From NCBI GenBank assembly GCA_005239475.1, contig SPAX01000007.1, positions 9,254 through 50,140 of the forward strand: DNA of 40,887 bases, written 5' to 3'. The position numbers were made by a program, and so were the translations under genes. The notes below the pieces were generated by a model, which saw nothing but the letters and a program-made list of their open reading frames with translations, was not told the origin of the DNA and did not search any database. Below, piece by piece: positions 1 through 40,887 of this stretch (positions are counted from its first letter, which is position 1; the number at the start of each line of letters is the position of its first letter). The stretch comes from Nitrospira sp. Its GTDB lineage: Bacteria; Nitrospirota; Nitrospiria; Nitrospirales; Nitrospiraceae.

Positions 1-329
1 CCAGGATTCGGCCCGCTCATTAGCACGGTGTCTCCGGGCTCCCGGTCATGGAGATACTTCGAAATCGCGCCGGTTTCGTACCGCTTGACCGTCAAGTCGA
101 AGTACCCCGTGGTGCCGGGCATCGACGACGGCGTGTAGGGCCGTTTTAGCGGTTTTCCGTCGATCGTCGCGTGGACGTACAGATGATCGCCGGGCAGCCT
201 GTCCAACGTGGCGTCGTCAGGCAGGGCAAAGCAAAACGTCTTCGTGTCGTGGGTATCGTGATGAATAGCCGTGAGCTCGTAGGGCATGGGCGTCTTCGAC
301 TTGATGCGCGTGACAGGTCCCGACATCAT
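1..329 (-). CDS. FAD-binding oxidoreductase, N-terminal part (partial)
   Basis: This ORF is absent from the supplied track because it runs off the left edge. Reading the minus strand from ATG at 329 (or the adjacent ATG at 326) gives an open frame of about 109 residues. It contains RPYTPSS, the FAD-binding signature of the ferredoxin/cytochrome b5 reductase superfamily, followed by a segment (FDLTVKRYETGAISKYL) typical of the same beta-barrel domain and a GDTVLMSGP turn. Family knowledge: such proteins pass electrons between NAD(P)H and a haem or iron-sulfur partner via FAD. The NAD-binding half lies outside the window, so the partner cannot be named. No strong Shine-Dalgarno is visible. Confidence 0.75.
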   Translation of the reverse strand, partial: MMSGPVTRIKSKTPMPYELTAIHHDTHDTKTFCFALPDDATLDRLPGDHLYVHATIDGKPLKRPYTPSSMPGTTGYFDLTVKRYETGAISKYLHDREPGDTVLMSGPNP

Positions 330-672
330 AGCTCTATCATGCGAGCCTGAGGGAACACTCGCAACTGAGAAAACGAGCGAGTAGTGGGTCAGTTTGAAGA
401 CAAGCGAGTTAAGATTTTACTCAGATACCTAACCATTGTCGCTAATACGATCAGGATTGTGAAGATTAAGACCAACGATTGCACCTAAAAATATCATTTC
501 CACGGTTTACTTTTGGTTGTTCTAATAGATCATGAGTGGGTCAGTTTCAATCATAACGGAAGGCCGGGACGAGGGATAATCGTTCTCGACATCGCAATCT
601 GGCGCCTCGCAAAAAAATGTCCAGTTTTCCCATATCCTAGATTCCACTGCCTTGCAGCGGCAAGCTTAACCA
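330..672. other. Gene-free stretch with a 13-nt direct repeat
   Basis: No convincing ORF is visible. The sequence is more AT-rich than its neighbours and carries two direct copies of AGTGGGTCAGTTT, at 383-395 and 535-547. Repeated GGTCAGTTT-like boxes occur in the ends of some IS21-type elements, so this may be an old insertion-sequence end, but no transposase is present and the idea is weak. Confidence 0.3.
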
Positions 673-717
673 CTGAGCAATATTGACCAGACCCGCTCCG
701 GTCTCATCAGCCATACT
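673..717 (+). promoter_or_regulatory. Palindromic activator site 1 with -10 element
   Basis: CTGAGCAATATTGACCAG (673-690) matches the window-wide palindrome CTGNNCAANNTTGNNCAG in every specified position. After 21 nt comes CATACT (712-717), a plausible -10. The GTG start of the small secreted protein is at 793. The spacer shares a CCGGTCT segment with the CsbD promoter at 24968-25011. Confidence 0.6.
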
Positions 718-792
718 GTGACAGTCAACTGATAGTGATGCAGCGCATCACGCGAGACCGCAATGCTTCAAACTCTTACCTGGGAGGTTCCT

Positions 793-1068
793 GTGCGAAC
801 ATTCACGATTGTCGCCATGGCGTTTCTGTTTGTGTTCGTTGGCATTCAACATGTTGCTCAAGCCGATGAGGTAAAAGCCGCTGTTGAGGACATGAAGGGA
901 AAAGCGAACGCGAATGCTGAGAAGGCCAAGGGGGAAGCGAAAGCCCTCACGGAGGAGGCCAAAGGGAATAAAGTGCGCGGCGCGATGGAACGGGCGAAGG
1001 GGAAAACCAAAGCAGCCGGAGAACGAATCAAAGGCGAGGCGAAAGAACTGAAAGCCAAGACAGAGTAA
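793..1068 (+). CDS. Small secreted Lys/Ala/Glu-rich helical protein
   Basis: The ORF track starts at ATG 763, but GTG 793 is preferred because GGGAGG lies just upstream and translation from there begins directly with a signal peptide (VRTFTIVAMAFLFVFVGI) ending at a likely AQA/DE cleavage site. The mature part of about 70 residues is a charged helix with repeated KGEAK, AKGK and ERIKGEAKE units, resembling CsbD or LEA-like stress proteins. No catalytic motif is present. It follows palindromic site 1, suggesting shared control with the CsbD and BON genes at 24-30 kb. A role in periplasmic stress protection is inference. Confidence 0.65.
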   Translation: MRTFTIVAMAFLFVFVGIQHVAQADEVKAAVEDMKGKANANAEKAKGEAKALTEEAKGNKVRGAMERAKGKTKAAGERIKGEAKELKAKTE

Positions 1069-1092
1069 ATCAGTTGAGCGTCTGTCTGCGAA

Positions 1093-1124
1093 CACCCAGC
1101 GTCGAGGTGCCTCTCCACTGGGTG
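1093..1124 (+). terminator. Possible hairpin terminator
   Basis: CACCCAG (1093-1099) pairs with CTGGGTG (1118-1124), with a nested GAGG-TG-CCTC hairpin between. It lies just after the small secreted protein. There is no clean T-run, so intrinsic termination is uncertain. Confidence 0.3.
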
Positions 1125-1240
1125 CTTCTATTGGAGAGGCTCTCGCGAAGAGAACACAGGTTGAAACGGCATTAGGATCATCTTTTTCACGGACCTTCGC
1201 GCAGAGTCAGCTTCACGCGGCCTGCCTCTTCCCTTCCGAA

Positions 1241-1285
1241 CTGAGCAATTGTGACCAGACTACACATAATGGAACCGTTTATCCT
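1241..1285 (+). promoter_or_regulatory. Palindromic activator site 2, upstream of the Crp/Fnr gene
   Basis: CTGAGCAATTGTGACCAG (1241-1258) differs from the palindrome only in the second inner half (GTG for TTG). TATCCT follows after 21 nt (1280-1285). The regulator starts at 1432, leaving a long leader. The site and spacer strongly resemble the peroxidase promoter at 23406-23449. It suggests autoregulation of the Crp/Fnr gene. Confidence 0.55.
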
Positions 1286-1431
1286 GGCCAAGGATCAACA
1301 TTTTGAGGTCGTGAATGGCCGAGGTCCGGGACCTCATGACCAGTACCCAAGCATCCTGGACCAACTGGCATGCGACGGAATAGTATTGCTGAGCCTGGGA
1401 GTAAAGACTGCGCAGAGAACTTGGAGCAAGT

Positions 1432-2165
1432 ATGAACAGAATGCAAACGACATCGCGAACAGAGACAGGCACTGTCGTCGGGCTCCTTCCTGACAAGAAA
1501 ATAAGAAGGCCCGCGGCCGGAACACTAGCCACACCGTACAATCCCCAGACCTTTCTTGCCAAAGTTGGCCACGGCAAGACGACGTTGCAGGCTCCCAAGG
1601 AGCGGCTGATTTTTTCGCAAGGGGATGCGGCCGATGCCGTGTTTTATGTCCAGGCGGGCCGGGTCAAGCTCACCGTGCTCTCGCGGCAGGGCAAAGAAGC
1701 CGTCGTCGGGATTCTGGATCACGGCAGCTTCTTTGGTGAAGGGTGCCTCGTCGGGCAATTGGTACGCATGGCGACCGCCACCGCACTGGACGCATCCACG
1801 ATCGTGCGTATTGAGAAGGCGGCCATGATCCGTGTGCTCCACGATGAGTCCAGCTTCTCCGCGCTGTTTATGGCCTATCTGCTGTCTCGCAATGTTCGTA
1901 TCCAAGCGGACTTAGTTGATCATCTCTTCAATTCGGCCGAGAAGCGGCTGGCGCGGATCCTCCTGTTGCTGGCCCACTATGGGAAAGAAGGCAAGCCGGA
2001 GCCGGTCATTCCGAAAATCAGCCAGGCCAGGCTGGCTGATATAGTCGGCACCACGCGTCGCGCGTCAGTTCATTTCTGAATAAATTTAAAAAGCTGGGCT
2101 TCATTACGTACAACGGCAAAATGGAAGTGCACAGTTCACTCCTCAATATTGTCTTGCACGGCTAG
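1432..2165 (+). pseudogene. Crp/Fnr-family regulator, frameshifted in the helix-turn-helix
   Basis: The N-terminal part (residues about 45-140) is a cyclic-nucleotide-binding-type sensor domain with the glycine turns FSQGDAADAVFYVQAGRVKL and GSFFGEGCL, followed by the dimerisation helix and the start of the DNA-binding domain (ISQARLADIVGTTR). The track ORF stops at 2079. In another frame, directly after GTTR, the sequence continues RVSSFLNKFKKLGF and then MEVHSSLLNIVLHG to a stop at 2163-2165, which is the normal end of this family. One missing base near 2059 (restoring Ser in TTRSRVS) explains the break. The GGAGC before ATG 1432 is a plausible ribosome site. The gene follows palindromic site 2. 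As written, the protein lacks its recognition helix; a sequencing error is possible. Confidence 0.85.
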
Positions 2166-2237
2166 CATGCTCTCAATTAAACATCGTTGATTTCGAGCCG
2201 GGCGAGGTGAAGGTATTGCCAGATCAATTCTTCAAAT

Positions 2238-2281
2238 GTGAGCAATTTTGGACAGATTGCAGTCTGATTATTGGATAGATT
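2238..2281 (+). promoter_or_regulatory. Palindromic activator site 3 (degenerate) with -10
   Basis: GTGAGCAATTTTGGACAG (2238-2255) keeps the TG, CAA, TTG and CAG positions with one outer mismatch. TAGATT (2276-2281) begins after exactly 20 nt. The lipoprotein ATG is at 2333. Confidence 0.5.
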
Positions 2282-2332
2282 TAACCCGAATTTGCACACG
2301 AATAGGCGTGTGTCCATCCACAGGAGGAAAAT

Positions 2333-2686
2333 ATGAGATATTCTGCTATGGCGATGCTCGTGTGTGTCATGGGAGTTGCCGCTGGCTGCACAATAACCGA
2401 TACCGCTGGTGATTTGCGCGGTATAAAAGGGGTTGACGGCGACAAGCTGACGCACATCAACACGAGGAGCTACGCGATAAACCTGTTCATGGAGAAACCG
2501 ATCGTGGGAGACGCCACACTGAACGCGACAGTCCAGCGTTTCGCCGATGAGGCCAAAAAAGTCGGTGCAACGAAGGTGCGGATTGTGCAATCAGACACGT
2601 CGGTCATGTGGTGGTTCCCCCCGCTCTTGGGGTTCATTTTGACCCCGGTGTACACGAACGTAGCGGGAGATGCGATTCTTCCCTAG
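2333..2686 (+). CDS. Small lipoprotein of unknown function
   Basis: The 117-residue product begins with a short signal peptide ending in a lipobox (VAAGC), so it is probably a lipoprotein of the inner or outer membrane. CAGGAGG sits just before ATG 2333, a strong ribosome-binding site. The middle is polar. The C-terminus has a hydrophobic WWFPPLLGFILTPVY stretch. I do not recognise the family. It lies downstream of site 3, so it is a candidate member of the same regulon as the Crp/Fnr, CsbD and peroxidase genes. Confidence 0.75.
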   Translation: MRYSAMAMLVCVMGVAAGCTITDTAGDLRGIKGVDGDKLTHINTRSYAINLFMEKPIVGDATLNATVQRFADEAKKVGATKVRIVQSDTSVMWWFPPLLGFILTPVYTNVAGDAILP

Positions 2687-2689
2687 CGC

Positions 2690-2859
2690 AGGGGTACCGT
2701 ACGCTGGCCCAGTTCAAAGATACCGCGAGTCAGATGTCCTATTGCGAAGCTGTGCAGGCTGCCCTATCGACGCCGAGACGAACGCAGAGGAATCCCTTCT
2801 GCGAGGTGACCGAGGTCAATAATGACACGGTGAACTCGGTGGCTTCGTTGCTGCGTTGA
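2690..2859 (+). other. Possible remnant coding segment
   Basis: An open frame here reads YRTLAQFKDTASQMSY and then CEAVQAAL and ends ...NSVASLLR before a stop. Its composition looks protein-like, but the upstream part of the frame overlaps the lipoprotein gene and no start with a ribosome site is visible. It may be the tail of a decayed gene. Confidence 0.25.
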
Positions 2860-2880
2860 CTACAAGTGGAGATCAGCAGT

Positions 2881-4065
2881 ATGAGCCGAACCAAGTCAAA
2901 CCAGTGCGTGGTGGAGCGGGGCGTTGGGTTGCCATCGGTGACCTCCGCTCCACGTATCCCGCGGTCCAATGTCCATGCTTTCAGCACGGAGTATGTGAAG
3001 ACTGCACGGCTCGAAACACTTCTGAAGGCCTCGCCATCCAACTTCCTGGGTATCGTCCGTTATGGCCGGAGTCCCCGGGACTCTAGTGGCTTTGCTGCCT
3101 GTCCGGTTGTCTGCCTCGATCTGCCGCAATTCATCGGGCCTCCGTTGGCCGAGGTGTGGACAAGCACCCTGCCTGTTACCTATCACCAGGCCGAGGGTTT
3201 CCACTGCGCAATGAACGATGAGGTGCTCTTTGGCGCGTTGCAAGAGGAAGAACGCCCGGGCACGCGGCTGGATATCCTGACCTACAACACCTATCGACGC
3301 CTGCTCGTCCAGGCTCGTGCCCTGGGCTACCCACATCTGTTGCGAGCATGGAATTACTTCCCCCACATCAACCGTAAATCCGAGGGGCTGGAACGGTACC
3401 AGCATTTTTGCGCGGGCCGACACCAGGCCCTGGTCGAGGACCCTTCGGACTTCCCTCGAACCCTGCCTGCGGGGACTGCCGTTGGGACAATGTCCGGCCC
3501 GCTGAACATCCATTTCCTGGCGGCGAGACTGCCCGGAACGCACGTCGAGAATCCGCGGCAGGTGAGCGCGTACGAGTATCCTCGTGTCTATGGTCCGCGC
3601 AGCCCGTCGTTCGCGAGAGCCACCCTGCGGCCATCCATCTCGGGGGCCCACCTGCTCATCGCTGGCACGGCGAGCGTGGTCGGTCATGTGAGTGAGCACA
3701 TCGGCGAGCCGCATCAACAGACCCTGGAAACAATCCACAACCTCAATGCACTGATCGCACAGACTGAGCAGCTCCACGGAATCACTCGCGGACAGTGGTA
3801 TGGCCAGACCCTCTTCAAGATTTACATTCGACACCCAGAACACCTCGCGACGATCCGCGACATCCTCAAGGACCAACTGCCTTCACATACTCAGGTTCTG
3901 TACCTTCAAGGAGAGATGTGCCGAAGCGAGTTATTACTGGAGATCGAAGGCGTGCTGGTCCATGAAAAGACCATTGACGTAAGCCATACGGTGTCGGGAA
4001 GCTCTATTCGTTTCCAACAGCCTGCGGTAACCCAGCATGAGTCGGATAATTTCAACAGAGCGTAA
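2881..4065 (+). CDS. Chorismatase, FkbO/Hyg5/XanB2 type
   Basis: ATG 2881 is preferred over the track's GTG 2866 because GTGGAG lies about 9 nt upstream. The hallmark segments of the FkbO/Hyg5 chorismatase family are visible: RAWNYFPHIN, SEGLERYQHFCAGRHQAL, PAGTAVGTMSGPLNIHFLAA, VENPRQVSAYEYPRVYG-PRSPSFARA and the C-terminal IAGTASVVGHVSEH. Family knowledge: these enzymes split chorismate to pyruvate plus a dihydroxycyclohexadiene acid or hydroxybenzoates. XanB2 makes 3- and 4-hydroxybenzoate for aryl-polyene pigment and quinone precursors. The product type cannot be set from this reading. The start of the methyltransferase gene overlaps the end of this one by 29 nt, indicating co-transcription. 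Confidence 0.85.
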   Translation: MSRTKSNQCVVERGVGLPSVTSAPRIPRSNVHAFSTEYVKTARLETLLKASPSNFLGIVRYGRSPRDSSGFAACPVVCLDLPQFIGPPLAEVWTSTLPVTYHQAEGFHCAMNDEVLFGALQEEERPGTRLDILTYNTYRRLLVQARALGYPHLLRAWNYFPHINRKSEGLERYQHFCAGRHQALVEDPSDFPRTLPAGTAVGTMSGPLNIHFLAARLPGTHVENPRQVSAYEYPRVYGPRSPSFARATLRPSISGAHLLIAGTASVVGHVSEHIGEPHQQTLETIHNLNALIAQTEQLHGITRGQWYGQTLFKIYIRHPEHLATIRDILKDQLPSHTQVLYLQGEMCRSELLLEIEGVLVHEKTIDVSHTVSGSSIRFQQPAVTQHESDNFNRA

Positions 4066-4945
4066 TTTCGATCGGGTTGGGAATGCGAGGACCGCGGTTC
4101 CTGGCCTCGCTGGTGCCATGCCGTCAGGAAGTACGCAAGACGCGACGCGCCCGGCCATTGCTACCGTCAACCGAGACTTCTACGACTCTCTCTGGTCGGC
4201 GAGTGATGTGACCCTGCCGCAGCGCTTCAACACCTGGCCGCTGCTCTCCGCACTTGCAGCTTCAGCACCGGCGAGACTCGAAATCGGCCCAGGCCTGCGC
4301 CCAAGACTTCCCATCGCCGGCACGAACTTCGTCGAAATCAGCCAACCATCTCTGTCTCCCTTGAGGGCCCGTGGCGGCCTTGCGACGCTCGGCGAGATTA
4401 CCGCCCTGCCATTCCCCGACTGCAGCTTTGACCTGGTCTGCGCCTTCGACATCGTCGAGCACATCGAGGATGATCGGCAGGCCTTTCGCGAGCTCCGCCG
4501 GGTTGCGAAGGACGATGCGACAGTCATCTTTTCGGTACCTCTGCATCCAGCGCGTTGGAGCGCCTTCGACGCCCTTGTGGGTCACGCTCGACGCTATGAC
4601 CCTGACGATCTCCTGGCCATCCTCGGAGAGCATGCCTTCGTGCTGGAGCAGAGCGCCGCCTTCGGCATGCAGCCCCGGAGCGGCTGGCTCCTCGACTTCG
4701 CCGTGTGGGGCCTGACTCACCGGCGGGTACAGGCGATGCGCTGGTACAACGGGCTCTTTCTACCCCTCGGGCTGTTCCTACAGAAGCGCCTGGCCTGGGT
4801 GTCTGGCCTGATCGACGTCTCAAACGTAGACGAACTCCTGCTCGTCTGCCGGCGTGGTGGCCGGCAGAAATGTAAGGTTTCCAGTGAGGACCTCAGGAAT
4901 GAGTCTAAGGAGGCGCCTGACATGGCCAAGAAATATACGGTGTAG
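4037..4945 (+). CDS. Class I SAM-dependent methyltransferase
   Basis: The 302-residue product has methyltransferase motif I as ARLEIGPGLRPRLP (about residues 75-90), a glutamate two strands later (NFVEIS), and the FDLVCAFDIVEHIEDDRQAFREL segment typical of Methyltransf_11 enzymes. It transfers a methyl group from S-adenosylmethionine to an unknown acceptor. Its 5' end overlaps the chorismatase gene, so a hydroxybenzoate-derived substrate is a reasonable guess. The last 30 residues (after GGRQK) look unlike the family, are coded by more AT-rich DNA and end MAKKYTV. They may come from a small insertion that also changed the start of the next gene. Confidence 0.8.
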   Translation: MSRIISTERNFDRVGNARTAVPGLAGAMPSGSTQDATRPAIATVNRDFYDSLWSASDVTLPQRFNTWPLLSALAASAPARLEIGPGLRPRLPIAGTNFVEISQPSLSPLRARGGLATLGEITALPFPDCSFDLVCAFDIVEHIEDDRQAFRELRRVAKDDATVIFSVPLHPARWSAFDALVGHARRYDPDDLLAILGEHAFVLEQSAAFGMQPRSGWLLDFAVWGLTHRRVQAMRWYNGLFLPLGLFLQKRLAWVSGLIDVSNVDELLLVCRRGGRQKCKVSSEDLRNESKEAPDMAKKYTV

Positions 4946-4963
4946 AAGAAAGAGAGCTTAAAA

Positions 4964-6166
4964 ATGCCTGTTGAACTGGGTGAGATGCAAGCCAAGATTA
5001 AGAAATTGAAGTCGAAGGCGAGTGACACGTCAGGTATGGCGGAGACCGAGATGCACCGGAAGGCCGAGGACCTAAAAAAGCAACATAAGCACTGGGTTTT
5101 GTCACGATCTCCCTCTGAGCAGTCGAATGGATCGCTATTCCTCCGCCACATGCGTGCACAAACCGCCCTGCAGTGGCACTTCACTATCGATGTGGACTGG
5201 GTCCCCGGGTCCGAGGTCGGGCTGGAACGCTTGCTGGATTTCTGTGATCGGTGGAAGCTGAAGGCCACGATTTTTGTTGCCGGACGGTTTGCGGAAACCT
5301 ATGCGGATCTGATCAGAGATTGTCGGCGGCGAGGGCACGAACTCGGCACGCATGGCTGGGAACACGGTGGCCTCGAGAAGGACGAGGATTTCAGGTCGGC
5401 CAGTTATGACCAGCAGCGAGCATGGATCCGGCTGGCCACGGAGGCCGTGGAGAACGCCTCAGGGGTTCGCCCCGTCATCTTCCGCGCACCGAGCTTGTGG
5501 ATCGGCGAAACGACCTTGCGCGCGCTCGAAGACGAGGGATACCTCTACGACTCATCCGTGCCGGCACGGCGATTTGATTGCGGCTTCGGTCGGGTGCATT
5601 ACCTGAAATACTTTCGTGCTCCGAGTGAGCCGTACCGCCTCTCGTCATCCCACCTGCGCCTGCCGGGACACAGTTCGCTCATCGAGATGGCCCCCTCAGC
5701 GTTCCTGTTCCCCATCAACATGGCTACGCTTCGAGTACTCGGTCTATCAGTGATGAAGTGGATGGTTCGCCGGATCTCCCGACGTGCTTCGCGGCTGGTG
5801 TTCTATTGCCACCCGCACGAATTCGTGCATGCCCATCGGCAATCCTTCCCATGCAACATGTCCAAATGGAATATGCAAGGCATGGGGCCGGAGAATTTCT
5901 CTCCCCTTGACGCATTCGTCGAACACATGATGCGGCAAGGATGTTCTGCCAGCCTGTTTGCGGACTCGTTTAGCAACGCGCGTGGTTTATGGTCTAACGC
6001 GCCTGCGGATACGCGACTTCCGTCCGATGCGATCGATGCCGTCCATGCGCACGGGACCTCACTCCCGCAAGGGCTGTCGCGGAGACCCATGCCGGCACAC
6101 ATGTCTTCAGGCACCGATGGGGCGACACGTCGATCGATTCATTGTGAGGTCCCCAGTCAGCTTTGA
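4964..6166 (+). CDS. NodB-type polysaccharide deacetylase with unusual coiled-coil leader
   Basis: From about residue 63 the protein is a carbohydrate esterase 4 type domain: FTIDVDW (first catalytic/metal aspartate motif), HELGTHGWEH (metal histidines), FRAPSLW and a late YCHPHEF histidine motif. The family removes N-acetyl groups from polysaccharide or related substrates using a divalent metal. Such proteins usually begin close to the first motif. Here about 60 residues rich in Lys/Glu (MQAKIKKLKSKA...) precede it, coded by AT-richer DNA. An internal ATG at 5150 could be the ancestral start. It lies 18 nt after the methyltransferase stop, in the same apparent operon. Confidence 0.75.
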   Translation: MPVELGEMQAKIKKLKSKASDTSGMAETEMHRKAEDLKKQHKHWVLSRSPSEQSNGSLFLRHMRAQTALQWHFTIDVDWVPGSEVGLERLLDFCDRWKLKATIFVAGRFAETYADLIRDCRRRGHELGTHGWEHGGLEKDEDFRSASYDQQRAWIRLATEAVENASGVRPVIFRAPSLWIGETTLRALEDEGYLYDSSVPARRFDCGFGRVHYLKYFRAPSEPYRLSSSHLRLPGHSSLIEMAPSAFLFPINMATLRVLGLSVMKWMVRRISRRASRLVFYCHPHEFVHAHRQSFPCNMSKWNMQGMGPENFSPLDAFVEHMMRQGCSASLFADSFSNARGLWSNAPADTRLPSDAIDAVHAHGTSLPQGLSRRPMPAHMSSGTDGATRRSIHCEVPSQL

Positions 6167-6297
6167 GACCTCGCCTGTCTGTACATGGTAAACTAAAGTG
6201 CCTTCACCGCCTGCCAGAATGATCGACCAGAGCTGATCCGCTGTGCTGTTGAGATTCTTGATTCCCATCCTCCCCGATTGTCACAGCCAAGAACCAC

Positions 6298-6537
6298 TTA
6301 CCGAGTCATGCTTGTCCCCACTCTGTGCGGCCGTCCGGTGTATTGAGGCCCTGTCGGTGGCCTTGCGCGCGGCCGTGCCGACCCAGGGCCCCTCCCTCGG
6401 TTGGCCAGGATGTCGCGATCCACGCAGTCGCCGCAGTTGACACAACGCCACAGCGTCACCGGATTGCCGGCGACGTCCCGCTCCAGGGACGCCATGTAGC
6501 TGAGGACCAGTAACCCGCCGCAGCGCAGGCAGGATGC
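6298..6537 (-). CDS. Small zinc-ribbon protein, start unresolved
   Basis: The minus frame of track ORF 6298..6495 extends upstream through another CXXC: SCLRCGGLLVLSYM precedes MASLERDVAGNPVTLWRCVN and then CGDCVDRDILANR. The CXXC...CXXCXXC layout is that of a small zinc ribbon, probably for protein or nucleic-acid contacts. No ATG, GTG or TTG with a ribosome site is visible upstream of the first CXXC, so either the start is displaced or the gene is damaged. The Arg/Pro-rich tail after DILANR looks non-conserved. Function unknown. Confidence 0.45.
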   Translation of the reverse strand, partial: ASCLRCGGLLVLSYMASLERDVAGNPVTLWRCVNCGDCVDRDILANRGRGPGSARPRARPPTGPQYTGRPHRVGTSMTR

Positions 6538-6652
6538 ATCAGGCGGAGTCCACGACTGGTTGCGCGGTTTCCTCTCCCGGTCCGGTGTTCGACGGGAAGC
6601 GTCGGGCAGAACGGGGGAGAGAAGTCGATGTTCAGAGAACAGGCGAACAGGA

Positions 6653-6946
6653 TCATGGCGACGTTCCGATCTCCCGGAAGTACTGCCTCGTCGTTTCCTG
6701 GGCCTTCGTGAAACATGTCAGACAGTAGGTGTGTGTGTGAGCGATCTCGGTCGGATTCACGCCATGAGTCGTGCGATACGTCCGCGGCGTGACCCAGCGT
6801 TCACGATCAGGGGAAGATCCGGTCTCGTCTCGAATGAGCCCGCAGACGCAACAGACAGGGAGCATTGTCGGTGCGATGAACGTCTCCCTCATCGGAGGGG
6901 AAAGCGACTCACGAGTTGTCTGAGCGACTACGTTTCCAAGAGCCAT
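6653..6946 (-). CDS. Zinc-ribbon protein, paralogue A
   Basis: The 97-residue product has two cysteine pairs, CCVCGLIRDETG and YCLTCFTK, about 45 residues apart. They resemble the CXXC-IRD...CXXC ribbon often attached to sensor proteins in Nitrospira-like genomes. AGAGGTGG precedes the ATG, giving a strong ribosome site. It is clearly paralogous to 7397..7729: the start MRETFIAPT, the RERWVTP motif and the ribosome-binding region are shared. The cellular role is unknown; metal binding is inferred from the cysteines. Confidence 0.6.
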   Translation of the reverse strand: MALGNVVAQTTRESLSPPMRETFIAPTMLPVCCVCGLIRDETGSSPDRERWVTPRTYRTTHGVNPTEIAHTHTYCLTCFTKAQETTRQYFREIGTSP

Positions 6947-7043
6947 ACGCCACCTCTTTTATTTTTATTTATCTGCCAGACAAGCCCTTCCTGAGGATCG
7001 AGCAGGTACTCATGGACTACAAGGCCGTCATAGCGTGGGCAGG

Positions 7044-7400
7044 TCATCGTCGAGACTCCACAGGCATTGACTGAGGGGCTTGTGAGGGACGGCTGTTCAC
7101 CCGAGCCGGGGTCGTGAGCGGGGCCGGACCCAGCCCTTCCATACGAGTCGTGCCACGGGAAGTTGAAGCGCTGAGGCGGAGGAGGGCTTGTCCATCCTCG
7201 AGACCGCATTGATAGCGGGTAAACTGAGACCGGTGTTCTCCTCGCATGAAATCTATCCGATCTCTGCAACCCAAGGCATCCACGAGACCGGCTTCCTCTG
7301 CCCGCCAGCCTGCGCGTTCATCCGGCGTGACCGATTGGAGTTGTTGCTGAAGCCGGCACCATTGGATGCGTGAGATGATCTGGGTGAATGCGTACTTCAT
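7044..7400 (-). CDS. Hypothetical protein coupled to the zinc-ribbon gene
   Basis: The track ORF begins at 7499, but ATG 7400 is the likely start. It has GGAGG at the right distance and overlaps the upstream gene's stop as ATGA (7397-7400), a sign of translational coupling. The product (about 118 residues, MKYAFTQIISRIQWCRLQQQ...) is basic and polar, without signal peptide or membrane segment, and ends in a Pro/Arg-rich tail. I do not recognise a domain. Confidence 0.5.
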   Translation of the reverse strand: MKYAFTQIISRIQWCRLQQQLQSVTPDERAGWRAEEAGLVDALGCRDRIDFMRGEHRSQFTRYQCGLEDGQALLRLSASTSRGTTRMEGLGPAPLTTPARVNSRPSQAPQSMPVESRR

Positions 7401-7729
7401 GGTTCCCTCCTGTGCACGGTGTGGCGTCTCGGGTATTGGCGAGAAGCGGTAACTCTTCCAGAGGTACTGCTCACTGTACCCATGACCTTCGTAAAACATT
7501 TCTGACAGTAGCTGTGCGTGAGAGCGACCTTGTCCGGATTCACGCCATGGGTCTGTCGATAGGTCTGCGGCGTCACCCAGCGCTCGCGATCAGGGGAGGA
7601 TCCGGTCTCGTTTCGAATGAGCCCGCAGACACAACAGATGGGGAGCAGTGTCGGTGCGATGAACGTCTCCCTCATCGGAGGGGAAAACGCCTCACGAGTT
7701 GTCTGAGCGGCCAGTGTTTCAAGAGTCAT
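7397..7729 (-). CDS. Zinc-ribbon protein, paralogue B
   Basis: This 110-residue paralogue of 6653..6946 has the same cysteine pairs (CCVCGLIRNETG and YCQKCF) and the same AGAGGTGG ribosome site. The last 20 residues diverge and read through the ribosome-binding region of the next gene. Its stop overlaps the start of 7044..7400 as ATGA. The two paralogues flank that gene, so the layout looks like an old tandem duplication. The palindrome at 7830-7860 lies about 100 bp upstream. Confidence 0.6.
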   Translation of the reverse strand: MTLETLAAQTTREAFSPPMRETFIAPTLLPICCVCGLIRNETGSSPDRERWVTPQTYRQTHGVNPDKVALTHSYCQKCFTKVMGTVSSTSGRVTASRQYPRRHTVHRREP

Positions 7730-7829
7730 ATGCCACCTCTTTCATTTTCCACGTATCTGAGAAACAGGGAATAGCAACGAAGCGACGTGCTGATCCCGAT
7801 GATGCATAGTTATAAGAAAACGCAGCCCT

Positions 7830-7860
7830 GAGTGGAACTAGGGAACCCCTGGTTCCACTC
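7830..7860. promoter_or_regulatory. 31-bp near-perfect palindrome with CTAGGG core
   Basis: Two 14-nt arms, GAGTGGAACTAGGG and CCCTGGTTCCACTC, with one mismatch surround a 3-nt centre. It could be a regulator operator or an RNA hairpin. The inner GGAACTAGGG...CCCTGG recurs at 14823-14842 and, more loosely, at 8385-8402, close to two-component genes, which favours an operator. Confidence 0.5.
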
Positions 7861-7948
7861 GGATAACGCACTAGCGTCAACTACATGCAGGCTGTGGAAA
7901 AACGATACCGGCCCGCCGGAATCCACTGGTTTGCGCGTCTTGGACAAC

Positions 7949-8036
7949 GGTGGTTTGTCTGGTTCATCTGTATGTCCTGGTTTATCCGGTGAGACTGGTT
8001 CAACCAAACAAACGAGACAAACCAGAGCAACCAGAT
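7949..8036. repeat. Hairpin element A built of 9-nt micro-repeats
   Basis: The left half reads as 9-nt units of the type GGTTTGTCT GGTTCATCT. The right half (CAACCAAACAAAC... GACAAACCAGAG) is their approximate reverse complement, so the whole folds into a long stem. Related elements lie at 19272-19460 and 30191-30336. The track ORF 7810..8217 is only a translation of this repeat. Confidence 0.65.
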
Positions 8037-8111
8037 GTGACAAATAGAAGCGCGCCTGTTGATGCGCTCGATCGGGATTCAGATCGGCGTCACGTGGCGT
8101 GCCTCGGGGGA

Positions 8112-8318
8112 TTAACGCGGTGCGAGTGAGAGGATGTAGTCTGACGAGTCCGGACGTTGGAGGGTGACGGTGCCTGCTCGACTGAGCCGGTCCACCGCGG
8201 AAAACACCTGGTTCCATGAATAGTAGGGGACCCTCTCGTTAAGTTCTTCGAGCGTGCAGGTGCCGACCCGAGCGAGTTCCTGGCGGATGGCCGATTCAAG
8301 AGCGTCTGTCCGAAGCAT
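8112..8318 (-). CDS. Small winged-helix-like protein
   Basis: The 68-residue product (MLRTDALESAIRQELARVGTCTLEELNERVPYYSW...) has a helix-turn-helix-like pattern, a run of helices followed by TVTLQRPDSSDYILSL, which could be a beta wing. The size fits a minimal winged-helix fold. GGGAGGACC just before ATG 8318 is a good ribosome site. A DNA-binding role is plausible but inferred from the pattern alone. No operon partner is obvious. Confidence 0.6.
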   Translation of the reverse strand: MLRTDALESAIRQELARVGTCTLEELNERVPYYSWNQVFSAVDRLSRAGTVTLQRPDSSDYILSLAPR

Positions 8319-8384
8319 AGGGTCCTCCCAAGCAATCTAGTGTGATGCCGCTCACAGTAATAGGGCAAACGCTTGATTCAGGAA

Positions 8385-8402
8385 ACTAGGAAGACCCCTA
8401 GT
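8385..8402. promoter_or_regulatory. CTAGG palindrome upstream of the kinase operon
   Basis: ACTAGG and CCTAGT form perfect 6-bp arms around AAGACC. The site is about 155 nt before the small basic ORF and 300 nt before the kinase gene. It resembles the palindromes at 7830 and 14823 and may bind a regulator of the signalling operon. Confidence 0.4.
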
Positions 8403-8558
8403 CCTGGCAGGAGACTTTACTAATGTCTGTCAGGCAGTGATGGTCCTGCTTGTTAGGAAGGGGGGAATAGGCTTAGACTCTGACTCTTGATCAGCCCGTC
8501 AGCCGCGTGCAACGACTGCTCAATGCTGCGGTCTCAGCCATCCCGAGGAGAAGATTCT

Positions 8559-8690
8559 GTGGCCGCGGCACGAAAGACTACGAGAAGAACAGTTTCCTCC
8601 AAGACCGGCGCCAAGAGTTGCGCCACGCAGCCTGCCGGTAGCGTCCACTCACGTCCCGCCATCAAACGGATTTTCCAAACTTTCTCCTGA
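8559..8690 (+). CDS. Small basic protein upstream of the kinase (tentative)
   Basis: GTG 8559 is preceded by GAGGAGAAG at ribosome-site distance and opens a 43-residue frame (VAAARKTTRRTVSSKTGAKS...) rich in Arg, Lys, Ser and Thr, ending 13 nt before the kinase ATG. There is no known domain. It may be a small nucleic-acid-binding protein or a leader peptide. The track shows a longer version from 8487, which lacks a ribosome site. Confidence 0.35.
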   Translation: MAAARKTTRRTVSSKTGAKSCATQPAGSVHSRPAIKRIFQTFS

Positions 8691-8703
8691 AACGAGGAAC
8701 GAC

Positions 8704-9741
8704 ATGAACGACACAACGACGCTCCCCTCCCGCAAAAAGTCACCGTCCTCGGCCACGCTGAGCCATGGCAAGCCCGCCAGGCGGAAAGCGGTGCGCGTTT
8801 CCGCAGAGGATACCGCGCAGGTTCGTTCGCGGATGATTCTCGCGGCGATGACGGCGTATCGCGATGGAGATTTCTCGGTGCGGTTGCCGGCGGCTGATTG
8901 GGCGGAGACGGATGGGCAGATTGCGGAGGCGTTCAATCAGACCATCGCGCATACGCGGCGCATCTCGGGGGAGGTCACGCGGCTGAGCGAGACGGTGGGC
9001 AAGGAGGGGCGGCTGAAGCAGCGCATGTCGATGCCGGGGGCGCGCGGCGGGTGGGCGGAGTCGGTGGTTTCCATCAATACGCTCGTCGACGATCTGGTGC
9101 GGCCGACAACGGAAATCGCGCGGACCATCGGCGCCGTAGCCAAGGGCGACCTCGGACAGTCGATGGAGCTGGAAGTAGATGGGCACGAGCTCAAGGGCGA
9201 GTTTTTGCGCTCCGCGAAGCTGGTGAACGCGATGGTCGATCAGCTCAACAGTTTCGCCTCGGAAGTGACGCGCGTGGCGCGCGAGGTCGGCACCGAAGGC
9301 AAGCTCGGCGGCCAGGCGCAGGTGCCCGGTGCCGCCGGCACGTGGAAGGGTCTCACCGAATCGGTGAACTTCATGGCTTCCAACCTGACCGGCCAGGTGC
9401 GCAACATCGCGGTCATCACGACGGCGGTGGCCAACGGCGATCTGTCCAAGAAGATCACCGTCGACGTGAAGGGGGAGATGCTCGAACTGAAGAACACCGT
9501 CAACACGATGGTGGATCAACTGTCGTCGTTCGCCGGCGAGGTGACGCGCGTGGCGCGCGAAGTCGGCACTGAAGGCAAGCTGGGACCTGACCGGCCAGGT
9601 GCGCAACATCGCGGTCATCACGACGGCGGTGGCCAACGGCGATCTGTCCAAGAAGATCACCGTCGACGTGAAGGGGGAGATGCTCGAACTGAAGAACACC
9701 GTCAACACGATGGTGGATCAACTCAACGGCTTTTCCGCTGA
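8704..9741 (+). CDS. Multi-HAMP hybrid histidine kinase, N-terminal fragment
   Basis: This ORF carries the first HAMP units of a soluble kinase. No membrane segment or signal peptide is visible. Each unit of about 92 residues reads ...[20 protein letters not shown] then [17 protein letters not shown] then [20 protein letters not shown]. The frame is normal to about 9587, where GGCAAGCTGGG jumps directly to ACCTGACCGGCC. Comparison with the preceding unit shows 74 nt missing, shifting the frame, so the last 50 residues (after EGKL) are out-of-frame sequence. The rest of the kinase continues in 9599..12757. A deletion between repeats or an assembly collapse would both explain it. Confidence 0.75.
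9391..9722 (+). repeat. Near-identical tandem HAMP-coding repeats
   Basis: About 130 nt starting GGCCAGGTGCGCAAC at 9391 recur almost unchanged 202 nt later at 9593. The intact spacing, deduced from the protein repeat of 92 residues, would be 276 nt; the difference is the 74-nt deletion that breaks the kinase frame. Such long identical repeats favour recombination and assembly errors. Confidence 0.75.
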
Positions 9742-12700
9742 AGTCACGCGCGTGGCGCGCGAAGTCGGTACCGAAGGCAAGCTCGGCGGCCAGGCGCAGG
9801 TGCCCGGTGCCGCCGGCACGTGGAAGGATCTCACCGACAACGTCAACCTACTCGCCGCCAACCTCACCACACAGGTGCGCGCCATCGCCGAGGTCGCCAC
9901 CGCCGTGACCAAGGGTGACCTCACGCGCTCCATCCAGGTGGAGACCCGCGGCGAGGTGGCCGAGCTGAAGGACAACATCAACACGATGATTTTCAACCTG
10001 TGGCAAACCACCGAGAGCAACCGCGAGCAGGACTGGCTCAAGACCAACCTCGCTAAATTTGCCGGCATGCTCCAGGGCCAGCGTGAGCTGAACACCGTGG
10101 GGCAGATGCTCCTCACCGAGCTGGCGCCGCTGCTCAATGCCCACCAGGGCACCATCTACCATCTCACCGGCAGCACCGGCGATTCCACGCTCACGTTGCT
10201 CGCGAGCTACGCGCACGGCGGAGGCGGGCCACTCATCGAGAAGATCCGCCTCGGCGAGGGCCTCGTCGGCCAGTGCGCGGTGGACAAGAAGCGCGTCCTG
10301 CTCACCAATGTGCCGCCTGATTTTCTCTCGATCTCCTCCAGTCTCGGCGAAGCGCGGCAGATGAGCATCATCGTGCTGCCCGTGCTCTTCGAGGGGCAGA
10401 CCAAGGCCGTCATCGAGCTGGCCTCGCTCCAGAGCTTCGGCGCCGGTTCTCTCGCATTCCTCGAACTGCTCACCCAGAGCATCGGCACGGTCTTCAATAC
10501 CATCGAGGCGACGATGCGCACCGAGAGCTTGCTCGAGCAATCGCAGCAGCTCACCGTCGAGCTGCAGTCTCGCCAGAGCGAGCTCCAGCAGACCAATGAG
10601 CAGCTGGGCACCAAGGCCAAGCTGCTCGCAGAGCAGAACGCCGAGGTCGAGCGCAAGAACGCCGAGGTCGAGCAGGCCCGCCTCGCGCTCGAGGGAAAAG
10701 CCGCCGAACTGGCGCTCACTTCCAAATACAAGTCCGAGTTCCTCGCGAACATGTCCCACGAGCTGCGCACGCCGCTCAATTCCATCCTCATCCTCAGCCA
10801 GCAGCTCGCCGGCAACGCCGGGGGCAACCTCTCGGACAAGCAGGTCGAGTTTTCCCAAAACATCAACTCCTCCGGCTCCGACCTCCTCGACCTCATCAAC
10901 GACATCCTCGATCTCTCGAAAATTGAGTCCGGCACCGTCACCGTCGACGTCGAGGAAATCCTCTTCACCGGCCTGCGCGACACCATCGACCGCAACTTCC
11001 GGCACGTGGCCGAGGCCAAGAACCTGCCGTTCGACGTGCAGTTCGCCGAGGACCTGCCGCGCTCCCTGGACAGCGATCCGAAGCGCCTCCAGCAAATCCT
11101 CAAAAATCTCCTGTCCAACGCCGTCAAGTTCACCACCCACGGCCACGTCAAGGTTCGCGTCAGTCTCGCCACGCAGGGCTGGAGCCTCGATCACCCGGTG
11201 CTCAGCGGTGCGCAACAGGTGATTGCCTTTGCCGTCGAGGACACAGGCATCGGTATCGCGCCGGAGAAGCGGCGGCTCATCTTCGAGGCCTTCCAACAGG
11301 CCGACGTCGGCACGTCCCGCAAATACGGCGGCACCGGACTCGGGCTCCCCATCAGCCGTGAGTTGGCCATGCTGCTCGGTGGCGAAATCAAGCTCGCGAC
11401 CGTCTACGGGCAGGGCAGCACGTTCACGCTCTTTCTGCCGCAGTACTACCCCGACCCCGACAGTAAGAGGGCCTTCAGGACCGCCGGTACCGTGGGCGAG
11501 TCGCCGAGGGTCCAGGCGCTCACGGTCCTGCCCGTCGCGCACGAAGAGCACATCGAGGACGATCGCCACGCCATCAAGGAGGGCGACCGAGTGCTGCTCA
11601 TTATCGAGAACCACGCGCATTACGCCCGCATTCTCCTCAACCTGGGGCGCGCCAAGGGCTTCAAGGGCATCGTCGCCACCAGAGGCGCGGCGGGCCTTAC
11701 CCTCGCCAGGCAGTTCTATCCCACGGCCATCTCGCTCGATATTTTTCTCCCCGACATGCACGGCTGGACGGTGCTCCACCGGCTCAAGCGCGACCTGGCC
11801 ATGCGTCACATCCCGGTGCAAATCGTCACCGTGGAAGATAAACGCAATCAGGGCCTCGCGCACGGCGCCTTCGCCTACATCGTCAAGTCGCCCACCACCG
11901 AGGACTTGGAAATGGCGTTCGACCGGATCAAGGACTTTACCGCTCCACGCACGAAGCGGCTCCTGATCGTCGAGGACAACGACATCGAGCGGCAGGCCAT
12001 CGTCGAACTGCTCGGATATACAGACATCGAGACGGTGGCCGTCGCCACCGGCAGCGAGGCGCTGGAGGCGCTGCTCGACAAATCGTTCGACTGCGTGGTG
12101 CTCGATCTGCGCCTGCCGGACATGACCGGCTTCGAGCTGCTGGAGAAAGTGCATGCCAACCCGGCCCTGGTGGACATACCAGTGATCGTGTTCACCGGGA
12201 AGGAGCTGAACGCCGAGGAGCAGATGCGGCTCAAGACGATAGCCAAGAGCATCGTCCTCAAAGACGTCCGGTCACCCGAGCGCCTCTTGGACGAGACGGC
12301 CCTCTTCCTCCACCGCGTCATCACCGACCTGCCGCTGGAGAAGCAGAAGATGATCGAGCAGATCCATTCCTCCAACGAAGTCTTGCGCGGCCGCAAAGTC
12401 CTCGTGGTCGATGACGACGCGCGCAACATCTTCGCCCTGACCTCGCTGCTCGAGAATCAGGATATGGACGTGCTCACCGCAACCAATGGCCGCAGCGCCA
12501 TCGACATCATCCAGCGCACGCCCGATCTGAGCATGGTGCTCATGGACATCATGATGCCCGATATGGATGGCTACGAGACCATGCGCGAAATCCGCAAAGC
12601 CCACGAATTCCTTACCCTCCCGATCCTCGCGCTCACGGCGAAAGCGATGAAAGGCGACCGCGAGAAGTGCCTCGACGCCGGCGCGAGCGACTACATCGCC

Positions 12701-12757
12701 AAGCCGGTGGATACGGACCAGCTCCTGTCGCTTATGCGGGTGTGGCTTTTTCGATGA
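9599..12757 (+). CDS. Hybrid histidine kinase: HAMP-GAF-HisKA-HATPase-REC-REC-REC
   Basis: After two HAMP units comes a GAF-like domain (about residues 150-310), a coiled coil, the phosphoacceptor region [15 protein letters not shown] (His), an ATPase domain with LSNAVKFT (N box), [13 protein letters not shown] (G1) and [10 protein letters not shown] (G2), and three receivers. REC2 has LLIVEDN and [14 protein letters not shown]3 has VLVVDDD and [14 protein letters not shown]1 starts LLIIEN and lacks the usual acidic pair, so it may be a degenerate phosphoacceptor. The layout resembles soluble multi-HAMP osmosensor-type (group III) kinases. The track start (GTG) has no clear ribosome site and is probably an artefact of the 74-nt deletion. 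The stop overlaps the next gene as ATGA. Confidence 0.85.
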
Positions 12758-13995
12758 ACGAGATCACGAAACAAGGGAGCCACCCCATAAACAGTGACAT
12801 CCTCCCTGCGTCGACCGACGGCCAGGCGCAAGACCCGCCACCACAGCATCGTTCCGCTGCCGCGGCTCCAACGTCCACTTTTCACGGCGGACCCATCAAC
12901 ATCCTGATCGTGGACGATGATCCGAGAAACCTCCTCGTGCTCGAAACCGTCCTGGACGACCCCGGTTACCGGCTGATCCGGGCTGAATCCGCAGACCAGG
13001 CGTTGCTTGCGCTCGTCGTGGAGGAATTCGCCCTCCTCATCCTGGACATCCGGATGCCTGGCATGACCGGCTTCGAGCTGGCCCAGATGATCAAGGAGCG
13101 GAAGAAAACCGCCCAGGTGCCGATCATCTTTCTCACCGCCTACTACAACGAAGACAAGCACATGCTCGAAGGTTACGGCACCGGCGCGGTGGACTACCTC
13201 CACAAGCCAGTGAACCCGGCCATCCTCCGCTCGAAGGTCGCCGTCTTCGCCGAGCTGCACCGCAAGAACCGCGAGTGCGGGATGGCCAATCGCGCCCTGC
13301 TTGCCGAAGTGATTGAGCGCCGCCGGGCCGAGGAGGAGTTGAAATTCCTGACGGGGAAGCTGATCCAGGCGCAAGAAGAGGAGCGCCGCCGGATCGCGCG
13401 TGAACTGCACGACGACTTCAATCAACGATTGGCGTCTTTGTCTATGGAGTTGGCGATCATCGAACACTCTCCGGTCGCCTCCCCTGAGCCGATCCCGCGA
13501 CAACTCGCGGTGATTCATGGCCAGATCGTGCAGCTCTCCAATGATCTGCACGATCTGGCGTACAAGCTGCATCCGTCGTTGCTTGAGCACGTTGGCTTGG
13601 AGATCGCCATTCGAGACCACGTCGCCGAGTTCACGAAACAGACCGGGCTGCCCGTGACTTGTATCGTCCGTGAGGTGCCAGAGACGCTCCCGCCGGAGAT
13701 CGCCACCGCGCTGTTTCGCGTGATGCAAGAGAGTCTGCAGAATGTGTTCAAGCATGCCCAGGCCACCGACGTGACGGTCAGGCTGAGCGGCTCGTCTAAA
13801 GGGATCGGTGTGTCGGTACGCGATAACGGCAAGGGGTTCGAGGTGGAGAGCCAGTCTGCGCAACGAGCAGGAATCGGATTGGTGAGTATGCAGGAGCGTG
13901 CGCGCCTGCTGGGCGGATTTTCCAGGATCCGTTCCTGTTCAGAGCATGGTACCAGGGTCTGTGCCTGGGTTCCTCTTTCTCAGGAGGGTGTATGA
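12754..13995 (+). CDS. Response-regulator/histidine-kinase fusion (REC-HisKA_3)
   Basis: The start at 12754 overlaps the upstream stop (ATGA), better than the track's 12667. An N-terminal receiver (residues about 45-165: ILIVDDDPRN, LLILDIRMPGMTG, HKPVNP) is followed by a coiled coil and a NarX-type kinase core, EERRRIARELHDDFNQRL, whose His in RELHDD is the phosphoacceptor, then an ATPase domain with MQESLQNVFKHA and VRDNGKGFEV. It probably receives a phosphoryl group on its REC from the upstream hybrid kinase and phosphorylates the NarL-type regulator just downstream, forming a phosphorelay. The stop overlaps the next gene by 4 nt. Confidence 0.9.
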   Translation: MNEITKQGSHPINSDILPASTDGQAQDPPPQHRSAAAAPTSTFHGGPINILIVDDDPRNLLVLETVLDDPGYRLIRAESADQALLALVVEEFALLILDIRMPGMTGFELAQMIKERKKTAQVPIIFLTAYYNEDKHMLEGYGTGAVDYLHKPVNPAILRSKVAVFAELHRKNRECGMANRALLAEVIERRRAEEELKFLTGKLIQAQEEERRRIARELHDDFNQRLASLSMELAIIEHSPVASPEPIPRQLAVIHGQIVQLSNDLHDLAYKLHPSLLEHVGLEIAIRDHVAEFTKQTGLPVTCIVREVPETLPPEIATALFRVMQESLQNVFKHAQATDVTVRLSGSSKGIGVSVRDNGKGFEVESQSAQRAGIGLVSMQERARLLGGFSRIRSCSEHGTRVCAWVPLSQEGV

Positions 13996-14633
13996 ATAAG
14001 CCGAGCGTGCTGATGGCCGATGACCATTCGCTGATTCTCGCCGGCTTGCGGAAGCTGGTGGAGGGAGAGTGCGAGGTGGTGGGCACGGTGGAAGACGGGC
14101 GGGCACTGGTGGAGGCGGCGCAGAGGCTGCGGCCTGACCTGATTCTCCTGGACATCTCGATGCCGCTCTTGAATGGGCTCGAAGCGGCCAGGCAGCTCCG
14201 CACCCTGGTGCCGGACAGCAAACTCATCTTCCTCACCATGCATGCCAGCCCGACCTATGCGACCGAGGCCTTTCAGGCCGGGGCCTCCGGGTATCTCCTC
14301 AAACACTCCGCGGCGGAGGAACTCAGCCAGGCGATCAAGTCCATCCTCCAAGGCCGACACTATCTCACGCCGCTGCTCACGAAAGAGGTGATGGACTCGG
14401 TCCTCACGCCCTCTACCGGGGAGCGAGGCAAGGCTACGGCGCTCACCGCGCGTCAGCGGGAAGTCTTGCAGCTCGTCGCCGAGGGCAAAGGCACGAAGGA
14501 GATCGCCACGATCCTCAGCCTGTCGGTGAAAACGGTGGAGTTCCATAAGGCCCGACTTATGCAGCAGTTGGACCTTCACACCATTGCCGATTTGACCAAG
14601 TACGCCATCACTCAGGGGATCACCAGCCTCTAA
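13992..14633 (+). CDS. NarL/FixJ-family response regulator
   Basis: The 213-residue protein has a receiver (VLMADDHSLIL, phosphoacceptor Asp in LILLDISMPLLNG, conserved Lys in GYLLKHSA) and a LuxR-type helix-turn-helix: LTARQREVLQLVAEGKGTKE and then LSVKTVEFHKARLM. It binds DNA upon phosphorylation, most likely by the kinase encoded just upstream (ATGA overlap). Candidate targets are the CTAGGG palindromes at 7830, 8385 and 14823. A repeat element begins right after the stop codon. Confidence 0.92.
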   Translation: MNKPSVLMADDHSLILAGLRKLVEGECEVVGTVEDGRALVEAAQRLRPDLILLDISMPLLNGLEAARQLRTLVPDSKLIFLTMHASPTYATEAFQAGASGYLLKHSAAEELSQAIKSILQGRHYLTPLLTKEVMDSVLTPSTGERGKATALTARQREVLQLVAEGKGTKEIATILSLSVKTVEFHKARLMQQLDLHTIADLTKYAITQGITSL

Positions 14634-14793
14634 CAGGATGCTGAAAAGAGCATATGGCTTATGGCCGATAGCATGCCCGTAGAACAAGTACAGGATGGTC
14701 TTAGTCCGAGCTATAAGCCATAAGCTATCAGCTCCCCCTCCCACGAGATTCGTTTCACGTTTCACGAGGGACGCTTCACGTCTCACGCCCTTC
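14634..14793. repeat. Element with TIR-like end and 7-nt micro-repeats
   Basis: AACAGGATGCTGAAAA follows the regulator stop and equals the left end of elements at 19272 and 39331. Then ATGGCTTATGGCCGATAGC and, after a loop, AGCTATAAGCCATAAGCTAT form inverted arms of 7-nt units. A second phased repeat follows (CGTTTCACGTTTCACG... CTTCACGTCTCACG). No ORF is present. Confidence 0.5.
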
Positions 14794-14822
14794 CCGACCT
14801 CTCGTAAGATTGCCACTCAATA

Positions 14823-14842
14823 CCAGGGTCCTCCCTAGTTCC
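14823..14842. promoter_or_regulatory. CTAGGG/CCCTGG palindrome upstream of the receiver gene
   Basis: CCAGGGTCCTCCCTAGTTCC is, on the other strand, GGAACTAGGGAGGACCCTGG, matching the core of the 7830-7860 palindrome. It lies 60 nt before the receiver gene start at 14902, a normal operator position. Confidence 0.4.
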
Positions 14843-14901
14843 GCAGTCACTCCTAAACATCTAGGATCACGCTATTGATCCTGAGAGAAGAGAGAGGTGA
14901 C

Positions 14902-15333
14902 ATGACGAAGCCCAGAATCTTAATTGCCGACGATCACCCCGTCATGCTGGCCGCTTCAGGAGGCATCTTGGACGAATTGGGTGATGTGGTGGGTATGGTG
15001 GCAGACGGCCAAGCGCTCGTGGAGGCCGCGCGGCGGTTGCAGCCTGACCTTATTATCTCGGATATCTCGATGCCTAGGCTGAACGGCCTCGATGCCACTC
15101 GAGAGATACAGATGTATGCGCCGCAGAGCAAGGTGATCATGCTGACGATCCATCGAGCGGCGGTCTACGTGTCCATGGCCTTCCGTGCGGGAGCCCGAGG
15201 TTATCTCCTGAAACAATCCGCTGTGGCAGAACTACCGCAAGCTGTCCTGCGCGTCCTCGAAGGCGAGCGTTATATCGGGGCGGATGTGGCTGGGAGAGAA
15301 GAGTGGATGTCTGCCCCGATGCGCCAGCCCTGA
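14902..15333 (+). CDS. Stand-alone receiver-domain protein
   Basis: ATG 14902 is preceded by AGAGAGGTGAC and is preferred to the track start at 14875. The protein of 143 residues is a receiver (ILIADDHPVML, Asp in LIISDISMPRLNG, Lys in GYLLKQSA) closely related to the receiver of 13992..14633, but it stops where the paralogue's helix-turn-helix would follow. No output domain is found in the other frames just downstream, so it is either a genuine single-domain receiver, perhaps a phosphate sink, or an old truncation. Confidence 0.8.
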   Translation: MTKPRILIADDHPVMLAASGGILDELGDVVGMVADGQALVEAARRLQPDLIISDISMPRLNGLDATREIQMYAPQSKVIMLTIHRAAVYVSMAFRAGARGYLLKQSAVAELPQAVLRVLEGERYIGADVAGREEWMSAPMRQP

Positions 15334-15459
15334 TTCCGAGTGTCTCGTCTTTCCCGCCCGCCTCTCGTGTTTCATGCTGCTATGTTGCGGAACGGTTGTC
15401 CTGTTGTGCCGCACATGCGGACGACGAGAATCCGTTTGTCGGTGCAGCAGCCGTCGGCG

Positions 15460-16953
15460 TCACTCACGCCATTCGACGGCGCCGAACCCGGTGCTTCCGA
15501 TGAAGGTGTAGGCAAGGGTGACGGTTCCCACCGTCTGGTGCCTGTCGGGCAGGTCGGGATACTGCGCATCCCGCTGCGACGCGACGTACTTGAGCGCGAT
15601 GGCATGGTGGTCATACACACGCAGGGTGAACGATGCCGTCCCGCGGGCGATGGTCTCCGATCCTCGACTCTCGGTGGACCCCACGCCGCTGACGTAGTAC
15701 TCCTGTGCTGTCACGTTGACCATGGCCCTGTCGGCGAGAATGAGACGGAGTTCAAGGAGCGCCTGCGGGGTGGCCCCGTAGTGATAGTCCCGTTCACCCG
15801 AGCCGTGGATGGTGCCAGCCGCGCCGTAGCCGACGCCGCCGAGGGCCGTGCCCTGGAGCGCCACCGCCTGCGAGAGCCACCACTGGGCGGTGGTACCGAG
15901 GTTGAGGGCCGTGCTCGAGACGCGGAAGACCTGCGGCGCGATGTAGTCGTAGGACCCGAAGAGGCCCCACACTCCGCGATAGGAGTCGCCTGCACTGTAC
16001 GGCGCTCCTACAAGGAGGCCACGGATGATGATGTTCTCGAAGGTGGAGGCGGTGGAGGCGGTGAATTGGAAGTTAAAATAATCAAATGGACGTGTGTAGC
16101 TATAGCCGGGCTTCCCGGGCAGCCCATAGGCCAGTTGGAAGTCTACGGTCGCCTCATTCTCTCTGAAGCGCGAAACGACTCCTTGGCCCCTCAAGACCGT
16201 ATTCAAGCTCGTGCCGAGCTGAAACCGCGTGGAGATGACCGGAGCGTGGCTCGGGAACACGGCGTCGAACCGGTTGCCGAAGACGAGGCGATTGAAGCCG
16301 GTGGGGGGCGAGAGCGCCGCTGCGCCCAGCTCTCGCCAGAACCCGGGCGGGCCGCCGTCATTCTCGAGCAACAGGCTGGCCATCCGGAAGAGCGGTTCTC
16401 CCAAGAAACTTCCCGCGATAGGAGTCGTGATCTGGTCGTTGATGGAGGGAGGCCCGGTCTCGCCCCCCAGCTCCCAGAGAACGCTGCCGGCGGTGGCATA
16501 CCCGAACGATTCCCAGAAGCTGAGGCCGGTCGATCGCGCTAATCCATAATAGATCGACCCCCCATAGGGATGCAGGAACTGGTTCGTGCCGAACGGGTCC
16601 TCGTCGATCACCCATTTGGAATCGGTCAAGTTCTTCCAGAACGACCCGGTGCCGGTACGGTACACGTCCTTTGGCTCGACGAAGTGCCGGTCAAACTGAT
16701 TCAACAGCAAGAGGTACCCCGTGACCTCGAAGGCCGGGATGATATAACTCCTGCCTGCCCCCGTTTCCCAATTCAGACGCTGTTTCGGCCCCTCGGGGGC
16801 GGGCGGGCCGATGGGAGCAGCCTGCGGCGGTGCCGGCGATGTAAGCTCGTCGGTGGAGGTGCGCTCCTCCTGTGCGAAGCCCGCACCCGGTGCCACGAGG
16901 GCGAGGGAGAGGAGCGCCCAAAGGAATTCGCCGGCATGCTGACATCTGCTCAC
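15460..16953 (-). CDS. Outer-membrane DUF3943-type protein
   Basis: The track ORF begins at 17262, but the first 100 residues look non-coding. GTG 16953 opens directly on a signal peptide (VSRCQHAGEFLWALLSLALV) with cleavage near GFA/QE and has GGGGG upstream. The mature protein matches the DUF3943 pattern: GRSYIIPAFEVTGYLLLLNQ, FDRHF, then alternating aromatic strands (SIYYGLARSTGLSFWESF, FDYFNFQF, RDYHYGATPQALLELRL) and a terminal strand VTLAYTFIG. It is probably an outer-membrane beta barrel. Its substrate is unknown. Confidence 0.7.
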   Translation of the reverse strand: MSRCQHAGEFLWALLSLALVAPGAGFAQEERTSTDELTSPAPPQAAPIGPPAPEGPKQRLNWETGAGRSYIIPAFEVTGYLLLLNQFDRHFVEPKDVYRTGTGSFWKNLTDSKWVIDEDPFGTNQFLHPYGGSIYYGLARSTGLSFWESFGYATAGSVLWELGGETGPPSINDQITTPIAGSFLGEPLFRMASLLLENDGGPPGFWRELGAAALSPPTGFNRLVFGNRFDAVFPSHAPVISTRFQLGTSLNTVLRGQGVVSRFRENEATVDFQLAYGLPGKPGYSYTRPFDYFNFQFTASTASTFENIIIRGLLVGAPYSAGDSYRGVWGLFGSYDYIAPQVFRVSSTALNLGTTAQWWLSQAVALQGTALGGVGYGAAGTIHGSGERDYHYGATPQALLELRLILADRAMVNVTAQEYYVSGVGSTESRGSETIARGTASFTLRVYDHHAIALKYVASQRDAQYPDLPDRHQTVGTVTLAYTFIGSTGFGAVEWRE

Positions 16954-17403
16954 CCCCGGCGCGTTGCCGAACCGGCCACCGGGGACCGCCTGTGTCTCGA
17001 CTACTGGATGCGGCTGACCAATGAAATAGCGCCACGGAATAGCTCCGGACGAGACAGGCTCACGTTCAGGCTGACCTGTTCGCCCAATAGACACAGTCTG
17101 AACCGATCCTCCTGAGCAAGGCCTTGATATGCGTGAGGCTAGATCATGTGTGACCGCTTGTGACGGATAGTCAGACTCAACCTGGCCTACCGCGAGAGGT
17201 TTATTAGAGTCTTGTACGTATCTGGCCATCTGTTCCCCAATCTCAACGCCCCTCAATGGCACCGTGATCTCTTGCTTCGCGTCAGGAAAGGAGGTCTCGA
17301 GCGCGAGGTCACGATGCAGGAGTGTATCCCATCACCACGCTGACACTTCTTAAGAACGAACGTATGCAGTGTGCGAGCCTCCCGTTCTCATCTCACGGAC
17401 CCG
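16954..17403. other. Intergenic region upstream of the DUF3943 gene
   Basis: If the DUF3943 gene starts at 16953, about 450 bp remain. The minus frame stays open by chance through much of it, but the amino-acid pattern is not protein-like. No palindromic activator site, repeat element or clear promoter was seen. Confidence 0.3.
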
Positions 17404-17676
17404 TTATTTCTTCTGTGGGAGGACGTCATTTCTATTCGTATTCTTGGCTCTTTCAATCTCGCATTCACCCTTCTCGCAGACCTTCGCTTGGGCCTCTTGT
17501 CTCTCCGCACAAGACTTCTTATCCTCTTGGCTAATGGCACTATCGAGGCATTGTTTCAGCTGGCTCTGAGCTGCTTCGAGACAGTCTAGGCAAAGGCTTT
17601 GTGGGTCAATTTGTGCGTAGACAGGCGAGCCAAGAAACAGGAATGAGAGCAACGCGAATGCGAGTGTGACATTCAT
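17404..17676 (-). CDS. Small secreted cysteine-rich protein
   Basis: The real start is ATG 17676, with CGGGAGG upstream, giving 90 residues. The track's 191-residue version runs back through non-coding DNA. It has a clean signal peptide (MNVTLAFALLSFLFLGSPVYA) followed by a helical mature domain with six cysteines (CLDC, QC, SC, VC, EC) spaced like a small disulfide-linked helical hairpin, and a basic tail. Probably periplasmic; function unknown. Confidence 0.65.
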   Translation of the reverse strand: MNVTLAFALLSFLFLGSPVYAQIDPQSLCLDCLEAAQSQLKQCLDSAISQEDKKSCAERQEAQAKVCEKGECEIERAKNTNRNDVLPQKK

Positions 17677-17726
17677 GACAGGACCTCCCGTGAAACGTAC
17701 CGAAGACATATGCACCGCACGCCGAT

Positions 17727-17825
17727 GATGCCTTGCGTCGGCAGACCAAGTCCCTCTCGATAGATCGTCGGCGATCGTTCCACATCGTCCACCCCGACGA
17801 TCATCACGGTGATGCGTGGTTTCAT
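17727..17825 (-). pseudogene. Remnant of a VOC/glyoxalase-family gene
   Basis: Minus-strand reading from ATG 17825 gives MKPRITVMIVGVDDVERSPT followed by IYREGLGLPTQGIIG, the N-terminal strand and helix of the VOC (glyoxalase/dioxygenase-like) family, where ...FYRDGLGLPT is typical. The homology ends after about 35 residues, and the normal metal-binding and C-terminal parts are absent. It is a relic. Palindromic site 4 lies about 200 bp upstream. Confidence 0.55.
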
Positions 17826-18023
17826 CATTATCCCCACGGTCCCGCCCACGCGCATGCAGAACAAGAGAGTTGAGAGCGGTGCCTATGCATAACACGATGC
17901 CTCGGCATGAGGATCGTCTGCCACACACGAACTGATTTTCCATCGAATCTATCCTGACGGTCACACCATTCACGCTCATGCCGTGATCAATCGGCGAGGA
18001 CTTGACGGCGCGTTACAGGCTAG

Positions 18024-18067
18024 AGGGTATGCCTCTGATAGATGGCAGTCTGGTCAAAAATGCTCAG
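18024..18067 (-). promoter_or_regulatory. Palindromic activator site 4 with -10
   Basis: On the minus strand CTGAGCATTTTTGACCAG (18067-18050) is followed after 20 nt by TACCCT (18029-18024). Transcription would run towards the VOC relic and the cysteine-rich protein gene. On the far side it shares GGGAGAATTGATC with sites 6 and 10. Confidence 0.5.
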
Positions 18068-18168
18068 GTTGGGAGAATTGATCAGGCCGCACACGTAACC
18101 CCTGCCCCTGCGCAACGATCGTGCAGATGACGATGGAGAAGGACTCGGTGAACGTACCTCTCCGCGTA

Positions 18169-18702
18169 TCAGCCGCGATCAACCGACTTGATGGCAGCTT
18201 GGATCTCTGCGAGGACGCTCAATTTTTGTGTCATGTCGAGGCCCTGAGATTCCGCAAGATCGTGGGCACAGAACTGCAGGAAGGGGATCAGCATGCGGCA
18301 CTCATCCCGCAGATGTCGATCGAAGGTGAAGCGCCGCAGGGTGGGCTCAACCATCTTGCGGGCCTCGCTCTCATATAGAGGATCGGCATGATCGAGCCGG
18401 CGCAGCATCTCCACTTCCTGCTCCAACGAGATCCCAAGTTTTTTGATCAGTGCCAGAAGGAAGTCCAACCGTAGGCGGCCTTCAGTCCATTGGGTGGCGA
18501 TGTGCCCGTCAAGAGACGAATCGGGCACGACCGCCCTGCGGATCGTGCCGTTGGCGGCACGATTCCATCGTCCCAACCATTGACGGGCGAACCCGAATGA
18601 ATAATAGATCGCGGCGACGCCGGCAACAGTGCCCAATAACAAGAGAAGGGAGGAAATGTCCAGATTCTGCATAATGACTGGTCCGTGACCGCTGCCATTC
18701 AT
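18169..18702 (-). CDS. Membrane-anchored hypothetical protein
   Basis: The 177-residue product has one N-terminal membrane segment (ISSLLLLLGTVAGVAAIYYSF) and a charged helical cytoplasmic or periplasmic domain. The start at 18702 lies 17 nt after the OmpA-like lipoprotein stop, suggesting an operon. An internal ATG at 18672 is an alternative. No domain is recognised. The association with an OmpA-like lipoprotein hints at an envelope role, which is inference. Confidence 0.6.
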   Translation of the reverse strand: MNGSGHGPVIMQNLDISSLLLLLGTVAGVAAIYYSFGFARQWLGRWNRAANGTIRRAVVPDSSLDGHIATQWTEGRLRLDFLLALIKKLGISLEQEVEMLRRLDHADPLYESEARKMVEPTLRRFTFDRHLRDECRMLIPFLQFCAHDLAESQGLDMTQKLSVLAEIQAAIKSVDRG

Positions 18703-18718
18703 TCAGGAGAGTGTCCGG

Positions 18719-19252
18719 TCAAACTCCTGCGTACAGCACAATCTCGACGCGTCGATTCAGTTGCCGCCCGTCTTCAGTCTCATTGCTCGCGATCGGCCGG
18801 ATGTCCCCATACCATTCGACAATAAAGCTCTGCGAATCCATTCCATTCCCCCTGAGTACACGTACCGTTTGAGTCGCTCGTGCTTTGGATAAGGCCAACT
18901 TCTCAAAATACTGGTTGGAGCCATCAGAGGCCGAGGCCTTGTCAGCGTGCCCAGCCACTCGGATTTCCTTGAAAGGAGCCGTCTTAAAGAGCACTCCCAT
19001 CTGCTTCAACACTTCGATGCCACCCGGCTTGAGCTCATAGCTCCCGGCATCGAAGAGCAACCGTTCAGCAATCACGACGGTAAGATGGTCGCTGGCCCGT
19101 TGCATCCTGATGTCACCATCGCGCAATGCCGTTCGAAGCACCTGCGCCAACTCATTCTGCACCTGCCTCAGCCGTTGCTCAGTGCTGTCTGCACAGCCGA
19201 TCACCAGAGCCAGGCTCAGCAGAACACTCGCAAGGAACGTCACAGTCTTCAC
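18719..19252 (-). CDS. OmpA-family lipoprotein (peptidoglycan-binding)
   Basis: The signal peptide ends in a lipobox (VIGC). The C-terminal OmpA/MotB domain shows LLFDAGSYELKPGGIEVLKQ, a VAGHADKASASDG segment, LSKARATQTVRVLRGNGMD, and the closing ETEDGRQLNRRVEIVL, with the Asp and Arg that contact diaminopimelate in the family. It probably tethers the outer membrane to peptidoglycan. Repeat element B lies immediately upstream at 19272-19460. Confidence 0.88.
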   Translation of the reverse strand: MKTVTFLASVLLSLALVIGCADSTEQRLRQVQNELAQVLRTALRDGDIRMQRASDHLTVVIAERLLFDAGSYELKPGGIEVLKQMGVLFKTAPFKEIRVAGHADKASASDGSNQYFEKLALSKARATQTVRVLRGNGMDSQSFIVEWYGDIRPIASNETEDGRQLNRRVEIVLYAGV

Positions 19253-19271
19253 GGTCTCTCTCTCCCGCTTC

Positions 19272-19460
19272 TAACAGGCTGCGGGAAAACCATTTTGCTA
19301 CACGAGAACTTCGATGGTCCGCACGTCTGGAACAAGCCCGGTCTGTCTGGTTATCTGGTCTGCCTGGTCCATCTGGTTCGTCTCATGCAACCAAACAAAC
19401 CAGACAGACCGAACAGACCAAATGAACAAGACAGGCTGGCGGACTTTTTCGGCATCCTGC
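19272..19460. repeat. TIR-flanked hairpin element B with 9-nt micro-repeats
   Basis: The left end TAACAGGCTGCGGGAAAA and the right end CTTTTTCGGCATCCTG are inverted and match the ends of the 39331 element. Inside, 19341-19385 is a run of 9-nt units (GGTCTGTCT, GGTCTGCCT, GGTCCATCT, GGTTCGTCT) and 19388-19431 its near reverse complement. It looks like a non-autonomous, MITE-like unit or a long terminator hairpin. No real ORF is present. Confidence 0.6.
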
Positions 19461-19604
19461 TCACGCGTGTCACCGAACCGATCATGCCCTGCCACATCCA
19501 TGACGAGAACCGGACACATCCGCTACAATGCCTGAGCATGGAGACTGATCCCATGATTTGTACTATCGCCCGCGGCCTATCACCTGCCACTATGCACTCC
19601 GCCG

Positions 19605-19925
19605 TCAGGCCGTCTTCACGCCAGACAGCCGATCACGCTCCCGCTGCATGGCGGTGCGCCCGGCCTCGACCGCCTCGGTCACGACCGCCTGCTTGTCTTT
19701 AATGAACTCGCGGCCCTTGTCCACCGCCTGGTCCATGAGTTCGATGGCCTTATCGGCCAGCTCATGGACATGCTCTTCAGCTCGCCGCGCATACCCGCGC
19801 AACTGCTCCCGTGACTCACGGCCCGATTGCGTCGCCAGCAACAGCGCCACCGCGGTCCCCACCAACCCTCCGCCCACAAACGCCAATCCCACCGCTCCCA
19901 ATGAACACCCTCTGTCATCCGCCAT
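19605..19925 (-). CDS. YtxH-family stress protein, copy 1
   Basis: The start is ATG 19925 (MADDRGCSLGAVGLAFVGGG), with GAAGGAGG upstream. The track ORF extends further only by chance. One glycine-rich membrane segment (LAFVGGGLVGTAVALLLA) and a charged helix with SGRESREQLRGYARRAEEHV are typical of YtxH (gas-vesicle-like/general stress) proteins. The start overlaps the upstream DUF948-like gene by 11 nt, so translation is coupled. A second copy is at 40148..40468. Confidence 0.8.
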   Translation of the reverse strand: MADDRGCSLGAVGLAFVGGGLVGTAVALLLATQSGRESREQLRGYARRAEEHVHELADKAIELMDQAVDKGREFIKDKQAVVTEAVEAGRTAMQRERDRLSGVKTA

Positions 19926-20319
19926 TGTTCGTCCCTCCTTCTCGATGAATGTGTGCCTTGACGACGCCCCTCGTGGCCCTGAACCCTGCCACCATACTGG
20001 CCAGGTTGACCAGGAACGATCGGCTCGAACCCTGCACCGTCTCATGGACCCGTTGCACGGTGTCGCCCAGTGCCCCCGCCGCATGCAGCAGCACTGCCGC
20101 ATGCTCGACCCCACCCCGCGCATGCTCGACGAGCGCGTTCAGATTCTCCGTCGTCGCCCGCATCTCCTTGAGCAACAACGGCAGCTCGGCGTTCATGCGG
20201 ACCAATAGGTATTCCGATTCCGCCACCGGTTTCCTGAGTTGTATCAACAGAGGAGCCAGCAAGCCGACCAGCACCGCCAACGCCCCTGCCCCCACACACA
20301 GGGCAATCTCGACAATCAT
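19915..20319 (-). CDS. DUF948-like membrane-anchored coiled-coil protein
   Basis: The 134-residue product has an N-terminal membrane segment (IALCVGAGALAVLVGLLAPL), then a helical region with MNAELPLLLKEMRATTENLN and VQRVHETVQGSS, the pattern of DUF948 proteins that often precede YtxH. The ribosome site GGAGGAGG is strong. It overlaps the YtxH start. A truncated relic of a second copy is found at 40458-40561 beside the other YtxH gene. Confidence 0.7.
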   Translation of the reverse strand: MIVEIALCVGAGALAVLVGLLAPLLIQLRKPVAESEYLLVRMNAELPLLLKEMRATTENLNALVEHARGGVEHAAVLLHAAGALGDTVQRVHETVQGSSRSFLVNLASMVAGFRATRGVVKAHIHREGGTNNGG

Positions 20320-20365
20320 AAGACTCCTCCTCCGCTATCAGGTGTCAGGCCCTCCACGTGCCGTC

Positions 20366-20449
20366 TTATCGAAGGACACCGAATGCCCAGAGGACGACGA
20401 GCAACGTGAGCGGAACTCCCAGCAGCCAGAGAATGAACGCTTTTCCCAT
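20366..20449 (-). CDS. 27-residue single-pass membrane protein
   Basis: This is too short for the ORF track. ATG 20449 is preceded by TAGGAGGTGCC, a near-ideal ribosome site. The frame reads MGKAFILWLLGVPLTLLVVL followed by WAFGVLR and stops at 20366. Nearly the whole peptide is one hydrophobic helix with a Lys at the N-terminus and Arg at the C-terminus. It sits between the ferritin-like and DUF948-like genes in the same orientation, so it is probably part of that operon. Function unknown. Confidence 0.65.
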   Translation of the reverse strand: MGKAFILWLLGVPLTLLVVLWAFGVLR

Positions 20450-20474
20450 AATGGCACCTCCTAATCCTGCCCGG

Positions 20475-21110
20475 CTAACAACCTGGATCATGAGCATGCT
20501 GCGGGCCTAGCTCCTTCAGGAGGCTGGCCAGGTCCTCTGCATGCTCTTCTTCTTGCGCAAGGATCCCCTCCAATACTTTACGAGTCGTGGGATCATCAGT
20601 GCCGACATAGGTGACCATTTCACGATAGCTGTCGATCGCGATCCGTTCGGCAATTAGGTCTTCCGTGATCATCTCCACCAATGAATCCCCTTCGACATAT
20701 TCCGAGTGGCTCCGGCTCAGAAGCCCTTCAGGGGACAGATTCGGCTCCCCCCCCAGTTGGACAATGCGTTCGGCCAATTGATCGGCATGGACTTGTTCCT
20801 CAGTGGCATGTTGGAGAAACTCGCCTTTCACGCTGAGGGAACTGAGCCCGGTGGCCATGAAGTAATGGCGCTTATAGCGAAGGACGCACACGATTTCTGT
20901 GGCGAGGGCGTCATTCAGCAGCTTGACCACCGTCTCCGCTTTGGCCTTGTACCCCGCTGTCATGGCACCGTCCTCAATCCCTTGTCGTGCACGAGCCCGG
21001 AGCGTCTTCACATCAGTCAGACCGATGGCTTCTTTTATGATCTCTTCCTTTCGGGGGGTGCGTGGCGCCGTTGTTCCAGGTTGCACCGTTATCGCTGTGG
21101 CTGCTTTCAT
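20475..21110 (-). CDS. Ferritin-like di-iron protein (bacterioferritin-type)
   Basis: ATG 21110 follows ACAGGAGGACATC and is preferred to the track's 21245. The four-helix pattern of a ferritin-like domain is visible: TEIVCVLRYKRHYFMA (helix A Glu), HATEEQVHADQLAERI (EEXXH), EDLIAERIAIDSYREMV (helix C Glu) and LAQEEEHAEDLASLL (EEXXH). These are the expected di-iron ligands. The family stores iron or removes peroxide, fitting its place after SOD and the peroxidase. It has an N-terminal extension of about 55 residues of unknown use. Confidence 0.85.
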   Translation of the reverse strand: MKAATAITVQPGTTAPRTPRKEEIIKEAIGLTDVKTLRARARQGIEDGAMTAGYKAKAETVVKLLNDALATEIVCVLRYKRHYFMATGLSSLSVKGEFLQHATEEQVHADQLAERIVQLGGEPNLSPEGLLSRSHSEYVEGDSLVEMITEDLIAERIAIDSYREMVTYVGTDDPTTRKVLEGILAQEEEHAEDLASLLKELGPQHAHDPGC

Positions 21111-21178
21111 GATGTCCTCCTGTCGGGGAGTGCCCCCGTTTCTATTGTGTCGAGCACGAGTCGCCCGGGGCTTTCCTG

Positions 21179-21820
21179 TCATCCTCGGGCGGCTTCCATC
21201 AAAGCCGGCTCGCAGAGCTGCAGCCGCTTTTCCACTGACTTCCAATCGATGTTGGCGAAGAACGCCTCGATGTAGGATGCCCTCTCTGAAGGCTTATAAT
21301 CGAGGAGATACGCATGTTCCCACACATCCATGACCAGAGCTGGAATGAAGCCGGCTATATTTCCATTTTCATGCAAACTGATCCAATGATTGGAGAGTCG
21401 GCCGCTGCGTGGATTCAAATAACAAATGGCCCAGCCCACGCCTCGCATCTTCCCCACGCTGGAAAAGTCCAATTTCCACATGTCATAGGTGCCGAAACTG
21501 TCTTCTGCGGCTCTCATAAAAGCAGAGCCTTGATCGGGCTTCTTGGCTCCGCCTTTGTGCAAATTCTCAAAGTAATATTCGTGCAAGACCATCCCGTTGT
21601 ATTCAAACCCTAAGCGTCGCGACAGTTCCGAATAGGCAGGCATTTCCTCCTGATCAATCCGTCCGTCCTTGAGCATCTCTCCAATCTGGGCCGTGAGCTG
21701 GTTCGCGGCCTTCACATATCCCTCATACAGTTTTATATGCATTTCGAGCGTTCGGTCCGAAATCCCGACCAGCCCGTGTAAGTTAAACGGCTTGACGTCG
21801 TAGGAACCTCCCATTGTCAT
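21179..21820 (-). CDS. Fe/Mn superoxide dismutase
   Basis: The 213-residue protein shows the family metal ligands: His in LEMHIKLYEGYV, His in MVLHEYYFENL, and Asp and His in the signature DVWEHAYLLDY. It dismutates superoxide to peroxide and oxygen. The ribosome site is AGGAGAT before ATG 21820. The gene starts 104 nt after the di-haem peroxidase stop and 69 nt before the ferritin-like gene, so the three probably form an oxidative-stress operon. No signal peptide is visible, so it is cytoplasmic. A decayed second SOD is at 23465-23688. Confidence 0.92.
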   Translation of the reverse strand: MTMGGSYDVKPFNLHGLVGISDRTLEMHIKLYEGYVKAANQLTAQIGEMLKDGRIDQEEMPAYSELSRRLGFEYNGMVLHEYYFENLHKGGAKKPDQGSAFMRAAEDSFGTYDMWKLDFSSVGKMRGVGWAICYLNPRSGRLSNHWISLHENGNIAGFIPALVMDVWEHAYLLDYKPSERASYIEAFFANIDWKSVEKRLQLCEPALMEAARG

Positions 21821-21923
21821 ATGCCATCTCCTGTGTTCCTTTGATTTTTCAGAAGGTCTATCGCCATTTCTTTATGGTCTTCCCTCTATGCCAGAATGTG
21901 TAAACGGCTTCTCCGTCATGACA

Positions 21924-23357
21924 TTAAAGAACGCGTAGAAAGGCCACCAGGTCCTGTTTCTCTTCAGTCGTCAACTGGGTCCCTAACACAACGTTGAAGA
22001 ACTCCACGGTATCCTCTAACGTCAGCAACCTCCCATCATGCAAGTAAGGAGACGAATCCTTGATGCCCCGCAAGGGAAACGTCTTGATGGGGCCATCGGC
22101 GCTCGCCATACGTCCATTGATCATCCGCGGCGTGTAAAAGCGCTCTACTTTCAGGTTGTGCATGGAATTGTCCGTGTAATAGGGCGCCTGATGGCAACCA
22201 GCGCAGGTTGCTTTGCCAAAGAACAGGTCCTGCCCGCGCTTCTCAGCCGCGGTAGATTTTTTGGGATTCAACTTGCCGTCAATCCCCAGCTTGGGTGCCG
22301 GCGGGAAGTCCATGAGCTCCTGGAACTCTGCCATAAAGTGCACCTGGCTACCCCGTTCGAGAATGTTGGCCCCCTTTTTTGTCCCGATCACATGATCGCC
22401 GTCAAAGTAGGCACCGCGCTGCTCAAACTCAGTAAAATCCTCCACGCTCTTCAGCGCCCTCTGCGAGCCGAACAGCCGCTGGATGTACAAGCCGCGCAAC
22501 GTGGGGGTATCAATTCGATGACGGAACTCCTGCGGGCGGATGTCTCCGGCCAAATGGGTACTGGCATTCGTGTGGCCGTTCGCATGACACTCAAAGCAGG
22601 TGACGCCACGGCTAGGACGCACGGTACGACGGTCTTCCGTCTGGTTGAACTGCTGTTGCGGGAAAGTCGTGACGAGCAACCGCAAGCCCTCGAGCTGTTT
22701 TGGATTCAGAATCCCGTTGAAGATTTCATAATAGTTGTCGATGGTCACCAATTTGCCTTGGGACACGTCACCGAGATCGGGCCGTGTCGTCAGGTAGATG
22801 GGGGGCGGGAACTCAGGTAAAAAATGGGCCGGCAGGTCGAATTCCAGGTCGAAGCGAGTGAGATCACGGCCCTCCTGCTTCTGAATTTCCTCGATGTGAA
22901 ACGTGGGGAACACCATCCCACCTTCCGGGTGGTTGGGGTGCGGCAGCGGAAAGAATCCCGCCGGAAACGAATCCGTCCCCCGGATCTCGTCGGGACTCAT
23001 GGCTTGAAGTTTGTCCCAGGTCACTCCATGGGGAAGTGTGACTCGTATCCCTTCCTGGATAGGCTTACCGTTGGACATCGTGACATCTTTGGCCGGGCGG
23101 TTTGCGAGGTCGTACCGCTCCTTGAGTAAATCCATTTGCCGCTTCATGACCTCTGGCTTTGCGGCTGTCATGCGAGCGATGACTACGGCAATGTCCTCCT
23201 TGAGATCAACAGGAGCATAGCTCGTCCCCTTCTGTTGTAATTCTTGCGCGTTCGGTGTCTTCTCTGTGGCCTTGCCAGAAACGGTCACCGGTGCCGCGAT
23301 GAGCGTGGCTCCGACAACCAGAACGGCGCCGAGTGCCATTAGATAGTGAGCCTTCAT
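21924..23357 (-). CDS. Di-haem cytochrome c peroxidase/MauG-family protein
   Basis: The 477-residue protein has a signal peptide (MKAHYLMALGAVLVVGATLI, cleavage after the following Ala-Ala-Pro region) and two haem c motifs, CFECH (about residue 255) and CAGCH (about 384). The C-terminal part carries TPRMINGRM, FPLRGIKDSSPYLHDGRLLT and LEDTVEFFN, typical of di-haem peroxidases. It is a periplasmic enzyme that would reduce peroxide or oxidise a partner with electrons from c-type cytochromes. Palindromic site 5 with its -10 ends about 50 nt upstream of the start. Confidence 0.88.
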   Translation of the reverse strand: MKAHYLMALGAVLVVGATLIAAPVTVSGKATEKTPNAQELQQKGTSYAPVDLKEDIAVVIARMTAAKPEVMKRQMDLLKERYDLANRPAKDVTMSNGKPIQEGIRVTLPHGVTWDKLQAMSPDEIRGTDSFPAGFFPLPHPNHPEGGMVFPTFHIEEIQKQEGRDLTRFDLEFDLPAHFLPEFPPPIYLTTRPDLGDVSQGKLVTIDNYYEIFNGILNPKQLEGLRLLVTTFPQQQFNQTEDRRTVRPSRGVTCFECHANGHTNASTHLAGDIRPQEFRHRIDTPTLRGLYIQRLFGSQRALKSVEDFTEFEQRGAYFDGDHVIGTKKGANILERGSQVHFMAEFQELMDFPPAPKLGIDGKLNPKKSTAAEKRGQDLFFGKATCAGCHQAPYYTDNSMHNLKVERFYTPRMINGRMASADGPIKTFPLRGIKDSSPYLHDGRLLTLEDTVEFFNVVLGTQLTTEEKQDLVAFLRVL

Positions 23358-23405
23358 GATCCCCCTCCTCGGCCGTTTACAGCCGCAACATGCGAGTCTA
23401 TGCCC

Positions 23406-23449
23406 AAGCTAACGATTCCATCCTGTGTAGTCTGGTCACAATTGATCAG
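23406..23449 (-). promoter_or_regulatory. Palindromic activator site 5 with -10 (peroxidase operon)
   Basis: On the minus strand CTGATCAATTGTGACCAG (23449-23432) is followed after exactly 20 nt by TAGCTT (23411-23406). The peroxidase start is at 23357. Spacer and site resemble site 2 before the Crp/Fnr gene. Confidence 0.6.
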
Positions 23450-23464
23450 ATGCTCAGAATATTT

Positions 23465-23688
23465 TTTAAAAATCCCAGTCGTCTGGTCAGTTCGGAACAG
23501 GCCGGCATTTCCTCATGATCCACCTTGCCATCCTTTACGAGATCGAAAATATGTTCATTCAACTTATTTGGTGGCGGTGACATACTCTGCATAGAGGGCC
23601 ATATGCATGTCGACGGTCCGGTCGGAGATCCCTCTCAGTCCATGCAAACTAAACATGTGGGACTTCTTCGTTTCGGGGGCTTAACCAT
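23465..23688 (-). pseudogene. Decayed superoxide dismutase relic
   Basis: From ATG 23688 (with AAGGAGACATC upstream) the minus strand, after one frameshift, reads SLHGLRGISDRTVDMHMALY then AEYVTATK, a stop, and in another frame DGKVDHEEMPACSELTRRLG. These align directly with the N-terminal third of the intact SOD at 21179..21820 (LHGLVGISDRTLEMHIKLYE, DGRIDQEEMPAYSELSRRLG). The rest of the gene is missing. It is a relic of a second SOD. Confidence 0.8.
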
Positions 23689-23714
23689 GATGTCTCCTTG
23701 TCATAGCCTTTTGG

Positions 23715-23930
23715 CTATGCCCGCACCCATGTGATCCGATCGTCGGTCGCAGGATGCATGGCGAAGAACCCTCCGGTCCCCACCCCTTAGGCCTGCATCA
23801 GCCACGTCAGCGTGGCCGCCATGATCCGTGTACCATCGCGCCCGATGACCTGGGCGGCGCCTGCGGGCTGTGCTTCGGACAGCCTGCCAGCACAAGGGCC
23901 AGGCAAAGCGCAGGGGCAACGGGGTGCCAT
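23715..23930 (-). pseudogene. Probable M48-type metalloprotease C-terminal relic
   Basis: The minus frame from ATG 23930 contains GAAQVIGRDGTRIMAATLTW, an in-frame stop, then GTGGFFAMHPATDDRITWVR. The HPATDDRI segment resembles the HP-x-x-x-x-RI tail of M48 peptidases, but the HEXXH catalytic region is absent. The assignment is tentative. It precedes the SOD relic in the same direction, so both may come from one decayed operon. Confidence 0.35.
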
Positions 23931-23977
23931 GAGATGGAGGGTTGATTCAGAGGTATGGTCGTGTTTCTCCCCACGGC

Positions 23978-24553
23978 TTAGGATTTCTCCTTCACCGTGA
24001 GATCGTTCTTCACAGACTTCACGCCGGGGACTTGCCAGGTTGTCCAGGACGCTTGGGCACTGGTCGTGATGTCTGCAACCTCACCGGTCAGCGTGACAAC
24101 GCCCGCGTTGGTCTGAACATTAATATCGGCCTCCTTGAGACGCGAGTCCTTCATCAGATGCGAATCCTTCGAGATGTGCTCTTTGACGCGTGCCGTAATG
24201 GCCTCATCCTTCTCCTCCACCGCGTCGCGTGTAGACGGGGCGACGACTTGGAGTTCGTTTTTCACCGTCTTGACGCCATCGAGTCCTGCGGTGATCCCCT
24301 CCGCCGCACGCTTCGCCGTGTCGGAATCGACCTTCCCGCGGAGCACCACCCGACCCTCTGTGGTCTCGACTTCGATCTGTCTTCCTTTGACCCGGGAGTC
24401 GGCAGCGAGGGCGATCTTGGTTTTCGCCGTCAGCCACGAGTCGTTGACCAGCGCCTTCTCTTTGGATACGTCAAGGGCAGTGGCCGGCACTGCGATGAGT
24501 ACTGCTCCGACAACCAAAGCGGTGCAGAGCGTGACCGAATAGTGTGTCTTCAT
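23978..24553 (-). CDS. Periplasmic protein with two BON domains
   Basis: The 191-residue product has a signal peptide (MKTHYSVTLCTALVVGAVLI..ATA). Two BON domains follow: residues about 37-100 (WLTAKTKIALAADSRVKG, GRVVLRGKVDSDTAKRAAEG) and 110-188 (ITARVKEHISKDSHLMKDSR, GVVTLTGEVADI). BON domains bind phospholipid or peptidoglycan surfaces and protect the envelope, as in OsmY. The gene lies downstream of the damaged CsbD gene and probably shares promoter site 6. A truncated copy is at 29437..29595. Confidence 0.87.
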   Translation of the reverse strand: MKTHYSVTLCTALVVGAVLIAVPATALDVSKEKALVNDSWLTAKTKIALAADSRVKGRQIEVETTEGRVVLRGKVDSDTAKRAAEGITAGLDGVKTVKNELQVVAPSTRDAVEEKDEAITARVKEHISKDSHLMKDSRLKEADINVQTNAGVVTLTGEVADITTSAQASWTTWQVPGVKSVKNDLTVKEKS

Positions 24554-24616
24554 GATCTTCTCCTTAACTGAATTGTGAACTTACTCAGTGATCCATCTCT
24601 TCTTGATGACTTTTCC

Positions 24617-24880
24617 TCAGCGCGTCTTTTCCTTCGTGGCTTCCAGCTGGGACCGCTGCTGCCACTGGTCCGCCCACTTCATGAGTTCCTCTTTCTTCTC
24701 GCCGTACCGCTCCCGGGCCAAGCTGACACAGTTACCACCGTACCGTTCCTGAAGCATGCCGATAATCTTGTCGAAGCTCCCTTCGATTTGCTGCAAGTCA
24801 TTATCGACGAACTTCCCCCATTGCTGCTTCAGTTCGCCTTTGAACTGCATCCATTTCCCCTTGAGTTAATCCACATTCAT
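24617..24880 (-). pseudogene. CsbD-like stress protein with premature stop
   Basis: The intact paralogue at 29658..29885 begins MNADQLKGKWMPFKGELK. Here ATG 24880 gives MNVD then TAA (24868-24866) where the paralogue has CAA (Gln), and the frame continues LKGKWMQFKGELKQQWGK. The CAA-to-TAA change is therefore a nonsense mutation at codon 5. The track starts at an internal ATG, 24850, which has AAGGGG upstream and could still give a shortened 77-residue protein (LMKWADQWQQ...). It follows promoter site 6. CsbD-like proteins are small sigma-B/stress-induced helical proteins. Confidence 0.8.
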
Positions 24881-24967
24881 GGGTTCCTCCTCCTGTGTGA
24901 GATGGCCCCACCTCACTCCTCGTACCGATCTGGCTCCATCATTCAAAAATTCCCCCCAGTGCGAGCC

Positions 24968-25011
24968 AGTATGGCGAGAAGACCGGCAGCGGTCTGGTCA
25001 AAATTGCTCAG
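24968..25011 (-). promoter_or_regulatory. Palindromic activator site 6 with -10 (CsbD-BON module 1)
   Basis: On the minus strand CTGAGCAATTTTGACCAG (25011-24994) is followed after 20 nt by CATACT (24973-24968). The spacer contains GCCGGTCTTCTCGC, nearly shared with sites 1, 10 and 11. It is upstream of the CsbD and BON genes. Confidence 0.65.
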
Positions 25012-25171
25012 GGTGGGAGAATTAATGAGGGATGAGCCGGACAAGCGGTGTCATATCTGCCGGCTCTATTCAACGAAGAGAACCCGTCCGACATTGCACT
25101 CCGGCGGTGGTTCTGGTCACTGCCGAGTCGCAATCGAGGTCATATCATCAGAAACATTTCAAAAGAGCAGC

Positions 25172-25570
25172 TCACAGACTGGAGCAGAATGAATGGCCGC
25201 CGCGCGAAGCTGTTGGTCCGACAGGTCCAGAGTTGGGTCTCACCCTGTACTCTTGCCGCACCGGAACCCGCGAAACCAATCGGCACCACCGACCAGATTC
25301 AATCCATGATCGACCGAGCCTTCCACCGAAGACCTCCGCATCATCGTTGCTATGCATGTCGACAAATTGGTCCTTGCAGGTCTGTGGGTCCCATGCATTC
25401 TGAACAATCTCCGGAAACCAAACCCGGCGACGGCACTTCTCCAGGCGTACAAACCCTATCCGTGGGGAATCCGTGACATCCATGATAAGATTGGAATCTG
25501 CATCGACAGGAACACTGTCCCCAAATGAGAGAATTTCTGGGTCTATCACGTAGGCCGCGCGTTGGAGCAA
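25172..25570 (-). CDS. Hypothetical ORF (weak)
   Basis: A 132-residue minus frame (MLQRAAYVIDPEILSFGDSV...) has plausible composition in its N-terminal half but starts at TTG without a clear ribosome site, and the C-terminal half looks random. The plus-strand ORFs in the same place are no better. It is listed because no stronger gene explains the 24881-25710 stretch. Confidence 0.25.
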   Translation of the reverse strand: MLQRAAYVIDPEILSFGDSVPVDADSNLIMDVTDSPRIGFVRLEKCRRRVWFPEIVQNAWDPQTCKDQFVDMHSNDDAEVFGGRLGRSWIESGRWCRLVSRVPVRQEYRVRPNSGPVGPTASRGGHSFCSSL

Positions 25571-25586
25571 CAGGTGCTAGGACGAG

Positions 25587-25710
25587 ATGTTCTATCGGTA
25601 TAGGAGGATTTTCTTGGGCAAGCTCACAGTGCCTCTGTTAGCGAGCGGCCTATTCTCAATAGGATTCGGCAGCGAATCGCCCAACCTCGTGCCCACTTCA
25701 CGCCGCAAGA
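25587..25710 (+). pseudogene. Truncated start of an exported protein
   Basis: The frame starts MFYRYRRIFLGKLTVPLLAS, a signal-peptide-like sequence, and continues GLFSIGFGSESPNLVP before running into the 1159-bp repeat. The minus-strand segment at 26539-26850 contains a related GPFSIRFGSESPNFVP. So this is the 5' end of a gene whose later part survives, inverted, in each repeat unit. Family unknown. Confidence 0.45.
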
Positions 25711-25850
25711 CCGAGGGGTCAGTGTGGCGCCGGTTTCCTCAAGCGCACAATCCACCGTGCCTAAAGACGCCTACTAAATTCCCACTCACCCGCTCGTCTC
25801 GTTCCTAGCCTAGGGGCTCGTCGCCAGAAAAACAAAGAAATTTCCGCGGT

Positions 25851-25895
25851 CTGGTCAAAATTGCTCAGATCGCAAGACTCCGGAGAGCGTACATT
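25851..25895 (+). promoter_or_regulatory. Palindromic activator site 7 with -10
   Basis: CTGGTCAAAATTGCTCAG (25851-25868) matches all specified palindrome positions. TACATT (25890-25895) begins after 21 nt. The gene start is at 25936, 40 nt after the -10. Confidence 0.6.
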
Positions 25896-25935
25896 TACTT
25901 GTATACGTGTTTTACATCTAACCGAGGAGGCTCCC

Positions 25936-26298
25936 ATGGTATCTATTTCCAAAATTGTCGGTGTCCTGTCGTGTGGTTTCTTGCTGTGCCTGGGTCTGTC
26001 GAATGTCGCGTCGTCTGCAGACGAGCTCAACACTGGCCAATCTGATAAGAAGATGTTTGCCGTGTCGGATAAAGACGACTTTCAAGCCGGCAAGGAGGTC
26101 AAGGGCGAAGTGATGCGCGTCGATGGTGAGAACTATGTCGTCAGAGAGGGCACTGGAAATGAGGTGCGCATTCATGTTGACGCCACAACTGAAACGAGAT
26201 CAACATTAAAGGCTAAACCGGGAGATCGTGTTATTGCGAAAGTGAACGCAAAGGGTCACGCAATTTCGTTTCTAACGGACCAACCTATCGCCCACTGA
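25936..26298 (+). CDS. Small exported protein, copy 1
   Basis: The real start is ATG 25936 with CGAGGAGG upstream; the track start at 25861 lies inside the promoter site. The 120-residue product has a signal peptide (MVSISKIVGVLSCGFLLCLG, cleavage near SSA/DE) and a mature domain ending with beta-rich segments VKGEVMRVDGENYVVREG, VRIHVDATTETR and GDRVIAKVNAKGHAISFL. This resembles the small OB-like DUF5666-type folds, though I am not sure. Identical to 27095..27457 and paralogous to 28254..28652. The promoter suggests stress control. Confidence 0.75.
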   Translation: MVSISKIVGVLSCGFLLCLGLSNVASSADELNTGQSDKKMFAVSDKDDFQAGKEVKGEVMRVDGENYVVREGTGNEVRIHVDATTETRSTLKAKPGDRVIAKVNAKGHAISFLTDQPIAH

Positions 26299-26359
26299 CG
26301 CTCCTCTCGAATCAGCAAGAGGGCCCAACGGGGTAGTAGCAGGTAATTGTCTTAGTGAG

Positions 26360-26398
26360 AGTCGGCAGGATGGTTCTGCATTGGACCATCTGCCGACT
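26360..26398 (+). terminator. Hairpin downstream of exported gene copy 1
   Basis: AGTCGGCAGGATGGT and ACCATCTGCCGACT pair over 14 bp with one bulged G, around a 10-nt loop. It lies 60 nt after the stop. There is no T-run, so it may act as an RNA-stabilising or Rho-assisted end. It is repeated at 27519-27557. Confidence 0.4.
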
Positions 26399-26538
26399 CC
26401 GACTAGGTGCCGTTCTGATACACACGAGTCAGAGGCCATCGCTGCCGGTGTGCCGGAGAGGTTCAAGCAGCGGGAGTGATAGATTTAGTGGCGCGAGCGG
26501 TGCGCCTCCAGGTGCTAGCCGGTCGATCAATGCCGAGG

Positions 26539-26850
26539 CTACGACACGAATACGACCGCATACAGCACAAATTGTTTTCTCCAGAACTTTGAACTATCCG
26601 CGTCATAGAAGTGAACTTGGAGTGATCGAATTGGTGGGTGACTAGCTGCGATCGCCTGGGTCCGCTCCTTCAATTGACGATTAGGGGACGAGTCGGGGTC
26701 GCCATACAGACTCACGAAGAGCTGTGAACGGGGACTCTTTTCAATCAGGCGCAAGACATGTTCATCATGGCGTACAGTTCCGTCGCGCCCTGGGTGTCTC
26801 GCATGCGGCACGAAATTGGGTGATTCGCTGCCGAATCTTATTGAGAAAGG
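26539..26850 (-). pseudogene. Inverted fragment of an unknown gene, copy 1
   Basis: The minus frame reads GPFSIRFGSESPNFVP then GRDGTVRHDEHVLRLIEKSP and SPNRQLKERTQAIAASHPPI. It looks like real protein sequence, but a stop lies just upstream of the GPFSI segment and no ribosome site is visible. The start matches the plus-strand fragment at 25587-25710, so these are two pieces of one gene family in opposite orientation. Confidence 0.45.
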
Positions 26851-27009
26851 ACCAACTCACGTCGCAGGACCGAGGGGTCAGTGTGGCGCCGGTTTCCTCA
26901 AGCGCACAATCCACCGTGCCTAAAGACGCCTACTAAATTCCCACTCACCCGCTCGTCTCGTTCCTAGCCTAGGGGCTCGTCGCCAGAAAAACAAAGAAAT
27001 TTCCGCGGT

Positions 27010-27054
27010 CTGGTCAAAATTGCTCAGATCGCAAGACTCCGGAGAGCGTACATT
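27010..27054 (+). promoter_or_regulatory. Palindromic activator site 8 with -10
   Basis: Identical to site 7: palindrome 27010-27027, TACATT 27049-27054, gene start 27095. Confidence 0.6.
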
Positions 27055-27094
27055 TACTTGTATACGTGTTTTACATCTAACCGAGGAGGCTCCC

Positions 27095-27457
27095 ATGGTA
27101 TCTATTTCCAAAATTGTCGGTGTCCTGTCGTGTGGTTTCTTGCTGTGCCTGGGTCTGTCGAATGTCGCGTCGTCTGCAGACGAGCTCAACACTGGCCAAT
27201 CTGATAAGAAGATGTTTGCCGTGTCGGATAAAGACGACTTTCAAGCCGGCAAGGAGGTCAAGGGCGAAGTGATGCGCGTCGATGGTGAGAACTATGTCGT
27301 CAGAGAGGGCACTGGAAATGAGGTGCGCATTCATGTTGACGCCACAACTGAAACGAGATCAACATTAAAGGCTAAACCGGGAGATCGTGTTATTGCGAAA
27401 GTGAACGCAAAGGGTCACGCAATTTCGTTTCTAACGGACCAACCTATCGCCCACTGA
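27095..27457 (+). CDS. Small exported protein, copy 2
   Basis: Same 120-residue product as 25936..26298, with the same start, ribosome site and promoter, 1159 nt downstream. If both copies are real, the gene dose of this regulon member is doubled. The fold and function are as uncertain as for copy 1: signal peptide, then a beta-rich domain ending with KVNAKGHAISF. Confidence 0.75.
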   Translation: MVSISKIVGVLSCGFLLCLGLSNVASSADELNTGQSDKKMFAVSDKDDFQAGKEVKGEVMRVDGENYVVREGTGNEVRIHVDATTETRSTLKAKPGDRVIAKVNAKGHAISFLTDQPIAH

Positions 27458-27518
27458 CGCTCCTCTCGAATCAGCAAGAGGGCCCAACGGGGTAGTAGCA
27501 GGTAATTGTCTTAGTGAG

Positions 27519-27557
27519 AGTCGGCAGGATGGTTCTGCATTGGACCATCTGCCGACT
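27519..27557 (+). terminator. Hairpin downstream of exported gene copy 2
   Basis: Repeat-unit copy of the hairpin at 26360-26398, with the same 14-bp arms and bulge. Confidence 0.4.
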
Positions 27558-27697
27558 CCGACTAGGTGCCGTTCTGATACACACGAGTCAGAGGCCATCG
27601 CTGCCGGTGTGCCGGAGAGGTTCAAGCAGCGGGAGTGATAGATTTAGTGGCGCGAGCGGTGCGCCTCCAGGTGCTAGCCGGTCGATCAATGCCGAGG

Positions 27698-28009
27698 CTA
27701 CGACACGAATACGACCGCATACAGCACAAATTGTTTTCTCCAGAACTTTGAACTATCCGCGTCATAGAAGTGAACTTGGAGTGATCGAATTGGTGGGTGA
27801 CTAGCTGCGATCGCCTGGGTCCGCTCCTTCAATTGACGATTAGGGGACGAGTCGGGGTCGCCATACAGACTCACGAAGAGCTGTGAACGGGGACTCTTTT
27901 CAATCAGGCGCAAGACATGTTCATCATGGCGTACAGTTCCGTCGCGCCCTGGGTGTCTCGCATGCGGCACGAAATTGGGTGATTCGCTGCCGAATCTTAT
28001 TGAGAAAGG
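27698..28009 (-). pseudogene. Inverted fragment of an unknown gene, copy 2
   Basis: Exact repeat-unit copy of 26539-26850 with the same FGSESPNFVP segment and lack of a proper start. Confidence 0.45.
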
Positions 28010-28028
28010 ACCAACTCACGTCGCAGGA

Positions 28029-28320
28029 CCGAGGGGTCAGTGTGGCGCCGGTTTCCTCAAGCGCACAATCCACCGTGCCTAAAGACGCCTACTAAATTCC
28101 CACTCACCCGCTCGTCTCGTTCCTAGCCTAGGGGCTCGTCGCCAGAAAAACAAAGAAATTTCCGCGGTCTGGTCAAAATTGCTCAGATTGCAAGACACCG
28201 GAGAGCGTACATTTACCTGTATACGTATTTTACATCTAACCGAGGAGGCTCCCATGGTATCTATTTCCAAAATTGTCGGTGTCCTGTCGTGTGGTTTCTT
28301 GCTGTGCCTGGGGCTGTCCA
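28029..28320. repeat. Partial third copy of the repeat
   Basis: The third occurrence of the unit start (CCGAGGGGTC, 28029) continues with few changes through the promoter site and the signal-peptide codons of the next gene, then diverges near 28312. This shared leader could have been the crossover point that produced the tandem duplication. Confidence 0.8.
28169..28213 (+). promoter_or_regulatory. Palindromic activator site 9 with -10
   Basis: CTGGTCAAAATTGCTCAG (28169-28186), then TACATT (28208-28213) after 21 nt. The gene start is 28254. Confidence 0.6.
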
Positions 28321-28652
28321 ACGCGGCGCAGGCGGAGCATGCGCCCGGGCCCTCAGACGTTATGAAAACTGATTCCGTAACCGACCGGCAAGGTTTTCAA
28401 TCTGATGATGACAAGCAAAAGAACGTGGACAATGAGAAGGGAAGTAATAGCACAGAAGGCGCCAAGACGATCAAGGGCGAACTGTTCCGCGTCGAAGACG
28501 GGAACTATTTCGTCAAGGTGAAGGGCGGCAAGGAAATACGTATGCATACAGATAAAACTACCCAGATGATAGGAGAAATCAAGAAGGGTGATCGTATTGA
28601 GGCGAAGGTGAACGAGCAGAATCACGCGCTGTCGATCCGCTCGGCGAAATGA
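28254..28652 (+). CDS. Small exported protein, diverged paralogue
   Basis: ATG 28254 has the same CGAGGAGG ribosome site as the upstream copies. The signal peptide is almost identical (MVSISKIVGVLSCGFLLCLG), but the mature part has diverged: a longer acidic/polar linker (DDDKQKNVDNEKGSN) and then the same beta-rich end, IKGELFRVEDGNYFVKVKGG, IRMHTDKTTQM and GDRIEAKVNEQNHALSI. The 3' flank also resembles that of the other copies, so this is an older duplicate of the same gene and flanks. Confidence 0.75.
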   Translation: MVSISKIVGVLSCGFLLCLGLSNAAQAEHAPGPSDVMKTDSVTDRQGFQSDDDKQKNVDNEKGSNSTEGAKTIKGELFRVEDGNYFVKVKGGKEIRMHTDKTTQMIGEIKKGDRIEAKVNEQNHALSIRSAK

Positions 28653-28873
28653 AGGACTGATGCCGGTCACGGAAATGAAGCCGGTCGTACGACTGACTCC
28701 ACTCTCGAATCAAGCAAGACCTGTTTGATGGGACAGTAGTCATTGTCTCAGTGAACGCCTGCAGGACGCTAGGTCATATGGAGCGACCTGCCAACTCTTT
28801 GAGCCATGCCGTGGAAACGGATCACACAGAAATCTCTATCCCGCCATTACAAGACAAGGAGAGCGGAATACCC

Positions 28874-29407
28874 ATGACCGGTCAAACGCAGACTCCTGAC
28901 CGCGTATGGTCGATCGTCTTGGCAGGGAGTAAGGGACATGCCCCTCTCCTTCTCGCCTGCGCATTGCTCGCAGCAGCTTGCGCCAAGCCGGCGGATCATC
29001 GAGATGTGTCGATGGATTCTCTTCATCCATCGATGGCGTTTCAGGCCGGAGACCGCCATGTTCTCGCCGGTGAGTGGGAATATGTTGACGGCGCTGCTGT
29101 CCTGCTGATACTCGACGAGCAGGGCAACGGTCACTATGATTGGAAAGACGGGCGATTCGAGACGCACACGCTCATCGGTCAGACCTGGCAGGGCATGTGG
29201 TTTCAGAAGGAGAATGATCGAGATGGTAGATTTACGGTCGAGTTCTCGCCGGATTTTTCAGACGGGGAGGGGCGCTGGTGGGTCAGCCGCATCGGAGCCG
29301 ACCATGCACCCGCGCAAAAGGGCGGAACGTTTCATCTCTCCAAGAAGACTGCTCTTATAAACCTCAGCGATACTTCACCGGTACCATGGAAGCTTCTCAC
29401 GCCATAA
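28874..29407 (+). CDS. Lipoprotein of unknown function
   Basis: ATG 28874 (with AAGGAG upstream) is preferred to the track start at 28751. The N-terminus ends in a lipobox-like LLAAAC. The mature protein has a compact beta-rich domain: HVLAGEWEYVDGAAVLLILD, GNGHYDWKDGRFET, GRFTVEFSPDFSDGEGRWW and then GGTFHLSKKT. It is probably a periplasmic lipoprotein. The family is not recognised. The last residues run up to the breakpoint of the truncated BON gene on the other strand. Confidence 0.65.
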   Translation: MTGQTQTPDRVWSIVLAGSKGHAPLLLACALLAAACAKPADHRDVSMDSLHPSMAFQAGDRHVLAGEWEYVDGAAVLLILDEQGNGHYDWKDGRFETHTLIGQTWQGMWFQKENDRDGRFTVEFSPDFSDGEGRWWVSRIGADHAPAQKGGTFHLSKKTALINLSDTSPVPWKLLTP

Positions 29408-29436
29408 CCAATGATCGGCAGGGAACCTCTGACTCG

Positions 29437-29595
29437 ACCATCGGCAGCGAGGGCGATCTTGGTGTTCGCCGTGAGCCACGTGTCGTTGTTCGGGGTCTTT
29501 TCGTCGGCGTTGCCCAGCGCGTGCACCGATCCGGTGAGGAGTGCCCCACCGACAACCAGAGCCGTGCAGAGTGTCAGTACATAGCGTGTGTTCAT
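29437..29595 (-). pseudogene. Truncated BON-domain gene (copy 2)
   Basis: The first 53 or so residues (MNTRYVLTLCTALVVGGALL... WLTANTKIALAADGRV) match the start of the BON protein at 23978..24553. Near 29437 the homology stops and the frame runs into unrelated sequence (RGSLPIIGYG...) shared with the lipoprotein gene's 3' side. No BON domain survives. A deletion or rearrangement removed the rest. Confidence 0.8.
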
Positions 29596-29657
29596 ACTCG
29601 TCTCCTTACCCGAAATGTAAAAGTATGTCGTCAGACGTCTTCGTGAGTTGCATCTAT

Positions 29658-29885
29658 TCAGTGGGGCTTCTTATCCACGGCTTTCGGCGCTAACTGCTGA
29701 TACCACTGGTCCGCCCATTTCATGAGCTCATCCATATTATCGCCATGCCGTTTCTGGGCTTTGCCGAGAAACTTGTCATAATTCCCTTCGATCTGCTGCA
29801 AGTCGTCATCGGTAAACTTGCCATACTTCTCTTTCAGTTCGCCTTTGAACGGCATCCATTTCCCCTTGAGTTGATCCGCATTCAT
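29658..29885 (-). CDS. CsbD-like stress protein (intact copy)
   Basis: The start is ATG 29885 (MNADQLKGKW), with GGAGGAGG upstream; the track's 29954 start is too long. The 75-residue protein has the CsbD pattern: LKGKWMPFKGELKEKYGKFT, DDDLQQIEGNYDKFLGKAQK and LMKWADQWYQ. Family proteins are abundant cytoplasmic stress proteins of unknown biochemical role. The gene follows site 10 and precedes the truncated BON gene. The other module has the opposite defect (damaged CsbD, intact BON). Confidence 0.85.
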   Translation of the reverse strand: MNADQLKGKWMPFKGELKEKYGKFTDDDLQQIEGNYDKFLGKAQKRHGDNMDELMKWADQWYQQLAPKAVDKKPH

Positions 29886-29970
29886 GGATTCCTCCTCCTG
29901 TGTGAGATGGCGCCGCCTCACTCCTCGTACCGATCTGGCCTCGTCATTCATCATCTTCCCCCTACGAGCC

Positions 29971-30014
29971 TGTATGGCGGGCGGACCGGCAGCGGTCTGG
30001 TCAGAATTGCTCAG
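29971..30014 (-). promoter_or_regulatory. Palindromic activator site 10 with -10 (CsbD-BON module 2)
   Basis: On the minus strand CTGAGCAATTCTGACCAG (30014-29997) is followed after 20 nt by CATACA (29976-29971). The flanks closely match site 6, showing that the promoter was duplicated with the module. Confidence 0.6.
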
Positions 30015-30190
30015 GTGGGGAGAATTGATCCGGTAGCAGCTTGGCGCCGCCTACTCGCTTGTGCGACTAGATTGGATCCTAGGCCTCACTCTTTCAGAAA
30101 TGTTGGCAGGATCTTCTGCTGGAGAGGGTGGGTGGTGCGTGACGCTAGCGGGCTTCGAAAGAACTATGTTGGCACCTAGACGGGCGGGAC

Positions 30191-30336
30191 GGGTTCATCT
30201 GGTTTGGTTTGTTTCGTTCATTTGGTTTGTCTCGTTCAACCAAACAAACCAAATAGACTAGATAAACAAGAGAAACCATCCGGGTCTCGCGCTTCAGCGC
30301 CACGGTCTGTGGCGCTGACGAACTTTTTCAGCATTC
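30191..30336. repeat. Hairpin element C with 9-nt micro-repeats
   Basis: GGTTCATCT, GGTTTGTCTC and related units (30191-30238) are followed by near reverse complements (CAACCAAACAAACC...). Downstream comes a perfect 9-bp hairpin and CTTTTTCAGCATTCTTC, resembling the right end of elements at 19272 and 39331. Confidence 0.55.
30295..30329 (+). terminator. Strong hairpin with T-run
   Basis: CAGCGCCAC (30295-30303) pairs perfectly with GTGGCGCTG (30309-30317) around GGTCT, and a TTTTT tract follows within 10 nt. It could terminate plus-strand transcription. It is part of element C. Confidence 0.45.
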
Positions 30337-30423
30337 TTCGGGGACATCGAGATTCTCGCTCCCGCTAGGGCTGGCAGTGTGGGTGTGGTCTTGAGACCAC
30401 CGGGCGACTCGGCAGGTCGTCAT
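30328..30423 (-). CDS. 31-residue ORF with strong ribosome site, probably truncated
   Basis: ATG 30423 is preceded by AGAAGGAGGTGGCACC, the strongest ribosome site in the region, and promoter site 11 ends about 60 nt upstream. The frame (MTTCRVARWSQDHTHTASPS...) stops at a TGA that belongs to the CTGAAAAAG end of element C. So the element may have cut off the rest of the gene. No domain is recognisable. Confidence 0.45.
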   Translation of the reverse strand: MTTCRVARWSQDHTHTASPSGSENLDVPEEC

Positions 30424-30481
30424 GGTGCCACCTCCTTCTAGCTCAGGGTGACGGCCGGGAAGAGTGTCAGACTCTGGTCTC

Positions 30482-30525
30482 AGTATGGCGAGAAGACAGC
30501 GTGTAGTCTGGTCAAAATTGCTTGG
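30482..30525 (-). promoter_or_regulatory. Palindromic activator site 11 with -10
   Basis: On the minus strand CCAAGCAATTTTGACCAG (30525-30508) has two outer mismatches. CATACT (30487-30482) begins after exactly 20 nt, and CTTCTCGCCATACTG is shared with site 6. Confidence 0.5.
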
Positions 30526-30564
30526 CGTTGAGAAATGTAATGAATTGTGGCGTGTCCTTCTGTG

Positions 30565-33500
30565 TTAACTGTTTGCGGCCTGTATCTTCACTTCAACCGT
30601 GTGCTCCTGATGGTCGTCCACAAGAGGAATAGTCTTATCGTGTTGCTCGACGCCATCGACAGTCACGCTCGTCTCGCCGTTCCCGGCGCTGACTTGTAGG
30701 ACGTTGATATGGTAGAGCGTTTCCCGGTATCGGTAGTGCAGCGTGAACCCCTTCCAATTCGCAGGGAGGCACGGAGCCACGCGTAGCTTGTCTACTTCCA
30801 GCCTCAACCCGAGGAGTGATTCTACAATAAGCCGGTACATCCAGCCTGCCGAGCCCGTATACCACGTCCATCCCCCGCGGCCGGTGTGCGGCGAAAGCGC
30901 GTAGACATCGGCTGCGATCACGTACGGTTCTACTTTGTAGGTCTCGATCCCCTCCGGAGATCTCGCATGGTTTACCGGGTTGATCATGGCCAACAGTTCC
31001 CACGCACGTTGTCTGTCTCCTAATGCGGCGAACGCCATCGCCGCCCAGATTGCCGCATGCGTATACTGCCCCCCATTTTCTCGCACCCCCGGGACGTACC
31101 CTTTGATATAGCCAGGATTCAAATTTGACTTATCGAACGGTGGATCCAACAGTTGGATCAGCGCATGGTCCCGGCGAACAAGGCGCCGATCCACCGCGTC
31201 CATGGCCATGCGTGAGCGCGTGGCATCCCCCGCCCCGGAGAGAACCGACCAGCTTTGCGCAATCGAATCGATCTGGCATTCGGGATTACTTGCCGACCCA
31301 AGTGGCGAGCCATCGTCGAAGTAGGCCCGGCGATACCACTCTCCATCCCAGCCATGCTGCTCGATATTCTGGCGCACGTCAGCCGCCTCCCTCTGACAAC
31401 GTTCAGCGAAGGACAGGTCGCCTCGCATGCGTGCAACCTTCGTAAACTGCATGAGCACGTCATACAGGAAAAATCCCAACCAGATGCTCTCGCCTTTGCC
31501 TTCTTCGCCGACCATATTCATGCCGTCGTTCCAGTCACCGGAGCCGATGAGTGGGAGGCCGTGCTCCCCACGTGTGAGGCCCTTCAGGATGGCTCGCACA
31601 CAGTGTTCGTACAAACTGGCCGCTTTTTCAGACCGGCCGGGCAGATCGTAATACGCGTCCTCCTCCTGGTTGACCGGACGGCCTTCGACGAAGTGGATGG
31701 GTTCATCCAAGACCCCGCTATCCCCTGTGCTCAGTACGTAGCGGCATGTCGCCAGGGGCAGCCAGAGGTAATCATCCGAACAGTGCGTACGCACGCCCCG
31801 GCCTGAGGGGGGATGCCACCAGTGCTGGACATCGCCTTCCTGAAACTGTCGGGCTGCGGACATCAGAAGATGCTTGCGCACAAGATGCGGCTCGGTGTGG
31901 ATGAGCGCCATCGAATCTTGCAGTTGATCGCGGAAACCGAAGGCGCCCCCCGATTGATAGTATCCGCTCCGCGCCCACAGACGGCACGCGAGCGTTTGGT
32001 ACAAGAGCCAGCCGTTGGTCAGCATGTTCAGTGACTGGTCTGGCGTCTCCACATATACGGCACCGAGTGTGTGCTTCCAGTACTGCCACACCGCTTCGAG
32101 CGCGCCGCGTGCGGCAGCAGATCCTCGGAAGCGATGTATCGACTGTCTGGCCTCATCGACGTTTCGCCCGACACCGAGCCTAAAGATCATCTCACGCTCT
32201 TGTCCGGCGGCCAGTTCGAATGGAACGTGGATTGCGGTGCAGGGATCGAGACCGGCCCCCACTTTGCCCGACAGCCGCAACCGGCTCATCGCGGCCGGAT
32301 TGCGAAGCGTGCCGTTGCGCCCGATAAACTCAGTCCGGTCGCCGCTGATGGTCCGAGTCGTCTCGTCCACGTCAAAGAAGGCCATCCGCCCGGCGAACTC
32401 CGTGTGATAGGGATTTCTCGCGAAGACCGCACCGCTCTTGGGGTCCAGTTCGGTCACGACGTGCATCACCGATTTTGGCCGCAGATCTCCCAGCACCCAT
32501 TCCACGTAACCCGTCGCGGACAGCTTGCGCGATCGGCCTGACTCGTTCCGCACCTTGAGCACCATGAACTTAATCGGTGCATCCAAGGCCACATACACCC
32601 ACAGCTCTGAGTGGATGCCGCGCTCCGTATGCTCGAAGACGCTATAGCCGAAGCCGTGCCGGCTGACGTACGGTGTCGTGCCGCGGCTGGGCAGTGGCGT
32701 GGGGGACCAGAAGTGGCCCCTTTCTTCGTCACGAAGGTACAAGGCTTCTCCGCTCGTATCGCTCACCGGGTCGTTGTGCCACGGAGTGAGGCGGAATTCG
32801 TGGGCGTTCTCGCTCCAGGTGTAGGCCTGACCGTTCTCCGAGATGACGGTGCCAAAGTGCGGATTCGCCAGTACGTTCACCCACGGTGCCGGCGTCACAT
32901 GCCCCTGTGCGGTCGTGATGACATACTCGCGGCCATCAGGCGTGAATCCTCCCAGCCCGTTGAAGAACCTAAGATCGTGGCGCGGCAACGCAGCGGATGG
33001 CAAGGGTTCGGCGCGGCGGGTTCGGGTTGGCGTCAGGCGCGGCACGGTGACGTCCACATGGCCGCGGCGGGTGATCTGGTCCGCCAGCGATCCCCGATTG
33101 TCGGTGAGAATGGCACGGGCGACCGATTGCAGCAGAATGCGGTCCTCGTTCGATATCTGGTCCGAAGGACGCACGAAGATGCCGCCCGGTCGATCCATCA
33201 CGTGTGCTTCGAGGCCCGCGGCAATCAACCCCATGATTTGTTCGTGGAGTAATTGCCGATAACCGGCGTGATCTTCGTTCCAGATCACCAGGTCCACGGC
33301 CAACCCCTTGGAGCGCCAGTACGCGTGGGCCTGTACGAGCTGGCGCACCAGATCGATATTGGCCAGATCGCCGATCTGCAGCAGCACGATCGGCAAATCG
33401 CCGGAAATGGCGTAGCCCCAGAGCCCGGATTGCCCGCGGCGGTTTTTGATCAGATCGCTCGGATCAGCCCGCAGAGAGGAATTGGCGTAGAGGACAGAGC

Positions 33501-36500
33501 TGGCCAGGCGGCCATAGAGTTGCGCGTCGGCCTCGGTGGCATTCAGCTGCCGCATGACCACCTGGCTATGGGTCCATGCCAGATCGAAGACACGATCGGC
33601 GAGACGCCGATCCTGGTATTTCTCGACCAGGCCCAGGCAGACGTCGCGGGTGTCGCCGATGCCGGACACCATATCAATCGTGGCCGATTCTTCCGGATCG
33701 AGCGTGATCCGACACCGGATGGCGACAATCGGATCGAGCACAGAGCCCTCGCTGCCAGAAAGCGCTGCAGCATCGTGCGTCCCTTGTCGCGCGCCGGAGC
33801 CGCTCATGGCTTGTGGATCGGCGGCGGTGCGACCACGACCAATGAACGGTAGGCGGTCCGTCTCGTAGGACATCGTTCCGATGTCCGCTCCATGCACGGT
33901 CATGAGATGACACATCCATGGCGAGGGCTCGTCGAGGGAGCGGGGCCGGCGAGTACAGAGAATCGCTTGCCGCTCGGGAATGATCTCGGTCTGCACAAAG
34001 AGATTGCTGAACGCCGGATGCAGCGCGTCCGCTGCAGAGGAGGCGAGCACGACTTCCGCGTAACTCGTGATCTCGATCGTTCGGCTGGTCCGCGAGCCGT
34101 TGGTGATACGGGTTCGACGCAGTTCGATGTCATCTTCCGGCGACACCACGATCTCGGTATACGTCTCGATATCGTGGTCACGCCGGCGAAACTCAGCCCG
34201 TCCCTCAGAAAAGATGACTTCGTAGTTCTCCGGCGGCTGTAGCGTGGGCTGATAGGCCGTGGACCAGAACTCTCCGCTCCTCACGTCGCGTATGTAACAG
34301 AACGTGCCCCAGTTGTCGCGGGTACTGTCTTCGCGCCAGCGTGTGACGGCGAAGTCTTTCCAACGACTGTACCCACCGCCCGCGTTCGTGATCATCACGT
34401 GGTATCGGCCGTTCGACAACAACTGTACCTCCGGTATCGGAGTGTGAGGGCTGCTGAACTGACGTACCGGCATCTCTGCATCACCAAAGGTCGTAGGTAA
34501 GTCGGAGAGCTCCGCGGTGTGCGCATAGAATGCCGTAGTCTTTGGAATCCGCTCTTGAAGCAACAGAGTGGTCGCCTGGAACAACGGATCCGACTCGAAT
34601 CGCTTCTGCATCGGACGGTCCAGGATCAGATAGGCCAGAGAGAGCAAACTCATGCCCTCGTGATGGGCCATGTAGGACCGAACCACCGCGCTCGATTGTC
34701 CGCGTGGGAGACGGGAAGGCGTATAGTCGATCGCTTCATACAAACCGAAGGGGCCTTCGAGCCCCGCCGCAGCGAGTCGCTGCAGATTCAGGCACGCTTC
34801 CTCGGGCGCCACCATCAGCGCGAGCGCCGAGGCATAGGGCGTAATGACCACATCATCGGCAAGGCCGCGTTTGAGTCCCAGACCGGGCACGCCAAATGCG
34901 CGGTATTGGTAGTTAAGATGCACGTCGATCGTGTTGTAGCCGGATTCCGACATGCCCCACGGAACGCCGCGCTGCTTTCCATACTCGATCTGCCTCTCCA
35001 CCGCCGCCTTGCAAGTCTGGTCGAGCAGCGTGTGTTCGTATGTCGGCATCACCAACAGCGGCATGAGGTACTCGAACATCGACCCGCTCCACGAGATGAG
35101 TACCGGCCCTCCACCGGCGGTCGTGAGGAGACGGCCGAGAGCAAACCAGCTCTCTTGCGGCAGTTGTCCCTGTGCAATCGCCACGAAATTGCACAGTCTT
35201 GCTTCCGAAGCCAGCAGATCGTAGTAACTCGTGTCCCGCCGGCGCTCGCCGACGTTGTAGCCGATAGCCAGCAGATGACAGCCCTTGTCGAATAGAAAAT
35301 CATATTCCATGCCGGCGAAGTGACTGGCTTGACGAGCAAGTCCTTCGATGGCCGCGATTCGTTCTCTGGCGCGCCGGCTGGCTTTCGCAATGAGCCGTTG
35401 AAGTCCATCAGCCCATGTGCGCTCCTCGTGCATCGCCTCTGAGCCCAACCGATGTTCGATGGCCGGCAGACAGGCCTCGTCAAGGCGTGCCAATTCGCGC
35501 AGCGTGGGGATCTCATCGATGTCGCCACATTCGCTGAGCCTATTCTGTGAGGCCGACAGCAGGGCCCACGGAGCGAGAAACATGAGGTCGTCGAGGGCGT
35601 CCTGGCATTGTCGGGTGAGTGCGCGCGCCCACCAGGTCGCTTGGCTCTCTGGGGCAGCCTTCAAACTAGCGAGCACCTCCTTGGCGGTCGTCGCCAGCCG
35701 GTCAAGGCAGAGCCGCGCTGCCGTGAGCGTGGTTGGTCGGGATTCGTAGGCCGACTCCAGGTGCTTCTGAAATTGAGCGAATTGGACCGGAGTGGTTTCC
35801 CCTACAGCATCCTCAAGGACCCTGAGTGTGTCGCTGAGCCCGTCAAAGAATCGCGACCCCAGGATCTTCTGATCGGGGAGTGCAAGCAGACCCGGCCGCA
35901 GTGTCAACAGATGGCCCGCAAGGTTTCCGCTGTCCACCGTCGACACATAGGTCGGTAGCAACGGTTTCAGAGATTGCGTGTCGTACCAGTTGTAGAAGTG
36001 GCTTCGGTGACGTTCCAACCCTTCCATCGTGTGGAGCGCATTCGTCGTGCGTTCAATGAATTGTCCGGCCGACATGTAGCCGAAGTCGTACGCGGACAAG
36101 TTTGCGAGCAGCGCGAGTCCCATATTGGTCGGCGACGTGCGATGCGCAACCACGGCAACGGGATGCTCCTGATAGTTATCAGGCGGCAGCCAATGATCTT
36201 CTGGACCGACGAACTCTTCGAAGAACGCCCAGGTTTTTCGGGCAAGCTTCCGGAGAAAGATAGTCTGGTCGCCCGTCAGATACGCTTCGCGCCGAGTAAT
36301 CGGTTGGCTGATCCACCACGCGATCGCGGGGGAGGCGAACCAGAGACCCAGGATGGGCATAGCCACATCTAACGCGCCCGGCTCCGACAGCGTCAGATAG
36401 ATCACCGCGGCAACGGCAAGAACGGGCCCGATCCACATCGTCCGACAGTAGGCGACGAGGTCTGTGCGGCGATCGCGATCCTGATTGCTTGACGGACTCC

Positions 36501-39312
36501 ATTCCAGCAGTCGTGTATTCGTGACCAACATTCGCCAGATTGTGCGCACAATCGCATCGAGACTGAAGAACGCCTCGTAGGGAAGAAACACGACCGTCAA
36601 TACCGTCTGAACGACGTGCCGGCCGGCCGAGCGTAGTACGGCGGCGAAATGCTGCTCCGGCAACACATCCTCCGGCTTCTGAAATAGATCCAGAATAGCG
36701 GCAAGCCACGGAGGAATCAGGATGATTCCGATCACCGACAAGGTCCACAACCAGAACGGTGACAAGACCGTCCAGCCGAGCAGTAACAGGACGGTCAATG
36801 CTGAAGGTACGAGACTACGCCGAAGGTTGTCGAAGAGCTTCCATCGGGACAGTCCAGAGAGCGGATTCTTCTGTCGCCGCGTGCCAGAGCCTGGAACGCT
36901 CGGCAGGAGCCACCCCGCAAGCTGCCAATCCCCACGGATCCAGCGGTGCCTCCGGCGCACATCCACGCTGTAGCAAGAGGGATTCTCCTCGTACAACTGC
37001 ACATCGCTCAACAGCCCCGCCCGGACATAGCACCCTTCCAGAAGATCGTGGCTGAGAATTCGGTTCTCGGGAAAGCGCCCAGTGAGGGCTCGTTCGAACG
37101 CGTCTACCTCATAGATCCCCTTGCCGATGAACGAGCCTTCACTGAACAGGTCCTGGTAGACATCGGAGACGGCGCGCGTATAGGGATCGATGCCCGGCTC
37201 ACTCCCGTTGAGTCGCGCATAGTGCGACCGGTTCGTGCCTGGGAGGCTCACGGCGACGCGTGGCTGCAGGATGCCGTATCCTTCGCAGACCCGCTGCTTG
37301 TGTTCGTCGTACCGCGCACGATTCAGCGGATGCGCCATCGCTCCCACGAACTGCCGCGCCGCATCACGCGGCAGTTGCGTATCCGTGTCAAGGGTGATCA
37401 CGTACTTCACGGTCGACAACACGGCCGTCTCACCGACGATGAGTGAGAAGCAATCCCGTGAGCCGCCTCGCAGAAGTGCATTTAAATCCGCAAGCTTGCC
37501 TCGTTTCCGTTCGTGCCCCATCCAGATCCGCTCCCCAGGATTCCACCGGCGCGGGCGATGAAACAAAAAGAACGCATCGCCGGTCACCTCTCTGTACTTT
37601 CCATTCAGCTCTTCGATCCTCTTCTGGGCCAGCCGCAACAGAGGCTCGTCTTCCAAAAGTGTTTCCTCGTGCGCGTCTCGAAAATCGGTCAACAGGCCGA
37701 AGTGCAGGTGGCCGTCTCGATTGGCCAGGAACCGGACTTCGAGCGCCTCGGTCAGCTCCTCGATGTTTTCAACGCTGCTCAGCATAGTCGGGACCACGAC
37801 CAGGGCGCGCGATTCCGGGGGGATGCCCTTGGAGAAGTCCATTCGCGGCAGCGCATGCGGCGTCACCAACACTGTCGCAAGCCAATTCACCAGCGCGACC
37901 GCCAGTTGACTTGTACAGAGTAGGGACAGGAGACCGACCAGTGCGAGTAACCAACCCTCCTCATCCTCGGCATACGCCAGTGCCAGTAAGCCGCCGGTGA
38001 AGACCCCCGTCATCAAGACGATCGTGCCGACATAGAGGAGCAACGGAAACCGGCCGCTCGTTCGCTGAAGTGCGTCAGATGTGGAGAGGCGCACCTCCGC
38101 CGTTCGTTCGAGCTGGGGTATTCCCTTGTCGATCAGGTAGAAACCAACATGGGCTTCTCGATCGTCGCTGCCGTTCCTGCCCGCACCCTGCTGCGCCAGG
38201 TGAATTGCGTGGCGCGCCACTTCGCGTTCCGAGAGCCGGCTGCTCCTCGCCATCTTCTCCACCTCGTGACGGTAGCGATCGCGAGTGGCAAAATCCATCT
38301 TGCCATAGGCTGCACCGGGATCCTCACGCAGTATCCGCTCGACCGCGCTCATCGTCTCAACGAACTCGCGCCAGTCCATCGCGCCCAGAAATCGGAGACT
38401 GCCGATGCTGTTGCTGATGGAGACCTGGTCGACGGCCTGCTGCTGGTTTTCCGACTGCACCGACTGCTCAATCGTCAGACCCGACTCGGAAAGCCGCTGC
38501 TCGATCCAGGTAAGCGGCAATGCCAAGGCAGGGCTCTGTCCCTGCAACCGGCGCGCGAACTCCGCCACAAACGCACTCGCCATCGGCGGGTTCGACCGCG
38601 CCATGTCCGCGATCACCAGAATCAGACTCTTCGGATCCTTCTCTGCGATTTCCATCATCTGATCCGCCCAGTAGTCGGCGCGATTGCGGTCAATCCTCTG
38701 GGCGGCGATCCGCGTTGCCGCGCGCCGGAGGTTCTCGATCAGCGCCAGGCGGAGCATGATAGGGATGGCCCATAATTCGCCTAGCGTGAGGGCGGTGATC
38801 GTCTGGTAGGCGGCAACAAAACTGCTGAGGCTTCCCGGATCGACTCGTCCATCGCCGTGCGAGATCGTTTCGAGCGCGATGTCGTACACGCGCGGAAGCC
38901 CAGCCGTTGAGCCATTCAGTATGCGAGGCAGCTCACGGCTGTACCCCTTGGGCAAGTGTCTCGTAGCCGTGAGAATCTGTTCTTCGATGAGATAGAAGTT
39001 ATCAAGCAGCCATTCCCCCGCCGGCGTAATCCGGCGGTTCGCCTTCACCGCCTCTGCCAACAGATCGCGGACTCCAATCAGGACGTCTTCATTCTCAGCC
39101 AGCCTGCTCAGAAGCTGGTCCGGATCTTGGCCCGGACTCAACTGGTGCAGGCCAGCCAGGGTTTTGCCGTGTTGCTCCATTTGATCGGCGCTGAAGAGCT
39201 CCGAACGCAACGGTGGTTCGCCGCCGGCGTACTTTTCTGCCAAGTCGTTTTCGGGGAAGCTTGCCCTCAAATGGAGCAAGCTACCGAGATTGATCTTGCT
39301 GCTTACCTTCAT
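30565..39312 (-). CDS. ndvB: Cyclic beta-1,2-glucan synthase (GT84/GH94)
   Basis: The 2915-residue protein matches the usual length and order of NdvB/Cgs proteins. An N-terminal helical region precedes the first membrane segments (about 420-475, LLLYVGTIVLMTGVFTGG). The GT84 glucosyltransferase has ITLDTDTQLP (DXD, about 643), with more membrane segments at about 840-890 and 965-1010. A glycoamylase-like domain follows (about 1300-1550, FLFDKGCHLLAIGYNVG and SWSGSMFEYLMP). Two GH94-type modules follow, the last with the phosphorylase catalytic SGDWNDGMN (about 2592). It polymerises glucose from UDP-glucose, then trims and cyclises the chain at the inner membrane; the product acts in osmoadaptation and surface interactions. 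No transporter gene adjoins it. Element D lies just upstream of the start. Confidence 0.95.
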   Translation of the reverse strand: MKVSSKINLGSLLHLRASFPENDLAEKYAGGEPPLRSELFSADQMEQHGKTLAGLHQLSPGQDPDQLLSRLAENEDVLIGVRDLLAEAVKANRRITPAGEWLLDNFYLIEEQILTATRHLPKGYSRELPRILNGSTAGLPRVYDIALETISHGDGRVDPGSLSSFVAAYQTITALTLGELWAIPIMLRLALIENLRRAATRIAAQRIDRNRADYWADQMMEIAEKDPKSLILVIADMARSNPPMASAFVAEFARRLQGQSPALALPLTWIEQRLSESGLTIEQSVQSENQQQAVDQVSISNSIGSLRFLGAMDWREFVETMSAVERILREDPGAAYGKMDFATRDRYRHEVEKMARSSRLSEREVARHAIHLAQQGAGRNGSDDREAHVGFYLIDKGIPQLERTAEVRLSTSDALQRTSGRFPLLLYVGTIVLMTGVFTGGLLALAYAEDEEGWLLALVGLLSLLCTSQLAVALVNWLATVLVTPHALPRMDFSKGIPPESRALVVVPTMLSSVENIEELTEALEVRFLANRDGHLHFGLLTDFRDAHEETLLEDEPLLRLAQKRIEELNGKYREVTGDAFFLFHRPRRWNPGERIWMGHERKRGKLADLNALLRGGSRDCFSLIVGETAVLSTVKYVITLDTDTQLPRDAARQFVGAMAHPLNRARYDEHKQRVCEGYGILQPRVAVSLPGTNRSHYARLNGSEPGIDPYTRAVSDVYQDLFSEGSFIGKGIYEVDAFERALTGRFPENRILSHDLLEGCYVRAGLLSDVQLYEENPSCYSVDVRRRHRWIRGDWQLAGWLLPSVPGSGTRRQKNPLSGLSRWKLFDNLRRSLVPSALTVLLLLGWTVLSPFWLWTLSVIGIILIPPWLAAILDLFQKPEDVLPEQHFAAVLRSAGRHVVQTVLTVVFLPYEAFFSLDAIVRTIWRMLVTNTRLLEWSPSSNQDRDRRTDLVAYCRTMWIGPVLAVAAVIYLTLSEPGALDVAMPILGLWFASPAIAWWISQPITRREAYLTGDQTIFLRKLARKTWAFFEEFVGPEDHWLPPDNYQEHPVAVVAHRTSPTNMGLALLANLSAYDFGYMSAGQFIERTTNALHTMEGLERHRSHFYNWYDTQSLKPLLPTYVSTVDSGNLAGHLLTLRPGLLALPDQKILGSRFFDGLSDTLRVLEDAVGETTPVQFAQFQKHLESAYESRPTTLTAARLCLDRLATTAKEVLASLKAAPESQATWWARALTRQCQDALDDLMFLAPWALLSASQNRLSECGDIDEIPTLRELARLDEACLPAIEHRLGSEAMHEERTWADGLQRLIAKASRRARERIAAIEGLARQASHFAGMEYDFLFDKGCHLLAIGYNVGERRRDTSYYDLLASEARLCNFVAIAQGQLPQESWFALGRLLTTAGGGPVLISWSGSMFEYLMPLLVMPTYEHTLLDQTCKAAVERQIEYGKQRGVPWGMSESGYNTIDVHLNYQYRAFGVPGLGLKRGLADDVVITPYASALALMVAPEEACLNLQRLAAAGLEGPFGLYEAIDYTPSRLPRGQSSAVVRSYMAHHEGMSLLSLAYLILDRPMQKRFESDPLFQATTLLLQERIPKTTAFYAHTAELSDLPTTFGDAEMPVRQFSSPHTPIPEVQLLSNGRYHVMITNAGGGYSRWKDFAVTRWREDSTRDNWGTFCYIRDVRSGEFWSTAYQPTLQPPENYEVIFSEGRAEFRRRDHDIETYTEIVVSPEDDIELRRTRITNGSRTSRTIEITSYAEVVLASSAADALHPAFSNLFVQTEIIPERQAILCTRRPRSLDEPSPWMCHLMTVHGADIGTMSYETDRLPFIGRGRTAADPQAMSGSGARQGTHDAAALSGSEGSVLDPIVAIRCRITLDPEESATIDMVSGIGDTRDVCLGLVEKYQDRRLADRVFDLAWTHSQVVMRQLNATEADAQLYGRLASSVLYANSSLRADPSDLIKNRRGQSGLWGYAISGDLPIVLLQIGDLANIDLVRQLVQAHAYWRSKGLAVDLVIWNEDHAGYRQLLHEQIMGLIAAGLEAHVMDRPGGIFVRPSDQISNEDRILLQSVARAILTDNRGSLADQITRRGHVDVTVPRLTPTRTRRAEPLPSAALPRHDLRFFNGLGGFTPDGREYVITTAQGHVTPAPWVNVLANPHFGTVISENGQAYTWSENAHEFRLTPWHNDPVSDTSGEALYLRDEERGHFWSPTPLPSRGTTPYVSRHGFGYSVFEHTERGIHSELWVYVALDAPIKFMVLKVRNESGRSRKLSATGYVEWVLGDLRPKSVMHVVTELDPKSGAVFARNPYHTEFAGRMAFFDVDETTRTISGDRTEFIGRNGTLRNPAAMSRLRLSGKVGAGLDPCTAIHVPFELAAGQEREMIFRLGVGRNVDEARQSIHRFRGSAAARGALEAVWQYWKHTLGAVYVETPDQSLNMLTNGWLLYQTLACRLWARSGYYQSGGAFGFRDQLQDSMALIHTEPHLVRKHLLMSAARQFQEGDVQHWWHPPSGRGVRTHCSDDYLWLPLATCRYVLSTGDSGVLDEPIHFVEGRPVNQEEDAYYDLPGRSEKAASLYEHCVRAILKGLTRGEHGLPLIGSGDWNDGMNMVGEEGKGESIWLGFFLYDVLMQFTKVARMRGDLSFAERCQREAADVRQNIEQHGWDGEWYRRAYFDDGSPLGSASNPECQIDSIAQSWSVLSGAGDATRSRMAMDAVDRRLVRRDHALIQLLDPPFDKSNLNPGYIKGYVPGVRENGGQYTHAAIWAAMAFAALGDRQRAWELLAMINPVNHARSPEGIETYKVEPYVIAADVYALSPHTGRGGWTWYTGSAGWMYRLIVESLLGLRLEVDKLRVAPCLPANWKGFTLHYRYRETLYHINVLQVSAGNGETSVTVDGVEQHDKTIPLVDDHQEHTVEVKIQAANS

Positions 39313-39330
39313 GCGTGAGGTCTCTTTCTC

Positions 39331-39457
39331 AACAGGATGCTGAAAAAGTCCGTCAGCAGCGTTCTCGCATCGTTCAGACCCTCAACGTACCCCAGAGGGT
39401 ACGCCTCGGCCCTTCACTCGCTGCGGCCTTGCTGGACGGTCTTTTTGAGCATCCTGC
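39331..39457. repeat. TIR-flanked repeat element D
   Basis: AACAGGATGCTGAAAAAGTC at the left and CTTTTTGAGCATCCTG at the right are inverted. Inner segments also pair: GTACCC/GGGTAC. It is about 127 bp, non-coding, and ends 19 nt upstream of the glucan-synthase start, so it may carry or separate its promoter. Confidence 0.6.
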
Positions 39458-39612
39458 GGGAGTGTACTCCTGTTGTGCCACTCGTGCCCGCCATCGAATT
39501 CTTAGCGTGCCAAAATTGTATTTCCGCCTTTTCTAAGAGGCGAGGTCTCGCGAACCAGTTTAGAACCAGGATGGCGGCTGTGGATGGCCTTTCTTCGGCG
39601 CTTCATCCTTAG

Positions 39613-39788
39613 GTCAACGGTCGGTTCGAGACGAAAGATTCAAAGCCAATCTTTGTGTGTCGACGTCCAATCCGAAACAGAAGATCAAGCGCTGGCGAGT
39701 AGACTGGAATGAGCCGCGGCTGCACCGCTCCCTTGGACAGTTGATCCTGGCGAAACTTGCCCAGCGGCAGATTCAAGTCACACCGTAG
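39613..39788 (+). mobile_element. IS3-family transposase C-terminal relic
   Basis: The plus strand reads VNGRFETKDSKPIF, then in another frame KIKRWRVDWNEPRLHRSLGQ followed by LILAKLAQ and a stop at 39788. These are the FNGRFRDE and W-x-x-DYNExRPHxSLG landmarks of the IS3-family integrase core end. The rest of the element is missing and the frame is broken. The minus ORF 39609..39902 is its antisense shadow. Confidence 0.6.
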
Positions 39789-39850
39789 GAAGCCAAGAAT
39801 TTCTCGTTCGCCGTGGCCCGGTATAAGAGGAGGTCTCATACCATGTATCT

Positions 39851-39896
39851 GACTGACTGATAGAGTGACACCAGGCGTCACTCTATCAGTCCAGTC
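39851..39896. promoter_or_regulatory. Perfect 13-bp inverted repeat
   Basis: CTGATAGAGTGAC (39857-39869) and GTCACTCTATCAG (39877-39889) are perfect complements around a 7-nt loop. GACTG/CAGTC extends the stem beyond a small bulge. There is no T-run on either side. It could be an operator, an RNA hairpin or a transposon relic. Confidence 0.45.
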
Positions 39897-39941
39897 GCGC
39901 AAAATCTTTATTCAACTTCATCCAACTAGACGGAGGGCAGT

Positions 39942-39959
39942 CTGGTCAAAATTGCTCAG
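39942..39959. promoter_or_regulatory. Palindromic site 12, orphan
   Basis: CTGGTCAAAATTGCTCAG is a perfect copy of the common form, but no clear -10 lies 20-21 nt away on either side and no intact gene starts close by. It may have lost its gene during the IS3-related rearrangement. Confidence 0.4.
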
Positions 39960-40147
39960 CTTAAAGAATCCAGATGGCAGGCAACTTCACGCTCGCCCTG
40001 GTCGGAACCAGCGAAGTCTCGTGAGGGGGAAGCTACTCGTGAAGGACGATACTGGGGGAGGAGGCCATCCCGCAGGCACAGGACAGCCTCGCATTTATCA
40101 GCAGTTTCGGATGCACCTCCAAGCCCCTTACGATTTCTAGGTTGCCA

Positions 40148-40468
40148 TCACGCCTTCTTCTCGCCAGACAGCCGATCACGCTCCAACTGCATGGCCGTGC
40201 GCCCGGCCTCGACCGCTTCAGTCAGGACCGCCTGCTTGTCTTTGATGAACTCGCGTCCCTTGTCCACCGCCTGGTCCAAGACCTGGGTGGCCGTATCGGC
40301 CAGCTCATGGACATGCTCTTCGGCTCGTCGCCCATACCCGCGCACCTGCTCCCGTGACTCACGACCCGACTGTGGTGCCAGCAACAGCGCCACCGCTGCC
40401 CCCGCCAACCCTCCGGTCACAAAAGCCAATCCCACCGCTCCCAATGAACACCCTCTGTCATCTGCCAT
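40148..40468 (-). CDS. YtxH-family stress protein, copy 2
   Basis: ATG 40468 (MADDRGCSLGAVGLAFVTGG) has GAAGGAGG upstream; the longer track start is an artefact. It is nearly the same as 19605..19925, with the membrane segment LAFVTGGLAGAAVALLLA and helix SGRESREQVRGYGRRAEEHV. The copied segment includes the tail of the upstream DUF948-like gene, so the duplication extended beyond the gene. Confidence 0.8.
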   Translation of the reverse strand: MADDRGCSLGAVGLAFVTGGLAGAAVALLLAPQSGRESREQVRGYGRRAEEHVHELADTATQVLDQAVDKGREFIKDKQAVLTEAVEAGRTAMQLERDRLSGEKKA

Positions 40469-40561
40469 TGCTCGTCCCTCCTTCTTGATAAATGTGGGCC
40501 TTGACGACGCCCGTCGTGGCCCTGAACCTGGCCACCATGCTGGCCAGGCTGACCAACAGTG
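40458..40561 (-). pseudogene. Tail of a DUF948-like gene
   Basis: The minus frame reads LLVSLASMVARFRATTGVVK then AHIYQEGGTSNGR and a stop, matching the end of 19915..20319 (LVNLASMVAGFRATRGVVKA...). The N-terminal membrane segment and coiled coil are missing. It overlaps the YtxH start as in the intact pair. Confidence 0.75.
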
Positions 40562-40614
40562 AACAACGGGGTGAGCACAGACCGTGCTCACCCCGAAGAT
40601 TCCCCTACAAATGG

Positions 40615-40887
40615 CTACTTCCCGCAGGTAATCTTCATCGATTCAATGTGGTTGGACATGTCCAGCTGGGAAAGGTCAGAAATGCGCTGGCCCGGAGCAA
40701 AGGCGATCTCCGTACCCTTAAAATCCTTATCCTTATACGCAAGCACCGTCGCGCTGGATCCGACAATGACACTTTGGATATCATTGTTCCAGTCCCTACC
40801 ACTGAGATTCTTCAGAGAGGCGTACTCTTTGGGGCCATCAACTTTGACATGAGGGTCATCGGCATCGTACTTGGTGTCATCGAACAC
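40615..40887 (-). CDS. Beta/gamma-crystallin-like protein, C-terminal part (partial)
   Basis: The frame is open at the right edge, so the start is outside the window. Ninety residues are visible. NNDIQS and SNHIES resemble the (N/D)(N/D)-X-(I)-X-S calcium sites of beta/gamma-crystallin motifs, with VLAYKDKDFKGTEIAFAPGQ as the Greek-key strand between them. Such bacterial proteins are often secreted calcium-binding or inhibitor-like stress proteins. The signal peptide is not visible here. Confidence 0.6.
   Translation of the reverse strand: MFDDTKYDADDPHVKVDGPKEYASLKNLSGRDWNNDIQSVIVGSSATVLAYKDKDFKGTEIAFAPGQRISDLSQLDMSNHIESMKITCGK

Follow-up and report, generated by a model that had tools for sequence, protein, structure and literature searches.

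Complementary lesions in two CsbD-BON modules of a Nitrospira genome: probable birth and death of a redundant multi-copy module

The window analysed here, a stretch of 40,887 nucleotides of contig SPAX01000007.1, comes from a draft assembly (289 contigs, 90% complete) of a Nitrospira-like soil bacterium. It contains two copies of a module consisting of an operator, a CsbD gene and a BON gene, all on the minus strand, and in each copy one of the two genes is damaged. Module 1 begins with an operator at 24993..25010 (site 6 of the preliminary description of this DNA), an imperfect palindrome, TGAGCAAT/TTTGACCA, read toward CsbD1. The start of its -10-like hexamer, CATACT (24968..24973), is 29 nt away from the centre of the operator. 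CsbD1 (24617..24880) carries a 12-residue insertion that is absent from CsbD2 and CsbD3 in the alignment, and is broken at codon 5 by an in-frame TAA (24866..24868), its minus-strand frame starting M-N-V-D-stop-L-K-G-K-W. The adjoining genes use ordinary stops and the TAA is found in none of the orthologues, which makes recoding of the TAA an unlikely reading. BON1 (23978..24553) is an intact, open frame of 191 aa for an exported double-BON (OsmY-like) protein, which in a Pfam search matches PF04972 with two BON stretches (E 6e-31, 107 bits). The preliminary description, which had reported a stop at CsbD codon 5 and an intact BON gene in this module, is thus correct to the base. Beyond BON1, at 23446-23592, is another partial duplicate, a fragment that resembles a section of the superoxide-dismutase-like gene at 21179-21820 (58% over 36 aa, E 3e-14).

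Module 2 has its operator at 29996..30013 (site 10 of the same description) and a -10-like hexamer, CATACA (29971..29976), that is poorer than those of most other modules. CsbD2 (29658..29885) is intact, encodes 75 aa and matches PF05532 at 56.1 bits, for which the gathering cut-off is 40. The BON2 remnant occupies 29332..29595. Its homology to other BON genes runs from 29595 to near 29425, about 56 codons rather than the about 53 previously claimed, and is followed by a tail of some 31 codons of unrelated sequence beside the end of ORF218 (28751..29407, plus strand), a convergent, lipoprotein-like gene. The 29332-29595 frame has no Pfam match at E 0.1, and hence no detectable BON domain, and a search across the genome for the missing half of BON2 found no orphan copy.

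The two modules are clearly related. A 226-nt stretch of CsbD and leader is 81% identical between them, as are the adjoining 83 nt that include the operator. They have operator, -10 spacing, leader and gene order in common, bearing out the earlier claim of a shared promoter, leader and order. There are 11 operator matches in the window against 0 expected from shuffled sequence, and in each of the 15 CsbD modules compared the best -10-like hexamer begins at a distance of 29 nt from the centre of the operator. In class II Crp/Fnr promoters, the geometry of which is established, the activator is centred at -41.5, and the 29-nt spacing fits an activator centred at about this position. The modules are probably under the control of a Crp/Fnr-family activator, a predicted regulator, and Crp-like genes are present on three operator-bearing contigs (C257, C35 and C269). 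In module 2 the -10 element is poor in two species, being CATACA here and CCTACT in the relative described below, as compared with CATAAT in most others; this is a hint from the sequence that module 2 may be losing its promoter too.

Elsewhere in the window, a Crp/Fnr-type regulator gene at 1432-2159 loses its frame within the DNA-binding helix-turn-helix, the remainder continuing in another frame; contigs C269 and C35 hold two genes related to it. Between modules 1 and 2, a unit of 1159 bp with an operator and the gene of DUFa, a small exported protein of 120 aa, is present twice in tandem, with 25709-27029 and 26868-28188 identical over 1321 bp. Next comes a third copy that has diverged (DUFc, 132 aa), and in the syntenic stretch of the relative DUFc is alone. 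The tandem DUFa unit, 25709-28188, is either a recent duplication or an assembly effect.

Does this genome depend on modules 1 and 2 for one complete set of the two genes? The family search identified three CsbD loci above the family cut-off in the genome, all on the contig of the window, and a more distant CsbD with 39% identity on contig C233. The third of these loci, module 3, is approximately 12 kb downstream, just past the end of the window (contig positions ~50970-52318; locus L002, 971-2318), and it is complete. It has an operator (contig 52298-52318), CsbD3 (75 aa, PF05532 67.1 bits against the cut-off of 40), BON3 (185 or 187 aa, PF04972 107.3 bits, two BON stretches) and a small exported protein. 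With module 3 intact, the genome does not rely on the other two for one whole set. Upstream of module 3, at L002 2377-2586, is a remnant of a Crp-type C-terminus.

The whole stretch is kept in order in a related Nitrospira MAG, the palsa_1310-like genome G031, as cytochrome gene, BON1, CsbD1, operator, DUFc, ORF218, BON2 remnant, CsbD2 and operator. The end of ORF218 abuts the BON2 junction there as well, and the junction is identical at the level of single bases. The truncation is therefore real and older than the split between the two species. Beyond the junction the BON2 tails of the two species differ in frame, so the tail is not a conserved protein. Codon 5 of the G031 CsbD1 is an ordinary glutamine codon, as it is in the paralogues. 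Instead, the CsbD1 terminator has been lost in G031, leaving CsbD1 and BON1 as one open frame of 300 aa (L033, 6747-7646) with the BON export signal in the middle. With a stop in one lineage and terminator loss in the other, CsbD1 has been damaged in both by different events. Since the BON2 junction is shared with G031 and the CsbD1 TAA is absent from it, the lesions of modules 1 and 2 are, as read from these sequences, of different ages.

Similar losses were encountered in a survey of 32 genomes of the genus and the loci retrieved. On a short contig of G030 (C229) an intact CsbD plus BON module is at one end, and at the other is a CsbD1-type gene that is degenerate in its C-terminal part and lacks a following BON. 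On G025:C341 a broken CsbD precedes an intact BON, on G031:C31 an intact CsbD is followed by a BON cut after a few codons, and on G031:C128 and C167 BON is missing and CsbD shares a frame with the third protein, the small exported one (L040, 4319-4819; L041, 5406-5909). The BON of G031:C54, which is interrupted at an ambiguous base, was left out of the count. Intact modules accompany the decayed ones in all four of the affected genomes (G000, G025, G030 and G031). Among the 32 genomes searched, stops within the CsbD of a module are restricted to the copy in the window and that of G025:C341. The number of CsbD modules varies between related genomes, with an expansion in G031 to as many as nine or ten matches to CsbD. 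In the collection of papers searched, CsbD-BON pairs in Nitrospira were not treated and related work alone came up.

The copies are old. Among the three CsbD modules of this genome dS is 0.48-0.66, and between species it is 0.20-0.36 for the same CsbD genes, which places the duplication before the species split. The CsbDs of module 1 from three genomes group together as a clade with support of 97/88, with no supported order for modules 1, 2 and 3. In AU tests a sister relation of modules 1 and 2 (p 0.086) and a grouping of modules 2 and 3 (p 0.131) were neither shown nor rejected. Between species, dN/dS is, on small counts throughout, 0.12 for CsbD3 and 0.17 for BON1; for CsbD1 it is 0.23 (one-sided Fisher p 0.008), for CsbD2 0.36 (p 0.03) and for the BON2 fragment 0.30 (p 0.07), and by this measure the BON2 fragment is no clear pseudogene. 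As far as such small counts can be read, neither CsbD1 nor BON2 resembles long-dead sequence, which counts against reading them as decayed. Selection on CsbD1 over a large part of the period after the split does fit a recent stop. When changes in CsbD1 were assigned branch by branch, the G030 copy was too diverged as an outgroup and four sites only were assigned.

There are also signs of exchange between copies. In alignment columns ~120-230, BON1 and BON3 of this genome are 92-98% identical, as compared with 62-82% for the G031 pair. Over the same columns BON3 falls to 60-87% identity between species before it rises again to 95-100%. This is most simply explained if part of BON3 was overwritten by BON1 in this genome, in a tract of ~100 bp (L002 1358-1912 compared with window 23978-24553) that ends close to the position of the BON2 truncation. 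Conversion of this kind means that the modules recombine with one another.

Is CsbD1 still made? The gene has presumably lost its function, and the TAA may nonetheless not be a null allele. Ribosomes that stop at codon 5 might restart at the ATG of codon 11, yielding a shortened CsbD (24617..24850, minus strand, 77 aa) and sparing BON1 from polarity, in which case the stop would tune the gene. This ATG is 15 nt past the TAA and has AAGGGG 6 nt upstream, where the anti-Shine-Dalgarno duplex is -7.4 kcal/mol, as compared with -8.2 for BON1 and -12.2 for the normal start; the 77-aa product scores 47.6 bits for PF05532, above the cut-off of 40, and CsbD1 is under purifying selection between species. 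The product would, however, be without the nearly invariant W10 and without the first part of helix 1, predicted at residues 3-21 in the CsbD3 model (pLDDT 73.5). Moreover, CsbD2 and CsbD3, which are intact, have this ATG and the sequence before it as well, so that neither is an adaptation to the stop. We regard restart as a tentative possibility. A bolder proposal, which we think doubtful, is that the genus holds a pool of co-regulated stress modules with parts that decay independently and copies that gene conversion overwrites, as from BON1 into BON3, and that the CsbD of module 1 is becoming a translated leader for BON, by stop and restart here and by read-through in G031.

How, then, did two modules with complementary lesions come to lie in one window? 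Sequencing or assembly error behind one or both lesions would be a trivial answer, and the draft state of the assembly and scattered N just beyond the end of the window speak for it. The window itself is without any N, however, and the BON2 junction is seen again in another species, in an assembly made independently. That recurrence excludes an assembly break in BON2, which the preliminary description had named as an outcome that would undo its claim, and so does the failure to find the missing half elsewhere in the genome as an orphan. An error could now concern the single-base TAA alone, and overall we consider error very unlikely. The preliminary description had itself read the locus as subfunctional decay after duplication, each module keeping what the other had lost. 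Its account of a duplication followed by loss of different parts stands. Subfunctional decay does not, in view of the intact module 3 and the unequal ages of the lesions. Under the DDC model modules 1 and 2 would be a duplicate pair, both now needed, one for BON and the other for CsbD; the lesions are indeed complementary within the window, and the promoters and leaders of both modules have been kept. This model expects that no remaining copy has all the ancestral parts, whereas in module 3 operator, CsbD and BON are all intact. The lesions, moreover, were not acquired at one time, the sister relation of modules 1 and 2 lacks support in the AU test, and in both species module 2 has a poor -10 element. 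We consider the DDC model highly improbable, more so even than error.

We favour instead birth and death, with gene conversion, of a redundant multi-copy YjbJ/OsmY-like stress module, to which we assign a probability of about 0.8. This reading draws on the intact module 3, the order, junction and terminator loss in G031, the recurrent losses of single genes, the age of the copies, the conversion tract and the constant 29-nt spacing. Modules 1 and 2 would belong to a set of three or more old paralogues of a single stress module. Each would combine an operator with a CsbD/YjbJ-like protein of the cytosol and an OsmY-like double-BON protein for export, joined in some copies by a third protein, small and likewise exported. 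As the copies would be redundant, single genes in single copies would occasionally be lost, while gene conversion would pass sequence between other copies. In module 2, deletion of the 3' two thirds of BON would have brought the end of ORF218 alongside before the split from the palsa_1310-like relative. In module 1, the CsbD, a diverged paralogue, would have acquired the codon-5 stop in this genome and, separately, lost its terminator in the relative. Redundancy is presumably why these losses have been tolerated, though the three copies could differ in regulation or localisation.

Complementary pseudogenes in a single window can therefore mimic subfunctionalisation, and here the next 12 kb and one relative are enough to point to redundancy and lesions of unequal age. 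The locus also provides a worked case of a small putative Nitrospira stress regulon with a well-defined operator, constant -10 spacing, copy-number expansion and gene conversion.

Several known systems invite comparison. CsbD1-3 are members of PF05532 and align over their full length with E. coli YjbJ (PDB 1RYK; profile to 1RYK E 1.5e-19). In Bacillus subtilis csbD is under sigma B (PMC7660261). Unlike YjbJ and B. subtilis CsbD, the CsbD genes described here come first in a gene pair, with BON second, that is under a palindromic operator, and CsbD1 has its 12-residue insertion. BON1 and BON3 are like E. coli OsmY and DolP in having two BON stretches and, at the N-terminus, a stretch resembling an export signal. 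The best NCBIfam matches are OsmY (NF007858), at 81.9 bits for BON1 against an equivalog cut-off of 174, and a DolP-type lipoprotein model, at 56 bits against 184; scores so far below these cut-offs indicate family relatives of OsmY and DolP, not orthologues. The CsbD-BON pair thus resembles E. coli YjbJ plus OsmY, and by this analogy the modules would serve in stress. The variable copy number, the independent pseudogenes and the conversion tract between two copies agree with the general model of birth and death with gene conversion. Unlike in the general model, the unit here is a co-regulated gene pair that would decay part by part and, where only part of the cluster is seen, mimics complementation.
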